Below, piece by piece: positions 1-64,000 of a stretch of 64,000 nucleotides of DNA (positions are counted from its first letter, which is position 1; the number at the start of each line of letters is the position of its first letter). Source of the DNA: Epilithonimonas hungarica (GTDB taxonomy: Bacteria > Bacteroidota > Bacteroidia > Flavobacteriales > Weeksellaceae). Position numbers and translations under genes: made by a program. Under the pieces are notes generated by a model. That model ran no database searches and was not told the origin of the DNA. It saw nothing but the letters and a program-made list of their open reading frames with translations. The stretch is taken from NCBI RefSeq assembly GCF_900102265.1, contig NZ_FNBH01000001.1, forward strand, positions 124,001 to 188,000. Reading direction: 5' to 3'.

Positions 1-322
1 TGAAATCCAAAGCTCCAATAGATTTTGAAAGACCTAATTTATCCTGCAGGATGCAAGCCGTTGTTGGTAAAAAATAATCAGGACTTTGGGTACAAAATAG
101 AATAAAGTCTATTTTGTTCTTATCATAATTTTCAAAAAGTTTTAGGGATGCCTCATACGCCAGATCAAGGGCCGTCTCAGATGTCTTGGCAATATGTCTG
201 GATTCTACTCCAATTTTTGCTTTGATTTTTTCAGCACTCCATTCCGGAAACTCTTTGGAAATATCTTCGTTTGTTAATATATTTTCTGGCAAATAGTATT
301 CTATTGCAGCAATATTGATCAT
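1..322 (-). CDS. 3-oxoacyl-ACP synthase III family protein (5' part only)
   Basis: The leftward reading frame starts at the ATG at 322 and runs off the left edge, giving 107 N-terminal residues. The start MINIAAIEYYLPEN, the segment around PTTACILQDKLGL and the closing GALDF align with the first domain of FabH-type condensing enzymes. These use an acyl-CoA or acyl-ACP starter and malonyl-ACP. The catalytic Cys normally follows about ten residues beyond the visible end, so it cannot be checked. The gene sits just beyond the last glycosyltransferase of the polysaccharide locus, in the same direction. It may supply an acyl group for glycan modification, or belong to a separate lipid or pigment pathway; the sequence does not decide. 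Confidence 0.8.
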   Translation of the reverse strand, partial: MINIAAIEYYLPENILTNEDISKEFPEWSAEKIKAKIGVESRHIAKTSETALDLAYEASLKLFENYDKNKIDFILFCTQSPDYFLPTTACILQDKLGLSKSIGALDF

Positions 323-395
323 ATAATTTTCTCAGTAGATTTTTGCAAAGATAAGAAACTCTAGATCCATTTTTGTGTGGAAATAAATATTATTC

Positions 396-1295
396 TTAGA
401 ATAACATTTTTGAAAAAGGATAAACAATCTTAGAAATTAATCTTAATGGTTTGGAATCCAGTTCATTAATGGTCTTTTTATAGGGTCTGCCATCTAATTT
501 TGAAAACTTCAAATAACCACCAAGATTCCTCAATAGGGTTTTAGGATGAAGAGCAAATTTCTGATGATATGTATTAAGGAAAGCCTTATAATTCTCCGCC
601 AGACCAAAGGCATTTTTCTCGTCATAAAATTGATTGGCAAGAGAAAGCTCATCATTTTTATCTCGAAAATAAATTCTGCATACTTTATTGATGCAGTAAT
701 GGAGACCAAGTTTATCAAATTGATACTGGAAAACGCCTTCCGGAATGAACCCTTTTCCTGCAAGATCTTCAAAATTCAGTTTCATTTTCTTGTAGATCTC
801 AGTTTTGCCCATTCCCCATTTATCGCCTTTCACCTTATAAACGTATCGCATATCAAAAATGCTGCAGACCAGTGGTTCTTTGGGGAATTTGTCACCAACC
901 AAATTTCCAAACTGATCTTCACAGAGACTTGATACGAAAACGATGTTTTGACTTTCAGAAATGTTTTTCCATGTATTCACAAGTATTTCTATTGAATCTT
1001 CTGGTAAAGCATCATCAGAATCCAAAGGAGAGAAATATTTACCCTCCGCAAGATCTATTCCTCTGAAAAAGGTCAAAAACTTATGTTGATTTTCTTGATT
1101 ATAATAACGTATTTTGAAATCCGACAACTTTTGAAAATCTGAAATAACCTCTTTTGTATTATCTGTAGAGCCATCATCTATCACAATCCATTCAAAATCC
1201 TTGAAGGTCTGCTTTTGTAGCGAGTCGAACACACGCGGCAGAGTATGTGCCCGATTGTAAGATGGGGTAAGTATGGTGACGGTTGGCCTGTTCAT
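396..1295 (-). CDS. Family 2 glycosyltransferase
   Basis: This 299-residue protein has a GT-A nucleotide-sugar-binding fold. It opens with VTILTPSYNRAHTLPRVFDSL, typical of GT2, followed by the VIDDGSTDNT loop near residue 40 and the metal-binding region PLDSDDA near residue 93. It probably transfers one sugar to a lipid-linked glycan on the inner face of the cytoplasmic membrane. It is closely similar in layout to the GT2 at 13,799-14,683, which shares the NRA..LP and DDGSTDNT segments, so the two may be old duplicates. Its ATG overlaps the TAA of the GT4 gene upstream (TAATG), which implies coupled translation. Donor and acceptor cannot be inferred. Confidence 0.9.
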   Translation of the reverse strand: MNRPTVTILTPSYNRAHTLPRVFDSLQKQTFKDFEWIVIDDGSTDNTKEVISDFQKLSDFKIRYYNQENQHKFLTFFRGIDLAEGKYFSPLDSDDALPEDSIEILVNTWKNISESQNIVFVSSLCEDQFGNLVGDKFPKEPLVCSIFDMRYVYKVKGDKWGMGKTEIYKKMKLNFEDLAGKGFIPEGVFQYQFDKLGLHYCINKVCRIYFRDKNDELSLANQFYDEKNAFGLAENYKAFLNTYHQKFALHPKTLLRNLGGYLKFSKLDGRPYKKTINELDSKPLRLISKIVYPFSKMLF

Positions 1296-2446
1296 TACTT
1301 TAGCTGATACTGGTTGACGAAAACTTCTGTAACTGCATCATAAATTTTTTGATTGTCAAATTTTTCTATCGCCTTTTTTGTCTTTTCTCTAATATTTTCT
1401 GTGAGCTCATGATTTTTAAGGAACAATTTCATCCCTTCATAAATGGAATCCTCATCCGGATCTACAAGGTAGCCATCTATTTTGTGGTCTATCATTTCTG
1501 GAATACCACCTACATTTGTGCTGATGATAGGAATCTCTAATCCCATTACCTCGCCTATGGTAAGAGGGTAAGATTCTGACTCAGAAGGCAGGACGAAGTA
1601 ATCCGAATTTTTTATATAAGGATAGGGATTTATCTGAGTGTCGAGTAACAAAAAAGTTTTTTCTACATCCAACTCTTTTGCCTGCTTCTTGAGATTGAGC
1701 ATCTCCCCACCACCACCAATTACTGCGATAGAGTGTACGTATCCTTCGTCCATAAGTTTTTTGTGGATCTTCATCAGCGTATGATAATTCTTACGGCTAT
1801 GCAATCTTCCCATAGACGAGAATACGGGACGAACATTATAATCAACAGGGAATTCTCCTGATTTTACCTGAACTTCTTTTATCTTGATAGCATTATAAAT
1901 GACAGAACTTTTAGGATATTCTATATTGTATAGATCTTTTATGACTTCTCTCGTTTGTCGGGATCCAAATATCGTCCAATCAAATCTCTTCAAACTATTG
2001 ATTCTATGTAAGACCCTTTTCTGATTTGGGTCATAGCTTACATCTGTATGGAACCAACCAATTTTTCTAGAATCAGCGGGGCTGTCCAGAACAGAATCAA
2101 AGTCGGAATAACCAGGAGCGACCTCTATATCAAATTTTTTTTTCAAATAGTTTTTGTATAAGGCTTTTGGAAACTTTCGGTAATACCACAAAATAGCTCC
2201 TCTTTTAAGTAATTGGAAGTTTCTGATCATCGAATTGCTGCTCATATCCTCTCTTCCTTTCTGGATAGATATAAGTTCAACGTCCCTAGGGACCTCTGTC
2301 CTTAGCTCGCCCTGATAAATGCTGAGTAACAATGTGATATCGAAAATGTCTCTCGGGAGGTTTTCCAATAGATCGAGCAGAACCTTCTCTACTCCTCCCA
2401 TTTCCATTGATCTGTGGCGAAAAAGTAATTTTATCTTTTGATGCAT
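1295..2446 (-). CDS. Family 4 glycosyltransferase
   Basis: This is a 383-residue GT-B fold retaining glycosyltransferase. The N-terminal domain shows the GGVEKVLLDLLENL acceptor-side helix. The C-terminal domain begins near VFSSMGRLHSRKNYHTLM, and the nucleotide-sugar site is SESESYPLTIGEVMGLEIP, an E-x7-E motif, followed by STNVGGIPE. The gene is the first of the leftward pair that ends next to the ketoacyl synthase. It is divergent from the methyltransferase at 2,539, with about 90 bp between them. The sugar specificity is unknown. Confidence 0.92.
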   Translation of the reverse strand: MHQKIKLLFRHRSMEMGGVEKVLLDLLENLPRDIFDITLLLSIYQGELRTEVPRDVELISIQKGREDMSSNSMIRNFQLLKRGAILWYYRKFPKALYKNYLKKKFDIEVAPGYSDFDSVLDSPADSRKIGWFHTDVSYDPNQKRVLHRINSLKRFDWTIFGSRQTREVIKDLYNIEYPKSSVIYNAIKIKEVQVKSGEFPVDYNVRPVFSSMGRLHSRKNYHTLMKIHKKLMDEGYVHSIAVIGGGGEMLNLKKQAKELDVEKTFLLLDTQINPYPYIKNSDYFVLPSESESYPLTIGEVMGLEIPIISTNVGGIPEMIDHKIDGYLVDPDEDSIYEGMKLFLKNHELTENIREKTKKAIEKFDNQKIYDAVTEVFVNQYQLK

Positions 2447-2538
2447 TTGTGTTTTTTTAATAAAAAACTATTTCAGCCACAAATATAGGTATAGTTTATG
2501 TAATTCTTTTGTATTTTAGCAGCTCAAAACATGATTGT

Positions 2539-3315
2539 ATGAATAAAATATCTGAGATTGCCTCTACATTTTTTGCCTATTTGAAGAGGCCTGACCTTTA
2601 CCCTGAATTAAGAAGGAAAATATGGAAGAATATTTTTAATCGTTCTTCCGGATTAAGAGGCAAAGAAGAAGCTGAAAAATGGTGCGGATCCTTAGCAATA
2701 TCAGAGAAAGATTTCATAGAAAAAGTACTTAATACCAGTTTTATTCCTTTTGAAAAAATATTTCCTCAAGAATTTGCCTCCGCTTTGCAAGCTCAGGCAA
2801 AGGCGCCTGTTAAAATGGGAGGAGCTGGGTCTTTGAGCGTTATCTATTATATTAATGAGTATGTCTCTGCACAAAGATCGATAGAAACCGGAGTAGCCTA
2901 TGGTTGGTCATCTTTCGCAGCTTTGGCATCTCTTGTTCATAGAAATGGAACTCTTTATAGCTCTGATATGCCTTACATCTTGCAGAATCAGAGTGAAGAT
3001 TTTGTAGGATGTGTGATCCCTGCCAAATATAGAAGTAATTGGGACCTTTATCGCTTCGCTGATAAAGAATCTCTTCCAAAAATATTCAACAAGACAGACT
3101 CGTTTGACGTAGTACATTATGATAGTGATAAAACCTATGATGGTAGAATTTGGGCCTATAATCTGTTATGGAACAAATTAAGGAAAGGTGGGATATTCAT
3201 GAGTGATGATATTGGTGATAATGCCGCTTTCAAAGATTTTTGTGAAAAGAATAATTTCAATCCGTACATTATAGAATTTGATGGCAAATACGCCGGAATT
3301 ATTATAAAAGATTAA
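2539..3315 (+). CDS. Class I SAM-dependent methyltransferase (Methyltransf_24-like)
   Basis: The frame is open from a TTG at 2,509, but the ATG at 2,539 is preferred because a promoter-like TATTTTAG lies at 2,512-2,519, inside the longer version. The protein is then about 258 residues. ETGVAYGWSSFAALA is the SAM-binding glycine-rich loop with its following helix, VHYDSDKTYDG carries an acidic loop typical of this methyltransferase group, and GGIFMSDDIGDN matches motif III. It probably methylates a sugar or a glycan end. It is one of only two genes on the plus strand in the polysaccharide locus, and the Wzt here carries a domain that in other systems recognises a modified chain end. A capping role is possible but is inference. 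Confidence 0.8.
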   Translation: MNKISEIASTFFAYLKRPDLYPELRRKIWKNIFNRSSGLRGKEEAEKWCGSLAISEKDFIEKVLNTSFIPFEKIFPQEFASALQAQAKAPVKMGGAGSLSVIYYINEYVSAQRSIETGVAYGWSSFAALASLVHRNGTLYSSDMPYILQNQSEDFVGCVIPAKYRSNWDLYRFADKESLPKIFNKTDSFDVVHYDSDKTYDGRIWAYNLLWNKLRKGGIFMSDDIGDNAAFKDFCEKNNFNPYIIEFDGKYAGIIIKD

Positions 3316-3356
3316 AAAAAAGAGCTGTGAAAGTGATTCGCAGCTCTTTTTATTTT
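3314..3356. terminator. Bidirectional rho-independent terminator
   Basis: A stem of AGAGCTG at 3,321-3,327 pairs with CAGCTCT at 3,341-3,347. The stem has a run of A on its left and a run of T on its right, so it can end transcripts from both strands. It lies exactly between the convergent methyltransferase and GT2 genes. Confidence 0.85.
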
Positions 3357-3362
3357 ATGACC

Positions 3363-4166
3363 CTATAGAAATTTTCTTAAGATTTTTGTCAAGAGATTAT
3401 TTTGTTTCGATTTCAAGAATAGAGGAAGGTTTTCTATTTCTTCTATTTTCTTTCCATAGAGGCTATTGATGTTTCTTCTTTTTATAGCATTCAAAATGAC
3501 ATGATGCCAATTCTGAGCGAGCTTTTCCTTTTTAGATGATTCCTGAGAGACACCTTTCTCATGTAAGCGATAATAATATAGAGACTCTTTTACGAATTTG
3601 AAATTCCCCACTTCATAAAGCTTAAGATAAAGGTCCTGATCGACAGCAGATGAGAGATTCTGATCTATGCCCAAAGTGTTTTTATAAGCAGATCTCTTGA
3701 AAGTGAAAAAGTGATTGGCTTCCAGAAAAATGTTGAAAAATTTTTTATCACCATTCTTTATAGACCTTGAATGTTGAAATAATCTGAGGGGCTTCAGTTC
3801 GTTATCACAAATATAGAATTGAGAATATGTGACAACATTATCTTCTCCATGGTTTTTTATACTGATCTCCAAGGCGTTGTTTGACAAAGCATCATCTGGA
3901 TCTACAAAACCACAGATTTCCCCTTCTGCCAGGTCGATACATCTTTTTTTTGTGAATCCGACTCCCATGTTTTCATCATTACGGAATAGTCGAAATCGGG
4001 AGTCATCCTTCGTTAGTTCTCTTATTTTTTCAAAAGAGTCATCGGTAGAGTGGTCATCCACAAGGATTACTTCAAAATTTTGGTAAGTCTGTTCTACTAT
4101 ACTTTTGTAGCAATCTAAAAAGTAATTGTAATTTTTGTAATGGGCAATTAAAATGGAAAAGGTCAT
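3363..4166 (-). CDS. Family 2 glycosyltransferase
   Basis: This 267-residue GT2 starts FSILIAHYKNYNYFLDCYKSI, has the VDDHSTDDS loop near residue 37, and has the metal-site region GFVDPDDALS. It is short for the family, but both conserved halves of the GT-A fold are present. Its ATG overlaps the stop codon of the next GT2 upstream by four bases (ATGA), so the two are translationally coupled. It is last in a leftward run of five genes (6,835 to 3,363) that ends at the bidirectional terminator. Confidence 0.88.
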   Translation of the reverse strand: MTFSILIAHYKNYNYFLDCYKSIVEQTYQNFEVILVDDHSTDDSFEKIRELTKDDSRFRLFRNDENMGVGFTKKRCIDLAEGEICGFVDPDDALSNNALEISIKNHGEDNVVTYSQFYICDNELKPLRLFQHSRSIKNGDKKFFNIFLEANHFFTFKRSAYKNTLGIDQNLSSAVDQDLYLKLYEVGNFKFVKESLYYYRLHEKGVSQESSKKEKLAQNWHHVILNAIKRRNINSLYGKKIEEIENLPLFLKSKQNNLLTKILRKFL

Positions 4167-5062
4167 ATTCTCGGGATTAGTTTTTTCAATGAAAATTTCA
4201 ACATCTCTTTTAGTCCTCCATATTTTCTATATAATTGGAATAAGGGCTTCTGAGTTTTTGTTTTATTCGTTTTATAAAAAGTATAGACCTTGAGGAACTT
4301 CAGATTTTGATAATTTTTAAAGGCATAACCGTATTCCTTGATTATATCAAAATAGAACAACTCCATTGCATCTGTTTTATATTGATTTACATCTTGTCTC
4401 CAAGTCAGTTGTTGAGAACTTTTTCTAATACATACATGTGCCTCATTTATCCCTAGAACATTTCCATTATTAGTGAAATCCATGTACATCATCATAGGAA
4501 CGCGCCAAGCAAGCGGATATTTTCGAAATTTTTTCTCGTTGTAGATTTTTCTGGCAAAAACATTTTCAGAAATGGAAATGAATCTTTCCTTGATCTCGTC
4601 TTCCCAAACATAGTCTCTTGCAGAGTGTAAAAACGGCTGTTCAAGATCGACCAATAGTTCATTTTTTTCTGAAACACGTCGCATTTTGAAGCGAAGCAAT
4701 GTTGTTCCTTCTTTTTTTGCTGTTGCTAGGTTTTTATAGAAAGCTTCTACGAGATTTGTACTTAAATAATCGTCATCTGCAAGAACCATCAGCCATTCTT
4801 CGTCTTTGGAAAGACCGATGCATCGTTCCCATTGTTCTGATAGTTTTCCTTTTCCTCCAAGGTTTTCATCAAATCTTTTATAATAGAAATTATTTTGAAT
4901 GTTATATTTTTCTATTAGATTTTCCGGGTTGTCGGGGCTTGCATCGCTCCCAATATAGACATTGAAATTTTGATTCGTTTGGTCAGCAAGACTTTTAAGG
5001 GTGTCTTCAAAAAAATCTATTTTGTAGAAAGGAATAATGATAGCAAGCTTATGTTCTGTCAT
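4163..5062 (-). CDS. Family 2 glycosyltransferase
   Basis: The protein has 299 residues. It begins KLAIIIPFYKIDFFEDTLKSL, has YIGSDASPDNPENL in place of the common DDGSTD loop, and has VLADDDYLS as the DxD region. The C-terminal third is rich in Lys, Tyr and Phe and ends LKKLIPRI, possibly for membrane contact. The reading frame overlaps the pyruvyltransferase gene upstream by 14 bases and the GT2 downstream by four, so it is part of a tightly packed operon. Specificity is unknown. Confidence 0.88.
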   Translation of the reverse strand: MTEHKLAIIIPFYKIDFFEDTLKSLADQTNQNFNVYIGSDASPDNPENLIEKYNIQNNFYYKRFDENLGGKGKLSEQWERCIGLSKDEEWLMVLADDDYLSTNLVEAFYKNLATAKKEGTTLLRFKMRRVSEKNELLVDLEQPFLHSARDYVWEDEIKERFISISENVFARKIYNEKKFRKYPLAWRVPMMMYMDFTNNGNVLGINEAHVCIRKSSQQLTWRQDVNQYKTDAMELFYFDIIKEYGYAFKNYQNLKFLKVYTFYKTNKTKTQKPLFQLYRKYGGLKEMLKFSLKKLIPRI

Positions 5063-6248
5063 TTTCTAAAATAGTATTTGATATTCTTTTTAAAGAATCA
5101 TAATATAGATTTTTTTGTTGGGAAGTCTTCTCAGCTATTTTTTGAGAGAGGTTTTCTTCCTGCATGCAAAAATGTGCTTTTTCTAAAAAGGCGTCTATGT
5201 TTTGAACTTCTTGTAGGTTTTCAGCACCCCAACAGTCCAAATAGTGAACTATTTTTAACTGCTTTTTATTTAGTGCTATGTAAGGAAGGCGATAGCTCAT
5301 AGCGGTAATTATTCCATGTAAACTATTTCCTATATATAGTTGAGAATATGCGATCAATCCCATTATTATCTCAATAGATATGTTCTCTATCAAGATAGAG
5401 TGATCTTTCAGTTTTTGATGAATTACTTCCAGGGGGACGTGGTCTTCATGTCCTTTGGCAGTTCCTATCGGACAGAGTATGATCTTTGCATTGTGCATTT
5501 CTGACAATGTTTTGAGCTGTTGGGCGATCTCTTCTAACTTGTTATCATTTTTATACCTTGATATTTGAAAAAAAATATATTTCTCTTTAAAGATCTCTTT
5601 TATATTAGAAGGGATTCTGCTGTTGGTCAAAAAGTTTTCTTTTGGATAGACCTCATCCATGATGATAGCACAATCTGGAACCAGAAATATATCATCTCTT
5701 TGGATATTATCCATGATGTATTGTGATGACCTTTTCTCTCTAAAAGATAAGTAATTCCCTGTTTCGAGAATATCCAATTTATTTTTTGCAAGACCGTTGC
5801 CTCCACCAACCGAGTTGTAGATAACTTTTATATCTTTATCAAAATCGGGTTTGTTGATCAAATAGGGATTGTCCGAAGTGCCACCCAATAATTTTTTAAC
5901 CCATATGTTTTTTTTGAAAAAGGTAGGAACTTTCGGGTGACGGAAAATTTTGAAATATAGGGGACTTATGAAAGAATACAATCCATTCCAGTTTGCACTA
6001 AGACATTCTCCTCCAGCAACAATCACTGTATTTATATTATTATTGTTTATATCCTTTTTCAAGCGTCTATATGATAAGGTCTTGAAGCCTCCTTTTGCAG
6101 AAAAGTCAGCTTCCACCAAAGAATATTTTTTAAAATCGAATTTATCTGGACTTACTTTGCTCAGTCCATGCTCAAGCATTATGGCAAAGAGAAGGTCTCC
6201 ATAATTAAATCTGTCATGTGGACCAAATAATGCTATTTTTTTTTTCAT
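5049..6248 (-). CDS. Polysaccharide pyruvyl transferase family protein
   Basis: The 399-residue protein begins KKKIALFGPHDRFNYGDLLF and has the family's internal VIVAGGECLS and NSVGGGNGL segments. The conserved C-terminal block QLYIGNSLHGIITAMSYRLPY contains the SLHG..A signature. The family includes CsaB and WcaK, which place ketal-linked pyruvate on sugars using phosphoenolpyruvate. Some members have other roles. The window holds a second, shorter family member at 15,747-16,580. Overlap with the GT2 downstream argues for co-expression. Confidence 0.85.
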   Translation of the reverse strand: MKKKIALFGPHDRFNYGDLLFAIMLEHGLSKVSPDKFDFKKYSLVEADFSAKGGFKTLSYRRLKKDINNNNINTVIVAGGECLSANWNGLYSFISPLYFKIFRHPKVPTFFKKNIWVKKLLGGTSDNPYLINKPDFDKDIKVIYNSVGGGNGLAKNKLDILETGNYLSFREKRSSQYIMDNIQRDDIFLVPDCAIIMDEVYPKENFLTNSRIPSNIKEIFKEKYIFFQISRYKNDNKLEEIAQQLKTLSEMHNAKIILCPIGTAKGHEDHVPLEVIHQKLKDHSILIENISIEIIMGLIAYSQLYIGNSLHGIITAMSYRLPYIALNKKQLKIVHYLDCWGAENLQEVQNIDAFLEKAHFCMQEENLSQKIAEKTSQQKNLYYDSLKRISNTILENDRT

Positions 6249-6271
6249 TGTGTTTTGATTTATAAATTCTC

Positions 6272-6835
6272 TTAAAGGGCTATTGTTTTCTGGTCTTGTT
6301 TATTGATAATGATAGAGTTATCAGGCACGTCTTTGTGTATGACACAACCTGCCCCGAGAATGACATTGTTACCTATTTTCACATCTTTCAATATCACAAC
6401 ATTGGCGCCTGTCCATACATTATTCCCCATTTTAACCTTTCCGATATTGAAATCGGTTTTAGCCACAGAAAAAGGGTCTTTCGTATATTGATGGTTATGG
6501 TCGAAGATCTTCATCCCTTCTCCCAGTATACAATTCTCTCCAATCTCTATCTCTCCCAGACAAGAAATTGTAGCTCTGGTAATGTATGTATTGTCGCCTA
6601 TGATCAATTTCGCATTTGGTTTTACGGTGATGAAATTGGACTGATTGATCATTACATTCTTCCCGATCTGGAAATTGGCGTCGGGAGAGATGTCTAAAAA
6701 ATTATCTCTGCCGATACGGAAAGAATCATGAATTTTGCTTTTCGAAGTGAAAAAAAGACTTCGTTGTTTTGCAACGATACAATCATTGGCGAAGTTTTTT
6801 AGCTTTATAAAAAAAATGCCCAAAAATCTTTTCAT
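6272..6835 (-). CDS. Left-handed beta-helix acyltransferase (hexapeptide repeat)
   Basis: The 187-residue protein consists largely of hexapeptide repeats such as IGDNTYITRATI, IGENCILGEGM, MGNNVWTGANVVILKDVKI and IGNNVILGAGCVIHKDV. The catalytic-type histidine lies in FDHNHQY. This architecture is shared with the CatB/WbbJ O-acetyltransferases that use acetyl-CoA. It is probably a trimer acting on a sugar of the locus glycan. It is the first gene of its leftward sub-operon and faces the plus-strand GT2 across a 76-bp gap. Confidence 0.87.
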   Translation of the reverse strand: MKRFLGIFFIKLKNFANDCIVAKQRSLFFTSKSKIHDSFRIGRDNFLDISPDANFQIGKNVMINQSNFITVKPNAKLIIGDNTYITRATISCLGEIEIGENCILGEGMKIFDHNHQYTKDPFSVAKTDFNIGKVKMGNNVWTGANVVILKDVKIGNNVILGAGCVIHKDVPDNSIIINKQDQKTIAL

Positions 6836-6911
6836 CTAAAAATGTTTTAAGCCCAAAAGTATTAAATATTCTTTATAATTTCGCAATTTATTATCAATAA
6901 CACTTATCTTG

Positions 6912-7919
6912 ATGAAGAGCAATAGTCCGTTAGTTAGTATAAATATACCGGTTTTCAAATGTGAAAAATATATTTTGCGATGTCTGGAATCTGTAAAAGA
7001 TCAAACATATAAAAATCTGGAGATCATTCTTGTAAATGATAGAACTCCTGATGACAGTATGATTCTCATAAATACGTTTATAAAAGCTAATCCTGATATT
7101 GATATTCGGCTTATAGAACATTCTGAGAATTCTGGTCTGTCGGTTGTAAGGAATACAGGTATAAAAAACTCTAAAGGAGAATTTATTTATTTTCTGGATA
7201 GTGATGACGAAATAACCTCGGATTGTATAGAATTGCTTGTAAAAAATGCTTTGGAAACAGATGCACAGATAACTATAGCACAAAACAGATGGATCAACAC
7301 TTTTGATAATACAACAAAAGACAATGGTTTCCCAACAAGAGCCCCCAAGAAATACTATGATGACAGGTTAGAAATATTTTCTGTGTACAGTGATGGTGGT
7401 TTTCCTGCATCATCATGGAACAAGTTGTTCAAGAAAGACTTTATTATAGATAATGATATTTATTTTGTTCCGGGATTATTTGCCCAGGATGAACTATGGT
7501 TTTTTCATCTCCTTCTTAAAACAAATACTTTGGCGATTATAGATGATATTACCTATCTGTATTATTTGCATGGAGAATCTGTTATCTTTAACAGGAAAAA
7601 GAAGAATTTTGAAAATTTTCTAACCATTCTGCAACATTTCACACAAGCTTACAAAAATGAAAATGATGAGGTTCTGAAGAACTTGATAAAGAAGAAGATC
7701 ATTCTGTTCAAAGAAATGGTCCTCATCATGCAATGGAGGGCGATGAAGGATAAAGAATATCTAAAGACTAATTTTGCGAAAATGAAAAGAATGACCCGGC
7801 TTTCTCTTTTCGACTATTTTTCAAAAGATTATTCCACAAACCTGAAAAAGAAAAATTTCTTTCAAAATCTGCCTTCCGGTATTGCAACGAAATTATTCAT
7901 CTGGCGATTTGAAAGATGA
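6912..7919 (+). CDS. Family 2 glycosyltransferase on the opposite strand
   Basis: The frame opens with TTG directly followed by ATG, and the ATG at 6,912 is taken as the start (335 residues). PLVSINIPVFKCEKYILRCL, the VNDRTPDDSM loop and YFLDSDDEITSDC are GT2 hallmarks, and QDELWFFHLLL matches the later ED-like catalytic region. The sequence is very AT-rich. It is flanked by minus-strand genes that converge or diverge with it, so it has its own promoter: a near-consensus TAATTTCG lies about 30 bp upstream. Specificity is unknown. Confidence 0.88.
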   Translation: MKSNSPLVSINIPVFKCEKYILRCLESVKDQTYKNLEIILVNDRTPDDSMILINTFIKANPDIDIRLIEHSENSGLSVVRNTGIKNSKGEFIYFLDSDDEITSDCIELLVKNALETDAQITIAQNRWINTFDNTTKDNGFPTRAPKKYYDDRLEIFSVYSDGGFPASSWNKLFKKDFIIDNDIYFVPGLFAQDELWFFHLLLKTNTLAIIDDITYLYYLHGESVIFNRKKKNFENFLTILQHFTQAYKNENDEVLKNLIKKKIILFKEMVLIMQWRAMKDKEYLKTNFAKMKRMTRLSLFDYFSKDYSTNLKKKNFFQNLPSGIATKLFIWRFER

Positions 7920-7927
7920 TTGCTTTC

Positions 7928-8944
7928 TCAGTTCTTGAATTTGTAAAAAAGAAAAATAAAAGAAAAACTGGATAGTAAGATCGTATTGTAAAATCTTGAG
8001 ATTCCTTTGAATTGAGAGATGACAGTTTTTTTATCAAGGTCAGAATAAGCTTCTTTTAGCCTTTTTTTCTGTTTTGATGATTCTTGTGTTGTCAGCGTAT
8101 TTGAAAAGATATGATAGGTCTTGATTCCGTTCACAAAGTTCTTATAAGCAGTGGTCTCGAAGATGTTGCTTCTATCTTCATAGATTCCTTTTGATTTGAA
8201 TATATTTCTTAATAGAACATCTGTTCTTGTCACGTCTATTTTTTTGATAGAAGGCAATTTTGCAGAAGAATCAGGATGGATATAGTGAGTGTAGACAGCA
8301 TTACAGCTTGCAATAGATCTTGCATTTTCAAAGATCAGTCTTTCTACAATTTCATCAGCATTGAGGAGCGGCTCTGTAAAAGCAAAAGAATTGGATTTGA
8401 ATACCTCTTTTCTATAAAGTCCCCTGATATGGATGTCATATCTTCCAACGGTCTTTTTGATAGCTTCTTTTCCGGATATTTTCCTGAATGAAAATGGAGT
8501 TGTCTCGTCAATATAAATATCAAGATTAGAGATATATTTTAGCTTTCCGTCAGTAAATTCGGTTTTTATAATGGGGGTCACAATATCCAGATTGGGAAAC
8601 CTTGAGAAAGTGTCAAGGCATTTCTCGATCATATCTAGATCGATGATATCGTCATGGTCAAATAAGAAAATGAATTCTCCAGAAGCTTTGTCCTGGCCAA
8701 AAGCTTTTGAATATTGTGCGTACTTTTGGTTTTCCTTTGTGAAGATTTTTATTCGGGGATCTTGACTTGCAAAATATTCCAGCTCCTCTAAAGTAGAATC
8801 TGTAGAACCATCATTCACACAGATGAATTCGATGTTCTTATAGCTTTGACCGAGAAGACATTTCATGGATGATTTTACAAAATCACCCAATTGTACAGAA
8901 TTATAATAAGTGGTGATAATAGATACCAGTGGATTCTGATCCAT
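7928..8944 (-). CDS. Family 2 glycosyltransferase
   Basis: This 338-residue GT2 shows PLVSIITTYYNSVQLGDFV, the VNDGSTDSTLEEL loop, and LFDHDDIIDLDMI, where DHDD stands for the usual DxD. A hydrophobic C-terminal stretch (LLSSFSFIFLFYKF) is likely to contact or enter the membrane. It is the last gene of the long leftward operon and is separated from the upstream dehydrogenase by only three bases. It ends head-on against the plus-strand GT2 with eight bases between them and no clear hairpin. Confidence 0.88.
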   Translation of the reverse strand: MDQNPLVSIITTYYNSVQLGDFVKSSMKCLLGQSYKNIEFICVNDGSTDSTLEELEYFASQDPRIKIFTKENQKYAQYSKAFGQDKASGEFIFLFDHDDIIDLDMIEKCLDTFSRFPNLDIVTPIIKTEFTDGKLKYISNLDIYIDETTPFSFRKISGKEAIKKTVGRYDIHIRGLYRKEVFKSNSFAFTEPLLNADEIVERLIFENARSIASCNAVYTHYIHPDSSAKLPSIKKIDVTRTDVLLRNIFKSKGIYEDRSNIFETTAYKNFVNGIKTYHIFSNTLTTQESSKQKKRLKEAYSDLDKKTVISQFKGISRFYNTILLSSFSFIFLFYKFKN

Positions 8945-8947
8945 TAC

Positions 8948-10234
8948 TTATAATCTTTTTATATTATCCTCTTTTTCCAGAATTCCTTTCACATCATAGA
9001 TGATCCCATTTTCCGTAAGAAGATTTTTGATGTTTATCTGTTCGAATTCCTTGTGTGGAACAGCCAGTATCACTGCTTCGAATTTCTTGAAGGGCGCTTT
9101 GCTCACCACATCTAATCCGTAAGTTTCTTTTACCTCCTTAGGGTCTAACCAAGGGTCAAAAACGTTCACATCAATACTATAGTCTTCTAAACTTCTTACA
9201 ACATCTATGACCTTGGTATTTCTAACATCAGGACAATTTTCCTTGAAAGTGAAACCAAGTACCAAAACTTCGGATCCTTTTATTTTAAGATCGTTTTTTA
9301 ACATTCTTTTTACCGTTTCACTTGCGATATAGTGTCCCATAGAGTCATTCATCCTTCTCCCAGCAAGGATTATTTCCGGATGATATCCGTATTGCTGTGC
9401 TTTCTGTGCAAGATAATAAGGGTCTACACCTGTGCAATGACCACCAACTAGACCTGGTTTGAAATTAAGAAAATTCCATTTTGTAGAAGCTGCTTTTAGA
9501 ACTTCGTTAGTATCGATCCTCATTAGATTGAGGATCTTTGCCAACTCGTTCACAAAAGCAATATTGACATCTCTTTGAGAATTCTCTATGACTTTTGCAG
9601 CTTCCGCTACTTTGATGCTTGGAGCCAGATATGTTCCAGCTGTGATTACCGATCTATAGAGTTCATCGATAAGTTGTGCGATCTCGGGATTGGATCCAGA
9701 GGTTACTTTCAATATTTTTTCTACACTATGTTCTTTATCTCCGGGGTTGATTCTTTCTGGGGAATAGCCGGCAAAGAAATCTTTATTAAAGATCAAACCG
9801 GACTGTTTCTCTATGATGGGTATGCAATCTTCCTCGGTTGCACCAGGATAAACGGTAGATTCATAAATGACAATATCATTTTGTGCAATAACAGAACCTA
9901 CAGTTTCGCTGGCCTTGTAAAGAGCCGAGAGATCCGGCCGATTATTTTTATCTACAGGAGTTGGAACTGTAACAATGTATATATCAGAGTCTTGTATGTC
10001 GGTAATGTTGTTTGATAAAAATAATCCTATTTCCTCTTTTTTAGGGTTTTCGGAAACTAGAACATTGATGAGCAGTTCAGAATCTACTTCTTGAGTACGA
10101 TCCTTCCCACTCTTTAGTTCATTGATCCGGTCTTGTTTAAGGTCAAATCCTACTACCGCATATTTGGTTGCAAAAAGTCTTGCAAGGGGTAGTCCTACAT
10201 AGCCAAGTCCAATGACGGTGATTTTTTTATTCAT
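8948..10234 (-). CDS. UDP-N-acetylhexosamine dehydrogenase (TviB/WbpO type)
   Basis: The 428-residue enzyme belongs to the UDP-glucose/GDP-mannose dehydrogenase family, which oxidises C6 of a sugar nucleotide with two NAD+. The Rossmann start is VIGLGYVGLPLARLF, the dimer helix region has YSPERINPGD and KVIENSQRDVNIA, and the catalytic Cys is in GLVGGHCTGVDPYYL. GFTFKENCPDVRNT begins the third domain. By eye it resembles Vi-antigen TviB and WbpO, which act on UDP-GlcNAc or UDP-GalNAc. With wecB two genes upstream, a UDP-ManNAcA product (WecC activity) is also possible. The substrate is undecided. Confidence 0.9.
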   Translation of the reverse strand: MNKKITVIGLGYVGLPLARLFATKYAVVGFDLKQDRINELKSGKDRTQEVDSELLINVLVSENPKKEEIGLFLSNNITDIQDSDIYIVTVPTPVDKNNRPDLSALYKASETVGSVIAQNDIVIYESTVYPGATEEDCIPIIEKQSGLIFNKDFFAGYSPERINPGDKEHSVEKILKVTSGSNPEIAQLIDELYRSVITAGTYLAPSIKVAEAAKVIENSQRDVNIAFVNELAKILNLMRIDTNEVLKAASTKWNFLNFKPGLVGGHCTGVDPYYLAQKAQQYGYHPEIILAGRRMNDSMGHYIASETVKRMLKNDLKIKGSEVLVLGFTFKENCPDVRNTKVIDVVRSLEDYSIDVNVFDPWLDPKEVKETYGLDVVSKAPFKKFEAVILAVPHKEFEQINIKNLLTENGIIYDVKGILEKEDNIKRL

Positions 10235-10240
10235 GTTTCC

Positions 10241-10924
10241 TTAAAAAGAGTAATATTTCTGTAATATACTACAAAGATAAGAATCCTTATTAGTTAAATT
10301 GTTGTCTATAAAATGATATTCTACATCAGAGACATCTATATCGTAGCCCGATCCGCTTTTTATAAGATTAAGTTTTAATTTTGTATTGTAAAACCGTTCT
10401 ATTATCTCCAATATTTCTATAATAGTATAATTTTGAGGGTAAGCTAAATTAACAATAGTATTAAGTGTCCGACGCTTAAGCATGGAAAAGGTAATTTTTT
10501 TTATATCATCTGCATCTATAAGATTTCTCGTAGCCTTGGTATGAACATTTATCATTTCATTATTCATTACAGAGCGTATCAGATAATTCATCAGCAGGTT
10601 AGGATTACCTCCTTTTCCAACAGCATTGCTAACTCTAAGAATTAAAAATCTTTCACATCTATCCTTGATGATCTGCTCCATTTTTAGTTTATGTAAAACA
10701 TAGTTGCTGTCCACTTTGGAAGAGTCGTAAATACTGCAAGTGGAAAAATAGATGAAGATCTTCTGGGGGTTCTCAAAAATGGCTTTTTTCACCATGTTTT
10801 CTTCTCTTAAGAATTCTTCTGGTCTGGTTTCTAGTGAATTAGACACTCCAGATGCAAAAAAAAGAACATCTTCCCTATCTTCTTCTATAAATAGGTTTGC
10901 AATAAGTCCTCTGCCTATTATCAT
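10241..10924 (-). CDS. Compact NAD-dependent epimerase/dehydratase (SDR) protein
   Basis: The protein has 227 residues, against about 300 or more for most sugar-nucleotide epimerases. It starts directly at the dinucleotide loop (MIIGRGLIANLF), and the next strand, VLFFASGVSNS, follows after about ten residues. The strands that normally bind the adenosine half of NAD are therefore reduced or absent. A Ser (STCSIYDSS) and a YVLHK Tyr-Lys pair form the catalytic set, and RATRNLIDADDI-type sequence follows (here KATRNLIDADDI). Compact SDRs of this form are known in O-antigen loci. It overlaps wecB by four bases. The reaction is unknown; reduction or epimerisation of an activated sugar is likely. 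Confidence 0.75.
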   Translation of the reverse strand: MIIGRGLIANLFIEEDREDVLFFASGVSNSLETRPEEFLREENMVKKAIFENPQKIFIYFSTCSIYDSSKVDSNYVLHKLKMEQIIKDRCERFLILRVSNAVGKGGNPNLLMNYLIRSVMNNEMINVHTKATRNLIDADDIKKITFSMLKRRTLNTIVNLAYPQNYTIIEILEIIERFYNTKLKLNLIKSGSGYDIDVSDVEYHFIDNNLTNKDSYLCSILQKYYSF

Positions 10925-12000
10925 TTGATTACTTTTTTGATTATTTTTTCCGAAGCTTTTCCATCACCAAAAGGATTATTCTCACTTTTGAAAATATATT
11001 CTTGAGGATTGTTATAAATCTGATAGAAATTGTCCTTGATCTTTTGAACATCCGTCCCTACCAAGATTCCACACCCACAAGTTAAAACTTCTGGTCTTTC
11101 AGTCTCTTCACGGAGGATAAGCACTCTTTTTTGTAAACTAGGAGCTTCTTCCTGTATACCACCTGAATCTGAAATTATCAATTTGGACTTTGCCATCTTT
11201 CGGATTGCTTCCAAATAAGAAAGTGGTTCTGTAAAATTGATGTTGGATGAGATATTATTCCCGAAGGCATCTAAAATGATTTTCCGTGTATTTGGATTTG
11301 GGTGTAGAGCCCAATCGAATTGCGTATTAGGATTTTCTTGAGCCAATTCTTTGATGGCTTGAGCGATATTTTTCAAAGGCTGACCAATATTTTCCCGTCT
11401 GTGTGCCGTTATAAAGACAAGGTCTTGATAATCAATTCCTATATTTTCTTTTTTTGTCACATACTGGATCATATCTACAATTGTATTTCCAACCAAAGAG
11501 ATACGGTCTTCTGAAATATTTTCCTTCAGAAGATTTTGTTTGGATAATTCTGTAGGTGAGAAATTGATATCGGCTGTCAATGATACCACACGTCTGTTAT
11601 ATTCCTCGGGAAAAGGCAGTTTTATATCACTTGTTCTAAGTCCGGCTTCTACATGATAGAATTTTCTCTGTTCCAAAAATGCAACCATAGAAGAGGCTAA
11701 GACGGTAAATGTATCACCTTGGGCAATGATCTTTTGGATGTTTTCTTTGTGAACAAGGTTAGAGATCTCATCTATCAATTTTGCAATCAGATTAGAATTT
11801 GTAAAGGATAGAGATTGTACAGACAGTTGATAATGTGGTGTTATCCCAAAGCTCTCCTCCATCTCTGTCAACAGGGAATCATGTTGCCCGGTATTGACGA
11901 TTATAATCTCCTGACCTACTTTTTTGAATTCATTGATAATAGGAAAAACCTTGAGGAATTCTGGTCTGGTCCCATAAATGATTGCTATTTTTTCTTTCAT
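10921..12000 (-). CDS. wecB: UDP-N-acetylglucosamine 2-epimerase (non-hydrolysing)
   Basis: The frame opens TTG-ATG, and the ATG at 12,000 gives 359 residues, the usual length. The GT-B-like fold is marked by IIYGTRPEFLKVFPI, HVEAGLRTSDIKLPFPEEYNRR, FITAHRRENIGQPL, and the C-terminal SDSGGIQEEAPSL followed by REETERPE. It interconverts UDP-GlcNAc and UDP-ManNAc in the cytoplasm. In this operon it would feed the dehydrogenase at 8,948, giving UDP-ManNAcA if that enzyme accepts ManNAc. Confidence 0.95.
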   Translation of the reverse strand: MKEKIAIIYGTRPEFLKVFPIINEFKKVGQEIIIVNTGQHDSLLTEMEESFGITPHYQLSVQSLSFTNSNLIAKLIDEISNLVHKENIQKIIAQGDTFTVLASSMVAFLEQRKFYHVEAGLRTSDIKLPFPEEYNRRVVSLTADINFSPTELSKQNLLKENISEDRISLVGNTIVDMIQYVTKKENIGIDYQDLVFITAHRRENIGQPLKNIAQAIKELAQENPNTQFDWALHPNPNTRKIILDAFGNNISSNINFTEPLSYLEAIRKMAKSKLIISDSGGIQEEAPSLQKRVLILREETERPEVLTCGCGILVGTDVQKIKDNFYQIYNNPQEYIFKSENNPFGDGKASEKIIKKVIK

Positions 12001-12029
12001 CAAAAATATTTTTGTAAAAATACTAAAAC

Positions 12030-12812
12030 TTAAGGTTTTATACGTTTCAGAATATGTTTTATAAGCATTCTCAAAGGAAATTGGTCCAAGATCTCATCTG
12101 CAGATATTTTTTTGAGATTATTGACAACGTTGTGGATCTCTTTCTTCCCTTCTTTGATATCTGCTACATTCTGGAGATGAAAATAAGCATGTACAAAGTC
12201 TTTGAAAGGATTTGGGGTATCCCTTTCATGCCAGGTTCCTACGAAATGATGTGCCGCATAATTTTTCGGAAGGTCGAGACAAAAATAAGTAGAAGGATAG
12301 ATTACGATGCCATCTGCCAATTCCTGATATTCATCTCTCTCTGGGTCGGCTTTGTATTCTTTTACCAGTAGGTCGGAAACAAAAACCGTATTGGTAGTTA
12401 GGTCAAAATCTGTTTTTTCATTATAAAAATCTAAAACTTTCTTAGGCCACGGATGTCCTTTTTCTGTTGCCCAAAGCGCAGTGAACGGTGAACCTTTGAT
12501 CTCGAAACCGGAAAACGCACGGTGTACAAGAAATTCATCCAGGGAGAATTTGACCTCTACATCTATATCCATGTAGATCCCGCCTTGTTCGTATAATGCC
12601 AAAGCTCTGGAATAATCCGATACAAAGGCCCATTTCTTTTTTTCGGCTGCCAGTCTTACATATTCGCAGCAATTGATATCGAAGTTGGACTCGTTCCATT
12701 CTATGATCTCATAATCGGGAAGTGCTTTCTTCCAGCTGGCAAGACAGATGTAAAACGATTCTGGCTTTGGCTTTCCACCGAACCAGCAATAGTGTATTTT
12801 TTTGGGAATCAT
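12030..12812 (-). CDS. Family 32 glycosyltransferase
   Basis: An upstream TTG at 12,842 would extend the frame, but it overlaps the preceding gene. The ATG at 12,812 begins MIPKKIHYCWFGG, the standard GT32 start, and lies seven bases after the upstream stop (260 residues). The DxD motif is in GGIYMDIDVEVKFSLDEFL, preceded by SDYSRALALYEQGG. Family members include OCH1-like and capsular transferases that act with a retaining mechanism. TNTVFVSDLLV and HHFVGTWHERDTPNP near the end are also typical. The sugar is unknown. Confidence 0.9.
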   Translation of the reverse strand: MIPKKIHYCWFGGKPKPESFYICLASWKKALPDYEIIEWNESNFDINCCEYVRLAAEKKKWAFVSDYSRALALYEQGGIYMDIDVEVKFSLDEFLVHRAFSGFEIKGSPFTALWATEKGHPWPKKVLDFYNEKTDFDLTTNTVFVSDLLVKEYKADPERDEYQELADGIVIYPSTYFCLDLPKNYAAHHFVGTWHERDTPNPFKDFVHAYFHLQNVADIKEGKKEIHNVVNNLKKISADEILDQFPLRMLIKHILKRIKP

Positions 12813-12819
12813 AGTGTTT

Positions 12820-13749
12820 TTAGTTAAATATTCCTTTGACAATATATTTTAAAAGCTGAGGAAAAGATTTCGTATTTGTAAACTGTTCCCATATTATATT
12901 TCTGTAATATGGATCTAGAATGTTCCTTTTATTATTCTTCAGTTCATTTGTTATCCTTTCTCTCATAGCGGTGTTTAACAAGTTCCTATAACCTTCATAG
13001 CCATTCCTGATAAGGTCTTTATAAACATCATAAGAAAACTTGGTCTTTTTTCTTTGATCCAGAGACATGAAAACATTATTACCGTGAATTCTGTAAACGG
13101 CATCAAAATCTTCGGTATAGATCCCTAGGCCATGATCCAAAATATGATGTTTGATATGTGTATCGCAATAATATTCATACTTTTTTCCAAGCGAAAGATC
13201 TAACGAAGAAGCCTTGAAAACAATCGTCATGGTCTGGATTCTCATAAATTCTTCAAAATCTTTCTGATCGAACTTGAAAGAATGATTTCCGTTAAAAAAA
13301 TCTTTGCGGAAGTAAGGAAATTCTTTCAAAGAACCATCATTATAGAGTTCTTTATATCTATGACATGCCAAAACCGTATCAGGATTTTTTTCCAAGAGAT
13401 CAATTTGTTTTTGCAATTTATGTTTATTTGTCCAAAAGTCATCACCTTCGCACATGGCAATATATTTTGCTCCCGATTCCTGGCATTTTTGTAACGTGAA
13501 AATAAAATTGGGCATCCATCCAAGATTCTTCTCCTGTTTGATAAAGGTCACCAGATCTTTCTTCGGATGATTTTCTAAAAAATCATCTACAACTTGTTGT
13601 GTGCTATCGGTAGAACAATCATCAGATAATATGACCTTATATGTAAAATCAACCTCTTGGTCTAATACATTTTTTAATGCTTCTATTATATAATCCTGTT
13701 GATTATATGAGATCATGAAGACGGTGACCAACGGTTGATTATTTTCCAT
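12820..13749 (-). CDS. Family 2 glycosyltransferase
   Basis: The 309-residue protein starts PLVTVFMISYNQQDYIIEAL, has ILSDDCSTDSTQQV, and then MCEGDDFWTNKHKLQKQID. The CEGDDYW-type sequence defines a common GT2 subgroup of bacterial O-antigen loci in which the donor is often a deoxy- or amino-sugar. Only 49 bases separate it from the GT2 upstream. It is part of the long leftward operon. Confidence 0.9.
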   Translation of the reverse strand: MENNQPLVTVFMISYNQQDYIIEALKNVLDQEVDFTYKVILSDDCSTDSTQQVVDDFLENHPKKDLVTFIKQEKNLGWMPNFIFTLQKCQESGAKYIAMCEGDDFWTNKHKLQKQIDLLEKNPDTVLACHRYKELYNDGSLKEFPYFRKDFFNGNHSFKFDQKDFEEFMRIQTMTIVFKASSLDLSLGKKYEYYCDTHIKHHILDHGLGIYTEDFDAVYRIHGNNVFMSLDQRKKTKFSYDVYKDLIRNGYEGYRNLLNTAMRERITNELKNNKRNILDPYYRNIIWEQFTNTKSFPQLLKYIVKGIFN

Positions 13750-13798
13750 AAAATATTTATTTTGCTTTGAAAAAAGATCTTATAAATGATCTACACGA

Positions 13799-14683
13799 TT
13801 ACTTTTTTAATAGAATATTTATTTTTTTTGAAGAGAAATAATAAATGATGAAAAACTTCAAACACAGATTTTTGATTTTATGTAATTTACTAATAAAACT
13901 TGGATTGTTTATGCTTTCAAAATCCCAATAATTTTTGACAAATTTTTTTCTTGCAGGAAAAGGAATATTCGGATTGTTCATTTTTTCACAAAAAACCAAG
14001 GCTGCCCCTTTGGGATTATTGATCAGTAGTTGCTTTCTTTGAGCTGTTAGCCCATCATCCCGATATTCTCCAATAACTACAGATTCAGGAATGTGTAATA
14101 ACTTGTATTCTTTATCAAAACGATTTGTGATAAAAGATTCCTGGATAAATTTTTCTCCAGGGAAATGGGGATACTGGTATTTTTTTATTATTTCAGTTTT
14201 ATATACCAAAGTAAATTCACCATAGATTTTGTAAGTATAACCAATTTCAATGGGCGTTGCTGTTACTTCAGCAAATATATTGGGACGAGCTAGTATGTTT
14301 TTTTTGGAATCTACCATTTCCAATGGACTTGCAATTCCAATAATATTTTTCTCATGCCAGATCTTCTCCAGTTTTTCATAGATGATCTCGATAGCGTCAT
14401 CTTTGAGATAGTCATCGCTGTCCACTGTGCCAAAATATTGTGTACTGCAATAGTTTATAGCCGTGTTTATTGCAATGTGCTTACCTTGATTTTCTTGATA
14501 TAAATATATTATTTTGAAATCAGAGATCTCTATAAATGATCTTATAACTTCTCTTGTATTATCTGTACTTCCATCATCAACAATGAGCCATTCAAACTTT
14601 TTATTTGATTGTTTTTTCAAACTTTCAAACAACGTTGGAAGAAGCGCAGCCCTATTGTATGTTGGAGTAAATAATGTTAACAT
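13799..14683 (-). CDS. Family 2 glycosyltransferase
   Basis: The protein has 294 residues and starts TLFTPTYNRAALLPTLFESL, with IVDDGSTDNTREV and GTVDSDDYLKDDAIEII. The middle part (GEFTLVYKTEIIKKY, PHFPGEKFIQESF) matches a GT2 group that the 396-1,295 protein also belongs to. The C-terminus is strongly AT-rich and ends in Lys/Ile-rich sequence. It lies within the leftward operon, 20 bases after the gene at 14,704. Confidence 0.88.
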   Translation of the reverse strand: MLTLFTPTYNRAALLPTLFESLKKQSNKKFEWLIVDDGSTDNTREVIRSFIEISDFKIIYLYQENQGKHIAINTAINYCSTQYFGTVDSDDYLKDDAIEIIYEKLEKIWHEKNIIGIASPLEMVDSKKNILARPNIFAEVTATPIEIGYTYKIYGEFTLVYKTEIIKKYQYPHFPGEKFIQESFITNRFDKEYKLLHIPESVVIGEYRDDGLTAQRKQLLINNPKGAALVFCEKMNNPNIPFPARKKFVKNYWDFESINNPSFISKLHKIKNLCLKFFIIYYFSSKKINILLKK

Positions 14684-14703
14684 TTTTAATCTTAAAAATT
14701 AAT

Positions 14704-15750
14704 TTAGGATAAAATTTCTTGCAATTGTTGTAAAATTGTTTCATCGCCATAAATATGCTTTTTATGGGATGCATTTTTTTTGATATAATCCATAACAGTT
14801 AAATGAAGACTGTTATTTTCAATGTTTTTATCTACATCCTTAGGATCTATGGATATTTGATCGAATCTTATCAGCCATTCATCAATGTTGCCAATTTTAG
14901 GTCCGATAATCAATTTGTCGTATTGGCTGCCCAATATAACATTCCCACTATTTAGAATGTCAATTCTTGGAAGTATTATCAAATCCGCGATGGTAAGATA
15001 TTGAGATAAAACCTTACTGTCCAAAAATTTATATTTATAGTGCCGTTTATGGAAAATTTTTACAAAAAGTTCCTTTGTTTTGAAGGTTAAAAATTTTGGG
15101 CTGAGCTCTTTCTTGGGCTTATCGATATGACTTGCCCTTACATAGATCAGTTTTTTATTTTTTATTTTCAGACTTTTAAAGATTTTGTTGATATAATCTT
15201 CTTCGTATTGATGCCTAACTCCTCCCGGAACTATAATAATGAAGTCCTTTGGCTTAAAACCTAGAGATGTTCTGGTTTTTAAATTATCTAGATCGAAATC
15301 AAAATATTTATATGCTGGATGGTAGAGCAGTTTGTGTTCTACTTTTAAATGTCTGAATTCTTCTTTGTATTTCTTTAGCGAAAACTCACCCAAATGGGCT
15401 AAAACATCACAGTTCTGATAACATATATCGAATATCTTATTCCTGTTTTCCGATCGGGAATGGTGAGCATACTCGTCATGCAAAATGGTGATTATTTTTG
15501 TATTGCTCTTTTTATATTCATCCAGAAGCGCAATCAGTTTTTCCACTTCTGCATCGGAGATATCACGCTTCCAACGGAACAGATAATCGGGCCAGTTGAT
15601 AATGATCGCATCATATCGTGTGGTTGGAGACCAGAATTCTTCTAAAGATGCGGTTATCTCAACTTCATCTATTGCCTGGGAAATCTCAATTAACCGGGAA
15701 ACATACTCATTATCACTTGCTGTTATATTATAGGCAAAAAGTACTTTCAT
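14704..15750 (-). CDS. Putative GT-B glycosyltransferase
   Basis: The 348-residue cytoplasmic protein starts KVLFAYNITASDNEYVSRL and contains two Rossmann-like halves. ILHDEYAHHS and CDVLAHLGEFSLKKYKEEF in the first half and FIIIVPGGVRHQYEEDYI with LTIADLIILPRIDILNSGNVILG in the second are the order seen in GT4-like enzymes. The E-x7-E site is not obvious; the position is taken by NSGNVILGSQYDKLIIGP. The assignment therefore rests on fold-like features and on its place between other transferases. It overlaps the pyruvyltransferase gene upstream by four bases. Confidence 0.6.
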   Translation of the reverse strand: MKVLFAYNITASDNEYVSRLIEISQAIDEVEITASLEEFWSPTTRYDAIIINWPDYLFRWKRDISDAEVEKLIALLDEYKKSNTKIITILHDEYAHHSRSENRNKIFDICYQNCDVLAHLGEFSLKKYKEEFRHLKVEHKLLYHPAYKYFDFDLDNLKTRTSLGFKPKDFIIIVPGGVRHQYEEDYINKIFKSLKIKNKKLIYVRASHIDKPKKELSPKFLTFKTKELFVKIFHKRHYKYKFLDSKVLSQYLTIADLIILPRIDILNSGNVILGSQYDKLIIGPKIGNIDEWLIRFDQISIDPKDVDKNIENNSLHLTVMDYIKKNASHKKHIYGDETILQQLQEILS

Positions 15751-16580
15751 TTGCTATAATTAATTAGGATGTCTATTTTTTTCTTGATCTGAGATATTTT
15801 GCTTTCAAAAACGGCATTGTCGGATAAATTATATCGAGGATACCTAAAACTTCTTTTCAGCAATAATATTTTAATGATATCTGTTAGCTTGCTACTTTTT
15901 GCAAGAATTGTAAGGTCACTATATATTTCTGAAGGGTTTTTAATATTCACAGATTGCATCCAATCGTTCCATTTCAGTTCGGATGTTAATGATGGTTCAT
16001 GGCCCTGCTTCATGAACTTCAGCCTCAACCAGGGAATTCTAAATATATCCGCAACTATCGCTCCATGCATTGCTGATGTAATGATACACTCGGATGCTGC
16101 AATTTCTTCTAATACTATTTCTATATTTTGCGTGGGCAGGATGACATTATAACCAGTCATTGTTTTAAAAAGGTCCCAGTTCAAACCCTCTGCCTGCTCA
16201 AAATAAGGTATATAAGAAACTTTGTGCTTTTTCTTGGTATTTAAATAATGTTGATGCTCGCCTGTCAATGCTAAAGCATAAGCAGTATCTGTTATATAAT
16301 CTAATCCGGTGACCTTTTTGCTTATTGGACCTCTTACAAACGATACTTCTTTAATGATGTCCAGATTTTCAGAATTATATAGAAAATCACGAACACCGGA
16401 ACCGAAAATAATTTTCTTGTTCGCAGATTTTTCTAATCTCTCGTCCAAAATGGATCCTATACCTACAAAATCTAGATCAGCAGGATAATTGTCTAGATTA
16501 CCCAATATTTTTTCCCAAATAAATGGATTCAGATCATCTCCGAAGTTCCCTTTTTTTGATTTGTAATAGATCAGATTCAT
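15747..16580 (-). CDS. Short polysaccharide pyruvyl transferase family protein
   Basis: At 277 residues it is shorter than the 399-residue member at 5,049. It begins NLIYYKSKKGNFGDDLNPFIW, typical of the family (GNFGDDL), and contains FVGIGSILDERL, IFGSGVRDF, FVRGPISKKV, and the C-terminal ASECIITSAMHGAIVADIFRIPW, with S.HG..A matching the family signature. It probably transfers pyruvate from PEP to a sugar of the polymer, giving it a negative charge. It overlaps both neighbours by four bases. Confidence 0.82.
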   Translation of the reverse strand: MNLIYYKSKKGNFGDDLNPFIWEKILGNLDNYPADLDFVGIGSILDERLEKSANKKIIFGSGVRDFLYNSENLDIIKEVSFVRGPISKKVTGLDYITDTAYALALTGEHQHYLNTKKKHKVSYIPYFEQAEGLNWDLFKTMTGYNVILPTQNIEIVLEEIAASECIITSAMHGAIVADIFRIPWLRLKFMKQGHEPSLTSELKWNDWMQSVNIKNPSEIYSDLTILAKSSKLTDIIKILLLKRSFRYPRYNLSDNAVFESKISQIKKKIDILINYSK

Positions 16581-18055
16581 TGGATGGTATTTTTTATCTT
16601 TTCAATACTTGATTGATTTAGATTCAGATTCAGCAGTTCTTTGTTTTTGGATATTCTTTTATCGGACCAATTCCACCATTTTATAGACAACATAAGGTTG
16701 ATGACCTCTTGTGAAAATCTTTTTTTAATGAATTTGGCGGGAACACCTCCGTAAATGGAATAAGGGTCCACATCTTTTGTCACGATACTACCTGCGGCTA
16801 TACAAGCACCATCACCAATGGAAACACCGGACATGATAATAACATCATCACCGATCCAGACATCATTTCCAATTGAGATCGGTCCTTTGGTCCTTTCTCT
16901 GGATGGTGTTTCTGACATTTCTGCAGGGTGGTCCTGATTCAAAAGATATCGATAAACGAAGCCTTGAGTGGCCAAAAAATTGGTGTCATGATTCTCTGTA
17001 ATTAGAGTGATATTCTCTCCCAGGGAACAAAAAGAACCGATTGAAACTTTTATGCTGCCTTTTATCTTGAAATTCTTATTGTAAAAAGAATATCGGCCGA
17101 CTTTTACATTGGCAGAGGCTTTTATAAGGTTGGTTGCCCGGGTATGTCTTTTTTCAAAACCTTTGATAGATGTAAGAAGATCATTGTAATAATCTGTAAT
17201 AGAGTAATCAAAAGATTTTTGCAATCTTGTAAGCTTCGGATTATCACTTTCAACAATTACAGTTGCCTTGCAAGCTTTTGCTTCCAGGACAGCTCTTTCT
17301 CCGCCACCTTGTGTAGATGCGGGGATATAGACGATTTTTGAAGAATTGATATACTTTGCCAGTTCTTGCTGACTGCTATAATCTATTATTTCAATATCAG
17401 GGTCCAATGTGTCTATGACCTTTTGAGAATTCTTGGTGTTTTTAGAGCCGATGATTACTTTACGTTTACCGGGCATAGCATTCATCTTTTCGAATCTTTT
17501 ATAAGGCTCCAATGCGCCTATAGATAATACGTCTATCGTTTTTTCTGATTCTGTAGGAAAAAAAACATCGGTATTGATACCAAATGCCTGATGGATATTG
17601 GGATGAAAGTTGATATGTTTTTTATACCATTCAGTTTCATACCAAATAATATCATATAGCCACACGTCTTTTCTTCGTGGTGGCATTGAGCATGATACAA
17701 CAATGCCTTTGAGGGCGGTAAGGTTTTTCAAAGACCGGATATAATCATCAACAATCCAGTTCCAGCAGCTTTTACCAATGACGAGGTCAAAATCGTTAAG
17801 TTCATTGCTTGAGGGTTTTACATCTTCCAGATTGTACCTTACGATGTTGAAATCTTCGGAGAGTAAATCTATTGCCTTTGTAAAGCCATCTTCCCATTTA
17901 TTATATTTTTCCGTATTTGATCTTGGAATATAATAGATCAAGGCAATGGAACTGATCTTTTTACCTTCTTTCTTCAATACATTGTATCGTTGGAAAAATC
18001 TTTTCCTCGCATAGAAATTCTCGATCTTATCGAGCAACCTTCCAATTAGCTTCAT
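16577..18055 (-). CDS. Glycosyltransferase fused to CatB-type O-acetyltransferase
   Basis: The 492-residue protein has two domains. Residues of about 1-325 resemble a GT4-like transferase: IGKSCWNWIVDDY, IDVLSIGALEPYKRFEKM, YIPASTQGGGERAVLEAKACKA, where GERAVLEA fills the E-x7-E position. From about residue 326 a left-handed beta-helix follows, with VKVGRYSFYNKNFKI, GSFCSLGENITLITENHDT (catalytic His), IGNDVWIGDDVIIMSGVSI and IYGGVPAKFIKKRFS, which is the xenobiotic/CatB acetyltransferase pattern. The fusion suggests that the same sugar is added and acetylated in one step. Its start lies 29 bases inside the end of wzt, an unusually long overlap for the locus. Confidence 0.85.
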   Translation of the reverse strand: MKLIGRLLDKIENFYARKRFFQRYNVLKKEGKKISSIALIYYIPRSNTEKYNKWEDGFTKAIDLLSEDFNIVRYNLEDVKPSSNELNDFDLVIGKSCWNWIVDDYIRSLKNLTALKGIVVSCSMPPRRKDVWLYDIIWYETEWYKKHINFHPNIHQAFGINTDVFFPTESEKTIDVLSIGALEPYKRFEKMNAMPGKRKVIIGSKNTKNSQKVIDTLDPDIEIIDYSSQQELAKYINSSKIVYIPASTQGGGERAVLEAKACKATVIVESDNPKLTRLQKSFDYSITDYYNDLLTSIKGFEKRHTRATNLIKASANVKVGRYSFYNKNFKIKGSIKVSIGSFCSLGENITLITENHDTNFLATQGFVYRYLLNQDHPAEMSETPSRERTKGPISIGNDVWIGDDVIIMSGVSIGDGACIAAGSIVTKDVDPYSIYGGVPAKFIKKRFSQEVINLMLSIKWWNWSDKRISKNKELLNLNLNQSSIEKIKNTIQ

Positions 18056-19307
18056 GGAATAATATACTATTAGAAGAATTCTCTTTGTTTAGAACTCTAA
18101 ATTTTGACATTGAGTCTGAGGTAACAACTTCAAAACCAATAGAATTTTGTAAAACATCCAGGATGTCATTTCCATCTGAGAAACCTATGGAAAGTTCATA
18201 GATATCATTCAACAGATTCAAATTTTCAACATCTATAATTATTGTGTTCAGTCCTATTTTCAGGTTGTCCTTAATAGGAGAGTCCAAATAATCATTACTT
18301 CTAAAAGTTACAATACTGATATTGTTGGAATTAGAGATCCGGCAACTTATAATCGGATTGATCAGGTTCTTTTTTACATCTACTTCTATCTTGATTTTGA
18401 AAGGTTCACCGAATTTTATAAAACCAGCCTGCTTATTATACTGGTCCAAAATTTCAACTGATCTTATTTTGGATAAAATCTCATGAGACGTTTCTTTCGA
18501 ATAAAAGCTTTTTATAGATATTTGAGATGTTCGGTATATATTGACAATTTCATTAACAGGACCAACTTTTTGTATTAATCCGTTCTTCATCATGATACCA
18601 GAAGTACAAAGCTCTTCTACAGCAGCCATATTGTGACTTACGAACAAGACTGTCCTGCCATCTCCTTTAGAGACATCTCCCATCTTGCCCAGGCATTTCT
18701 TTTGGAATTCTGCATCACCGACTGCCAGTACTTCATCTACAATTAGTATTTCAGATTCCAAGTGAGCCGCAACAGCAAAGGCCAAACGAACATACATCCC
18801 GGAGGAATATCTTTTTACAGGAGTATCTATATATCTTTCTACTCCTGAAAAATCTACGATTTCGTCAAATTTTCTGTTGATCTCTTTTCTTGTCATTCCA
18901 AGAATGGCGCCATTAAGATATACATTTTCTCTTCCTGTCATTTCTGGGTGAAAGCCAGTTCCTACTTCCAAAAGAGATGCAATTCTTCCTTTGGTATAGA
19001 TCTTACCAGTTGTTGGTTTGGTTACCTTGCTTAATAGTTTCAGTAAGGTAGATTTTCCGGCACCATTTCTCCCAATGATCCCAACGGCATCACCTTGCTC
19101 AATTTCAAAATTTATATCTCTTAGCGACCATACATAATCACTATTTCCTTTTGTTGACCTGTCGTTGGATTCTCCGATCTTAAGATAAGGATCCTCCTTA
19201 CCTCTCAATTTATACCAAAAACGATTGAGGTCATGAGAAAGTGTCCCGGAGCCAACCTGGCCAAGACGGTATTGCTTAGAAATATTTTCAGCTTTTAATG
19301 CAAGCAT
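18027..19307 (-). CDS. wzt: Polysaccharide ABC exporter ATPase with C-terminal glycan-binding domain
   Basis: The 426-residue protein starts ALKAENISKQYRLG. It has Walker A GIIGRNGAGKSTLLKLLS, the family-typical GFHPEMTGRENVYLNGAILGM, the signature YSSGMYVRLAFAVAAHLE, Walker B ILIVDEVLAVGD, and the switch His in LFVSHN. Residues from about 265 form a beta-rich Wzt_C domain (SVEILDQYNKQ, FGEPFKIKIEVDV, IYELSIGFSDG). In E. coli O8/O9a that domain recognises the modified, finished chain end. It pairs with Wzm downstream in coordinate and upstream in transcription, and energises export across the cytoplasmic membrane. Confidence 0.94.
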   Translation of the reverse strand: MLALKAENISKQYRLGQVGSGTLSHDLNRFWYKLRGKEDPYLKIGESNDRSTKGNSDYVWSLRDINFEIEQGDAVGIIGRNGAGKSTLLKLLSKVTKPTTGKIYTKGRIASLLEVGTGFHPEMTGRENVYLNGAILGMTRKEINRKFDEIVDFSGVERYIDTPVKRYSSGMYVRLAFAVAAHLESEILIVDEVLAVGDAEFQKKCLGKMGDVSKGDGRTVLFVSHNMAAVEELCTSGIMMKNGLIQKVGPVNEIVNIYRTSQISIKSFYSKETSHEILSKIRSVEILDQYNKQAGFIKFGEPFKIKIEVDVKKNLINPIISCRISNSNNISIVTFRSNDYLDSPIKDNLKIGLNTIIIDVENLNLLNDIYELSIGFSDGNDILDVLQNSIGFEVVTSDSMSKFRVLNKENSSNSILFHEANWKVAR

Positions 19308-19363
19308 TTTTGTGTTTTTTTATTTTATTTTTTTTGCAACCAACTTGTTATTGGTTTTTAATT

Positions 19364-20215
19364 CTATACCGTATCCATAAAACCTTTTTCTACTTTATTG
19401 AAAATTATGGTTCCAACAGCAAGAATTAAAAGGATTATAATGGTACTTATCAATAACATTGTAGAGCTAAAATCTCCTACACCAAGCCATGCATATTTGA
19501 AACATTCAAAAATACCGGTCAATGGATTATAGAATGCTAATGTTTTGAAGACCCCCTTCAGGCTGGATATAGGATAAATTACAGGTGTTGCATACATATA
19601 TAAACTAATCCCAAAAGTCAATAGCATTTGCATGTCCCTATATTTTGTGGTAAGAGAAGAAAATATCATCCCCATTCCCAATGCAAATAATGCCATCAAG
19701 GCAATCAGAAAAGGAGTGACCAGTATCCACCAGTTAGGATGGACTTCTCCTTTGGATAAGTAATAGAAAAATACGACCAGGAACAATATCATTTGAACAC
19801 CAAACCTCATTAAGTTTGAAAATACGATAGATAATGGCATAACCAATCTTGGAAAATATACTTTTCCAAAAATTCCCGCATTGGATGTAAAAACATTAGA
19901 TGTAGAGGTAAGACAACTGGAAAAATAATTCCATAATGTGATCCCAGCCAGGTAGAACAGTATTTTAGGAGCACCATCTGTGGATAGTTTGGCAATATTG
20001 CCGAAAACCACGATGTACACTATTGTTGTAAAGATGGGGTTGATAAAAAACCATACCGGCCCCAAAATAGTCTGTTTAAAACTGGAAACGAAATCCCGCT
20101 TTACAAACATATAGACCAAATCTTTATATCGCCAAACCTCTTTTAGATTAAGGTCAAAAAGAGAATGACTGGATTCTATGGTTTCTGTCCATTGGTTATT
20201 TTGAGTTTCACTCAT
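19364..20215 (-). CDS. wzm: Polysaccharide ABC exporter permease
   Basis: The 283-residue integral membrane protein belongs to the ABC-2 type export family. ELWRYKDLVYMFVKRDF-type sequence (here VWRYKDLVYMFVKRDF) precedes the first membrane span, KQTILGPVWFFINPIFTTIV is the classic segment of Wzm/TagG permeases, and about six hydrophobic spans follow. GMIFSSLTTKYRDMQMLL and YMYATPVIYPISSLKG are also family marks. It forms the membrane channel for the polymer with the ATPase encoded next in the operon. Confidence 0.94.
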   Translation of the reverse strand: MSETQNNQWTETIESSHSLFDLNLKEVWRYKDLVYMFVKRDFVSSFKQTILGPVWFFINPIFTTIVYIVVFGNIAKLSTDGAPKILFYLAGITLWNYFSSCLTSTSNVFTSNAGIFGKVYFPRLVMPLSIVFSNLMRFGVQMILFLVVFFYYLSKGEVHPNWWILVTPFLIALMALFALGMGMIFSSLTTKYRDMQMLLTFGISLYMYATPVIYPISSLKGVFKTLAFYNPLTGIFECFKYAWLGVGDFSSTMLLISTIIILLILAVGTIIFNKVEKGFMDTV

Positions 20216-20228
20216 TTGTGATTGTGTT

Positions 20229-21089
20229 TTATTTTATAAGATTTTTCAGATATTCTCCATACCCACTTTTTCCGTATTTGTTAGCCGTTTCTAAAAGTCT
20301 TTCTTCATCGATGAAGTTGTTCCTGAAAGCAATCTCTTCAATACAGCCAATCTTGAAGCCTTGTCTTTTTTCAATCACACTTACAAATTCTGAGGCATCA
20401 TTCAAGGAATCAAAAGTGCCAGTATCTAGCCATGCAGTTCCTCTATCAAGAACACCAACTTCTAGTTTTCCTTTACTAAGATAAACATTGTTGATGTCTG
20501 TAATTTCCAATTCTCCTCGAGGTGATGGTTTTATACTTTTTGCAATCCCTACAACATCATTGTCATAAAAATATAATCCTGGAACCGCATAGTTCGATTT
20601 GGGCTTCACAGGTTTTTCTTCAATAGAAATAGCTTTGAAGTCATTGTCGAATTCTACAACACCATATCTTTCGGGATCGGAAACATGATAAGCGAAAACA
20701 ACGCCTCCATCAGGGTTGGTTTTGTTTTTAAGCAGGGTTCCCATTTCAGAGCCATAAAAAATATTATCCCCTAAGACCAATGCTGCAGCATCATTTCCAA
20801 TGAATTGGTCTCCTAAAATGAAAGCTTGAGCCAATCCGTCAGGGCTTGGCTGAACTATATATTCTATATTACAACCAATTTGAGAACCATCACCCAACAG
20901 CTTGATAAATCCAGCTTGATCATGGGGAGTAGTGATGATCAATATGTCTTTGATCCCTGCCAATAATAAGGTCGAAAGCGGATAATAGATCATCGGCTTA
21001 TCATAAACAGGCATCAGTTGCTTGCTGACAGCAATCGTTAGTGGGAAAAGTCTGGTCCCGGATCCGCCGGCTAATATAATTCCTTTCAT
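20229..21089 (-). CDS. rfbA: Glucose-1-phosphate thymidylyltransferase
   Basis: The 286-residue protein matches the RmlA length. [21 protein letters not shown] is the nucleotidyl-binding loop, and [41 protein letters not shown] and [18 protein letters not shown] follow in the usual order. It makes dTDP-glucose from dTTP and glucose-1-phosphate. It lies 18 bases after rfbB. Genes for later steps of dTDP-rhamnose synthesis (rfbC, rfbD) are not in the window. Confidence 0.97.
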
Positions 21090-21107
21090 TCGGTTTTGAT
21101 TGTGTTT

Positions 21108-22187
21108 TTATGAATATTGCTTTTCGTAATATTTTTGATAGTCACCGGAAGTTACATTTTCCAGCCATTCTTTATTTTCCAAAAACCAATCGATTGTTTT
21201 GCTTAACCCTTCTTCGAAAGTTACTGATGGTTTCCAGCCCAGATCTTTATTCAGTTTTGAAGCATCTATGGCATAACGTTTATCATGACCAGGTCTATCT
21301 TTTACATAAGTGATCAGTTTTTCTGAGTGCCCTTCTGGCTTGCCAAGTTTAGCATCTAATTGTTTGATCAATTCTTTTACAAGATCGATATTCTGCCACT
21401 CGTTGAAACCACCGATATTGTAAGTTTCTCCAGTTTTGGATTCATTAAAGATCTGGTGGATTGCCTTGGCATGATCGATAACAAATAACCAGTCTCTTGT
21501 ATATTTTCCATCGCCATAAATAGGTAAAGGTTTGCCGTTCAGTATATTAGAAATGCAAAGGGGAATTAATTTTTCCGGAAAATGATTCGGGCCATAATTA
21601 TTGGAACAATTAGATAGTATGAATGGCATGCCGTAAGTGTTTCCGTATGCTCTTACCAAATGGTCAGAAGCTGCCTTGCTTGCCGAATATGGTGATTGTG
21701 GGTCATAAGGCGTTGTCTCCAAAAAGAAGCCGGTTTCTCCAAGACTTCCATAAACTTCGTCTGTAGAAACGTGATAAAAAAGATTTTTTCTAGGCTCATT
21801 TGGAAATCTTCCGTGAGTATGCTCAGGATTTAGAGTCCAGAATTCTATACATAGATTAAGAAGGTTGGCCGTTCCGTTCACATTGGTATTGATGAACGCA
21901 TTAGGATCTGTAATACTTCTGTCCACGTGGCTTTCTGCTGCCAAATGAACAATGGCATCGGGATTATATTTTTCGAAGATTTTTCTTAATTCTTCTGGTT
22001 TTGTTATATCAGCTTTTTCGAAAACATAGTTAGGTTCGTTTTCGATATCTTTCAGGTTTTCAAGATTTCCTGCGTAAGTAAGCGCATCCAGATTGATAAT
22101 CTTTGAATTGGGATTATTCTTTACGAATTCTCTTACAACATGTGATCCGATAAAACCAGCGCCACCTGTTATGACAATGTTCTTCAT
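21108..22187 (-). CDS. rfbB: dTDP-glucose 4,6-dehydratase
   Basis: The 359-residue extended SDR has NIVITGGAGFIGSHVVREF at the start, the substrate-site segment HLAAESHVDRSITDPNAFI, the STDEVYGSLG block, and catalytic YSASKAASDHLVRAY with FILSNCSNNYGPNHFPEKLIP shortly after. It converts dTDP-glucose to dTDP-4-keto-6-deoxyglucose, the branch point for rhamnose, 6-deoxytalose, fucosamine-type and other deoxysugars. Its neighbours are rfbA and ugd, both sugar-nucleotide enzymes. Confidence 0.97.
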   Translation of the reverse strand: MKNIVITGGAGFIGSHVVREFVKNNPNSKIINLDALTYAGNLENLKDIENEPNYVFEKADITKPEELRKIFEKYNPDAIVHLAAESHVDRSITDPNAFINTNVNGTANLLNLCIEFWTLNPEHTHGRFPNEPRKNLFYHVSTDEVYGSLGETGFFLETTPYDPQSPYSASKAASDHLVRAYGNTYGMPFILSNCSNNYGPNHFPEKLIPLCISNILNGKPLPIYGDGKYTRDWLFVIDHAKAIHQIFNESKTGETYNIGGFNEWQNIDLVKELIKQLDAKLGKPEGHSEKLITYVKDRPGHDKRYAIDASKLNKDLGWKPSVTFEEGLSKTIDWFLENKEWLENVTSGDYQKYYEKQYS

Positions 22188-22195
22188 TTGGTTTA

Positions 22196-23509
22196 TTATT
22201 GAGTAATTAGTTTTCTACCAATACTTTTATAGAAAAATTTATTTTGTTCAGCTAGCTCTAACGGGAACATATTTCTTCCGTCAAAAATTGCTTTGTTATT
22301 CATTTTTTCTGCCATCAGTTCGAAATTAGGATTCTTGAACTCTGGCCATTCTGTAGCAATTAGAAGTGCATCAGCATTATCTAAGGCAGAATACATATCT
22401 TTTGCAAAAGTGATCTTGTCACCCAATATTTTTTTGACATTTTCTTCCGCAATGTTATCGTAGGCCACCACCTGTGCACCTTTTTCCAATAGAAGTTTAA
22501 TATTGTCAAGAGAAGAGGCTTCCCTAATGTCATCTGTATTGGCCTTGAAAGCTAACCCCCAGACAGCTATTTTTTTACCTTGGAGACTTCCTCCAAAATA
22601 GTTTTCCAATTCTGGAACCAAAATTACTTTTTGAGTTTTATTGATACTTTCCGTAGCCTCTAGAAGTTGGAAATCATAACCTTCTTGTTTTCCACTATTT
22701 AATAAAGCTTTTACATCTTTTGGGAAACAACTTCCGCCATATCCAATTCCTGGAAAAAGAAATCTGTGTCCGATCCTGTCATCGCTACCCATTCCTAATC
22801 TCACCAAGTCAACATCTGCACCTACTTTTTCGCAGAAATTTGCAATCTCGTTCATGAAGGTGATTTTCACTGCCAAGAAAGAGTTAGCTGCATATTTTGT
22901 CAATTCAGAAGATCTTTCGTCCATATTGATGATTGGAACCCCGATGTTGGTAAATGGCTGATATAGTTTTGCCATTATATTTCTCGCTTTTTCGGAAGAA
23001 GATCCAATGATCACTCTGCTTGGATTCATGCAATCCTCTACTGCAAATCCTTCTCTTAAGAATTCAGGATTAGAAACAACATCGAATGGAACGTCCGTTT
23101 TTGATGCAATAGTTTGTCTAACTCTGTCTGCCGTTCCTACAGGAACTGTGCTCTTGTTTACGATTACTTTGTAATCTTTCATTGTATCACCAATGTCGTT
23201 GGCAACTTTCAGCACATAGGAAAGGTCAGCAGAGCCGTCTTCTCCCGGAGGTGTGGGCAATGCAAGAAAAATTACCTCGCTTTTGTCCAAGGCTTCTTTC
23301 AGATCTGTCGTAAAAAAGATACGATTTGCCTGAATGTTTCTATGGAACATCTCTTCCAATCCTGGTTCATAGATAGGAACGACACCGTTCTTCATTCCCT
23401 CTACTTTTTTTTCATCTATATCTACGCAGAAAACGGAATTTCCTATTTCTGCAAGAGTGGTTCCTGTAACCAGACCCACGTAACCTGTACCAACAATTGT
23501 AATATTCAC
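22196..23509 (-). CDS. ugd: UDP-glucose 6-dehydrogenase
   Basis: The 437-residue enzyme starts NITIVGTGYVGLVTGTTLAE, has the VDIDEKKVEGMKNG strand that fixes NAD, LALPTPPGEDGSADLSYV, and catalytic Cys in GIGYGGSCFPKDVKALL. WGLAFKANTDDIREASS opens the C-terminal domain. The pattern is that of UDP-glucose dehydrogenases and differs from the TviB-like enzyme at 8,948, so the two oxidise different sugars. It is the first gene of the long leftward operon, and a promoter box lies about 25 bp upstream. Confidence 0.95.
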   Translation of the reverse strand: MNITIVGTGYVGLVTGTTLAEIGNSVFCVDIDEKKVEGMKNGVVPIYEPGLEEMFHRNIQANRIFFTTDLKEALDKSEVIFLALPTPPGEDGSADLSYVLKVANDIGDTMKDYKVIVNKSTVPVGTADRVRQTIASKTDVPFDVVSNPEFLREGFAVEDCMNPSRVIIGSSSEKARNIMAKLYQPFTNIGVPIINMDERSSELTKYAANSFLAVKITFMNEIANFCEKVGADVDLVRLGMGSDDRIGHRFLFPGIGYGGSCFPKDVKALLNSGKQEGYDFQLLEATESINKTQKVILVPELENYFGGSLQGKKIAVWGLAFKANTDDIREASSLDNIKLLLEKGAQVVAYDNIAEENVKKILGDKITFAKDMYSALDNADALLIATEWPEFKNPNFELMAEKMNNKAIFDGRNMFPLELAEQNKFFYKSIGRKLITQ

Positions 23510-23533
23510 AAAGAATTAGTTTTAAAATTTGGG

Positions 23534-23541
23534 CAAAAATA
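23534..23541 (-). promoter_or_regulatory. -7 promoter box for the polysaccharide operon
   Basis: Read leftward, the box is TATTTTTG, an exact match to the Bacteroidota -7 consensus TAnnTTTG. It lies 25 bases before the ugd start codon. No TTG is present at the expected distance upstream, so only half of the promoter is recognisable. Confidence 0.5.
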
Positions 23542-23626
23542 AGAAAAATTTGATTGTGGTATGTATATTTATTTAAGGTCGGTAAATGGTTTTGATAAAC
23601 TTACGACAGAAATAACTCTCTACTGG

Positions 23627-23698
23627 TCAAATGCCTGCATATTGCGAGCTTGAGACTATTTTTTTTGTCATTTGGAATGCTAACCACAGTGCCTGTCC
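23627..23698 (-). pseudogene. Decayed C-terminal remnant of a DUF6266 gene
   Basis: Read leftward, the 23 codons ending in TGA at 23,629-23,627 give GQALWLAFQMTKKIVSSSQYAG plus one Ile. The intact DUF6266 protein at 51,102-51,737 ends HVWMAFRSNDEQTVSSSQYIGTTA, and both share the 14-base run GTCTCAAGCTCGCA in the same frame. A stop codon lies immediately upstream of the remnant at 23,701-23,699, and no further homology is evident. It is therefore the tail of a lost family member. Confidence 0.75.
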
Positions 23699-23731
23699 TC
23701 AAATTAAATGAGCGTTTGCAAGAATAAATAA

Positions 23732-23779
23732 CAGGGCTCTATATAATAAAGGTAATGACAATTGGTTTATGGAGCCCTG
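23732..23779. repeat. Long-armed inverted repeat upstream of rimP
   Basis: CAGGGCTC at 23,732-23,739 pairs perfectly with GAGCCCTG at 23,772-23,779. The pairing can extend to 12 bases with one mismatch, leaving a loop of about 24 bases. There is no T-run after it, so it is not an ordinary terminator. The 23,510-23,956 gap also holds the DUF6266 remnant and the rimP promoter; the rest shows nothing I recognise. Confidence 0.6.
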
Positions 23780-23850
23780 AGCTATCAGGAGTAAAAAAGA
23801 GAAAGAAAACAAGCGTAATTAATTCTATTGTATTCTTAATAGTTGATTGC

Positions 23851-23881
23851 TTGTATATTAAATAAATTTTGAATATCTTTG
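23851..23881 (+). promoter_or_regulatory. Promoter of the rimP-nusA-infB operon
   Basis: A TTG at 23,851-23,853 and an exact TATCTTTG -7 box at 23,874-23,881 are separated by 20 bases, the standard Bacteroidota arrangement. Transcription would begin near 23,888. This places the upstream ATG of the longest rimP frame ahead of or at the transcript start, and leaves a leader of about 70 bases before the chosen start. Confidence 0.8.
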
Positions 23882-23956
23882 CAAAAGATTTACGGGAAAA
23901 ATGGGAAGGCTTTCGCAAGAATGCCTTTTTTCGTAGATATAATCAGTCTTTTTAAT

Positions 23957-24424
23957 ATGGATTTTAAAACAGAGGTAAGCCGCCTACTTGGCGAGTTTCT
24001 TTTAACAAGAACAGATCTTTTCTTGGTTGATCTTAAGGTTTCTGCGTCTTCGGATATTATTGTGACTCTGGACGGAGACAACGGGGTCACACTTCAGGAT
24101 TGTCTGGATGCAAGTAGAGCGATCGAATTCAGTTTGGACAGGGAAGTTCATGATTTTGGGTTGCAGGTGATGTCGGCGGGTCTGAGTGAGCCTTTGGAAT
24201 TTCCAAGACAGTTCAGAAAGAATATTGGGAGAGAGATCGATGTGATGCTGAATGATTCTTCGAAGGTTGAAGGTGAACTTGTCCATGTAGATGATGACAA
24301 GATAACGCTCCGGTTGGAATACAGAAGGCCAAAATTGATAGGTAAGGGAAAAGAAGATGTTGTAGAGAAGAAAGAGATTCCTTATTCCGAAATAAAAAAA
24401 GCATTAGTAGTAATAAAATTTTAA
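23957..24424 (+). CDS. rimP: Ribosome maturation factor RimP
   Basis: The frame is open from 23,879, but that region overlaps the promoter. The ATG at 23,957 gives a 155-residue protein with the normal RimP start (MDFKTEVSRLLGEFL). The N-terminal alpha-beta domain contains DLFLVDLKVSASSDIIVTLDGDNGVTLQDCLDASRAIE, described here only as the conserved D-G.V....C...SR block, and LEVSSAGL-type sequence appears as LQVMSAGLSEPL. An SH3-like C-terminal domain follows. It assists late assembly of the 30S subunit. It is first in the conserved rimP-nusA-infB order. Confidence 0.95.
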   Translation: MDFKTEVSRLLGEFLLTRTDLFLVDLKVSASSDIIVTLDGDNGVTLQDCLDASRAIEFSLDREVHDFGLQVMSAGLSEPLEFPRQFRKNIGREIDVMLNDSSKVEGELVHVDDDKITLRLEYRRPKLIGKGKEDVVEKKEIPYSEIKKALVVIKF

Positions 24425-24460
24425 CATACCGATGTATTGATATTGAGCTGAAGGTCAATG

Positions 24461-24484
24461 ATCAATCATCATTTATTCAATTAT
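24461..24484. repeat. Dispersed AT-rich repeat between rimP and nusA
   Basis: The sequence ATCAATCATCATTTATTC and its continuation resemble the ATCAATTATCATT elements that occur twice at 40,781-40,908. It fills most of the 70-base gap. No promoter or terminator is evident there. Confidence 0.45.
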
Positions 24485-24494
24485 ATATTTAAAT

Positions 24495-25730
24495 ATGGAT
24501 AATTTAGCTTTAATAGAAGCCTTTGGTGATTTTAAAGAAATAAAGAATATCAGCAAAATAGACTTAATGGCTATTATCGAAGATTCTCTTAAGACTCTTC
24601 TTAGAAAAAGATACGATTCGGATGATCATTTTGATGTGATTGTAAATCCGGATAAAGGAGATTTTCAGATTTTCTTGAACAAAGTGATTGTTGAGGATGA
24701 GATGTCTGAAGATGATGATCTGGAGATCGAGATTTCTGAGGTTAGGAAAATAGACCCGACTTTTGAAGTAGGTGAAGAATATACGCAAGAGATTCCTGTT
24801 TCCAAATTGGGGAGAAGAAATATCCTGACACTGAAACAGATTTTGGCAACAAAAATACAAGAACATTTTAACGCTGCCTTGTATGAACAATTTAGAGATA
24901 AGATCGGAGAACTGATCGTCGGAGAAGTTCATCATATTCGTCACAAGCATGTAATTCTTTTAGATGATGAGGATAATGAATTCATTTTGCCAAAAGAAAA
25001 TCAAATCCCTTCCGACTTCTTTAAAAAAGGAGATAATGTAAGAGCGATTGTAGAAAGTGTTGATTTCAGAGGTTCTAAACCACAGATCACAGTTTCTAGG
25101 ACTGCACCTAAATTCTTGGAAAAATTATTGGAATTGGAGATTCCGGAGATCCAGGACGGAACTATCATTTTGAAAAAAGTAGTGAGGATTCCTGGCGAAA
25201 AAGCGAAGATCGCTGTAGATGCTTATGATGATAGAATCGATCCGGTGGGAGCTTGCGTCGGTGTAAAAGGTTCCAGGATACACGGTGTTGTAAGAGAACT
25301 TAGAAATGAAAATATAGATGTGATCCAATGGTCAAAAAATCCAGAGATCCTTGTAAAGAGATCCCTGGGAAATATCACCATCAATAAAATTGAGATCAAT
25401 GAGGAAACTAATTATGCGTTAGTTTATACGCCGGTTGAAGAAATTTCTAAAGTGATCGGTAAGCAAGGTCAAAATATCAAATTGGCATCATGGTTGTCAG
25501 GTTTTGAGATCGATGTTTACAGAGAGACTTCTGATGACGATGATGTAGAATTAAGAGAGTTCTCAGATGAGATAGAAGCATGGATCATAGATGAGTTCAA
25601 AAAAGTTGGACTTACTACGGCTAGAAGTGTATTGGATAAAGATACAGAAGCTTTGTTGAAAATCGTGGATCTTGAAGAAGAGACCATCGAGGAGGTGAAG
25701 AATATTCTAAGAGAAGAATTAGAAGGGTAA
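24495..25730 (+). CDS. nusA: Transcription termination/antitermination factor NusA
   Basis: The 411-residue protein starts with the RNA-polymerase-binding domain (ALIEAFGDFKEIKNISK, AIIEDSLKTLLRKRY). An S1 domain lies at about residues 130-200 (GELIVGEVHHIRHKHVIL), and two KH domains follow, with GACVGVKGSRIHGVVREL and EISKVIGKQGQNIKLASWL carrying the GxxG loops. A short C-terminal helical region takes the place of the tandem acidic repeats of E. coli, as usual in this phylum. NusA binds the elongating polymerase and modulates pausing and termination. It is co-transcribed with rimP and infB. Confidence 0.96.
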   Translation: MDNLALIEAFGDFKEIKNISKIDLMAIIEDSLKTLLRKRYDSDDHFDVIVNPDKGDFQIFLNKVIVEDEMSEDDDLEIEISEVRKIDPTFEVGEEYTQEIPVSKLGRRNILTLKQILATKIQEHFNAALYEQFRDKIGELIVGEVHHIRHKHVILLDDEDNEFILPKENQIPSDFFKKGDNVRAIVESVDFRGSKPQITVSRTAPKFLEKLLELEIPEIQDGTIILKKVVRIPGEKAKIAVDAYDDRIDPVGACVGVKGSRIHGVVRELRNENIDVIQWSKNPEILVKRSLGNITINKIEINEETNYALVYTPVEEISKVIGKQGQNIKLASWLSGFEIDVYRETSDDDDVELREFSDEIEAWIIDEFKKVGLTTARSVLDKDTEALLKIVDLEEETIEEVKNILREELEG

Positions 25731-25834
25731 GAAATGGGTCTGATGAAAGTGATTTCGGCAGACCAAAATTTAATAAAAAGAAAAATAAAAAGCGAACAGC
25801 TTAAAACGCTAAAGCCAAAAGCAAATTTATATTT

Positions 25835-28705
25835 ATGCCAAAAATAAGATTAAATAAAGCCGTTAAAGAACTGAACATTTCTATACCAAGAGCTGTGGAA
25901 TATCTCCAAAGCAAAGGGATAGATGTGGATAGTAATCCTAACGCTCTATTAGAAGAACAGGCATTTTCTGCATTGGAAGCTGAGTTCCGAAAAGATGGAG
26001 AACAGAGAAAAGCTTCTCATGAGGTGGTGATTTCTAAAGTTCCTGACGAAAAATTAGCGATCGAAGAAAAAGCACCTGAGGTTATAAGAGCCAAATCAAA
26101 CACAAGACCGGAAACCAGGATCTTGGGTAAAATAGACTTGAACCCAACTAAACCTGTGGAAGAAGTCGTTCCGGATGTTCCTGCTGAACCTGTTCAGAAA
26201 GAAGAACCAAAACCGGAAGTGGTTAAAAAAGAAGAAAAACAAGAGTTCAAAGTTTTAGATAAAATAGACTTATCGAAACTGGAAAGCAATAAGCCTAAAG
26301 TTTCTGAAAAACCAAAAGAGGAACTAAAACCGGTTGTAAAAGAAGAGATCAAAAAAGAAGAAAAAGTTGAAGCCGTAAAACCTCAAGCTGAGAATACGGA
26401 AACACTTGAATCTGATGAACCTCAGAAAATAGAAACTGTCTACCAAAAACTAGATGGTCCTAAGATCGTTGGCGAAAAGATTGATCTTTCTCAGTTCAAT
26501 AAGCCAAAACCTTCTTCTAATTCTAATAATAACGCAGCCAAGAAAAAGAGAAAGCGTATTACTAAAGATGTTCCCGGTCAGAATAACTCTAGCCAGGGTA
26601 ATAACCAACAAGGAGGCGGTAATAATACCAGACCAGGACAAGGAGGACAAAACAGCAACCGTCCACAAGGGCAAGGTGGAAACAACCAAGGCGGAGGTAA
26701 CCGTCCAGGAGGAAACAACAACCGCCCAGGAGGAAATAACAATAATCGTGGCGGAAATAGAGGTGGCCATGGGCAGGCTCGCACAATGCCTGTTGAGCTT
26801 ACAGATGAACAAGTTAAAAATCAGATCAAAGAGACTTTAGAAAAGCTAACTAATAAAGGAGGTAAATCTAAAGGTTCTAAACATAGGAAAGATAAAAGAA
26901 CTTGGAGAAGGGAACAAGATGAGCTCCAGCAAGAGATTGATGCTCAAGATAGAACCCTGAAGGTTACGGAGTTCATTACCGTTAGCGAATTGGCTAGCTT
27001 GATGAATGTAAGTGCAACCGAGGTGATTTCTGCATGTTTCTCGCTTGGCGTGATGGTGACCATGAACCAGCGTTTGGAAGCGGACACTCTTACATTGGTG
27101 GCTGATGAATTTGGCTACAAGATTGAGTTTTCTGATGCCGATGTAGAAGAAGCTGCTGCAGATGACGTTCCAGACCTGGAAGAAGACCTTCTTCCGAGAG
27201 CGCCTGTCGTAACTGTAATGGGACACGTAGATCATGGTAAAACATCTTTGCTGGATTATATTAGAAAGACGAATGTGATTGCTGGAGAATCCGGAGGGAT
27301 CACACAGCATATCGGAGCTTACAATGTGAAGCTGGAAAATGGACAAAGGATTACATTCCTTGATACACCTGGTCACGAGGCATTTACTGCGATGAGGGCG
27401 AGAGGTGCGCAAATTACTGATATCGCAATTATCGTTGTTGCGGCTGATGATGACGTAATGCCACAAACAAAAGAGGCCATTGCACACGCACAGGCTGCCG
27501 GTGTTCCAATGATCATAGCAATCAATAAGGTTGATAAGGCAGGAGCTAATCCTGATAAGATCAGAGAGCAACTTTCCGCCATGAATGTCTTAGTAGAGGA
27601 ATGGGGTGGAAATGTACAAGCTCAGGAGATTTCTGCTAAGTTTGGTAATAACGTGGATATTCTATTGGAGAAAGTTTTACTTCAGGCAGAAATGTTGGAG
27701 TTGAAATCAAACCCAAATAAGCAGGCAAGCGGAGTAATTATAGAAGCAGCTTTGGATAAAGGACGTGGATATGTAGCGACAATGCTTGTTCAAAACGGAA
27801 CTCTAACTGTTGGAGATTATGTATTGGCTGGAAAAAATCACGGTAAGGTAAAAGCAATGCTTGATGAGCGTGGTAAAGCTATGGAAAAAGCAGGTCCATC
27901 TATCCCGGTTACAATTCTTGGTCTGGATGGAGCGCCAACTGCTGGAGATAAATTCAGAGTTTTTGCTGATGAAAAAGAGGCCAAATCTATTGCAAATAAG
28001 AGAGAGCAACTTCAGAGAGAGCAATCAATCAGAACTAAGAAACATCTTACACTTGATGAGATTGGACGTCGTATCGCCCTAGGAGATTTCAAAGAACTTA
28101 ATATTATTCTTAAAGGTGATGTGGATGGTTCCGTGGAAGCTTTGGCTGATCAGTTACAGAGATTATCTACAGAGGAGATCCAAGTTAACATCCTTCATAA
28201 AGGTGTAGGTCAGATTTCTGAAAGTGATATCCTATTAGCTGCAGCATCTGATGCTATTGTTATCGGATTTAATGTGAGAGCAAGTGTCAATGCGAAAGAT
28301 ATTGCTGATAAAGAGGAAGTAGAGATCAGAACTTATTCTATTATCTACAGGGCCATAGATGAGGTCAAAGAAGCGATGGAAGGAATGCTTTCTCCAGAAA
28401 TTCAGGAACAGGTTATTGGTAATGTGGAAATCAGAGAAGTGTTCAGGATCTCTAAAGTTGGTTCTATTGCAGGTTGTATGGTTCTTTCAGGTAAAGTAAC
28501 AAGAAATTCTAAGATAAGACTTCTTAGAGACGGTATTGTGAAATTCGACGGGGAGCTGGAGAGCTTGAAACGTTTCAAAGATGATGTGAAAGAAGTGACC
28601 AAAGGTTATGAATGTGGTCTTAATATCAAGGGCTATAATGACATAGAGATTGGAGATATTCTTGAGGTTTATGAAGAAATAGCCGTTAAGAAAAAACTTA
28701 AATAA
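25835..28705 (+). CDS. infB: Translation initiation factor IF-2 with long disordered N-terminus
   Basis: The 956-residue protein has a helical N-terminal domain ([22 protein letters not shown]), a Lys/Glu/Pro-rich linker, then a Gly/Asn/Gln/Arg-rich low-complexity tract at about residues 240-315 with repeated GGNNNRPG-like units. The second IF2_N domain follows ([16 protein letters not shown]). The G domain starts at about residue 455 with [19 protein letters not shown], with [16 protein letters not shown] and INKVDK as G3 and G4. Domains II-IV complete it. It delivers initiator tRNA to the 30S subunit. Length is at the upper end for the family owing to the disordered part. A strong terminator follows. 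Confidence 0.97.
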
Positions 28706-28722
28706 GTAATTATTTACAGATT

Positions 28723-28750
28723 AAAACCGCCTATAATGGGCGGTTTTTTT
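28723..28750 (+). terminator. Rho-independent terminator after infB
   Basis: AAAACCGCC pairs with GGCGGTTTT around a seven-base loop, followed by a run of T. It ends the rimP-nusA-infB transcript about 20 bases after the infB stop. Confidence 0.92.
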
Positions 28751-28929
28751 ATTTTATTAATTTATATTGATTCTAAATAAAGAATTACTTGAATGTTTTT
28801 AATTCAATGAATATTTCAATAACTATCAATGATTTATAAATTTTAGCATGGTTTTTAGCGTGTTTTTTATCCATTTTTCAAAGAGAATGATTTTTTTTTA
28901 AAAATTTAATTTATTTGGGCCGTTAACTT

Positions 28930-28960
28930 TTGTTCTTGTTAATTTTTTTTAACATATTTG
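28930..28960 (+). promoter_or_regulatory. Promoter of the susC/susD pair
   Basis: TTG at 28,930-28,932 is followed after 20 bases by CATATTTG at 28,953-28,960, a seven-of-eight form of the -7 box (TAnnTTTG with C for T). The transcript would start near 28,967, some 20 bases before susC. The 280-base gap between infB and susC otherwise holds only the infB terminator and AT-rich sequence. Confidence 0.65.
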
Positions 28961-28985
28961 CAGATTATAATTAAATAGTGTTAAT

Positions 28986-31868
28986 ATGAATGTAAAATTA
29001 CGATTGTTATCCGTTGGCGTATTGTTCTTTACGGGACAGGCATTAATGGCTCAACAAAAGACTAAGGCTAAGACAGATACAGCTGCAGTTAAAAATATCG
29101 AGGAGGTAGTTTTAGTTGGAGGTATAAAATTAGATCCAGCAGTGAAATTAGGTTCTTATACTGTAGTATCTAAGGCTAACTTTGAATCCACTCCCGTAGC
29201 CTCAATTGATGAAGTTTTAAATGGAAGAGTTGCTGGTTTAACTTTTTCAACAAATGGTGGTGATCCAGGGTCAACTAATTTAATTACAATTAGAGGGGTG
29301 GGGTCTTTAATAGGAACTCCTAATCCATTATATGTGATAGATGGAGTTGTGGTAGGAAAGGGCTCTGATAATTCACAAGTTATGGAATCGTGGAATCCTT
29401 TGGCCAGTATTGATCCCAATGCAATTGAAAAAGTTGCCGTTCTAAAGGATGCCTCTGCTACAGCTTTATATGGTGCTAGAGGAGCTAATGGAGTAATAGT
29501 AGTTACTACTAAAAGAGGTAGATATAATCAGAAAACTAGATTTAACCTGTCAACAGATATGTCTGTTCAAGATATTGCATACGATAAACAAAAGTATATG
29601 AATGCTGATGAGTATCTAAAATGGGGAGGATTGATGTATGTCAACCAAGCATATAGAGCAGGTCAAACATTAGATATGCAAACAGCAATTGGTCAATTCG
29701 CAACTGATAGTAATTATGATGGATATACTAATGAAAGTTGGCAAGATGCGGTTCAGAGAAAGACATCTACTGTAAATACATATAATTTTTCGGCGACAGG
29801 AGGTGGAGAAAATACATCTTTTCGTTTAGGAGGATCCTATTATCAGAATGAACCTTTAGTGCTAAATAGTAAATTTGATAGACTTAGCTTAAACTCTGCT
29901 ATAGATCATAAAATATCAGATAAATTTAATTTAGCATTTAATGCTAATTTTACAAATGTAGAAAGAAGAACTTATGATGATGGAGGGGCATATAGAAATC
30001 CATGGTTAACTAACTGGTATATTGCGCCAATATATCCTGTATTTAATCCAGATGGAACATACAACCAAACCAATTTAGGTAATGGGAATGAGGATTTTAA
30101 TCCTGTTGCTGTTCAAAATATGGACTTTATGACGGGGTCAATTAAAACATTTGTATCTTCAGTAAATGGTGAATGGCAATTTGCAAAAGGATTCTATGCA
30201 AATTCATTATATGGGATTCAATATCAATCATTGGATGAAAAACAATTCTGGCATCCAGATATTGCAGATGGACTTAACTATGGAGGATATGTACTAGAAA
30301 GTAGAACGAGTGCTTTTGATTGGAACTGGAATAATTCAATTAGTTTTAGAAGAGTATTAGCAGAAAAACATGACATCCAGGCATATCTTGGAATGGAATA
30401 TCAAGAGCATAAATATTATGTTTTGGGTGCACAAGCTGATAAACTTTCTAGTCCATTGCCATATATTTCTTTTGGAACCCCAGATTTCCTTCCTTCTTTT
30501 TTCACAAGAGAAAAATGGACTCAAATTTCTTACTTTTCTAGATTGAACTATACATTTGACTCTAAATACTCTTTCTCTGGACAAATGAGAAGAGATGGGA
30601 ATTCAACGTTAGGAAATTCTAAATTTGGTAATTTCTGGTCTGTTGCTGGTTCATGGAATGCTTCAAATGAAAGCTTTGTCCCGGACTTTTTTAGCCAGTT
30701 AACCCTTAGGGCTAATTATGGACAAATAGGTAATATTCCTTACGCTGATCAATGGGGAGCATCATATAATTCATTGGCATTAATAAGTCCATCATTTTTA
30801 TATGGTGCAGATACTGCGACAAATATAACTCAGGCTGGTAACCAAGATTTAGTTTGGGAAATATCCAAACAAGGAAATATAGGAATTGATGTTGGTGTTT
30901 TTGAAGGCAATCTAAGTGCTTCGGTAGATGTTTATAATAGAAAAACTGTAGATGCTATTTGGCAAAGACAAACAACAAATACTGCCGGATCATTAGATAG
31001 TTATTTTGCGAATGTTGGTACTATTTTAAATAAAGGTATAGAAGTTACCTTAAACGCAAGACCTTTTAACAAAGGGGATTTTAAATGGATTCTAGATGGT
31101 AACTTTGCATATAATAAAAATACTGTTGAAAGTCTTACTAATCCAGATGAAATAACCCTTTCAGGAACAGCAAATAGCATGAGAGCTACCGCGGAAGGAC
31201 ATCTTTTGGGTGAATATTATACGTATGATTGGGCAGGCGTTGACCCTAGCAATGGGGATGGTTTATTTTGGACAGATGCATCTCACACTGAAACAACTAA
31301 TAATAGAGCTCAGGCCCAAAGAGTTTGGCAAGGTATCTCTCCTTTCCCTAAATATACTGCTGGTTTAAAAAGTGAATTTAGATATAAAAATCTATCTTTG
31401 AGTTTATTCTTTACAGGTCAATTCGAATATGCTGTTCATAATAGATGGCAAAATTATATACTAGGAGATGGTTCAGCTATTAATAATCAAATCACAGATG
31501 CATTATATGATAGTTGGACGCCAACTAATACAACAGCCTCAAACCCAATTCAATTGCCTGGTTCTGCAAACCCAGTGAATGCTGCAGGCCCATCAACAAG
31601 ATGGATGAGAGATGGTGACCACATCAGATTAAAAGAAGCTAAAATTTCTTATAGCTTTGGTCCTCTTTTAAAAGATGCTGGAATTGATAACTTAACGCTT
31701 TATTTAAGAGGATTTAACCTTTGGTTATATACGTTTGATAAAAGCCTTACTTTTGATCCTGAAGCAAATTCAAATGCTGCTGGAGCATCATGGCAAGGTA
31801 AAGGATTGTATGACTATACATCTCCAATCATGAGAAGTATTTCTTTTGGAGTTTCTGTGGATTTTTAA
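28986..31868 (+). CDS. SusC/RagA-family TonB-dependent outer membrane receptor
   Basis: The 960-residue protein has a signal peptide ending LMAQQ. A short linker with TonB-box-like EEVVLVGG at residues 39-46 leads to the plug (IDEVLNGRVAGLTFSTNGGDPG, ITIRGVGSL, PLYVIDGVVVG, VLKDASATALYGARGANGVIVVTT). A large beta-barrel follows and ends ISFGVSVDF. The N-terminal carboxypeptidase-like domain that most SusC proteins carry before the plug is missing, so this is the short form. It imports an oligosaccharide or peptide with its SusD partner, which starts 12 bases downstream. No glycanase or protease gene is adjacent, so the substrate is not indicated. Confidence 0.95.
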   Translation: MNVKLRLLSVGVLFFTGQALMAQQKTKAKTDTAAVKNIEEVVLVGGIKLDPAVKLGSYTVVSKANFESTPVASIDEVLNGRVAGLTFSTNGGDPGSTNLITIRGVGSLIGTPNPLYVIDGVVVGKGSDNSQVMESWNPLASIDPNAIEKVAVLKDASATALYGARGANGVIVVTTKRGRYNQKTRFNLSTDMSVQDIAYDKQKYMNADEYLKWGGLMYVNQAYRAGQTLDMQTAIGQFATDSNYDGYTNESWQDAVQRKTSTVNTYNFSATGGGENTSFRLGGSYYQNEPLVLNSKFDRLSLNSAIDHKISDKFNLAFNANFTNVERRTYDDGGAYRNPWLTNWYIAPIYPVFNPDGTYNQTNLGNGNEDFNPVAVQNMDFMTGSIKTFVSSVNGEWQFAKGFYANSLYGIQYQSLDEKQFWHPDIADGLNYGGYVLESRTSAFDWNWNNSISFRRVLAEKHDIQAYLGMEYQEHKYYVLGAQADKLSSPLPYISFGTPDFLPSFFTREKWTQISYFSRLNYTFDSKYSFSGQMRRDGNSTLGNSKFGNFWSVAGSWNASNESFVPDFFSQLTLRANYGQIGNIPYADQWGASYNSLALISPSFLYGADTATNITQAGNQDLVWEISKQGNIGIDVGVFEGNLSASVDVYNRKTVDAIWQRQTTNTAGSLDSYFANVGTILNKGIEVTLNARPFNKGDFKWILDGNFAYNKNTVESLTNPDEITLSGTANSMRATAEGHLLGEYYTYDWAGVDPSNGDGLFWTDASHTETTNNRAQAQRVWQGISPFPKYTAGLKSEFRYKNLSLSLFFTGQFEYAVHNRWQNYILGDGSAINNQITDALYDSWTPTNTTASNPIQLPGSANPVNAAGPSTRWMRDGDHIRLKEAKISYSFGPLLKDAGIDNLTLYLRGFNLWLYTFDKSLTFDPEANSNAAGASWQGKGLYDYTSPIMRSISFGVSVDF

Positions 31869-31880
31869 AAAATTATTATT

Positions 31881-33350
31881 ATGAAATTAAGAAAAACATT
31901 TATTTATATATTGATAGGAGCATTGTCTTTAGCTTCATGTAGCGAGAATAGATTAATAGAAAACCCGGTTGATCAGTTTCCGCTTGAAGATCCGCTAAGA
32001 AGCGAGTCTGATATGAGATATCTTTTAAATGGGGTTTATGATCAATATTCTACAGCAGCAGGTTTTGGTACAGATATTTTGGTTTTTGGAGATTTGATTT
32101 CTGATAACGTATTTATAACTTCTCAAAATACTGATGTTGCTTATAGAACTACTGGTTTTTTGAATTGGTCTGCGGATATATCAGATTTCGGAATGCTTGA
32201 TGAATTATATGATGGTATTGTATTAGCAAATGCAGTTATCAATGATAAATCATTGCCGGAAACTCCCACAGTTTTAAACTATAAAGGAGAAGCTAGAATA
32301 GCTCGTGCTTTAGGTTATTATTATGCAGTAAGTTTCTATTCTCCTAACCCAACATCTGGAGTAAATCAAGAATATGGTGTACCACTTAACCTTGGAAAAT
32401 ATGACCCAAATGCGAAACTCCCTAGAGCAAGCGTTTCAGAAGTTTATGATTTAATAATTTCTGATTTAACGACAGCATTGAGTACAATGACAAATGAAAC
32501 ACCGACAGATAATAATGGAGCACCTAATAAAGGCTTTTTAAGCCCAACTGCAGCAAGATTATTACTTTCAAGAATCTATTTGACAAGAGGTGCAACAGGT
32601 GACTATCAAAAAGCACTAGAGTATTCTAATCAAATTATCAGTTCTGCAGGTACTAATTCTTTTGGTTTTGTTTCGAAAAGTGATTATGTAAATTATTTTA
32701 CATCGTCTGACATTTCTGTAAGCGAAAACAGACCAGAAACAATTTGGGAAATCAACATGACTTCTACGCCATCAGAGAATACAGGGGTTAATAACTCAAT
32801 ATCTTCTTTTTATGCAAGTAATGGAACTAAAAGAAGATTTTTGTTTAGAAAAAGTTTTTATGACTCTTTCTTATCGACGGATGTAAGAAAAGGGTTGTTG
32901 ACCACAACTCCAGCGCTTAACGAAGGAACGAACGTACCTCCAGGTGTATGGACCAGAAAATATATAAGAACAACTTCCGAAGGGAACTTTACTCAAAACG
33001 TTAAGGTTTTTAGAATGTCTGAAGCATATTTGAATAAAATCGAAGCTCTTAATAAGTTAGGTAATACTACCCAAGCTCTGACAGAATTAAATGCTTTTGC
33101 GACAAGCCGTGGAGGGTCAATATATACTTCTGCAAGTATTGAAAATATTTTAACTGAAAGAAGAAAAGAATTTTTTGCAGAAGGACAAAGATTCTTTGAT
33201 TTGAAAAGAAATAATCTAGGATTTTCTAATACAACCAATTGTTATAGTATTGTTTGCTCTGTTCTGGGTAATGATAAACTGTTTGTTATTCCTATGCCTT
33301 TAAGGGAAATGAACCTTAATAATAATATGAAACAATATCCAGGCTGGTAG
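31881..33350 (+). CDS. SusD/RagB-family surface lipoprotein
   Basis: The 489-residue protein has a lipoprotein signal peptide (LIGALSLASCSEN, with the lipid-modified Cys at about residue 20). SusD features follow: an N-terminal helix pair with DMRYLLNGVYDQYS, ARALGYYYAVSFYSPNP, TPTAARLLLSRIYL-type TPR sequence (here SPTAARLLLSRIYL), and the C-terminal ENILTERRKEFFAEGQRFFDLKRNN. It caps the SusC barrel and binds the substrate at the cell surface. A strong terminator lies just downstream, so the pair forms a two-gene operon. Confidence 0.95.
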   Translation: MKLRKTFIYILIGALSLASCSENRLIENPVDQFPLEDPLRSESDMRYLLNGVYDQYSTAAGFGTDILVFGDLISDNVFITSQNTDVAYRTTGFLNWSADISDFGMLDELYDGIVLANAVINDKSLPETPTVLNYKGEARIARALGYYYAVSFYSPNPTSGVNQEYGVPLNLGKYDPNAKLPRASVSEVYDLIISDLTTALSTMTNETPTDNNGAPNKGFLSPTAARLLLSRIYLTRGATGDYQKALEYSNQIISSAGTNSFGFVSKSDYVNYFTSSDISVSENRPETIWEINMTSTPSENTGVNNSISSFYASNGTKRRFLFRKSFYDSFLSTDVRKGLLTTTPALNEGTNVPPGVWTRKYIRTTSEGNFTQNVKVFRMSEAYLNKIEALNKLGNTTQALTELNAFATSRGGSIYTSASIENILTERRKEFFAEGQRFFDLKRNNLGFSNTTNCYSIVCSVLGNDKLFVIPMPLREMNLNNNMKQYPGW

Positions 33351-33370
33351 GATATAATAATTTTAATATA

Positions 33371-33404
33371 AAAGAGAGAACGAAGATTCTCTCTTTTGTT
33401 TTTT
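33371..33404 (+). terminator. Rho-independent terminator after susD
   Basis: A perfect ten-base stem, AAAGAGAGAA with TTCTCTCTTT, surrounds a six-base loop and is followed by GTTTTTT. Confidence 0.9.
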
Positions 33405-33504
33405 AGAAATTACTATTTATATCTTAAAAATGTTAATTTGTTGAAATATTGTTCGGATTTTTGTTTTTTTTTCTTATTTTTACTGTAAAATTAAATTTTA
33501 TCAT

Positions 33505-34866
33505 ATGAAAAAAATATTATTTTCTTTAGCATTGCTTTCTGTGGCGAACTTATCGCAAGCTCAGAGTTGGGTGCCTAAAACAACTGGAGCTCCAGCATTA
33601 CACTATGTAAATGTTCTTAAAGCTGTAGATGCCAATACAATTTGGTTTAGTGACACAGCGGCTTCTTCTGCTACAGATACAGGAAGATACATTGGTTTAT
33701 CAACAGATGGAGGTAACACTTGGTCAAATAAATTAATTTCTGGTCCGGTTACTGCTGCAACTATTGGAGATATGCACCCGATTTCTGCTACTACTGCATG
33801 GATTGTTAGCTCTGGTTCAGGTTCCCAAAATGGTATTTGGAAATCTACTAACGCCGGAACAAGTTGGACGAAACAAACAACAGCATCATTCAGCACAGGG
33901 ATTTCTTTTGCGAATGTGGTGCATTTTTGGGATGAAAACAATGGTTTTTGTGCAGGAGATCCATTTGGTACAGGAGCTAACTTAAGATACGAAATGTACA
34001 CTACAACCAATGGTGGTACTACTTGGACGAATATCCCTACTGGAACAGCACCTACCCCGCTTAACGGTGCGGAATATGCATACACCTCTAAAATCACAGT
34101 TCAAGGTAATAATATTTGGTATGGAACAGACCTAGGAAGAGTTCTATACTCTCCAAACAGAGGAGCCTCTTGGCAAGCATTCCAGACGCCAGCAGTTGAT
34201 TTTGGAGGTGTGACTGTTGAGGGTTTTACAGCTGATGTAGCATTTAAAGATTCTACTAATGGATTGTTGATATCCGATGAAGATGGAGTTTCTTTGTTAT
34301 ATTCAACTTCTAATAGTGGAGCTACCTGGACACCGATCACTCCTAATGGAACTTTTTATTCTAACAATATAGTATATGTTCCGGGAACGGCCAATACTTA
34401 TGTTACTTCAGGGTTTGATTTGGGGTCATCTTATTCAACAGATGGTGGATTGAACTGGACTGAGATTCCAGGAGATGCAACTTATTCTCCATACTTTGGC
34501 TCATTAGCATTTGTAAGTTCGACTGTCGGTTTTGCAGGAGGGGTTAGTCAGGCGGTTAGTACCGCTACAGGATTGCCAATCCCAGCATTCAGTGTTTTTT
34601 CAGGCGACCTTAATTTAGGTGTTTCTGATGTAAACGCTAACAAAACCAAATTGACTGCTTTCCCTAATCCAGCTGTAGATGTTGTTACTTTGAAATCTTC
34701 TAAAGATATCAAAGAAGTTGCAATCATCGATCTATCTGGTAAAATCGTTAAGAGAGAGAAATCTAATGGACAAATCAATGTTTCTAATCTTGCAAAAGGA
34801 ACTTACGTAGCGCAAGCTGTTTATGCTGATGGAAGTGTTGAAAACACTAAAGTTATCAAAAAATAA
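33505..34866 (+). CDS. T9SS-secreted beta-propeller (BNR/Ycf48-like) protein
   Basis: The 453-residue protein has a signal peptide ending LSQAQ. The body consists of repeated blade motifs STDGGNTWS, STNAGTSWTK, TTNGGTTWT, SPNRGASWQ, STSNSGATW and STDGGLNWT, the Asp/Asn-box pattern of sialidase-like and Ycf48-like propellers. Residues of about 375-453 are a T9SS type A sorting domain: TAFPNPAVDVVTL, KEVAIIDLSGKIVKRE, VSNLAKGTYVAQAVYADG. The protein should cross the outer membrane by T9SS and be anchored or released. No catalytic sialidase residues are evident, so binding is as likely as hydrolysis. It has its own terminator and is probably monocistronic. Confidence 0.9.
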   Translation: MKKILFSLALLSVANLSQAQSWVPKTTGAPALHYVNVLKAVDANTIWFSDTAASSATDTGRYIGLSTDGGNTWSNKLISGPVTAATIGDMHPISATTAWIVSSGSGSQNGIWKSTNAGTSWTKQTTASFSTGISFANVVHFWDENNGFCAGDPFGTGANLRYEMYTTTNGGTTWTNIPTGTAPTPLNGAEYAYTSKITVQGNNIWYGTDLGRVLYSPNRGASWQAFQTPAVDFGGVTVEGFTADVAFKDSTNGLLISDEDGVSLLYSTSNSGATWTPITPNGTFYSNNIVYVPGTANTYVTSGFDLGSSYSTDGGLNWTEIPGDATYSPYFGSLAFVSSTVGFAGGVSQAVSTATGLPIPAFSVFSGDLNLGVSDVNANKTKLTAFPNPAVDVVTLKSSKDIKEVAIIDLSGKIVKREKSNGQINVSNLAKGTYVAQAVYADGSVENTKVIKK

Positions 34867-34889
34867 TTTATATATTATTTATATAATTA

Positions 34890-34917
34890 AATCCCGCAAT
34901 TTGCGGGATTTTTTATT
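34890..34917 (+). terminator. Rho-independent terminator
   Basis: AATCCCGCAA pairs with TTGCGGGATT around a very short loop and is followed by TTTTTATTT. It ends the propeller-protein transcript. Confidence 0.9.
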
Positions 34918-34954
34918 TCAGTATAATTAGTATTTTTGTACTCAAATTTCCTTG

Positions 34955-36877
34955 ATGAAATACTTATTCACTCTGTTATTGTTTTTGAATATCATTGTTA
35001 ATGCACAACAGATAAACAAAACGGATTCTAACAAAATCTCTTCCGATACTTTAAAAGTAGATTCTGGAGAGAAGGATTCATTAGAGATATATAAACCAAC
35101 CATCCATGATTATCAGGTCAAAAAAAGATTCTCTGAAAAGAAGATCTACGATACGACATTTGCTATTGAGAGGTCATATATCGTAACCCAGTACAACAAA
35201 AAAGATAACTTTGGAAAAATCCAATATGCTAATGTTGGTTCAGGATTTCAGAATTTGATGTATGAAAAAAATTCTGAACAAAATCTCAGCCTTCTCCCTG
35301 AAAACAAATCATTCTACATTTTAGGAGAAAATGACATCAATTATTACGATGTCAAAACACCAACAACCACATTTTTCTATAACAACGCAATGAAAAATGG
35401 AGGACAGCTTCATACAACCTACACGCAGAATGTCGGCAAGAATTTCAATTTTGCGATAGAATATATGGGATTAAGGTCGCAAGGTCTTTATCGAAATAGT
35501 TTAGCGGCAAGTAACAATACGATTTTCAGTGGTCATTATACTTCTCCGAATGGTAAGTATGAGGCCTATGCCCATTACATTCATCAGAACGTAAACAACC
35601 AGGAAAATGGAGGAATTGCCGATTTGGATGTGTTCTTAAGTGGTGATTCCAGATTCAATAATCGTCAAAATATTGAGACCAATTTATCTGGTGCAGAATC
35701 AAGATATGGTTACAGGCGATATTATTTCAGTCAGGAATTTTCACCTTTTGACCCGGCGAAATACCCATTCAAACTAAGGCATACAATTTATCATCAGGGA
35801 AATAAATACTATTTCTCGGAAACTACAACGAATACAGATTTCTTTGGTGGTATAGATATTACAGGATTTCCTCTAGGGAGTAAAAAGTTTTCCAATAATT
35901 TTAGCAACACATTCAGTTTGGTTTGGGATAATGAGAAATTCAAACTAGATGCAGGATTCCGTCATCAATATATTACGTTTGGAAACAAAAATGCTTTTCC
36001 ATTGTTACAGATTCCGGGTTATTTCAAAGAACAGAGATTCGGAGCTGTTGGGAACTTACAAATTAAATTGTTAGACAAAATCCAATTGAAATCCTTTTTG
36101 GAAATTTCCAAAGGTTCAGAATTTGGAGATTATATCAAGACAACCAACGAATTGGTTTTCGAGCCTATCAAAGACTATCTGATAGAAGGACGAGTTAATT
36201 TCCAATCGGCTTATCCAAGTTTCAATTATCTGGTGAACTCTTCGCATTATCTCAATTACAACTATTATCTGCAAAACCCGAATAACGAAGCGGTAACCCA
36301 AATCGGCGGAACTTTGAAATTGGCAAAGTGGTTCAACACACAATTGTTTGTCGATTATTATAGAATCGATAATTATACATATTTCGACAGTTCAGCAAAA
36401 CCACAACAGAGCTCATCTTCACTCAACATTTCCCAGATTGGAGGAGAAGCAACAGCAGGCTATAAAAGATTTCATTTGAACGGAAGAGTCTTGTTTCAGA
36501 AAGCTTTAACGAATGATAATCTTCTGCCAATGCCAGATTTTATTGGTAGAGTTAACTTATATTATCAGGCGCCGGCATTCAAAAAAGCGGCGGAAATCCA
36601 AGCAGGTGTGAAATTGTATTACTTCACCAAATTTGCTTCCAGAGAAATTTCACCAATTCTCAACGAGTATATTTTGCCGGGAACAAATGCTTATTCAATT
36701 GGAGGGCAGCCTATTGCCGATGTTTACATCAATATGAGGGTGAAGCGTATGTTTTTCTATGTAGAGGGTCAGCATATCAATCAGACCTTTATGCAGAACA
36801 AATCTTTCACGGCGCCCAATTACCCTATTTATGATTTTCGATTGAATTTGGGCGTGGTTTGGTATCTTTTCCACTAA
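34955..36877 (+). CDS. Putative outer membrane porin (Porin_10-like)
   Basis: The frame starts TTG-ATG; the ATG at 34,955 gives 640 residues. A signal peptide ends IIVNAQQ. After a Ser/Asp/Lys-rich linker, the sequence is a long run of alternating hydrophobic and polar residues typical of a beta-barrel (GFQNLMYEKNSEQN, YRRYYFSQEFSPFD, FDYYRIDNYTYFD-type strands), ending FRLNLGVVWYLFH with the terminal aromatic expected of an outer membrane protein. This matches the putative porin family of Bacteroidota. The -7 box TATTTTTG lies at 34,931-34,938. Substrate is unknown. Confidence 0.82.
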   Translation: MKYLFTLLLFLNIIVNAQQINKTDSNKISSDTLKVDSGEKDSLEIYKPTIHDYQVKKRFSEKKIYDTTFAIERSYIVTQYNKKDNFGKIQYANVGSGFQNLMYEKNSEQNLSLLPENKSFYILGENDINYYDVKTPTTTFFYNNAMKNGGQLHTTYTQNVGKNFNFAIEYMGLRSQGLYRNSLAASNNTIFSGHYTSPNGKYEAYAHYIHQNVNNQENGGIADLDVFLSGDSRFNNRQNIETNLSGAESRYGYRRYYFSQEFSPFDPAKYPFKLRHTIYHQGNKYYFSETTTNTDFFGGIDITGFPLGSKKFSNNFSNTFSLVWDNEKFKLDAGFRHQYITFGNKNAFPLLQIPGYFKEQRFGAVGNLQIKLLDKIQLKSFLEISKGSEFGDYIKTTNELVFEPIKDYLIEGRVNFQSAYPSFNYLVNSSHYLNYNYYLQNPNNEAVTQIGGTLKLAKWFNTQLFVDYYRIDNYTYFDSSAKPQQSSSSLNISQIGGEATAGYKRFHLNGRVLFQKALTNDNLLPMPDFIGRVNLYYQAPAFKKAAEIQAGVKLYYFTKFASREISPILNEYILPGTNAYSIGGQPIADVYINMRVKRMFFYVEGQHINQTFMQNKSFTAPNYPIYDFRLNLGVVWYLFH

Positions 36878-36918
36878 TTTTGTTAGAATAATTATGGCAG
36901 CTTTATCCGCCTGTAGTT

Positions 36919-36973
36919 TATCCTGAGCTTGTCGAAGGGCTCCCAATTTGTCACACTGAGCTTGTCGTAGTGT
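36919..36973. repeat. Two copies of a dispersed GAGCTTGTCG repeat
   Basis: Two adjacent copies share CTGAGCTTGTCG: TATCCTGAGCTTGTCGAAGG at 36,919-36,938 and CACTGAGCTTGTCGTAGTG at 36,954-36,972. A third, inverted and diverged copy lies inside the coding sequence near 53,000. The 267-base gap after the porin also contains TTTGCG-rich segments at 37,057-37,115, with a similar TTTGCGTTCAAAA at about 40,829. No gene is seen in the gap. Confidence 0.75.
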
Positions 36974-37144
36974 CTGCTCAAGTCGGCCGCAGTTTCAAGA
37001 TAAAACAATATTGTTATACAGAATTTGACAATTGTTTTCTTTGATGAGTTTTACGTCTTTGCGAGCCTTAAAAACAGTCAGTAATTAAAAAAATCTTTGC
37101 GAACTTTGCGTTCAAAATTTTAAAGTAAAAAAATCACCAACCAA

Positions 37145-38719
37145 ATGACCATCGGTTTCGAACATATAGACAGCATTCCAAAACTCGTAAAAGACTTTCT
37201 TAAAAAAAACCTGGACGGATTTGAGGGAAAAGTTTTTGATTTGGAGAATTTCAAAAATCAGATTGAAGAAAGACAAAATTCCTATTCCGATGATAAAAGA
37301 CAAATTCTTCATAATGCGATTTTCTCTCAGAATCAGGAAGAGCAGATGTCTCCAAAACAATTGGAATTTCTCTTTTCTTTGAAAGATAAAAATACATTTA
37401 CCATTACAACTGGTCATCAGCTTAATCTGTTTACAGGGCCTGTTTTCTTTGTTTATAAGATTTTGCAGACCATCAAAACGGCAGAATTTTTAAAATCCAA
37501 TTTTCCGGAATTCAATTTCGTTCCTGTTTTTTGGATGGCAACGGAAGACCACGACTTCGATGAAATCAATCATTTTAAAACAAGAGAACATTATTACGAA
37601 ATCAAAGGCAATGCGGGTGGCGATGTCGGAAATATCAAAATCGATGATACATTTTTCATTCAGGAATTTGAGAAAGAATTCAAAGATAATCTCTATGGAA
37701 CTGAATTGATTCTTTGGGTTAAAAAAGCCTATCAGAAAGGAAAAACCCATACACAGGCGATTCGATATTTGGTGAATCAATTGTTTTCGGATTACGGATT
37801 ACTGACCATCGATGGAAACGAAAAAGAGCTAAAAAATCAGGTCAAAGATATTTTCAAAAAAGAATTATTATCGAATCAACTTTTTGAAACAACTAAAAAT
37901 CAAAGACAATTTCTGGAAGATAATTATGGCAAAGTCCAAGTCAACCCAAGAGAAATCAATCTGTTTTATTTGACGAAAACCAGAAATAGAATTGAGAAGA
38001 TCAACAACGATTATTTCATTCTTGACACCGATTTGAAATTTTCTCAGGAAGAAATTCTAAACGAGCTCGAAAATCATCCGGAAAAATTCAGTCCCAATGC
38101 GGTTCTTCGTCCTGCTTATCAGGAAACGATTATGCCAAATCTGGCTTATGTTGGCGGAAATGCTGAGATTATGTATTGGATAGAGTTGAAAGATTATTTC
38201 GAATCCATTAATCTGCCTTTCCCGATTTTGATTCCAAGAAACTCAATGTTGTTTTTGGAAGAAAAAACTTTTAGAAAAATTGAAAACTCCGGATTGAAAA
38301 TCGAAGATTTCTTCGGGAATTTTGCAGAAGTCATCAATCAAAAAATATTAGATAACAACGAAATTAAACAACTTCTTGAACGGAAAGAACAAGATTTGAT
38401 TAATTCGTTTTCAGAAATAAAAACAAAGGCTGAACAAACGGACAAAACTTTTGCAAACCTTGTGAATGCAGAGGAAACTCGACAATTAAAATCATTCAAA
38501 AGAATGCAAAAACGTCTTCTGAAAGCGGAGAAAATAAAACAGTCAGAGAAATTGGATCAGATGCAAAATCTGTTTTTGAAAGTCCATACGGGCGGAACCT
38601 GGCAGGAAAGAGTATTGAATTTCAGTGTGTTCTATGCGGATTTTGGAAAACAATGGATTGCCGGTAGTTATCAACAAATGGATGTTCAAAAATCGGAACT
38701 GATAATTTCTTCCATTTAA
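37145..38719 (+). CDS. bshC: Bacillithiol biosynthesis cysteine-adding enzyme BshC
   Basis: The 524-residue protein shows the family's TTGHQLNLFTGPVFFVYKIL at about residue 88 and FVPVFWMATEDHDFDEINHF at about residue 125. It also has RPAYQETIMPNLAYVGG, a coiled-coil region rich in Lys/Gln/Glu near residue 440, and the C-terminal VHTGGTWQERVLNF. BshC adds Cys to GlcN-malate in the last step of bacillithiol synthesis. The fold is nucleotidyl-transferase-like with an inserted coiled coil. No bshA or bshB is nearby. Confidence 0.95.
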   Translation: MTIGFEHIDSIPKLVKDFLKKNLDGFEGKVFDLENFKNQIEERQNSYSDDKRQILHNAIFSQNQEEQMSPKQLEFLFSLKDKNTFTITTGHQLNLFTGPVFFVYKILQTIKTAEFLKSNFPEFNFVPVFWMATEDHDFDEINHFKTREHYYEIKGNAGGDVGNIKIDDTFFIQEFEKEFKDNLYGTELILWVKKAYQKGKTHTQAIRYLVNQLFSDYGLLTIDGNEKELKNQVKDIFKKELLSNQLFETTKNQRQFLEDNYGKVQVNPREINLFYLTKTRNRIEKINNDYFILDTDLKFSQEEILNELENHPEKFSPNAVLRPAYQETIMPNLAYVGGNAEIMYWIELKDYFESINLPFPILIPRNSMLFLEEKTFRKIENSGLKIEDFFGNFAEVINQKILDNNEIKQLLERKEQDLINSFSEIKTKAEQTDKTFANLVNAEETRQLKSFKRMQKRLLKAEKIKQSEKLDQMQNLFLKVHTGGTWQERVLNFSVFYADFGKQWIAGSYQQMDVQKSELIISSI

Positions 38720-38756
38720 TCTGAAAGCATTATTTTTGTAACATTATATAAAAAGG

Positions 38757-40760
38757 ATGGTTAAAAAGATTTTCATTTTATCAGGACTTATCGGATTTTT
38801 AGGGCTTTCGGCGCAGAAAACCCACACTGTTGCACCAAAGGAAACACCTTACGGTATTTCTAAACAATATGGTATCACGATTGATGAATTGTATCAATTG
38901 AATCCTTCCAAAAAAGAAGGTGGTCTTAAAATTGGCGATGTTATCGTTGTTTCAAAAGGAGGCAGCGGTACAAAAGCTGTATCTTCAACGCCAGCACCTG
39001 CAACTTCTGTAGCTAAAACAGGAAAAACAGGAACCATTACCTTACAGCCAAAGCAAACCATTTACGGAATTACAAAACAGTATCAGATTTCTGAGGCAGA
39101 CCTTAGAAAACTGAACCCTGAACTGGATTCTCATATGAAAATCGGTGACAAGATTACTTTGCCATTAGATAACATTCAGAAATTTGGAGGTTCTACGCCT
39201 GCAACTGTTGTTCAAACGACAACAACGACAACGACAGAAAAACCTGCGGAAGTAAAAACAGTGACTAAAACTGAAACTACTTCTTCTGACAAAAGTCTAT
39301 ATGTTGTTCAGGCAAAGGATAATTATTATAAAATCTCGAGACAGTTCAACCTGACACAAAAGCAATTATTTGCTTTGAATCCAGGATTGGAAACAACAGG
39401 TTTGAAACCGGGAGAAGCGATTAGAGTTTCCGGTTCGGATTCTGCAGCAAGTTCTTCTAATTCTATCAAGGTTGAGGATAATTCTCAAAGCAATGCGACA
39501 TCAGCTCCGGTCACTGAAACGACAAGGCAGACAACGGTTTCGGAGCCAACGAAAACTTCTTCATCTGTAACTTCTTCGGAAGATGATTATGTGACTTACA
39601 CGGTTCAGAGTGGCGATACAATGTTCAGTATTATGAACAGATTCAATGTGACACTTGACCAATTGATTAGCCTTAATCCAAATCTTTCTGATGGATTGAA
39701 AGCCGGGATGACTTTGAAAATCAAGAAACAAGACCCGATGTATTCTAAGAAAAGCGGTGATGTTTTGAGTGTTGTTTTGATGCTGCCTTTCGGGTACGAT
39801 GCGAACGATGCGAAGTACAGAACAATGTCTATGGATTTCTTGACCGGCGCAAAATTAGCAGCTGAGAGAAATGCAACAAACGGACAAAAATTGGATATCA
39901 AAGTTGTAGATGCTGGAAATGAAACAACTTTCAAAAATAGTCTTTCCCAGATCAATCCGGATAATACAGATTTGATTGTGGGGCCTTTTTTCAAATCAAG
40001 TGTTCTTGAAGTTCTAAGATTTGTGAATGATAAAAAAATTCCTGTAGTTGCACCTTTTGCTAATTCGGAAGACCTTTTTGATTACAGCAATTTGATTATC
40101 ATCGAAACTGAAAATTCAGTTTATTCGGACAGAATCGTGAAAGAAGTTGGTCAGGTTTATCAAGACCAAAAAATCTATATTGTTGCAGATAATTCCAAAG
40201 CAAATGCTAATGCAATTAAAGCTGGTTTGGAAAAGTCATTATCAAAACCTAATGTTGTTATCGTTAATTCTTCATCAGAGATTCAGTTGGAAAATAATAT
40301 GATGACAGGACAATCGGTTCCTGTGATTGCGGTTTTAGCGGACGATGACGAATCTGCAGGTGCTGCTTTTGCTTCGAAAGTTATAGCCCTTGGAAAACAG
40401 ACAGAAGGTGTGAAAGCTTTCAGTATGTTCTACAATCCAAGTTTTGAGAAAAATGTAGATGATCTTTCAAAAGCGAGTTTGGTTTATCTGATGGATAGAA
40501 AAATCAATTACGATGGCGATTTTGAAAAGGAAATTCTTGCAGCTTACAAAGGCAAATATTGTAAAACGCCTTCAAAATATGCCGTTATTGGTTTTGATGT
40601 GATGAACGATATGTTGACGAGAGAAAATAAAAAAGGAGAAATTTTCAAGCAGATAGGCAAATCACAAACTCAGTTAGCTACAAAATTCGAATTTGTAAAA
40701 GCAAAACCAAATGGCGCTTATATCAACAACGGCTACAGAGTTGTGAGATTGATGCAGTAA
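38757..40760 (+). CDS. Four-LysM protein with periplasmic-binding-protein-like domain
   Basis: The 667-residue protein has a signal peptide ending GLSAQK. Four LysM modules lie at about residues 22-66, 93-137, 180-225 and 278-325, the last being the clearest (YTVQSGDTMFSIMNRFNV). Ser/Thr-rich linkers separate them. From about residue 340 a type 1 periplasmic-binding fold follows: LMLPFGYDANDAKY, FLTGAKLAAERNATNGQKL, LIVGPFFKSSVLEVLRF, VVAPFANSEDLF, KYAVIGFDVMNDML. LysM would hold it to peptidoglycan; the second domain may bind a small ligand or a partner. A TATTTTTG box sits at 38,731-38,738, 19 bases before the start. Its cellular role is not known to me. Confidence 0.85.
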   Translation: MVKKIFILSGLIGFLGLSAQKTHTVAPKETPYGISKQYGITIDELYQLNPSKKEGGLKIGDVIVVSKGGSGTKAVSSTPAPATSVAKTGKTGTITLQPKQTIYGITKQYQISEADLRKLNPELDSHMKIGDKITLPLDNIQKFGGSTPATVVQTTTTTTTEKPAEVKTVTKTETTSSDKSLYVVQAKDNYYKISRQFNLTQKQLFALNPGLETTGLKPGEAIRVSGSDSAASSSNSIKVEDNSQSNATSAPVTETTRQTTVSEPTKTSSSVTSSEDDYVTYTVQSGDTMFSIMNRFNVTLDQLISLNPNLSDGLKAGMTLKIKKQDPMYSKKSGDVLSVVLMLPFGYDANDAKYRTMSMDFLTGAKLAAERNATNGQKLDIKVVDAGNETTFKNSLSQINPDNTDLIVGPFFKSSVLEVLRFVNDKKIPVVAPFANSEDLFDYSNLIIIETENSVYSDRIVKEVGQVYQDQKIYIVADNSKANANAIKAGLEKSLSKPNVVIVNSSSEIQLENNMMTGQSVPVIAVLADDDESAGAAFASKVIALGKQTEGVKAFSMFYNPSFEKNVDDLSKASLVYLMDRKINYDGDFEKEILAAYKGKYCKTPSKYAVIGFDVMNDMLTRENKKGEIFKQIGKSQTQLATKFEFVKAKPNGAYINNGYRVVRLMQ

Positions 40761-40780
40761 GTTATAGTTGATAAGCGATG

Positions 40781-40908
40781 AATGATAATTGATTCAAGAT
40801 TCGCTATTATATCTATTTGGCTTTGAGGTTTGCGTTCAAAAAAAGATTAGTATTAAAATAAAATTTTTAAAACATTGATGGATCAACTATCATTCATCAA
40901 TTATCATT
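40781..40908. repeat. Inverted pair of dispersed ATCAATTATCATT elements
   Basis: AATGATAATTGAT at 40,781-40,793 and its exact reverse complement ATCAATTATCATT at 40,896-40,908 bracket a 102-base segment between the LysM gene and fabD. The segment holds TTTGCGTTCAAAA, related to the 37.1-kb gap. The whole looks like a small non-coding inserted unit. Confidence 0.6.
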
Positions 40909-40918
40909 TATAAAAAAT

Positions 40919-41794
40919 ATGAAAGCACTTGTATTTCCTGGGCAGGGTTCACAGTTTGTCGGGATGGGAAAAGAACTTTACGACTCCCGAAAAGATGTGA
41001 AAGACCTGATGGATTCTGCCAATGATATTCTTGGTTTTGATATTGTTTCTGTGATGTTCAATGGAACAGATGAAGACCTTAAAAAAACCAGCGTCACCCA
41101 ACCAGCTATTTTCCTACACTCTGTTGCTGCTGTAAAAGTAGTGAACGGTTTGGGCGCAGAAATGGTTGCCGGACATTCTTTGGGCGAATTTTCCGCTTTG
41201 GTTGCTAACGGCGTTTTATCTTTCGAAGACGGACTGAAATTAGTTTCCGAAAGAGCACAGGCAATGCAGATGGCTTGCGATATTAATCCAAGTTCTATGG
41301 CTGCAATTCTTGGTCTGGAAGATGCCAAAGTTGAAGAAATCTGTGCAGAAATCGAAGGCATTGTAGTTCCTGCAAATTACAACTGTCCCGGACAATTGGT
41401 AATTTCCGGAGAGACAACAGCTGTTGAAAAAGCTTGCGAAGCTTTGAAAGCGGCTGGTGCAAAAAGAGCTTTGTTGTTGCCTGTAAATGGTGCTTTTCAT
41501 TCGCCATTGATGATGCCTGCTCAGGAGAGATTGGCAGCGGCGATTGAAAAAACAAATTTCCGAAAAGCAACAATTCCTGTTTATCAGAATATCACAACAA
41601 CTGCGGTTTCTGACCCGGAAGAGATCAAGAGAAATCTTATTGCTCAGCTGACAGGTCCAGTAAAATGGACGCAGAGCGTTCAGAATATGATAAAAGACGG
41701 TGCGAATAATTTTATAGAAGTTGGACCAGGGAAAACACTTCAAGGTTTGATCAAGAAAATTAATTCGGAAGTTTCTGTAGCCTCTGCAATATAA
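40919..41794 (+). CDS. fabD: Malonyl-CoA:ACP transacylase
   Basis: The 291-residue protein starts ALVFPGQGSQFVGMGKELY. It has TQPAIFLHSVAAV, the nucleophile in AGHSLGEFSALVANG (Ser near residue 87), RAQAMQMACDINPSSMAAILGL, VNGAFHSPLMMPAQERL with the catalytic His, and IEVGPGKTLQGLIKKI. It loads malonyl groups on acyl carrier protein for fatty acid synthesis. The start is fixed by the conserved N-terminus. It precedes the GHMP kinase gene by 11 bases and may be co-transcribed with it. Confidence 0.97.
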   Translation: MKALVFPGQGSQFVGMGKELYDSRKDVKDLMDSANDILGFDIVSVMFNGTDEDLKKTSVTQPAIFLHSVAAVKVVNGLGAEMVAGHSLGEFSALVANGVLSFEDGLKLVSERAQAMQMACDINPSSMAAILGLEDAKVEEICAEIEGIVVPANYNCPGQLVISGETTAVEKACEALKAAGAKRALLLPVNGAFHSPLMMPAQERLAAAIEKTNFRKATIPVYQNITTTAVSDPEEIKRNLIAQLTGPVKWTQSVQNMIKDGANNFIEVGPGKTLQGLIKKINSEVSVASAI

Positions 41795-41805
41795 ATAATC
41801 AACAA

Positions 41806-42708
41806 ATGAGCAGGATATTTTCACCAGGCAAGTTAATGCTTACCTCAGAATATGTTGCTGTTGATGGCGCTCTTGTCCTGGCTGTTCCAACAAAGCTGGG
41901 ACAAGAGCTTTTTTATACAGAGAATGAAGACCAGAAGTCATTGATTTTTTGGGAAGCTTATCATCAGAATCAATTATGGCTCAAAGCTGTCATCGATTAT
42001 AAAAATTGGAAAATCCTGGAAACCAATGATTCCAAAGCTGCCGAGTTCATTCTCAAAGTTATCAAGAATGTTCAGGATCTTTCTGAAACCAAACTAAAAG
42101 ACGATTCTTCTTATCACATCAAAACCAATCTTCAGTTTCCTTCAGACTTTGGATTGGGAAGCAGTTCTACCTTGATGAACAATCTTGCAGAGTGGGCAAA
42201 CATCGATGCCTTTACTCTTAACGAAATCAGTCTTGGTGGAAGTGGTTATGACGTTGCTGTTGCCAAAGAAAAATCCGCAGTTCTCTACAGCCGTTTTCCG
42301 GAAAGGACTTATAATAAAATTGATTTCAATCCGAGTTTCAAGGATGAATTAATTTTTATTCATCTCAATCAAAAACAAGATACGAGAGAAGGAATTTCTC
42401 ATTACAAATCTAAGCCAACTTCAACAGAATTAATCAATGACTATTCTAAATTAACCAAAATGATTGTCAACAGTCAGAATTTGAAAGAATTTTCTGAATT
42501 AATGACAATTCACGAGCAAAAACTGTCCGATTTCCTCGAAACTCCAACTGTGAAAGAAAAATATTTCCAAAATTGTCCAAGCTTTGTCAAAAGTTTGGGT
42601 GCTTGGGGAGGAGATTTCGTTCTTGCGTCCAAATTTGGAGATTACCAAGACTATTTCGAAAAGCAAGGTTTCACCAAAATATTTTCTTGGTCAGATTTAA
42701 TTAATTGA
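41806..42708 (+). CDS. GYDIA-type GHMP kinase
   Basis: The 300-residue protein has the family's start SRIFSPGKLMLTSEYVAVDGALVLAVPTK (described as the PGKLMLTSEY block), an ATP-binding loop FGLGSSSTLMNNLAEW near residue 117, and GGSGYDVAVAKEKSAVLY near residue 145, the GYD.A signature that names this subgroup. The C-terminal GAWGGDFVLAS corresponds to GHMP motif 3. It is related to mevalonate and phosphomevalonate kinases and is widespread in flavobacteria. Its substrate in this group is not settled. Confidence 0.85.
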   Translation: MSRIFSPGKLMLTSEYVAVDGALVLAVPTKLGQELFYTENEDQKSLIFWEAYHQNQLWLKAVIDYKNWKILETNDSKAAEFILKVIKNVQDLSETKLKDDSSYHIKTNLQFPSDFGLGSSSTLMNNLAEWANIDAFTLNEISLGGSGYDVAVAKEKSAVLYSRFPERTYNKIDFNPSFKDELIFIHLNQKQDTREGISHYKSKPTSTELINDYSKLTKMIVNSQNLKEFSELMTIHEQKLSDFLETPTVKEKYFQNCPSFVKSLGAWGGDFVLASKFGDYQDYFEKQGFTKIFSWSDLIN

Positions 42709-42763
42709 TTATTAATTAATTATGAATTTTTATTGAACTGATGAAAGTCAGTTTATAAAAACT

Positions 42764-42792
42764 TTGATAATTCGCCGATATTTTTACATTTG
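42764..42792 (+). promoter_or_regulatory. Promoter of pckA
   Basis: TTG at 42,764-42,766 (within TTTG) and an exact TACATTTG -7 box at 42,785-42,792 are separated by 18 bases. The predicted transcript starts near 42,799, about 27 bases ahead of pckA. Confidence 0.8.
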
Positions 42793-42825
42793 TCGCAACA
42801 CCCTTAATCTTCAAAAAAATTAAAA

Positions 42826-44439
42826 ATGGACAAGTTAAAATCTTATCTTGAACGCCAAGGTATTTTCAATCCGAAAGAGATCATCCACAATCCAACTTAC
42901 GAAGAAATTTTCCAGGCAGAAATGAACCCGAACAATTCCGGATTTGCTAAAGGCGTTTTGACAAAGTCGGGAGCTGTGGCTGTAAAAACCGGAATTTTTA
43001 CCGGCAGGTCTCCAAAAGACAGATATATTGTAAAAGACAATATCACTCAGGATACGATCTGGTGGGACGGAAACATCAACCGCCCAACCACAGTCGAAGT
43101 TTTTGATGAGCTAAAAGATATCGTAACCAAAGACCTTTCTGGCGACAGAATCTATGTTATCGATACATTTTGCGGTTCTAACGAGGACACGAGACTGAAA
43201 GTAAGGTTCGTGACAAAAGTCGCTTGGCAGGCTCATTTTGTGATGAATATGTTTATTCGACCGTCTCATTATGACCTTCAGAATTATGGAGAACCGGATT
43301 TTTTGGTCATCAATTCTTCCGAATCTGTAAATCCAAATTGGCAACAACACGGACTTAACTCTGAAGTGTTTGTAATGTTCGATTTGACCAAAAAAATTCA
43401 GATTATCGGTGGAACCTGGTATGGCGGAGAAATGAAGAAAGGAATGTTCTCCATCATGAATTATTACCTTCCTCTGAAAGGAATGGCTTCTATGCATTGT
43501 TCCGCAAACGTTGGCGAGAAAGGCGATGTTGCTGTTTTCTTCGGGCTTTCCGGAACTGGAAAAACCACACTTTCCGCAGACCCAAAACGTTACCTGATCG
43601 GCGATGATGAGCACGGTTGGGATAACAATGGTGTTTTCAATTATGAAGGCGGATGTTATGCAAAAGTAATTGACCTTAGTAAAGAAAAAGAACCGGATAT
43701 CTATGGTGCTATCAGAAGAGATGCATTATTGGAAAATGTGGTTACGGATGATGAAGGAAACGTAGATTATACTGATGGTTCGATTACGGAAAATACAAGA
43801 GTTTCCTATCCAATTTATCATATCAGCAAAATTGTCCTCCCTTCCAAAGCTGGTCACGCAAGTAAGATCATTTATTTGTCGGCAGATGCATTCGGGGTTT
43901 TGCCTCCGGTTTCTATCTTGACAGACCAGCAGGCACAATATCATTTTCTTTGCGGATATACATCCAAATTAGCAGGAACAGAATTGGGTATCACAGAGCC
44001 GACACCTTCTTTTTCACCGGCATTCGGAGAAGCATTTTTGACACTTCATCCAACGATGTATTCTAAAACATTAATCGGAAAAATGAAAGAACACGGTGCA
44101 AAAGCATATTTAGTAAATACAGGTTGGAACGGAACCGGAAAAAGAATTTCCCTGAAAGATACAAGAGCGATTATTGATGCGATTATTGACGGAAGCATTG
44201 ATAAAGCTGAAACCAACAAAGTTCCTGTGATGAATCTGGAGTTCCCGACATCGTTGCCAAATGTTTCCGAAAACATCCTTGACCCGAGGGATACGTATGA
44301 GAATAATTCTGATTGGGAAGCTAAAGCTAAAGATCTGGCTGCGAGATATATCAAATATTTCGAGCAATTCACTGATAATGACGAAGCATTGGAATTGGTT
44401 TCTTCGGGACCGATTTTATCAGAAGTTCATCAGGACTAG
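42826..44439 (+). CDS. pckA: Phosphoenolpyruvate carboxykinase (ATP)
   Basis: The 537-residue enzyme has [14 protein letters not shown], the oxaloacetate-binding block [21 protein letters not shown], the P-loop [16 protein letters not shown] at about residue 242, [20 protein letters not shown] with the metal-binding Asp, and [15 protein letters not shown]. It converts oxaloacetate and ATP to PEP, CO2 and ADP, the first step of gluconeogenesis. It also makes the PEP used by pyruvyltransferases. The gene has its own promoter and terminator. Confidence 0.97.
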
Positions 44440-44451
44440 AAAGATAATAGA

Positions 44452-44480
44452 AACGCTTCCAAATTGGAAGCGTTTTTTTA
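44452..44480 (+). terminator. Rho-independent terminator after pckA
   Basis: AACGCTTCC pairs with GGAAGCGTT around a five-base loop and is followed by TTTTTATTT, 12 bases after the pckA stop. Confidence 0.9.
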
Positions 44481-44519
44481 TTTAAAAGGCTTCGAGAGCC
44501 TCAGCCTGACAGCATAAAT

Positions 44520-45275
44520 CTATTGAATTAATTTCCCATCTTGTTGCAGAATAACTTTATTATTTTGTTCAACTGTTAAATCAATTTCCGGAGCATCTTT
44601 TTCGCCAATAATTCCTCTGTAAATGATATAACTAAATTCGCCTTTTTTGAAAGTAATAGTATGATTGCCACCGCTTCCATCCATTCTGATTTCGCCATTG
44701 GTCAAGATCAAATCGGGTTTTGTAGATTCTTTTTTGCCTAATTTCCAGGATGCATAGCGGTATTTTCCGTTGTCCAACTCATCAATTCTAATCAAATAAT
44801 TTTTGGTAGTGAATTTATAAACAGGCGATTTATATTGTTTCAAAGACGAAAACAGATTTTTCTTTTCGTTAGCAATAATGTTGTTTTTTTGATTTGTTTC
44901 AAATTGGCTTTGATAATTAAGTGCTGTAATTCTTCCATCGGTATCAATCCACAGGTCTCCGTTATCCAGCATTATTCCGCGCCAGCCAACTTCTGACCAT
45001 TGTTCAATTTTCGAATTTGAAATTTGATCAATGATTTTCTCATCAAAAATCTGATTGAATCTTTTCTTGAAATCAGCACTGTTTTTAACACTAGGAATTG
45101 GATATTCTCTTCTCAGAGGATAATTAATGATTTTAGTAATTCCGTCAATATTTTTGGACTGAAATAACCTGATTACTTTCTGAATATTCTCGGTTTTAGT
45201 TTTATCCAGCTTTTCGTTTTGAGAAAATACAACACTGGAAATCAATAAAAAGAAAAATAAAATCTTGTATTTCAT
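44520..45275 (-). CDS. Secreted protein of unknown function
   Basis: The 251-residue protein has a signal peptide ending SSVVFSQ. An N-terminal helical part (TENIQKVIRLFQSKNIDGI) leads to SADFKKRFNQIFDEKII, then WRGIMLDNGDLWIDTDGRITALNY. The C-terminal half has beta-type sequence (YASWKLGKKE, LILTNGEIRMDGSGGNHTITFKKGEFSYIIY). I do not recognise a named domain. It converges with pckA and is followed in transcription by nothing on its strand, with the MBL hydrolase gene 14 bases upstream, so the two may form an operon. Confidence 0.7.
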   Translation of the reverse strand: MKYKILFFFLLISSVVFSQNEKLDKTKTENIQKVIRLFQSKNIDGITKIINYPLRREYPIPSVKNSADFKKRFNQIFDEKIIDQISNSKIEQWSEVGWRGIMLDNGDLWIDTDGRITALNYQSQFETNQKNNIIANEKKNLFSSLKQYKSPVYKFTTKNYLIRIDELDNGKYRYASWKLGKKESTKPDLILTNGEIRMDGSGGNHTITFKKGEFSYIIYRGIIGEKDAPEIDLTVEQNNKVILQQDGKLIQ

Positions 45276-45288
45276 TACAAATTAGTTT

Positions 45289-45927
45289 TTATTTAAGGAA
45301 AGGATTATGCTCTTTTTCAAAACCGATTGATGTTGGTTCTCCGTGACCACTGTAAACTTTGGTATTTTCTGGCAAAGTCAGCAATTTATTTTTAATACTT
45401 GAAATCAATTGTTCGTAATCGCCTTTGTGAAGGTCGGTTCTCCCTATGCTCATCATAAAAAGCGCATCACCGGAAATCACAAATCCATTGTTTTCATTAT
45501 AAAAAGCAACACTTCCCGGCGAATGTCCCGGAACATCGTAGATCTCAATGGTTTCCGGTCCTAAATCTAATTTTTCTCCTTCTTTGATCTGCTGAATCTT
45601 TCCTTTGAACGCCGGAAAGAAAAAACCATAATTTTTTGCGGTAAAAGATGCACGATCAAGAATCTCCATCTCATCAGGATGTATCAGGACCGGAACATTA
45701 AATGTATCATGAGCCCATTGTAGACCAATAATATGGTCAATGTGAGCGTGTGTCAGAAGAATATTTTTGATGTTAAGTTCATTCGTCCTGATGAATTCTC
45801 CCAGAACTTTGGTTTCCTGTTCAGGCATATTGCCCGGATCTATAAGAAAAGCATCCTTTTCATCGTTATAAATGATGTATGTATTCTCGGAAAATGGATT
45901 AAATGCAAAGGATTTTACGTGCAGCAT
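45289..45927 (-). CDS. MBL-fold metallo-hydrolase (glyoxalase II-like)
   Basis: The frame is open from 45,960, but a TATATTTTTAC promoter-like segment lies within its first codons, so the ATG at 45,927 (MLHVKSFAFNPFSENTYIIY, 212 residues) is preferred. The metal site is LTHAHIDHIIGLQWAH (HxHxDH). VPGHSPGSVAFYNENN supplies the next His, VISGDALFMMSIGRTDL the bridging Asp, and VYSGHGEPTSIGFEKEHNPF the last His. Related enzymes hydrolyse S-lactoylglutathione or other thioesters. In a bacillithiol organism a bacillithiol adduct is possible, but this is inference. Confidence 0.9.
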   Translation of the reverse strand: MLHVKSFAFNPFSENTYIIYNDEKDAFLIDPGNMPEQETKVLGEFIRTNELNIKNILLTHAHIDHIIGLQWAHDTFNVPVLIHPDEMEILDRASFTAKNYGFFFPAFKGKIQQIKEGEKLDLGPETIEIYDVPGHSPGSVAFYNENNGFVISGDALFMMSIGRTDLHKGDYEQLISSIKNKLLTLPENTKVYSGHGEPTSIGFEKEHNPFLK

Positions 45928-45972
45928 TCTTTTTATTTTAATTGTAAAAATATAAAACATTAACTTAGCAAG

Positions 45973-47184
45973 ATGAAGGTTATTAAACTATTTTTTCTTT
46001 TTTTAGCAGCGATTTCTTTTGGGCAGGAAATTAAAAGCATCCAAGTTTTCAATCCCAAGACCAATGATGAGACAGCTGTCATCGGACAAGGCGAACAATT
46101 GATTTTGAGATTTGACGATCTTTCAAATACAAGCCAGCTTTATCGTTATACCTACAAACATTATAATAAGAATTGGGAAGATGATGGTCTTTTCTTTACC
46201 GAATTTGCCAATGGAAGTATGAATGCATTGATAGAGAATTTCCAATTTTCCTTCAATACTTATCAGAAATACACGCATTATCAGCTGACTTTTCCGAACG
46301 AAAAGATTCAGCCAAAGATTTCCGGAAACTATGAGATCATTGTTTACAAAGATTCTCAGGACAAACCATTGTTCAAAAGAAGATTTTCTATCTATGAAGA
46401 CGGAGCCAATCTCGGCATCAATGTCACAAGATTTATAGATGCCAGAAACCCAAATGCAAAACAAAGAATAGAGATCCAGGCTACCGGAAGCGGTGCGGGA
46501 ATTACCAATAATCTTTCCTCGCTCTCTTTGAGCGTCATCCAGAATAACAATTGGGGAATCGCCCTGAACAATATTCGCCCGAGTTCTACGCTTGGGAATC
46601 AGCTTTTATTCCAACAATTGAATTTGGCTTTTCCTGGAAATAATGAGTTTTACTACTTTGATAATAAGACCATGAATCAAGCTATGGATATGGTGGCCAA
46701 TACGGAGAATATAGATGGCGCAAATCAAACCTATCTTTATCCTGTTTGGGCTTATCCTGCAGATTATCAATATCAACCAGATGTGAATGGTGCGTTCTAT
46801 TTCCGAAGAAATGATCTGGGAATAGAAAGGGATGCTTCCAGAGAAGGTGATTATTCCTGGGTGCATTTTGCTTTGGATAGCCAGAGATTTGATAAAGAAT
46901 TCTATGTTCTGGGAATGTTCAATGATTATAAAGCTGACAAAACCAGCCAAATGCAATATGATGAGAAAGCTCAAAAATACATCGCAAAGATCTATCTGAA
47001 ACAAGGTTTTTACAATTATATCATCGCAACAAAAGAAGCTGATGGAAAACTGAATTACGGCGAGGTCAACGGCAACTTCTGGCAGACAGAGAATCTTTAT
47101 CAAGCATTCTTATATTACACACCTTTCGGCAGGAATTTCGATGGACTGATCGGGTATGGAGAATTCCGGACGCCGGTTAGATAA
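45973..47184 (+). CDS. Type IX secretion system plug protein (DUF5103)
   Basis: The 403-residue protein has a signal peptide ending AAISFGQ. The conserved order IKSIQVFNPKTNDETAVIGQGEQL, YRYTYKHYNKNWEDDGL, EFANGSM and IPDYQ-like segments, followed by VWAYPADYQYQPDVNGAFYFRRN, AFYF-type beta-strands and GRNFDGLIGYGEF, matches DUF5103. In flavobacteria that family provides the plug that closes the SprA translocon on the periplasmic side. It is divergent from the MBL gene. T9SS cargo proteins occur at 33,505 and 52,250 in the same window. Confidence 0.87.
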   Translation: MKVIKLFFLFLAAISFGQEIKSIQVFNPKTNDETAVIGQGEQLILRFDDLSNTSQLYRYTYKHYNKNWEDDGLFFTEFANGSMNALIENFQFSFNTYQKYTHYQLTFPNEKIQPKISGNYEIIVYKDSQDKPLFKRRFSIYEDGANLGINVTRFIDARNPNAKQRIEIQATGSGAGITNNLSSLSLSVIQNNNWGIALNNIRPSSTLGNQLLFQQLNLAFPGNNEFYYFDNKTMNQAMDMVANTENIDGANQTYLYPVWAYPADYQYQPDVNGAFYFRRNDLGIERDASREGDYSWVHFALDSQRFDKEFYVLGMFNDYKADKTSQMQYDEKAQKYIAKIYLKQGFYNYIIATKEADGKLNYGEVNGNFWQTENLYQAFLYYTPFGRNFDGLIGYGEFRTPVR

Positions 47185-47216
47185 ATGATCTTATGAATTA
47201 ATTTAATCTGCCTTGC

Positions 47217-48311
47217 CTATTCATTTGCTCTCTTTATGTAAAGATAGATCGCAATAGGGGCAAATACGATATTTGGAAGCCACATTGCTAAAAGCGGAGG
47301 TAAGGTTTTGTTCTCGGAGACCACATTCAAAACCTGAAAAGAAAATACGAACAAAAAAGCCAAAGCAATTCCCAAAGCGAGATTCAGTCCAAGTCCGCCT
47401 CTTTTTTTCTGAGAAGACAAGGACAATCCTAAGAAAGTCAGAATAATAATTGAAACAGGCATGGATGTTCTTTGATAAAGTTCATTGTAGAAGGAAGTGA
47501 CATTGTTATTACCTTTCATTCTTTCGCGCGTTATCATTTCTAGTAATTCAGGCGTAGTTTTGTTTTGAGCTACCAATTTATCCGGAAATAATTCGGAAGG
47601 CGGAAGCTTGAAATCCTGAATCTTGTTGACCCCATTTCCAAGAATTTCTGTATTATCCTTTTTGATGGTTCTTTCCGTATAATTGCTGATGACAAAATGC
47701 TTTTTCTTTACATCCCACTGGATGTCGGTCGCCATGATCTGATAGGTCAGATTCTTGTTCTTATCAAATTTTTGATACATATAACCAGAGCCACGGTTTT
47801 CTTTTTTGTTGTAGCTGTTGACAAAGATATATTCGCTGGGATTGATGTTAGACGCAATCGTCATATTCCCTAAAAGTTTTTCCTTGTTTATAGCGTTATA
47901 GGTATAAGGTTCCAGCACATTCTTCTTGATATTGGACCAGGGCAAAATGAAATGGTTGACGGCCAGAGTGATAAATGCAATCAATAAAGATGTGATAAGA
48001 TAAGGTCTCGCAAATCTGTGAAAACTTGCACCACTGCTAATGACAGCAACAATCTCTGTGTTGTTTGCCATTCTGGAAGTGAAGAAAATCACCGTGATAA
48101 AGACCAGGATCGACATAAAGGTCAGAATCAGGTTCATGATCCAGAACGGATAGAAATTCAGCAAGAAATAACCTACCGTAAAACCATTGCTCTCAATTCT
48201 TGGCGTTTTTGCCTGAACATCCACAACCATGATGATCACAGACAGTAATACCAACATAAAAATGAGGGTTCCCAAATATTTCTTGATGACGTAAAGGTCT
48301 ATGATCTTCAT
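47217..48311 (-). CDS. LptF/LptG family permease
   Basis: The 364-residue membrane protein has KIIDLYVIKKYLGTLIFMLVLL at the start, described as the first transmembrane region, then two further N-terminal spans. A periplasmic beta-jellyroll part of about 150 residues follows, and three C-terminal spans (SMPVSIIILTFLGLSLSS, GLGLNLALGIALAFLFVFS, LLAMWLPNIVFAPIAIYL). This is the LptF/G architecture for extraction of LPS from the inner membrane in the LptB2FG complex. Which of the two subunits it is cannot be told by eye. It lies 77 bases after tgt. Confidence 0.9.
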   Translation of the reverse strand: MKIIDLYVIKKYLGTLIFMLVLLSVIIMVVDVQAKTPRIESNGFTVGYFLLNFYPFWIMNLILTFMSILVFITVIFFTSRMANNTEIVAVISSGASFHRFARPYLITSLLIAFITLAVNHFILPWSNIKKNVLEPYTYNAINKEKLLGNMTIASNINPSEYIFVNSYNKKENRGSGYMYQKFDKNKNLTYQIMATDIQWDVKKKHFVISNYTERTIKKDNTEILGNGVNKIQDFKLPPSELFPDKLVAQNKTTPELLEMITRERMKGNNNVTSFYNELYQRTSMPVSIIILTFLGLSLSSQKKRGGLGLNLALGIALAFLFVFSFQVLNVVSENKTLPPLLAMWLPNIVFAPIAIYLYIKRANE

Positions 48312-48314
48312 AAG

Positions 48315-48342
48315 GTCAGATGTTGGATGTCAGAAGTCAGAA
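48315..48342. repeat. Short TCAGA-rich repeat between tgt and the LptF/G gene
   Basis: GTCAGATGTTGGATGTCAG and AGTCAGAAG form three spaced copies of GTCAG in 26 bases. Such sequences recur between genes in related genomes as far as I recall. No regulatory element is evident. Confidence 0.4.
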
Positions 48343-48388
48343 GATTTATCAATACTCATCTGATTCTTTTTACTTTTCTCTTATTCTT

Positions 48389-49519
48389 TTACAATCTTTG
48401 TTTTAACTGAGGAATGATCTGCTCTTTCCACTGATAAAAATCTCCTGCGATAATGTGCTCTCTCGCTACTTTTACCAAGTCCAGATAAAATGCCAGGTTG
48501 TGAATCGATGCGATCTGCTTTGCCAGGTATTCTTTCGCTACGAAAAGGTGACGGACATAGGCTTTGCTGTACTCCTGGTCCACAAAACTTGTCCCAAACT
48601 CATCCAAGGGCGAAAAGTCAGTTTTCCATTTTTCGTTTTTCATATTCATCACACCTTGCCACGTAAAGAGCATAGCGTTTCTTGCATTTCTCGTTGGCAT
48701 CACACAATCCATCATATCAACTCCAAGACCTATGCTTTCAATGATATTCCAAGGTGTTCCGACACCCATCAGGTATCTTGGTTTGTCTTTTGGAAGAATG
48801 TCGGTTACTTCATTGGTGATTCTGTACATTTCTTCTTCCGGCTCTCCAACAGAAAGCCCGCCAATAGCGTTTCCTTCTGCTCCTGCTTCTGAGATTACCT
48901 CTGCCGAAATTTTTCTCAGGTCGGAATAACAAGAACCCTGAACAATCGGGAACAATCTTTGCTTGTGTCCGTACAATTCTTTGTTCTCTTCCGTCCAATC
49001 GATGCATCTTTTCAACCAACGATGTGTAAGCTCCATTGAGGTTTTCACAGCATTATAATCGCTAGGATAAGCAATACACTCATCGAAAGCCATAAAAATA
49101 TCTGCACCGATCTGTCTTTGGATCTGCATAGAAATCTCTGGTGACATAAATTGCAAACTTCCGTCGATATGGGATTTAAATTTCACACCTTCTTCAGTGA
49201 TCTTTCTGCTTTTTGCCAAAGAAAAAACCTGATAACCGCCGGAGTCTGTCAAAATTGGTCTGTCCCAGTTCATAAATTTGTGGAGTCCGCCCGCTTGCTC
49301 CATAATGTCCATCTTTGGACGAAGCATCAAATGATACGTATTCCCAAGAATAATTTGCGCTTTTATATCTTCCTTCAGTTCTCTCTGGTGGACGGTCTTT
49401 ACCGATGCAACCGTTCCAACCGGCATAAAGATCGGGGTTTGGATTTGTCCGTGGTCCGTCGTAATCACTCCAGCTCTTGCCTTTGATTCTGAAGTTTTTT
49501 CGATTTCAAAAAATTTCAT
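48389..49519 (-). CDS. tgt: Queuine tRNA-guanine transglycosylase
   Basis: The 376-residue enzyme shows TPIFMPVGTVASVKTV, LGNTYHLMLRPKMDIM, the substrate site LTDSGGYQVFSLAKSRKITEEGVKF (given as DSGGYQVFSL), VQGSCYSDLRKISA, AIGGLSVGEPEEEMYRI and the nucleophile region MMDCVMPTRNARNAML. It replaces guanine at the wobble position of GUN tRNAs with a queuine precursor. The zinc-binding Cys/His set near the C-terminus is incomplete as I read it, since DCVMPTRNARN is followed by HNLAFYLDLV without a clear Cys trio; some bacteroidotal Tgt proteins look like this. Confidence 0.95.
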   Translation of the reverse strand: MKFFEIEKTSESKARAGVITTDHGQIQTPIFMPVGTVASVKTVHQRELKEDIKAQIILGNTYHLMLRPKMDIMEQAGGLHKFMNWDRPILTDSGGYQVFSLAKSRKITEEGVKFKSHIDGSLQFMSPEISMQIQRQIGADIFMAFDECIAYPSDYNAVKTSMELTHRWLKRCIDWTEENKELYGHKQRLFPIVQGSCYSDLRKISAEVISEAGAEGNAIGGLSVGEPEEEMYRITNEVTDILPKDKPRYLMGVGTPWNIIESIGLGVDMMDCVMPTRNARNAMLFTWQGVMNMKNEKWKTDFSPLDEFGTSFVDQEYSKAYVRHLFVAKEYLAKQIASIHNLAFYLDLVKVAREHIIAGDFYQWKEQIIPQLKQRL

Positions 49520-49578
49520 TCCTTATATTATTAATTTCCCAAATTCGGTCTTTGCCGAAAAGAATCCGTCTCGCAAAC

Positions 49579-49953
49579 TTATCTCGCTTGTGGTGGCAAC
49601 TCTGGGTTTTCCTTTAATTTTTTATTGATGTAAGCTTCCGCCTTTGGGTCTTTCGCCTTGATCAATTCCTGCGCCTGATCCATAATATCTTTCAGAACGT
49701 CAGGTTTTGTCATGTAATATTTATAACTATCCGAGAATAGTTGTCCCTTGATATTATATTTCTTAAGAATAAATCTTGTGGCATTTTCAGAATTGATATT
49801 TCCTCCGATGGTATAGCTTTGGTCATTGATGGCAAAATCCGCGATGATCTCAGCCATTTTTTCTTCGGACAAAATATGCTCCGGTTTTTGTATCGCCTCT
49901 TGACAAGACAAAACACAGAAAATCATCATTAAAGAAAAAATAAAATGTTTCAT
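49579..49953 (-). CDS. DUF4296 lipoprotein
   Basis: The frame is open from 50,010, but the ATG at 49,953 begins a standard lipoprotein signal peptide (MKHFIFSLMMIFCVLSC), giving 124 residues. DUF4296 follows: KPEHILSEEKMAEIIADFAI, then a pattern of helices (ATRFILKKYNIKGQLFSDS, YYMTKPDVLKDIMDQAQELI). The family is common and conserved in Bacteroidota, but its function is unknown. It lies 59 bases upstream of tgt on the same strand. Confidence 0.85.
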   Translation of the reverse strand: MKHFIFSLMMIFCVLSCQEAIQKPEHILSEEKMAEIIADFAINDQSYTIGGNINSENATRFILKKYNIKGQLFSDSYKYYMTKPDVLKDIMDQAQELIKAKDPKAEAYINKKLKENPELPPQAR

Positions 49954-49969
49954 ATTATAATTTTTCCAC

Positions 49970-50230
49970 CACATAGGCACAATAGATTTTAGAAAGAAAA
50001 GTTCCCCCATTAGTTAAAATAGCTATTTGGACTTTGTTTTTCATTTTTTAAACTACAATTTCTATGTGTCTATGTTGTTTTAATACTTAGAGCTTAAATT
50101 TAATTGCCAGTAAAATATTTTACAGCATTAATTCAAAGCTTTATTTTTTAATTTTCTCACTGATTTTACCGATTCAGCAGGTCATTATTTACAAATCAAA
50201 TCAGCGGGATCTGCAAAATCGGCGAAAAAT
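49970..50230. repeat. Repeat-rich non-coding gap
   Basis: The gap between the DUF4296 start and the polyprenol transferase contains CACATAGGCACAATAGA at 49,970-49,986 and an imperfect inverted partner TCTATGTGTCTATGTT at 50,061-50,076. Near 50,201-50,228 is ATCAGCGGGATCTGC followed by AAAATCGGCG, which resembles CCGCAGATCTCC at 51,906-51,917. No gene is seen. Confidence 0.45.
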
Positions 50231-50263
50231 AATATTTAATACAAATTTAACATAACAGGTTCT

Positions 50264-50980
50264 TTACAATTTTCCGATAAGGTTTTTCCATTTGAGGTTC
50301 AGAACTCCGAAAACAGCTTCCTGGATGATTCCGCCATTCATTTTGCTTTCACCTTCGGTCCTGTCGGTAAAGATAATTGGGACTTCTACGATCTTCAGAT
50401 CTTTTTTGAAGACGCGGTATTTCATCTCAACCTGGAAACCGTAACCTTTCAGCTTGATCTTATCCAAGCCTATTGCGATCAATGTTTCTTTTCTGAAACA
50501 AACAAAGCCGGCTGTCGTATCGTGAATCGGAAGTCCGAGAACAAACCGGACATACTTGGAAGCGAAATAGGAGAGCAAAACCCTTCCCATCGGCCAGTTC
50601 ACAACATTCACACCTTGGGAATACCTGGAGCCGACAGACATATCCGCATCTTTACAAGCTTCATAAAGTTTTATCAGATCTTTTGGATTGTGGGAAAAAT
50701 CGGCATCCATCTCGAAAATGAAATCATACTCGTTATGAATTGCCCATTGAAATCCGTGGATATAAGCTTTACCCAATCCATCTTTTATTTTTCTGACCGT
50801 CAAATGAAGCTGAAGCGGATATTTCTCACGAAGTTCTTTTACAATATCTGCAGTTCCGTCAGGAGAAGAATCGTCAACCACCAAAATATGAAAGTCCTGC
50901 TGTAAGCCAAAAACAGCAGAAATGATCTTTTCGATATTTTCTTTTTCGTTGTAAGTAGGAATAATGACTAATTTCTTCAT
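50264..50980 (-). CDS. Polyprenol-phosphate mannosyltransferase-like GT2
   Basis: The frame is open from 50,998, but that ATG overlaps an exact -7 box, so the ATG at 50,980 (MKKLVIIPTYNEKENIEKII) is chosen, giving 238 residues. VVDDSSPDGTADIV, EMDADFSHNPKDLIKLYEAC and GSRYSQGVNVVNWP with the later DTTAGFVCFRKE are those of Dpm1 and related enzymes. They transfer mannose or glucose to polyprenyl phosphate, giving donors for periplasmic glycosylation. The C-terminal membrane spans of longer homologues are absent, so it would work with the membrane from the cytoplasm. Flavobacterial protein O-glycosylation is one possible use. Confidence 0.88.
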   Translation of the reverse strand: MKKLVIIPTYNEKENIEKIISAVFGLQQDFHILVVDDSSPDGTADIVKELREKYPLQLHLTVRKIKDGLGKAYIHGFQWAIHNEYDFIFEMDADFSHNPKDLIKLYEACKDADMSVGSRYSQGVNVVNWPMGRVLLSYFASKYVRFVLGLPIHDTTAGFVCFRKETLIAIGLDKIKLKGYGFQVEMKYRVFKKDLKIVEVPIIFTDRTEGESKMNGGIIQEAVFGVLNLKWKNLIGKL

Positions 50981-50995
50981 TCTGCAAATAATTTG

Positions 50996-51003
50996 CAAAG
51001 ATA
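50996..51003 (-). promoter_or_regulatory. -7 promoter box for the polyprenol transferase gene
   Basis: Read leftward the box is TATCTTTG, exactly matching TAnnTTTG. It overlaps the first possible start codon and so supports the second. No TTG at the right distance is evident upstream. Confidence 0.6.
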
Positions 51004-51058
51004 ATCTTTTACCGGCTAATGTTTTTTGGTCGTTTGTAAATTAACTTTTTTTAACCAG

Positions 51059-51098
51059 AAATAAACCCGGTTCGAATTATTTCAAACCGGGTTTATTT
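51059..51098 (-). terminator. Terminator after the DUF6266 gene
   Basis: AAATAAACCCGGTT at 51,059-51,072 pairs with AACCGGGTTTATTT at 51,085-51,098, a perfect 14-base stem with a 12-base loop. It follows the DUF6266 stop at 51,102 in the leftward direction. Its A/T-rich base can act in both directions. Confidence 0.85.
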
Positions 51099-51101
51099 CA
51101 G

Positions 51102-51737
51102 TTAAGCAGTGGTACCGATGTACTGCGAGCTTGAGACGGTTTGCTCATCGTTTGACCGGAAGGCCATCCAAACATGGAGTGTTTTTTCCTGGAAATTGAT
51201 CGGCACAATGGCCGAGTAGGTAGCCTCCGAACGAATTGCTGCGTTCTCTATAAAGAATGTGAAATTTTCCCCTTCTGCTGCCAGGAGGATCTGGGCAAGG
51301 TCATTCTCTCTATCGACATTCCCTGCAGAGTTGTCCTGCCATGTGATATCTAATTTGTCTCCCGATAATTTTATCGAGAGCGGAATGGCTGCTAAAAGAC
51401 CTCCTTTTGAAAAAGCCAGAGCGGGGTAGTCCGGAGTAATGGATGAGGCTGCATAGTCTATTTTGAAGTTCTCCATCAGATTGGTCATTGCCAGATTATA
51501 GCAAGACCTCATCCCACTTCTGTTCCCGAAATGCCTGCAGGCATATCCTTTGTAAGACTGCATGAACTCTGCGCATCGTTTCATCCGGTTCTGGATGAGA
51601 AGCTGTTTGGCGGTTGGTTGAGCATTTCGTTTTCTCGGGCGAGTCCTTGTGATCTCGTTCCCATAGACGTTGGCCACCACGATACGTCCTGTACGTCCCG
51701 AAGTGCCTGATAATAATGAGTCATATAATTTTCCCAT
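51102..51737 (-). CDS. DUF6266 family protein
   Basis: The 211-residue protein starts GKLYDSLLSGTSGRTGRIVVANVYG, followed by RTRPRKRNAQPTAKQLLIQNRM, which is the conserved basic segment. The C-terminal half is predicted beta-rich (LDITWQDNSAGN, HVWMAFRSNDEQTVSSSQYIG). No signal peptide or membrane span is seen. The family is restricted to Bacteroidota and its function is unknown; the conserved basic N-terminal part with many Arg/Lys would suit nucleic acid or assembly contacts. GC content is clearly above that of the neighbours. A TACATTTG box lies at 51,808-51,801. A decayed tail of another copy occurs at 23,627-23,698. Confidence 0.8.
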   Translation of the reverse strand: MGKLYDSLLSGTSGRTGRIVVANVYGNEITRTRPRKRNAQPTAKQLLIQNRMKRCAEFMQSYKGYACRHFGNRSGMRSCYNLAMTNLMENFKIDYAASSITPDYPALAFSKGGLLAAIPLSIKLSGDKLDITWQDNSAGNVDRENDLAQILLAAEGENFTFFIENAAIRSEATYSAIVPINFQEKTLHVWMAFRSNDEQTVSSSQYIGTTA

Positions 51738-51800
51738 AATACATGTTTTTTTTTGTTAATGAATTTAAATTAGAACTTTATCATCAGCTGAATGATGCGG

Positions 51801-51808
51801 CAAATGTA
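51801..51808 (-). promoter_or_regulatory. -7 promoter box of the DUF6266 gene
   Basis: Read leftward the sequence is TACATTTG, an exact -7 match 64 bases upstream of the start codon. No TTG is present at the usual distance, so the promoter may depend on an activator or be weak. Confidence 0.5.
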
Positions 51809-51973
51809 TTATGGTGATACGACAGAAGTTGACGTGTTATTTTTTATTTTGGATTTTTTTATGAAAGGCACATGAAGTTTTAACAGGTCACTGGTTTTGT
51901 TTTCCCGCAGATCTCCATGATCTGGGCAGATCTATTTGTTTCTATGATTTTCTGTTAACATAATATGGAGTTT

Positions 51974-52061
51974 GTATATCCCATGTATATCCATTCTATA
52001 TCCAATTTATATCTATTCTATATCCTTTGTATATCCTTTGTTCGATGCTCGTTCGATGATT
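51974..52061. repeat. Exact 11-bp-period tandem array (8 units)
   Basis: Eight consecutive 11-mers fill 88 bases without any gap. Units 1-6 are variants of GTATATCCATT (GTATATCCCAT, GTATATCCATT, CTATATCCAAT, TTATATCTATT, CTATATCCTTT, GTATATCCTTT). Units 7-8 are GTTCGATGCTC and GTTCGATGATT. The array lies in the 512-base gap between the divergent DUF6266 and T9SS genes. The same gap also has CAGATCT repeated at 51,908-51,914 and near 51,927, a minus-strand hairpin at 52,181, and no gene. Confidence 0.9.
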
Positions 52062-52180
52062 GTTGTCAGATCTTGTCTTTTTATAAAAAAATGCTATTAA
52101 ATCCATTTAACATAATAAAAAAGCATGAAAAATATTTTGGATCCAGTAAAAAAACAATTAATTTTAGGAAAAAATAAAAA

Positions 52181-52197
52181 GCGACACGTTTTGTCGC
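52181..52197 (-). terminator. Orphan terminator-like hairpin on the minus strand
   Basis: GCGACA at 52,181-52,186 pairs with TGTCGC at 52,192-52,197. Read leftward the stem is followed by TTTTTATTTTTT, the form of an intrinsic terminator. No minus-strand gene ends here. It could end an antisense RNA from the T9SS gene or be left from a lost gene. Confidence 0.45.
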
Positions 52198-52249
52198 ATC
52201 TCCTTGCTATCATTGCATCGAGAGAATAACAATTAAAAAAACTCATAAC

Positions 52250-53902
52250 ATGAAAAGACTCAGCATCGGCGTGGGCATTCTTGTCCTGTGCCATGTCCAT
52301 GCCCAGAAGGTAAGCTGGCAAAAGAACATAGATTCCAATACCCAGGATTTCCTTTCCGGGCTTGCTGTCACGATAGACGGCCAATATTTGGTATCCGGAT
52401 CTTCCATCCAAAAGGATCAGAACCCAAGCTCCAATCAAAACAATGGTTACGATTACCATATCCTTAAACTCGACCAGCAGGGGCAGAAGGTCTGGGAGAG
52501 GTATTTCTCGGGTAATCGTCATGACTACCTCAGTTCCACCGTTTCCACTCAGGAAGGCGGTTTCCTGTTGGCAGGCACCTCGTATTCCTCATCGGTCCTG
52601 GACAAGAAGGACAAAGGCAATGGCTCTTCTGATATTTGGGTGATTAAAATAGATGAAAATGGCGAAGAAGAATGGCAGCAGACGATAGGAACGAGATACA
52701 GCGAAGAGGCCAGGAGCGTGACGCAGACGACCGACCAGGGCTATGTCATCGCAGGGAGCACGAACCACCCGAAATTGGGCTATGGTTCCAAGGATGTCCT
52801 TGTGACCAAACTTGACAAGACGGGAAAGGTCATCGTCCAGCTCATCCTGGGTGGCAAAGGCCTGGACGAGGTGGAGAAGGTGATACCTACAAAGGATGGT
52901 GGTGTTCTGATGGGTATCTATTCGAGAAGCGGGGCAATTAATGAAGAATTAAAAATTAATAATGAAGAAGGCTCAGCAGGTATAGATGCTTCGACTCCGC
53001 TCGGCATGACAGGCGAAGAGCCAATAACCACCAACTATCAACCAAAAACCACAGAAAATAATGGCGAGGGCGATTATTGGATCGTGAAGCTGGACAAGGA
53101 CAACAAGGTCCAATGGGAGAAGAACTATGGCGGAAGCGAGGACGACCATATCCGGACGTTGGCACTGACGGACTCGGGCTACATCATCGGAGGAGAGAGC
53201 AGGAGTGAGACCTCGGGAAATAAGAGAGCTAAGTTGGAAGAAGGAACTGATCTTTGGGTTTTGGCTTTGGATGAAGATGGCAATGAACAATGGCAGCAAT
53301 CCTACAACTTTAAGAACAGGGATGTAATGATGAGCCTTAATACCATTAAAAACTCAAACTCTGAGACCAAAGGCTTTTTGATCGGTGGTTTTACCCAGAC
53401 AGAGGGTAAAGTTCAAAAGAATGACGAGACATTTTGGATGTTGTATATCGACAAAGATGGCAAAGAGGTCTGGAGAAAATATGTAGAAGGCAAAGAAAAG
53501 AAGAACGAAGAAAGATTGACATCGGCGTTGCTTAACAGGGATGGTTCATTTGTATTGGCAGGGACTAGTGCAGAGGAAGTGGGCAAAGAAAACTGGAAAG
53601 TGGTAAAGCTGATGGATGGCGATATAGAAGATCTGATGGAGAACAAGGACATCCGGATCTACCCGAATCCGGTGAAGGAGTACTGTTATGTGGAACTCAG
53701 TTCCGAGTTCTTTGTTTCGGGTTCCGGGCAAGCAGATATCTATGTCTATGACATGACGGGCAAGGTGATACAGAAGTTACAAACAAAGAATAAGGTAACG
53801 AAGGTCGATACGAGTAAGCTTCCGCAAGGAGTATATATCATCAAGGCGAGTATCCCAACGCAACAGAACAAAAAACTAACTACTAAAATTGTGAAAGAAT
53901 AA
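52250..53902 (+). CDS. T9SS-secreted repeat protein
   Basis: The 550-residue protein has a signal peptide ending CHVHAQK. The body is built of repeats of about 50 residues, each with a D.W..KLD..G...W....G block and a DGGYVIAGS-type block (SSDIWVIKIDENGEEEWQQ, DQGYVIAGSTN, GDYWIVKLDKDNKVQWEKNYGG, DSGYIIGGES, TDLWVLALDEDGNEQWQQSY), probably a beta-propeller. The last 75 residues are a T9SS type A sorting domain (IRIYPNPVKEYCYVEL, ADIYVYDMTGKVIQKL, VDTSKLPQGVYIIKA). Residues of about 229-271 interrupt the repeat pattern and derive from dispersed DNA repeats. It is directly followed by the RHS-like gene after six bases, so the two are probably one operon. Confidence 0.88.
   Translation: MKRLSIGVGILVLCHVHAQKVSWQKNIDSNTQDFLSGLAVTIDGQYLVSGSSIQKDQNPSSNQNNGYDYHILKLDQQGQKVWERYFSGNRHDYLSSTVSTQEGGFLLAGTSYSSSVLDKKDKGNGSSDIWVIKIDENGEEEWQQTIGTRYSEEARSVTQTTDQGYVIAGSTNHPKLGYGSKDVLVTKLDKTGKVIVQLILGGKGLDEVEKVIPTKDGGVLMGIYSRSGAINEELKINNEEGSAGIDASTPLGMTGEEPITTNYQPKTTENNGEGDYWIVKLDKDNKVQWEKNYGGSEDDHIRTLALTDSGYIIGGESRSETSGNKRAKLEEGTDLWVLALDEDGNEQWQQSYNFKNRDVMMSLNTIKNSNSETKGFLIGGFTQTEGKVQKNDETFWMLYIDKDGKEVWRKYVEGKEKKNEERLTSALLNRDGSFVLAGTSAEEVGKENWKVVKLMDGDIEDLMENKDIRIYPNPVKEYCYVELSSEFFVSGSGQADIYVYDMTGKVIQKLQTKNKVTKVDTSKLPQGVYIIKASIPTQQNKKLTTKIVKE
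52935..53057. repeat. Dispersed repeats inserted in frame in the T9SS gene
   Basis: The segment consists of AATTAATGAAGAATT-type A/T repeats (52,935-52,969), a copy of the GAGC..GTCG element in reverse (ATGCTTCGACTCCGCTCGGC, beginning 52,986) and ACCACCAACTATCAACC (about 53,026-53,042). The same kinds of sequence occur between genes elsewhere in the window. Here they keep the frame open and add about 43 residues between two propeller repeats. Confidence 0.7.
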
Positions 53903-53908
53903 AACACT

Positions 53909-56900
53909 ATGAGAAAGAGATTACAATTATTATTTATTTTATATACAAGTATTATTGGAATTAGGGCACAAGATGGAGGAAGCTCTTCTAACATGGCAAA
54001 GACAATAGACATGTATCCTAAGAGTCCGGAAGCCTCGGCCTTGTCTCAATTTGTGGATATCCCTGCCGGAAATTATACAGGTGTTGCTGATTTTTCAATA
54101 CCAATATACACCATAGAATTAGAAGGACAAAAAATCCCAATAGAACTAAGGTATACTACAACAGGTATCAAAGTAGACCAGATCGCAACACGTGTAGGAT
54201 TGGGCTGGGTGCTTGACGCTGGACCTTCTCTATCCCAGCAGGTCTTCGGCAATCTGGATGTTGTCTTCCCTCGACCTCAATTTAATCCTGCTTCCTTTGT
54301 TCCAAACTATGCGCAAAATCAGCAAGACCCCAGCTATCAGCTGGCGCTTAGGGCAGCCGGAATGATCTCCACTCAATATGACCCGGAACCCGACGTTTTT
54401 ACATATCGATTGCTGAATAAAAGCGGAAAATATATCCTTGACCGTACAGGAACAAAGGGTATTTCTATGCCTTATAACCAAACAGATATCACTGCTTCAG
54501 GCTATAGAACTCAAATGGACCTTGTGGACGAGGAAGGCTTTAAATATACTTTCAATAGTTTTGTGGATTACCAGACCAAAATCCAAAATAGTTGTACAAC
54601 TGCGAGTGAATTTACTTATGATGACCCCAATTTCAAGTTACAACAGGTCGTTTCTCCCAAAAATGAACTTGTGAAGTATGTATATGCTTCTTTCATTGCC
54701 AATACAAAATATATTCCTAGCATACAGACTCAAGTGGCTACAGGTTATTACGCAGGGGGGCCGTTGCCTGCTTATGGAGGACCATATGGACCAACAGCCA
54801 AAATCAAATGCATCAATTATGCCGAATCAAAGGAGGCGGCTTTGAGTGAAATCCAGTTTAAAGGAGGTAAGGTGCAATTCACATACAGCAACAGAACGTC
54901 AGAGCCAAGGTCCGATATGCCGGGAGATGTCTATCTAAAAGCCATAACTGTAATCAATGATAAGGGGCAGATGATCAAAAGCTTCACTTTGGAATATGAA
55001 TATTTCTTCTCTTCCGATCCTCTTCCGACTACTTCTTCTCCAGGTTTTATGTATATGGGAAATTATATTGCTGGGATGAATTATCGATTAAAGCTGAAAA
55101 GAGTAATAGATAATCTTACAAACAGTAAGTACGTTCTTGATTATTATGAGTCTGCTAACGATGGTAAAAAGCTACCAATCCGTACCTCTAACGATCAGGA
55201 CTTCTGGGGAGTATATAATGGAGCAAACAACGGTATAAAAGCAATTGCATCAACAGAATCGGCATATTACAATGGGGGAACACAGTATTTAGGAGCTAAC
55301 AAGAATCCAAACATCCAATATGGAGTACTGGGTAATCTAAAGCAAATTACTTATCCAACCGGAGGTTATACAACGATAGAATATGAGGCGGATGATTTTG
55401 GACCATCCGATTTTTTCTACACCAACGAACTTGCTAACACCGGAACTATAAGAGTAAGAAAAATAGAATCCTTTGATAATAATAATGGGAAGATCACAAG
55501 AGAATATACCTACAAGGTACCTACAGAGAATCATATTTTGCCTTATGTTGATTCAAGCGGAATGATACATGGAGACTATTATTTCTCAAGTCGTGTTGTC
55601 AGGCTGAGCCCTTCCCCTGTTCCCGGTGCTACAACCTCAGCGGTGGAGAGTTATGCCTCCAATAATCCGGGCTGGCAGACCTCCAATGTAAATGGGAAAT
55701 CAGTGGCTTACACGTATGTGCAAGAATATTATAAGGATGAAAAACAGCCGGTAAACTCCTACCGAAAAGAATATGAATTTACCAATATCAATGATTATGA
55801 TAATATGTACAGCGCAGATAATGGGACTAGTGTAACCTGGTCGCCCGGTAATATGGAGAACGGATTATTGAAAGAAGAGATATTGTTCAATTCCAACGGA
55901 CAAAAGGTCAAAGAAACTTATAAATCGTATAAAAATGACGGGCATTTCAATTCAAAATATGGGAATGATACCTATAGTGATTTTGATATGGGTTACGGAT
56001 TGAAAATTTATCCATCAGCAATGGCCAATGGATATACAAGTACGGGAGGTCCCATCATAATGTATAGATTTAATTATTACGCATACTCATTAAGGAACAC
56101 CTGGATCCGAGAAGACAGTGTGAGGGTACGTGATTATATCAACGGGACAGACTATATCGAGACCCTGCAAGTGAACAACTACTCCATCCCGGCATACAAA
56201 CATACCTATCCTACAGAATCCATATCCACTGGAAGTGGGAATACGATGATGACGACATTCCGCTATCCACAGGAGATAACGGCTGCAGAGCTGGGTACGG
56301 CGCAGTCACAGAGTGTGCTGAATTCTATGCTGACAAAGAATCTTCTGTCCACCCCGCTCATCGTGAAGAGTTATAAGAACGGGGTCGTCAACTCGGAGGT
56401 CAGGACCTTTCAGGAAGAGTACAATACGAATGTGTCCGGAACGACCATGATACTTCCAAAATATATCTATGTGAAGAAAGGGGAGAACGCCGCCGTGGAG
56501 GACAGGAAGATCACCTTCGATTCCTACGACACCTATGGGAACCTGACGCAGTACACCCTGGAGAACGGCATCCCAGTCTCTGTGATATGGGGCTACAACA
56601 AGACGATGCCCATCGCCAAGGTAGAGGGTGCCCTGTTGTCCACGATCCCATCAAGTGCCATAGATGCCATAGTGAATGCCTCCAATACGGACAACAATCC
56701 TCCGTTGGCAAATGCAGGTCAGACCGAGCAGAACCTTGTTGACGCGCTGGACACTTTCAGAAAAGGTCTTTCCAGCTACCAGGTAACGACCTATAGCTAC
56801 GACCCGCTGATCGGTGTCCGAAGCGTGACCCCACCATCGGGACAGCGGGAGTACTATACCTATGATGATGCCGGCAGGTTGCAGGAAGTAAAAAGGATGG

Positions 56901-56968
56901 AGAAGGACGGCTCAGGGAACGAGGTGCTGCATGTGCTGAAAAAGAACGAATACCATTACAAGGATTAA
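53909..56968 (+). CDS. RHS-like secreted protein without RHS core
   Basis: The 1,019-residue protein has a signal peptide ending IIGIRAQ. It starts with the region common to bacteroidotal RHS proteins: SPEASALSQFVDIPAGNYTG, FSIPIYTIELEGQKIPIEL, YTTTGIKVDQIATRVGLGWVL. The middle has YD-like segments (ITYPTGGYTTIEYEADDF, KNEYHYKD) and the end is YDPLIGVRSVTPPSGQREYYTYDDAGRLQEV, a true YD repeat. No RHS-associated core or toxin domain follows; the protein stops right after the repeat. GC content rises sharply in the last 800 bases compared with the first 2,000. It probably pairs with the DUF6443 protein encoded downstream, which supplies further repeats in other species. No T9SS sorting domain is present. 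Confidence 0.8.
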   Translation: MRKRLQLLFILYTSIIGIRAQDGGSSSNMAKTIDMYPKSPEASALSQFVDIPAGNYTGVADFSIPIYTIELEGQKIPIELRYTTTGIKVDQIATRVGLGWVLDAGPSLSQQVFGNLDVVFPRPQFNPASFVPNYAQNQQDPSYQLALRAAGMISTQYDPEPDVFTYRLLNKSGKYILDRTGTKGISMPYNQTDITASGYRTQMDLVDEEGFKYTFNSFVDYQTKIQNSCTTASEFTYDDPNFKLQQVVSPKNELVKYVYASFIANTKYIPSIQTQVATGYYAGGPLPAYGGPYGPTAKIKCINYAESKEAALSEIQFKGGKVQFTYSNRTSEPRSDMPGDVYLKAITVINDKGQMIKSFTLEYEYFFSSDPLPTTSSPGFMYMGNYIAGMNYRLKLKRVIDNLTNSKYVLDYYESANDGKKLPIRTSNDQDFWGVYNGANNGIKAIASTESAYYNGGTQYLGANKNPNIQYGVLGNLKQITYPTGGYTTIEYEADDFGPSDFFYTNELANTGTIRVRKIESFDNNNGKITREYTYKVPTENHILPYVDSSGMIHGDYYFSSRVVRLSPSPVPGATTSAVESYASNNPGWQTSNVNGKSVAYTYVQEYYKDEKQPVNSYRKEYEFTNINDYDNMYSADNGTSVTWSPGNMENGLLKEEILFNSNGQKVKETYKSYKNDGHFNSKYGNDTYSDFDMGYGLKIYPSAMANGYTSTGGPIIMYRFNYYAYSLRNTWIREDSVRVRDYINGTDYIETLQVNNYSIPAYKHTYPTESISTGSGNTMMTTFRYPQEITAAELGTAQSQSVLNSMLTKNLLSTPLIVKSYKNGVVNSEVRTFQEEYNTNVSGTTMILPKYIYVKKGENAAVEDRKITFDSYDTYGNLTQYTLENGIPVSVIWGYNKTMPIAKVEGALLSTIPSSAIDAIVNASNTDNNPPLANAGQTEQNLVDALDTFRKGLSSYQVTTYSYDPLIGVRSVTPPSGQREYYTYDDAGRLQEVKRMEKDGSGNEVLHVLKKNEYHYKD

Positions 56969-56990
56969 AATGAAAAGCTAAAAATCAATA

Positions 56991-57365
56991 ATGAAAAATA
57001 TATTAAAAAATAAAAGCTTCAGCTTTAGTATCCATATTGTACAATTGTATAAGATCTTGACAGAGCATAAAGAATATGTTCTTTCCAAACAGTTGTTACG
57101 AAGTGGTACGGCTGTAGGAGCATTGATAAGGGAGGCTGAGTTTGCTCAGAGCCGAGCAGATTTCATCCATAAGCTCCATATCTCCCTAAAAGAAGCCAAT
57201 GAAACATTATACTGGCTGGAGCTACTTTACCAGACAGACCATATTGATGATGTACTTTTTGATGAGAACGCTTTTCTTGCCAAGGAACTTATCAGTATGC
57301 TCGTTTCTAGTATTAAAACCTCAAAAAAAGCTTTAAACCATGAAAAAACACAAAGATCAAAATAA
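56991..57365 (+). CDS. Four-helix-bundle protein (23S rRNA IVS-type family)
   Basis: The 124-residue protein is all-helical: FSFSIHIVQLYKILTEHKEY, LSKQLLRSGTAVGALIREAEFAQS (the conserved R.GTSVGA.I.EA-like block), RADFIHKLHISLKEANETLYWLELL. This is the TIGR02436-type four-helix bundle family, originally noted in rRNA intervening sequences and frequent in Bacteroidota genomes as single genes. It forms pentamers in known structures. Its role is unknown. It sits between the RHS-like and DUF6443 genes and its last 26 bases overlap the longest DUF6443 frame. The AT-rich repeat sequence forms its start. Confidence 0.88.
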   Translation: MKNILKNKSFSFSIHIVQLYKILTEHKEYVLSKQLLRSGTAVGALIREAEFAQSRADFIHKLHISLKEANETLYWLELLYQTDHIDDVLFDENAFLAKELISMLVSSIKTSKKALNHEKTQRSK

Positions 57366-57393
57366 AATAACGGAAAGAAATAGGAACAAAGGG

Positions 57394-58230
57394 ATGGAAC
57401 AAGGTTTTTCATTCTTCACTTTTAACTTTTCATTGAAGAAATATTTATCACTTTTCATTCTATACTTTTCATTATTCATTTCAGCACAGACCCAGACGGA
57501 GAACTATGTGCTCAGCACGACCTGCCTCACGGCGGACTGCGTGAAGAGGATGGAGGTCATCCAGTACTCCGACGGGCTGGGCAGGCCCAAGCAGATCCTG
57601 AATGTCGGCGCATCCCCCACGAGGAAAGATGTAGTGACCCATATCGAATATGACGGGCTGGGAAGACAGGTAAGGGATTATCTGCCTGTGCCACAGTCCG
57701 GGGCAAGCACCCGGAATATATATCCTGCAGCCAATGCGACCAATGCATCTATCTATGACAACGAGACCATCTATGGTGAGAAGATGATGGAGAACTCGCC
57801 GCTGGGCAGGATTCTTCAACAGACGCCACCGGGCAATGCCTGGCAGGGACATCCTGCCACGTTTGACTATAAGGGCAATGTGCAAAATGAAGTGCTGAAG
57901 TTCACCACCACAACGTCTGTCCAGAACGGTGCGAACTATGTGCAGTCCCTCGCCATCAGCGGGCATTACCCTGCCAAAAGTCTCTACAAGAACAAGGTGA
58001 CGGACGAGGACGGGAACACCACTTCCGAATATAAAAATGCACAGGGGCAGACCCTGCTTATAAGGAAAAGTGTCCTGATGGATCCCGTAGAAGGACCCTC
58101 CGGCGCTCCCGCAGGTCCCGGTGCGAACCTCGAGAATGTGGACACCTACTATGTCTATAACGAGTACGACCAGCTGGCCTTCGTGATCACACCGATGGCC
58201 TCCAGGGAACTGGTCATGTTTCAAAGTTAG
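57394..58230 (+). pseudogene. DUF6443/RHS N-terminal gene truncated by an IS element
   Basis: The frame is open from 57,340, but that ATG lies inside the preceding gene; the ATG at 57,394 is preferred. The first 32 codons give a Phe-rich signal peptide ending LFISAQ. DUF6443 follows (VLSTTCLTADCVKRMEVIQY, SDGLGRPKQILNVGASP, VVTHIEYDGLGRQVRDYLPVP, TPPGNAWQGHPATFDYKGN). The frame reaches YYVYNEYDQLAFVITPMAS, the point where RHS repeats begin in full-length homologues. It then runs into IS1-type end sequence at about 58,215 and stops at 58,230. Full-length members have roughly a thousand residues and an RHS core, so most of the gene is gone. The rest is not found beyond the IS. Confidence 0.8.
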
Positions 58231-58371
58231 TGATGAATATATTTTTAGATTTTAAGCTGTTGAAAATCAAGTAAAATAATAATTTTAAAGTTGTTAAACA
58301 ATGGTAGGTCTAGCCTACTATCGTTTGATTTTGTAGGTAAATGATGCCTTAAATGATTGAGGATCATAACA
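58215..58371 (+). mobile_element. Diverged left-end copy of the IS1-like element
   Basis: This 157-base unit aligns end to end with the next 157 bases, the true left end of the IS. Both begin with a CAAA.TTAGTGATG terminal-repeat sequence, contain TAAAATAATAATT, hold a hairpin with a five-base loop (here AACAATGGTAGG with CCTACTATCGTT), and finish with a transposase-like start (ATGATTGAGGATCATAACAG). The transposase start then runs straight into the second unit. It is a fragment of a related element joined to the intact one. Confidence 0.75.
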
Positions 58372-58452
58372 GGTGTTCCAAACTTAGTGATGGGTATGAT
58401 TATAAAATTTTAACCTATTGAAATCAGATAAAATAATAATTAAAAAATTTAA

Positions 58453-58489
58453 AAGCGAGAGTAGGAATAACCTACTCTCGCTTATTTTT
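58453..58489 (+). terminator. Perfect hairpin at the IS left end
   Basis: AAGCGAGAGTAGG pairs with CCTACTCTCGCTT around AATAA, a perfect 13-base stem, followed by ATTTTTA. It lies between the left terminal repeat and the transposase start. A structure here can stop outside transcripts from entering the transposase gene. Confidence 0.75.
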
Positions 58490-58509
58490 ACAGAAAAACA
58501 TAATTGTAA

Positions 58510-59208
58510 ATGATTCAAGGATATAACAGGTGTATCAAAGTTAGTGACACAGGTATCTGTCCCTTTTGCTATTCCGGAAAAATTATAAAGAATGGACATA
58601 CGAAAACGGGAAAACAACAATATTTCTGTAAAAGCTGTGATCAAAGATTTTTGGACTATTATTCATATAGTGCTTACAGGAAAGAAACTAATTTTCAAAT
58701 CGTACAACTGATAAAAGAAGGTCTTGGTATCCGCTCGGTTGCAAGAGTATTGAACATATCTGCCACAACAGTACTCAAAAGAATCCAAAATATTGCTGAG
58801 AATATTCGTATTCCTGTTCTGTTATTTGGAAAGACCTACGAACTGGATGAGATGCGATTTTTCATCAAAAAGAAAAGCAATCCGATGTGGCTGACCTATG
58901 CGATTGATAAAACGACCAAAAAATTTGTGGCCTTCTATATCGGCAGAAGAAATAACAGGACACTAAATGCCGTGATAAAAACATTGCTCAATGCCAAAAC
59001 AGAAAATATCTATACAGACAAACTGAGAAATTACCAATATCTGATTCCCGAAGACATCCATATTACGCAAAGATATGGGACCAATGGGATTGAGAGAAAA
59101 AATCTAAATATCAGAACCCATCTCAGGAGATTCGGGAGAAAAACCATTTGTTTTAGTAAAAGCATGAGAATCACCCAGGCAGTTCTGAAGATCTATTTTT
59201 GGTTATGA
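58510..59208 (+). CDS. IS1-family transposase
   Basis: The 232-residue protein is a single frame, unlike E. coli IS1, which needs a frameshift between InsA and InsB. A zinc-binding N-terminus (CPFCYSG and YFCKSCDQRF) and a helix-turn-helix (GLGIRSVARVLNISATTVLKRI) precede the catalytic domain. There DEMRFFIKKKSNPMWLTYAID contains the first Asp, IYTDKLRNYQYL the second, and GIERKNLNIRTHLRRFGRK the region with the catalytic Glu, followed by FSKS as in IS1. The first residues (MIQGYNRCIKVSDTG) overlap a third copy of the terminal-repeat-like sequence at 58,529. Confidence 0.93.
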   Translation: MIQGYNRCIKVSDTGICPFCYSGKIIKNGHTKTGKQQYFCKSCDQRFLDYYSYSAYRKETNFQIVQLIKEGLGIRSVARVLNISATTVLKRIQNIAENIRIPVLLFGKTYELDEMRFFIKKKSNPMWLTYAIDKTTKKFVAFYIGRRNNRTLNAVIKTLLNAKTENIYTDKLRNYQYLIPEDIHITQRYGTNGIERKNLNIRTHLRRFGRKTICFSKSMRITQAVLKIYFWL

Positions 59209-59304
59209 AAGTTTCAAAAATATGTCCATGCCATGATTTTTTAATTTAAAACTAACATTTCGGAAACTTGGAAGACCTATAGAACAATTATTAATCTTGA
59301 TTTA

Positions 59305-59811
59305 ATGAAAATTTCCAGAGAGACCATCGGTTATCTTTTTTATTGGACAATCATTTTTGTGGTAGCCGGTTCTATGGTTGCTTATGGTTTAGGTAAGCCT
59401 GTCCAGTTTCAGGGTTTTGAGAAATCGGCCAATTCCAATTTATCAGAAGGTCATCAATTGATGTGGTCGTTCTATTCCTATTCGCTGGCTTATCCTATTA
59501 TCATTGGTGTTCTGGAGATCTTGGGCGGAATTTTTTTATTACTTAATAGGACAAGGATCTTCGGATGTATTTTATTGACCATCATTCTTTCGAATATCAT
59601 TATTCAGGATTATATTTACGATATAAAAGCTTTGAATTCAGCGATATATTACCAAGTTCTGGTTTTTGTCATATTAATTTTTGACTATGGTAAAGTCAAA
59701 AGAGTAGTCCAGGAGTTATTCAAAACGAAAGAAAGAAAAAGAGATCTCTTATTGATGTTGATAGCTTTTGCTATCTCGATATTATTCAAATACATAGAGG
59801 CAAAAATTTAA
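59305..59811 (+). CDS. DoxX-like integral membrane protein
   Basis: The 168-residue protein has four or five hydrophobic spans (LFYWTIIFVVAGSMVAYGLG, SLAYPIIIGVLEILGGIFLLL, IFGCILLTIILSNIII, YYQVLVFVILIFDYG, LLLMLIAFAISILF). The second span with GVLEILGGIFLL and the loop with LLNRTRIFGCIL are those of DoxX-related proteins. The charged segment KERKRD precedes the last span. Function is unknown. It begins 27 bases after the IS right end and has no visible partner. Confidence 0.7.
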   Translation: MKISRETIGYLFYWTIIFVVAGSMVAYGLGKPVQFQGFEKSANSNLSEGHQLMWSFYSYSLAYPIIIGVLEILGGIFLLLNRTRIFGCILLTIILSNIIIQDYIYDIKALNSAIYYQVLVFVILIFDYGKVKRVVQELFKTKERKRDLLLMLIAFAISILFKYIEAKI

Positions 59812-59879
59812 CACTCCATTTACCTTTAAATCAAAATTTTTGGAATAATTTTAGCTAATAACTTTCAAAACAAATTTTT

Positions 59880-60173
59880 ATGGAGCTTATTTTCGAAAAC
59901 AAAAAGTCTGGGAATGGTGGATTTATATCCATGAAAAATCATCAGGAAGAAATCGGAAGATTGACCTACACGATCGTTCCCGAACTTAAAAAACTGATCG
60001 TGAGCTATGTGATGGTTTTCCCGAAATTCGAAGGGAAAGGATTGGGAAGGACTTTGGTAGAAAAATCGGTAGAATTTGCAAGAAAGAACGGCTGGTCTAT
60101 CAAAGCGCATTGCTCCTATGCACACGCAGTTCTCAGCAGAAAAACAGACGTTGAAGATGTTTTTGTAGCTTAA
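59880..60173 (+). CDS. Short GNAT-family N-acetyltransferase
   Basis: The 97-residue protein belongs to the compact GNAT group that includes human NATD1 and YjdJ-like proteins: GGFISMKNHQEEIGRLTYTI, SYVMVFPKFEGKGLGRTLV with the acetyl-CoA loop, FARKNGWSIKAHCSYAHAVL, with the conserved CSYA near the end. It probably binds acetyl-CoA and modifies a small amine. It has its own terminator and converges with rho. Confidence 0.85.
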   Translation: MELIFENKKSGNGGFISMKNHQEEIGRLTYTIVPELKKLIVSYVMVFPKFEGKGLGRTLVEKSVEFARKNGWSIKAHCSYAHAVLSRKTDVEDVFVA

Positions 60174-60207
60174 AGATAAATTTATTGCCTTGGTAATAAT
60201 AAAGTTA

Positions 60208-60237
60208 CGGCTCGCATTTGCGAGCCGAGCTTTTTTA
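60208..60237 (+). terminator. Rho-independent terminator between GNAT and rho
   Basis: CGGCTCGCA pairs with TGCGAGCCG around a two-base loop, so a few terminal pairs probably open. AGC and TTTTTTATC follow. It ends the GNAT transcript. Confidence 0.85.
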
Positions 60238-60250
60238 TCTAATGTGGGAA

Positions 60251-62032
60251 TTATCTATTCATAGACATCAGGAATTCCTCATTATTTCTGGTACCCTTGA
60301 TCTGTTTCTGAACAAATTCCATAGCTTCCAAAGGATTCATATCTGCCAGATATTTTCTCATGATCCACATGCGTTGTTGCGTGGCCTCATCCAAGAGGAG
60401 GTCATCTCTTCTCGTACTAGATGCAACCAAATCTACAGCAGGATAAATACGTTTGTTAGCGATTTTTCTATCCAATTGCAATTCCATATTTCCGGTTCCC
60501 TTGAACTCTTCGAAGATCACTTCGTCCATTTTGGAACCAGTGTCGATCAACGCTGTTGCGATAATTGTCAAAGAACCTCCATTTTCGATTTTCCTGGCGG
60601 CGCCAAAGAAGCGTTTCGGTCTGTGAAGCGCGTTGGCGTCCACACCTCCGGAAAGGATCTTTCCAGAAGCCGGCGTTACAGTGTTGTAAGCTCTCGCTAG
60701 TCTTGTAATTGAGTCTAGAAGAATCACAACATCGTGACCACATTCTACCATTCTTTGTGCTTTGGATAAAACCAGATTCGCCACTTTCACGTGTTTGTCA
60801 GCCGCCTCATCGAAGGTCGATGCGATCACTTCTGCATTCACGCTTCTTTGCATATCGGTAACTTCCTCAGGTCTTTCATCAATTAGAAGAACCATCATAT
60901 AAGCTTCCGGATGATTGGCAGAAATGGCGTTGGCAATATCTTTTAATAAAATCGTTTTACCGGTTTTCGGCTGTGCAACGATCATGGCCCTTTGCCCTTT
61001 CCCGATTGGTGCGAACAAGTCTACAATCCTTGTAGAAAGCGTAGAGTTTTTACCTGCCAAATTGAATTTCTCCTGAGGGAAAAGTGGTGTCAGAAATTCA
61101 AAAGCTACTCGGTCTTTGATAAATGCCAAGTCTCTTCCGTTAACTTCTGTAGGTTTTTGGAGAGAGAAATATTTCTCTCCTTCTTTAGGCAATCTCACGA
61201 TTCCTTTTACAGTGTCTCCCGTCTTCAGACCATAATTCCTGATCTGATTGGTAGAAACATAAACGTCGTCCGGAGAAGAGATATAACTGAAATCTGAAGA
61301 ACGAAGGAATCCGTAGTTGTCCGGAAGTATTTCCAAAACACCTTCTATGGTTACAATTCCATCAAAGTTGAATTCCTTTTTTGGAGCTGCAGCTTCCGCC
61401 TGTTGCGTTTCGGATTGATCTTTATGATTGTTATGTTGCTGGGAATTGGGATTTTGTGCTTTTTGCTGACCTCTATTGCTGTTGTTGGTCTTTTGCTGAT
61501 GCTGCTGATTGTTTTGCTGCTTAGGCTGTTGCTTTTGTTGAGGCTTTCTTTCTTCCTGCTCAGGCTTTTCATCAGTCTTTGGAGTTGCTTCCTCGATGGA
61601 AGCTGGAGTAATAGAAGTTGGTTCCTCTGTCTGAGTTGGAGTGATTCTCGCTCTTGGCGCTTTTTTCCTTGGCGGATTCGGAGTTTTTACTTCTTCTTTT
61701 ACAATCTCCGCCGGAACCTTTTCTGTGCTGGTGGCAGCAACGGCTTCCGTCGGAATTATATTTTCTTCTTTCGGCTTCTCTGCGGGCTTCCTACCTCTTT
61801 TCTTTGCAGGAGCGGCATTTTCTGAAGGATTCTCTTCTGTTTTTTTTGTCATATTTTCTTGAGTAGCGTTAAGATAATCTTTAATGATCTTTGGATTAGA
61901 AGCCTGATAGTCCAGAATAGCGAAAACAGTTTCTTCGGGAGAGCTTTTCTTAGCCAATTTAACGCCTAGATCTTTAGAAAGTTGAGCCAATTCCTCATCG
62001 GATTTTGACCGTAGCGTTTCAATATTAAACAT
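60251..62032 (-). CDS. rho: Transcription termination factor Rho with disordered insertion
   Basis: The 593-residue protein is about 170 residues longer than E. coli Rho. The N-terminal helical domain is [20 protein letters not shown]. Residues of about 65-215 are Pro/Lys/Glu-rich and then Gln/Asn-rich ([19 protein letters not shown]). The cold-shock-like RNA-binding domain starts near residue 220 ([21 protein letters not shown]). The ATPase has [20 protein letters not shown] near residue 350, [25 protein letters not shown] with Walker B, and [17 protein letters not shown]. It ends transcripts in an ATP-dependent manner. An 80-base leader lies upstream, and its promoter overlaps that of DUF4293. 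Confidence 0.97.
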
Positions 62033-62118
62033 ATAAATACGTAAAAGGTAATTTTTATTTGTGTATAAGTAAGAATGAAAACCAGGAGGTTATCCATTTT
62101 TATTGAGTGATTACAATG

Positions 62119-62148
62119 CAAATCTACATTAATTTTTGAATTACGCAA
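62119..62148 (-). promoter_or_regulatory. Promoter of rho
   Basis: Read leftward, TTG at 62,148-62,146 and an exact TAGATTTG -7 box at 62,126-62,119 are separated by 19 bases. The transcript would start near 62,112, leaving a leader of about 80 bases that contains a 43-codon reading frame (ATG at 62,097) which overlaps the rho start. Confidence 0.75.
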
Positions 62149-62165
62149 AAATTATTTTATTTTTG
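62136..62165 (+). promoter_or_regulatory. Promoter of the DUF4293 gene
   Basis: TTG at 62,136-62,138 and an exact TATTTTTG -7 box at 62,158-62,165 are separated by 19 bases. It overlaps the rho promoter over 13 bases (62,136-62,148), so the two -33 regions cross. Confidence 0.78.
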
Positions 62166-62206
62166 CAATCTATTTTAACCTTTTTTATAAAGGATTTATA
62201 ATAAAT

Positions 62207-62596
62207 ATGTTACAAAGAATACAAACCATCTGGATCATCTTATCTGTTCTGGGAGCATTGTTCCTCAATCTTACAGCACAAGACCTGGATATATTGGGAG
62301 GCAGCCTGACGATCAATGTTTCTACAGTGGTATTGATATTGGCAGGATTGCTGAGTGTTTTTAGTTTCAAAAACAGGAAAAGACAAATATTGCTGAACAA
62401 CATCAGCCTTATTATAAACGCTTTGTTGGTTGGTCTTTTGATTTACTGGTTACTAAATTTATCCGGAGGAATTCAGTTTCCTGAGAAGGGTATTGAGCCA
62501 ATTTTCCCATTCATCTCGATGATATGTTTGCTTTTGGCAAATGTTTACATCAGAAAAGATGAGAGGCTCGTAAAATCTGTAGACAGACTTCGATAG
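62207..62596 (+). CDS. DUF4293 membrane protein
   Basis: The 129-residue protein begins MLQRIQTIWIILSVLGALFL, the standard DUF4293 start, and has four hydrophobic spans (LTINVSTVVLILAGLLSVF, ISLIINALLVGLLIYWLL, IFPFISMICLLLANVYIRKD). The conserved KDERLVKSVDRLR tail lies on the cytoplasmic side. The family is found next to rho in many flavobacteria, but its function is unknown. A perfect terminator follows within 26 bases. Confidence 0.9.
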   Translation: MLQRIQTIWIILSVLGALFLNLTAQDLDILGGSLTINVSTVVLILAGLLSVFSFKNRKRQILLNNISLIINALLVGLLIYWLLNLSGGIQFPEKGIEPIFPFISMICLLLANVYIRKDERLVKSVDRLR

Positions 62597-62621
62597 GCTT
62601 ACGACGATTTTTTTGAGTGAG

Positions 62622-62654
62622 AACAGCTTCCTTTTGGAGGCTGTTTTTTATTTT
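62622..62654 (+). terminator. Terminator after DUF4293
   Basis: AACAGCTTCC pairs with GGAGGCTGTT (ten pairs, one G-T) around TTTT, followed by TTTTATTTT. The next gene's open frame continues through this hairpin, which argues that the gene starts later. Confidence 0.9.
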
Positions 62655-62664
62655 AATAGATTTG
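62634..62664 (+). promoter_or_regulatory. Promoter inside the DUF4293 terminator
   Basis: TTG at 62,634-62,636 lies in the loop of the terminator and an exact TAGATTTG box at 62,657-62,664 follows after 20 bases. The transcript would start near 62,671, 11 bases before the GTG at 62,682. Confidence 0.65.
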
Positions 62665-62681
62665 TGCAAAAGCTTAGTAAT

Positions 62682-63260
62682 GTGGACACATTCAATCACT
62701 TAAAAACAATTATCAGCATTATTCTGAGTCTGGGAATCGGAACATTGTTGAATGGAAGCGTGAGATTCATACAACATCCCGGGAGGAACAAGCCGTTTTG
62801 GTTGCATCTGTTATTTGTTCTGTATGTTTTTATTTTGATGATTCATTTCTGGTGGTGGGAATACCGTCTTAGAGCCATTACGTCCTGGACTTTCACACAA
62901 TATATCTTCATTATAGCTTATATCATTTTATTCTTTGTGCTTTGTACATTGCTTTATCCGACGGATGTTAAAGATTATGGCAATGATTACAAAAACTATT
63001 TTTTCTCCCGAAGAAAATGGCTTTTTGCTTTCCTTGGGATAATGTTTTGCCTGGACCTGGTTGATACACTATATAAAGGAAAAGATTATCTGGACTCGCT
63101 GATGCCACTTTACGGAATACGAATGATAACACATATCCCACTGAGTTTTGCTTTGATCTTCATTCATTCTAAAAAGAATATCTATTATGCGGGCGTTTTA
63201 TTATTTTTCATTCTGTTCGAGATTTTCTTTATTTATAAAAGATATTACCTTTATTCTTGA
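62682..63260 (+). CDS. Polytopic membrane protein of unknown function
   Basis: The frame is open from a TTG at 62,613, but this includes the terminator and the promoter. The GTG at 62,682 gives 192 residues beginning VDTFNHLKTIISIILSLGIG. About six hydrophobic spans follow (LHLLFVLYVFILMIHFWWW, YIFIIAYIILFFVLCTLLY, WLFAFLGIMFCLDLV, IPLSFALIFIHS, YYAGVLLFFILFEIFFIY). The loops contain few charged conserved residues. I do not recognise a family. It lies between DUF4293 and the M28 peptidase, all in the same direction. Confidence 0.7.
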   Translation: MDTFNHLKTIISIILSLGIGTLLNGSVRFIQHPGRNKPFWLHLLFVLYVFILMIHFWWWEYRLRAITSWTFTQYIFIIAYIILFFVLCTLLYPTDVKDYGNDYKNYFFSRRKWLFAFLGIMFCLDLVDTLYKGKDYLDSLMPLYGIRMITHIPLSFALIFIHSKKNIYYAGVLLFFILFEIFFIYKRYYLYS

Positions 63261-63320
63261 TGATTGGTAACAATTCGGATAAAAAAAGGACTTATAATAC
63301 TTAATTAATAAATCTGAACT

Positions 63321-64000
63321 ATGAAAAAAGTAATCTCCATTGTTTTAATTGCTCAATCGTTTCTGGCTTTTGCCCAGGATATTTCCAAGGAAAGAGTTGT
63401 AAATATTATTTCAACCTTAGCATCAGACGAAATGAAAGGCAGAAAGTTCGGGACGCCTGAAAATGATAGATCAGCTGAATACATCGCTCAGGAATTCAAA
63501 AAAAATAATCTGAGTTACTGCTACGGAGATTCTTATCTGATTCCTTTCGAATACAAAGGGCAAAAAGGTTACAACGTATGCGCAATCAAGAAAGGCAAGT
63601 CGGAACAGAGTCTGGCTTTCTCTGCACATTTTGACCACATCGGGACCAATAACAAAGAAGGTGATAATATCTACAACGGAGCGGATGATGACGCAAGCGG
63701 TGTTTCTACAGTGATTGGTCTGGCAGATTATTTTAAAGATAAGAAAACCGATTTCTCAATGGTTTTTATGGCTTTCAATGCAGAAGAGATCGGATTGATT
63801 GGTTCAAAAGCTTTATCGGAGAATCAAAACTTGACTCCTGTCTTCAATAATATCAAAGTGCTTTTCAATTTCGAAATGCTGGCAACTGAATCTCAGTTCG
63901 GAAAAAATGCGGTTTTTATGACTGGTGATGAGTTTTCTGACTTCGATGAATTGATCAATGCCAATGCTGTTAACGGCTTAAAAGTTTATCCCGACCCATA
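63321..64000 (+). CDS. Secreted M28-family peptidase (5' part)
   Basis: The frame starts at the ATG at 63,321 and runs off the right edge, giving 226 residues. A signal peptide ends SFLAFAQ. RVVNIISTLASDEMKGRKFGTPEN is the usual lead-in of flavobacterial M28 enzymes. The zinc site is visible: SAHFDHIG (His and Asp nearby), NGADDDASGVSTVIGLADYF (bridging Asp) and FNAEEIGLIGSKAL (catalytic Glu and the next ligand). The last His ligand is beyond the edge. It probably acts as a periplasmic or outer-membrane aminopeptidase. Confidence 0.92.
   Translation, partial: MKKVISIVLIAQSFLAFAQDISKERVVNIISTLASDEMKGRKFGTPENDRSAEYIAQEFKKNNLSYCYGDSYLIPFEYKGQKGYNVCAIKKGKSEQSLAFSAHFDHIGTNNKEGDNIYNGADDDASGVSTVIGLADYFKDKKTDFSMVFMAFNAEEIGLIGSKALSENQNLTPVFNNIKVLFNFEMLATESQFGKNAVFMTGDEFSDFDELINANAVNGLKVYPDP

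Follow-up and report, generated by a model that had tools for sequence, protein, structure and literature searches.

Lambda Xis is among the precedents for loading of excisionase-type winged-helix proteins. Plasmid iterons of the ParR/RepB type consist of 11-bp direct repeats in tandem, to which an oligomerising protein binds. Phage 186 Apl occupies direct repeats spaced 10–11 bp apart, five of them at att and the other seven in the interval from pR to pL, and its binding is cooperative and accompanied by bending (PMC7498355). BldC binds direct repeats head to tail, with the number of repeats varying (PMC5859096), and RdfS forms superhelical filaments (PMC11963761). In the OmpR/PhoB family of response regulators, M. 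tuberculosis PhoP recognises 7-bp repeats with a 4-bp spacer (PMC4832192), and ArcA shows a diverse binding-site architecture (PMC3798270).

Here we analyse an eight-unit, 11-bp direct-repeat array in a 64-kb stretch of the Epilithonimonas hungarica genome (hereafter, the window). The array is a single instance of an undescribed DNA element that is widespread in Flavobacteria and goes with their DUF6266 genes. It represents a class of operator-like arrays, helically phased and specific to the DUF6266 subtype, which extends across the family. It differs from ParR/RepB iterons in that no partition or replication gene was noticed adjoining it and no plasmid matched it. Like the phage 186 Apl operators (PMC7498355), it has direct repeats at 10–11-bp spacing between two promoter-like sequences and, as we propose, an excisionase-type reader; unlike them, it is chromosomal and family-wide, its promoters are divergent, its words are subtype-specific and neither an integrase nor an attachment site is attached to it. 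The Streptomyces BldC operators resemble it in their head-to-tail order, their varying repeat number and their small MerR-like wHTH protein (PMC5859096), whereas BldC sites are 9 bp long, AT-rich and weakly specific and the units here are 10–11 bp long with near-invariant words. The OmpR/PhoB boxes (PhoP, ArcA, OmpR) are also direct repeats, of 7+4 or 6+4 bp, in multi-site arrays (PMC4832192, PMC3798270); here, in contrast, there are up to 10–14 units, two alternating words, words that are specific to the subtype and a linked regulator gene of the HTH_17 type.

From the precedents of Apl, BldC and RdfS, we therefore take the array to be an operator for a head-to-tail, DNA-bending wHTH protein between two divergent promoters, a reading to which we assign a probability of about 0.5. 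What is new is the system; the proposed binding mode is already known. The uncharacterised DUF6266 gene is common in Flavobacteria, and the array and the linked excisionase-like regulator give it a first testable regulatory context. The subtype words at fixed spacing also offer a natural series on sequence choice by small winged-helix proteins of the Xis/BldC kind, a question raised by the merely weak sequence reading of some known members.

The array in the window and its flanks

The array lies at positions 51974 to 52061 on the plus strand and was recognised in the sequence, by Tandem Repeats Finder and by comparison with shuffles. The sequence-only reading of this DNA had described eight gapless 11-mers, six of the TATATCC type and then two of another word, and this description is accurate: TATATCC-type words start at 51975, 51986, 51997, 52008 (TATATCT), 52019 and 52030, and directly after these six units TTCGATG starts at 52041 and 52052. 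With T for TATATCC, t for the TATATCT unit and F for TTCGATG, the order on the plus strand is T T T t T T F F, or F F T T t T T T when read toward DUF6266, and the 8 units keep a strict 11-bp spacing with zero indels. Tandem Repeats Finder gave a score of 77 at period 11 and of 89 at period 22, the latter being the top of its 38 rows for the window. With three or fewer mismatches, TATATCCNNNNTATATCC has 21 matches against 7.8 ± 2.5 expected, a count reached by 0 of 100 shuffles. A coding repeat is rejected, as the earlier reading had argued, because the period of 11 is not a multiple of three and single units are gained and lost; a structured RNA or riboswitch was also rejected (fold z-scores 0.03 and 1.07, and no Rfam family at gathering score).

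The DUF6266 gene (PF19781, E 7.9e-18; subtype MGKLYDSLLSGTSGRTG) occupies 51102..51737 on the minus strand, and a T9SS-secreted protein with a C-terminal sorting domain (type A, by domain match) is encoded at 52250..53902 on the plus strand. These were the neighbours named by the earlier reading, and with both domains and strands confirmed, the gap between them is divergent. The array is upstream of both genes, 237 bp from the DUF6266 start and about 190 bp from the T9SS gene. On the DUF6266 side (minus strand), the -33 region of a putative promoter contains an imperfect palindrome, CGACAGAAGTTGACG (51820..51834), and its putative -7 box, TACATTTG (51801..51808), matches TAnnTTTG, the -7 consensus of Bacteroidota promoters. 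On the T9SS side (plus strand), the palindrome CGACACGTTTTGTCG (52182..52196) lies in the -33 region of a putative promoter with the putative -7 box TATCATTG (52208..52215), which is conserved as GCTATNATTGCA in paralogues and relatives. Both promoter-like units consist of the TGTCG of the palindrome, 11 bp and then the -7-like box, and CGACAGAAGTTGACG and CGACACGTTTTGTCG are the only two such palindromes in the window, one on either side of the array. Therefore, the array stands between two divergent promoter-like units.

Some further features of these surroundings were noted. The flanking palindrome CGWCANNNNKTGWCG has about ten occurrences in the genome, including ones in front of a further T9SS paralogue (C5:1595674) and within a cluster of genes at C1:790008-802074. 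At about 58212-59208 of the window, an IS1-family element (PF03400, E 2e-23) truncates an RHS-like gene; three array copies, L011, L034 and L052, likewise adjoin the end of this element, GGTAATGTTCCAAAGTTAGTGAT, which in L052 has diverged. A 23S rRNA-intervening-sequence ORF (PF05635) is found at 56991-57365, between two RHS-like genes.

Copies of the array and the anatomy of its units

The same words in the same 11-bp register are found at three sites in the E. hungarica genome. The copy at C5:14674 is a partial duplicate adjoining cydA, in which most of the T9SS gene is lost, and that at C7:3983-4033, upstream of a paralogous T9SS gene, has the word order T T F T T F F with the 11-bp period retained. 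Among relatives, TATATCCN4TATATCC was found in 9 of 23 genomes of the genus and a stricter pattern in 15 of 148 genomes of the family, from 5 genera, with 0 control hits in either search; the named matches are Epilithonimonas species and MAGs labelled Chryseobacterium. Same-spacing arrays, which the sequence-only reading proposed to look for in relatives, are thus present there, and the array is not unique. A tight family search for the AT-rich head described below together with the array overlooked most arrays, as the gap can differ in length by one base.

Anatomy was scored in 23 distinct arrays with 150 steps between neighbouring words. Exactly 11 bp separate the words in 113 of these steps and 22 bp in 9; the 8- and 14-bp steps are mostly relaxed words scored out of register, and L030 has one 10-bp step. 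A unit is a 7-bp word, one free base and TT[G/C]. Because the T unit is TATATCC-N-TT[G/C] and the F unit TTCGAT[A/G]-N-T[T/C][G/C], the linker NTT[G/C] is common to both. Only 1 of the 11 positions is truly free, namely N, with 0.01-0.04 bits (0.02 bits beside the T word); the T word has 1.55-2.0 bits per base and is near-invariant within its own type. The earlier suggestion that spacing is conserved is therefore borne out by the 113 of 150 steps, but spacing alone is not what is kept, since the words matter too.

Unit number, which had been put forward as a point of comparison, does differ in whole units between loci and ranges from 3 to 10. L020, L034 and L052 have 10, 9 and 8 units, respectively, the T's at the head dropping out one by one, and the orthologous cydA site has 8 units in G001 and G022 and 3 in G021. 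Such exact 11-bp steps between close relatives, together with the near-perfect copies in L116 and a 108-bp duplication in L030, could reflect neutral tandem duplication (a VNTR), in which the array would have grown by replication slippage and would have no function. We consider this quite improbable: the words are near-invariant across genera while one adjacent base per unit is fully free, different words share one spacing and one position with respect to a single gene family, and the mosaic order of the two words is retained, slippage explaining copy number only.

Several observations concern the sites of the copies. In L011 (G000:C5:14500-15050), part of the complete divergent promoter element has been copied and joined upstream of cydA, with the DUF6266-side promoter pointing at cydA. 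This cydA-pgi site is empty in G002 and G011, and in G001, G021 and G022 genes that appear ter-like by eye lie beside the array at the cydA site. The flanks of L049 are mosaic in comparison with L020 and L030: its upstream half is that of one locus type, its downstream half that of another, and the two meet at the array, which looks like a point of recombination between paralogous loci.

Within the genus, nearly all such arrays are preceded by an AT-rich head, TGTTAACATAATAT (form TTTAACATAATA), here at 51953..51966 on the plus strand; a second copy of ATTTAACATAAT lies downstream of the array (52105..52116, plus strand). As TTTAACATAATA is similar to an XerD arm in inverted orientation, as arrays of this kind are used by excisionases, and as the arrays occur at recurrent chromosomal sites with different cargo, empty sites and mosaic flanks, the array might be a site of site-specific recombination or a mobile-element end (Xer/dif, or tyrosine-recombinase arm sites) that swaps T9SS/RHS cargo. 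We regard this as very unlikely. The XerC half is absent, and the 12-mer ATTTAACATAAT occurs at 23 places in the genome (L065-L087; 1 in the reversed control), mostly away from arrays and often intergenic; homologous recombination between paralogues explains the mosaics, and no integrase was noticed adjoining. With only an XerD-like half and the 12-mer mostly elsewhere, TTTAACATAATA was rejected as a XerD/dif site. Phage and plasmid collections gave no DNA match to the array and no DUF6266 protein match, and an origin of the array from a phage or plasmid was rejected on this ground.

DUF6266 subtypes and the linked HTH_17 gene

DUF6266 was found in 22 of the 23 genus genomes searched and in 35 of 110 family genomes, and it is carried by 14 of the 15 genomes in which TATATCC arrays occur, its presence in the fifteenth, G149, being not established. 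Of the neighbours for which enrichment had been suspected, DUF6266 is upheld, and T9SS and RHS genes are the usual neighbours only in this genus; across the family, the partners of the array are DUF6266 and an excisionase-like HTH gene. Other DUF6266 subtypes have their own words at the same phasing upstream (CCTATAGAAAG, GGTACAGAATA, GATACAGAACG, CATCGAACAGT, CCGAAGAAGAC and TATCCAAAGCC), and the A[G/C]AA at the end of most of these 11-bp words is complementary to the linker of the window array. Nearer the promoter, other subtypes have 10-bp units (GGTCAAAACC, GTGGACAAAA and GGTAAAGTTG). Repeats about one helical turn apart, as in operators of wHTH filaments, are thus found at 11 bp and, in other subtypes, at 10 bp.

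The phasing was measured in the 330 bp upstream of the DUF6266 start. The best lag was 10, 11, 20 or 22 in 39 of 49 such regions against 93 of 490 shuffles, and in 47 of 167 control upstream regions from the same loci (controls that include array loci); shared ancestry among the 49 regions means that these counts do not represent independent events. Lags of 8-9, 12-13, 14-15 and 16-17 showed no excess upstream of DUF6266. Pairs of F words at 11 bp occur in 19 of the 49 regions and in 0 of 490 shuffles. The longest array seen is a 14-unit 10-bp array, GTGGACANNN, upstream of DUF6266 in L094. In the MATFNKGILGGF subtype (L095-L112), also upstream of DUF6266, CGAAGAA words are inverted on both sides of AAAAAACATCTTTTTT, forming a large inverted repeat whose arms are not always paired; an RNA stem was rejected for this hairpin, as by eye the arms of L105 no longer pair fully and the DNA words are kept.

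A gene for a small HTH protein of about 86-102 aa is found just beyond the array in 23 of 49 DUF6266 loci, upstream of the DUF6266 array and either on the same strand or divergent, although the window genome as a whole has only about 8 HTH_17-like genes; in about half of the DUF6266 loci, no HTH gene was detected within the stretch examined. The cassette HTH proteins match Pfam HTH_17 (E 9.9e-10 and 3.3e-6), one of them matches the excisionase family TIGR01764 under its cut-off (E 8.5e-5), and a cassette HTH protein has a weak match (0.025) to a PDB chain named Gp37. In the gaps spanning HTH gene, array and DUF6266, the top lag is 10, 11, 20, 22 or 30 in 27 of 33. The window's own words are seen between HTH and DUF6266 genes in other genera, in G083 (L153) and G047 (L236), and beside an HTH gene in G108 (L235); within the same genus, G015 and G020 (L208 and L209) combine an HTH gene and an array in F F T order with a DUF6266 gene of the window's subtype.

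Candidate readers of the array

We propose that the array is a row of in-phase binding sites for a small winged-helix protein of the excisionase/MerR-like HTH_17 type, which would load head to tail with one subunit per helical turn. The loaded protein may form a curved, bent filament between the divergent promoters and thereby control transcription of DUF6266 and its divergent neighbour. The array is part of a cassette present across the family, made up of an HTH_17 gene, an 11-bp array, often followed by a 10-bp array, and a DUF6266 gene, with a different repeated word in each cassette subtype. In the genus of the window, the HTH gene beside this array is absent, with a T9SS/RHS module in its place, and copies of the array persist at several chromosomal sites. 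The suggestion in the sequence-only reading of a protein on one face of the DNA is supported, the binding itself being our proposal, and a purely structural element with no sequence-specific reader is not supported. Intrinsic curvature through phased A-tracts would not discriminate here, since a repeat of 10-11 bp would score whatever its sequence.

Beside the window array there is no HTH gene. The window genome has no close match to the cassette type, its best (E 1.6e-12) being to a general HTH_17 gene. In G022, a one-contig genome with intact arrays, the HTH match is weak only (E 4e-4), so that in this genus the reader may differ or the arrays may be relics. Word type correlates with HTH distance at 0.66 in a plain comparison, a correlation that is not significant after removing DUF6266 distance (partial Mantel 0.08, p 0.07), and the HTH protein is not upheld as the reader by co-variation; against DUF6266, the partial Mantel value is 0.55 (p 0.0002). 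With no HTH neighbour at the window array, and a word type that follows DUF6266 better than HTH, the array may instead be read by DUF6266 or by some other protein.

Another candidate reader is DUF6266, alone or in a complex, either to regulate its own gene or as a protein associated with the chromosome; the role of the HTH protein would then be accessory. DUF6266 is the constant partner: 14 of the 15 genomes that have TATATCC arrays carry it, compared with 35 of 110 across the family sample. The correlation of word type with DUF6266 distance, once HTH distance is taken into account, points the same way, and the DUF6266 N-terminus is basic. We nevertheless judge this unlikely. Closer physical linkage alone could yield the stronger correlation, and the cydA-site arrays persist without an adjacent DUF6266 gene. 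A PDB profile search recognised no DNA-binding fold in DUF6266; a neogenin chain was its weak match (E 0.25), which probably reflects an FN3-type domain. The AlphaFold model, built from two sequences, is of too low quality for use (pLDDT 45). PHROGs and PADLOC searches for DUF6266 gave nothing useful, and a literature search found no paper naming it.

The geometry of the array also fits exactly that of operators for two-component response regulators of the OmpR/PhoB family, with 7-bp words and 4-bp spacers (11 bp) or a 6+4 arrangement (10 bp), and the 10-bp units GGTAAAGTTG in L121 resemble CpxR/OmpR sites. However, none of the array neighbours inspected stood out as a response-regulator gene and it is HTH_17 that is linked in 23 of 49 loci, and a genome with different words at different loci would call for several cognate regulators. 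A regulator of this family therefore seems to us an unlikely reader.

We tentatively suggest, as a possibility somewhat on the doubtful side, that DUF6266 cassettes constitute a diversifying DNA address system in which the subtype word and its cognate reader co-diversify across the phylum. Each subtype would have its own word repeated at one-helical-turn spacing and a reader encoded in the cassette, which in some genomes could also reach orphan arrays of that word in trans. Orphan arrays, with the window's words away from DUF6266, are present in G047, G068, G083 and others. In G083, the variant F word TTCGGTG is found in both the cassette and the orphan arrays, the word being TTCGATG elsewhere, as expected if one trans factor reads all of a genome's arrays; shared descent within the genome is an alternative reason.

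As to the wider neighbourhood, the DUF6266 cassettes of L095-L112 and L138-L145 are often near genes that by eye resemble those for Cas9, type I restriction-modification, a Dam-like methylase and a GIY-YIG nuclease, which suggests defence islands.
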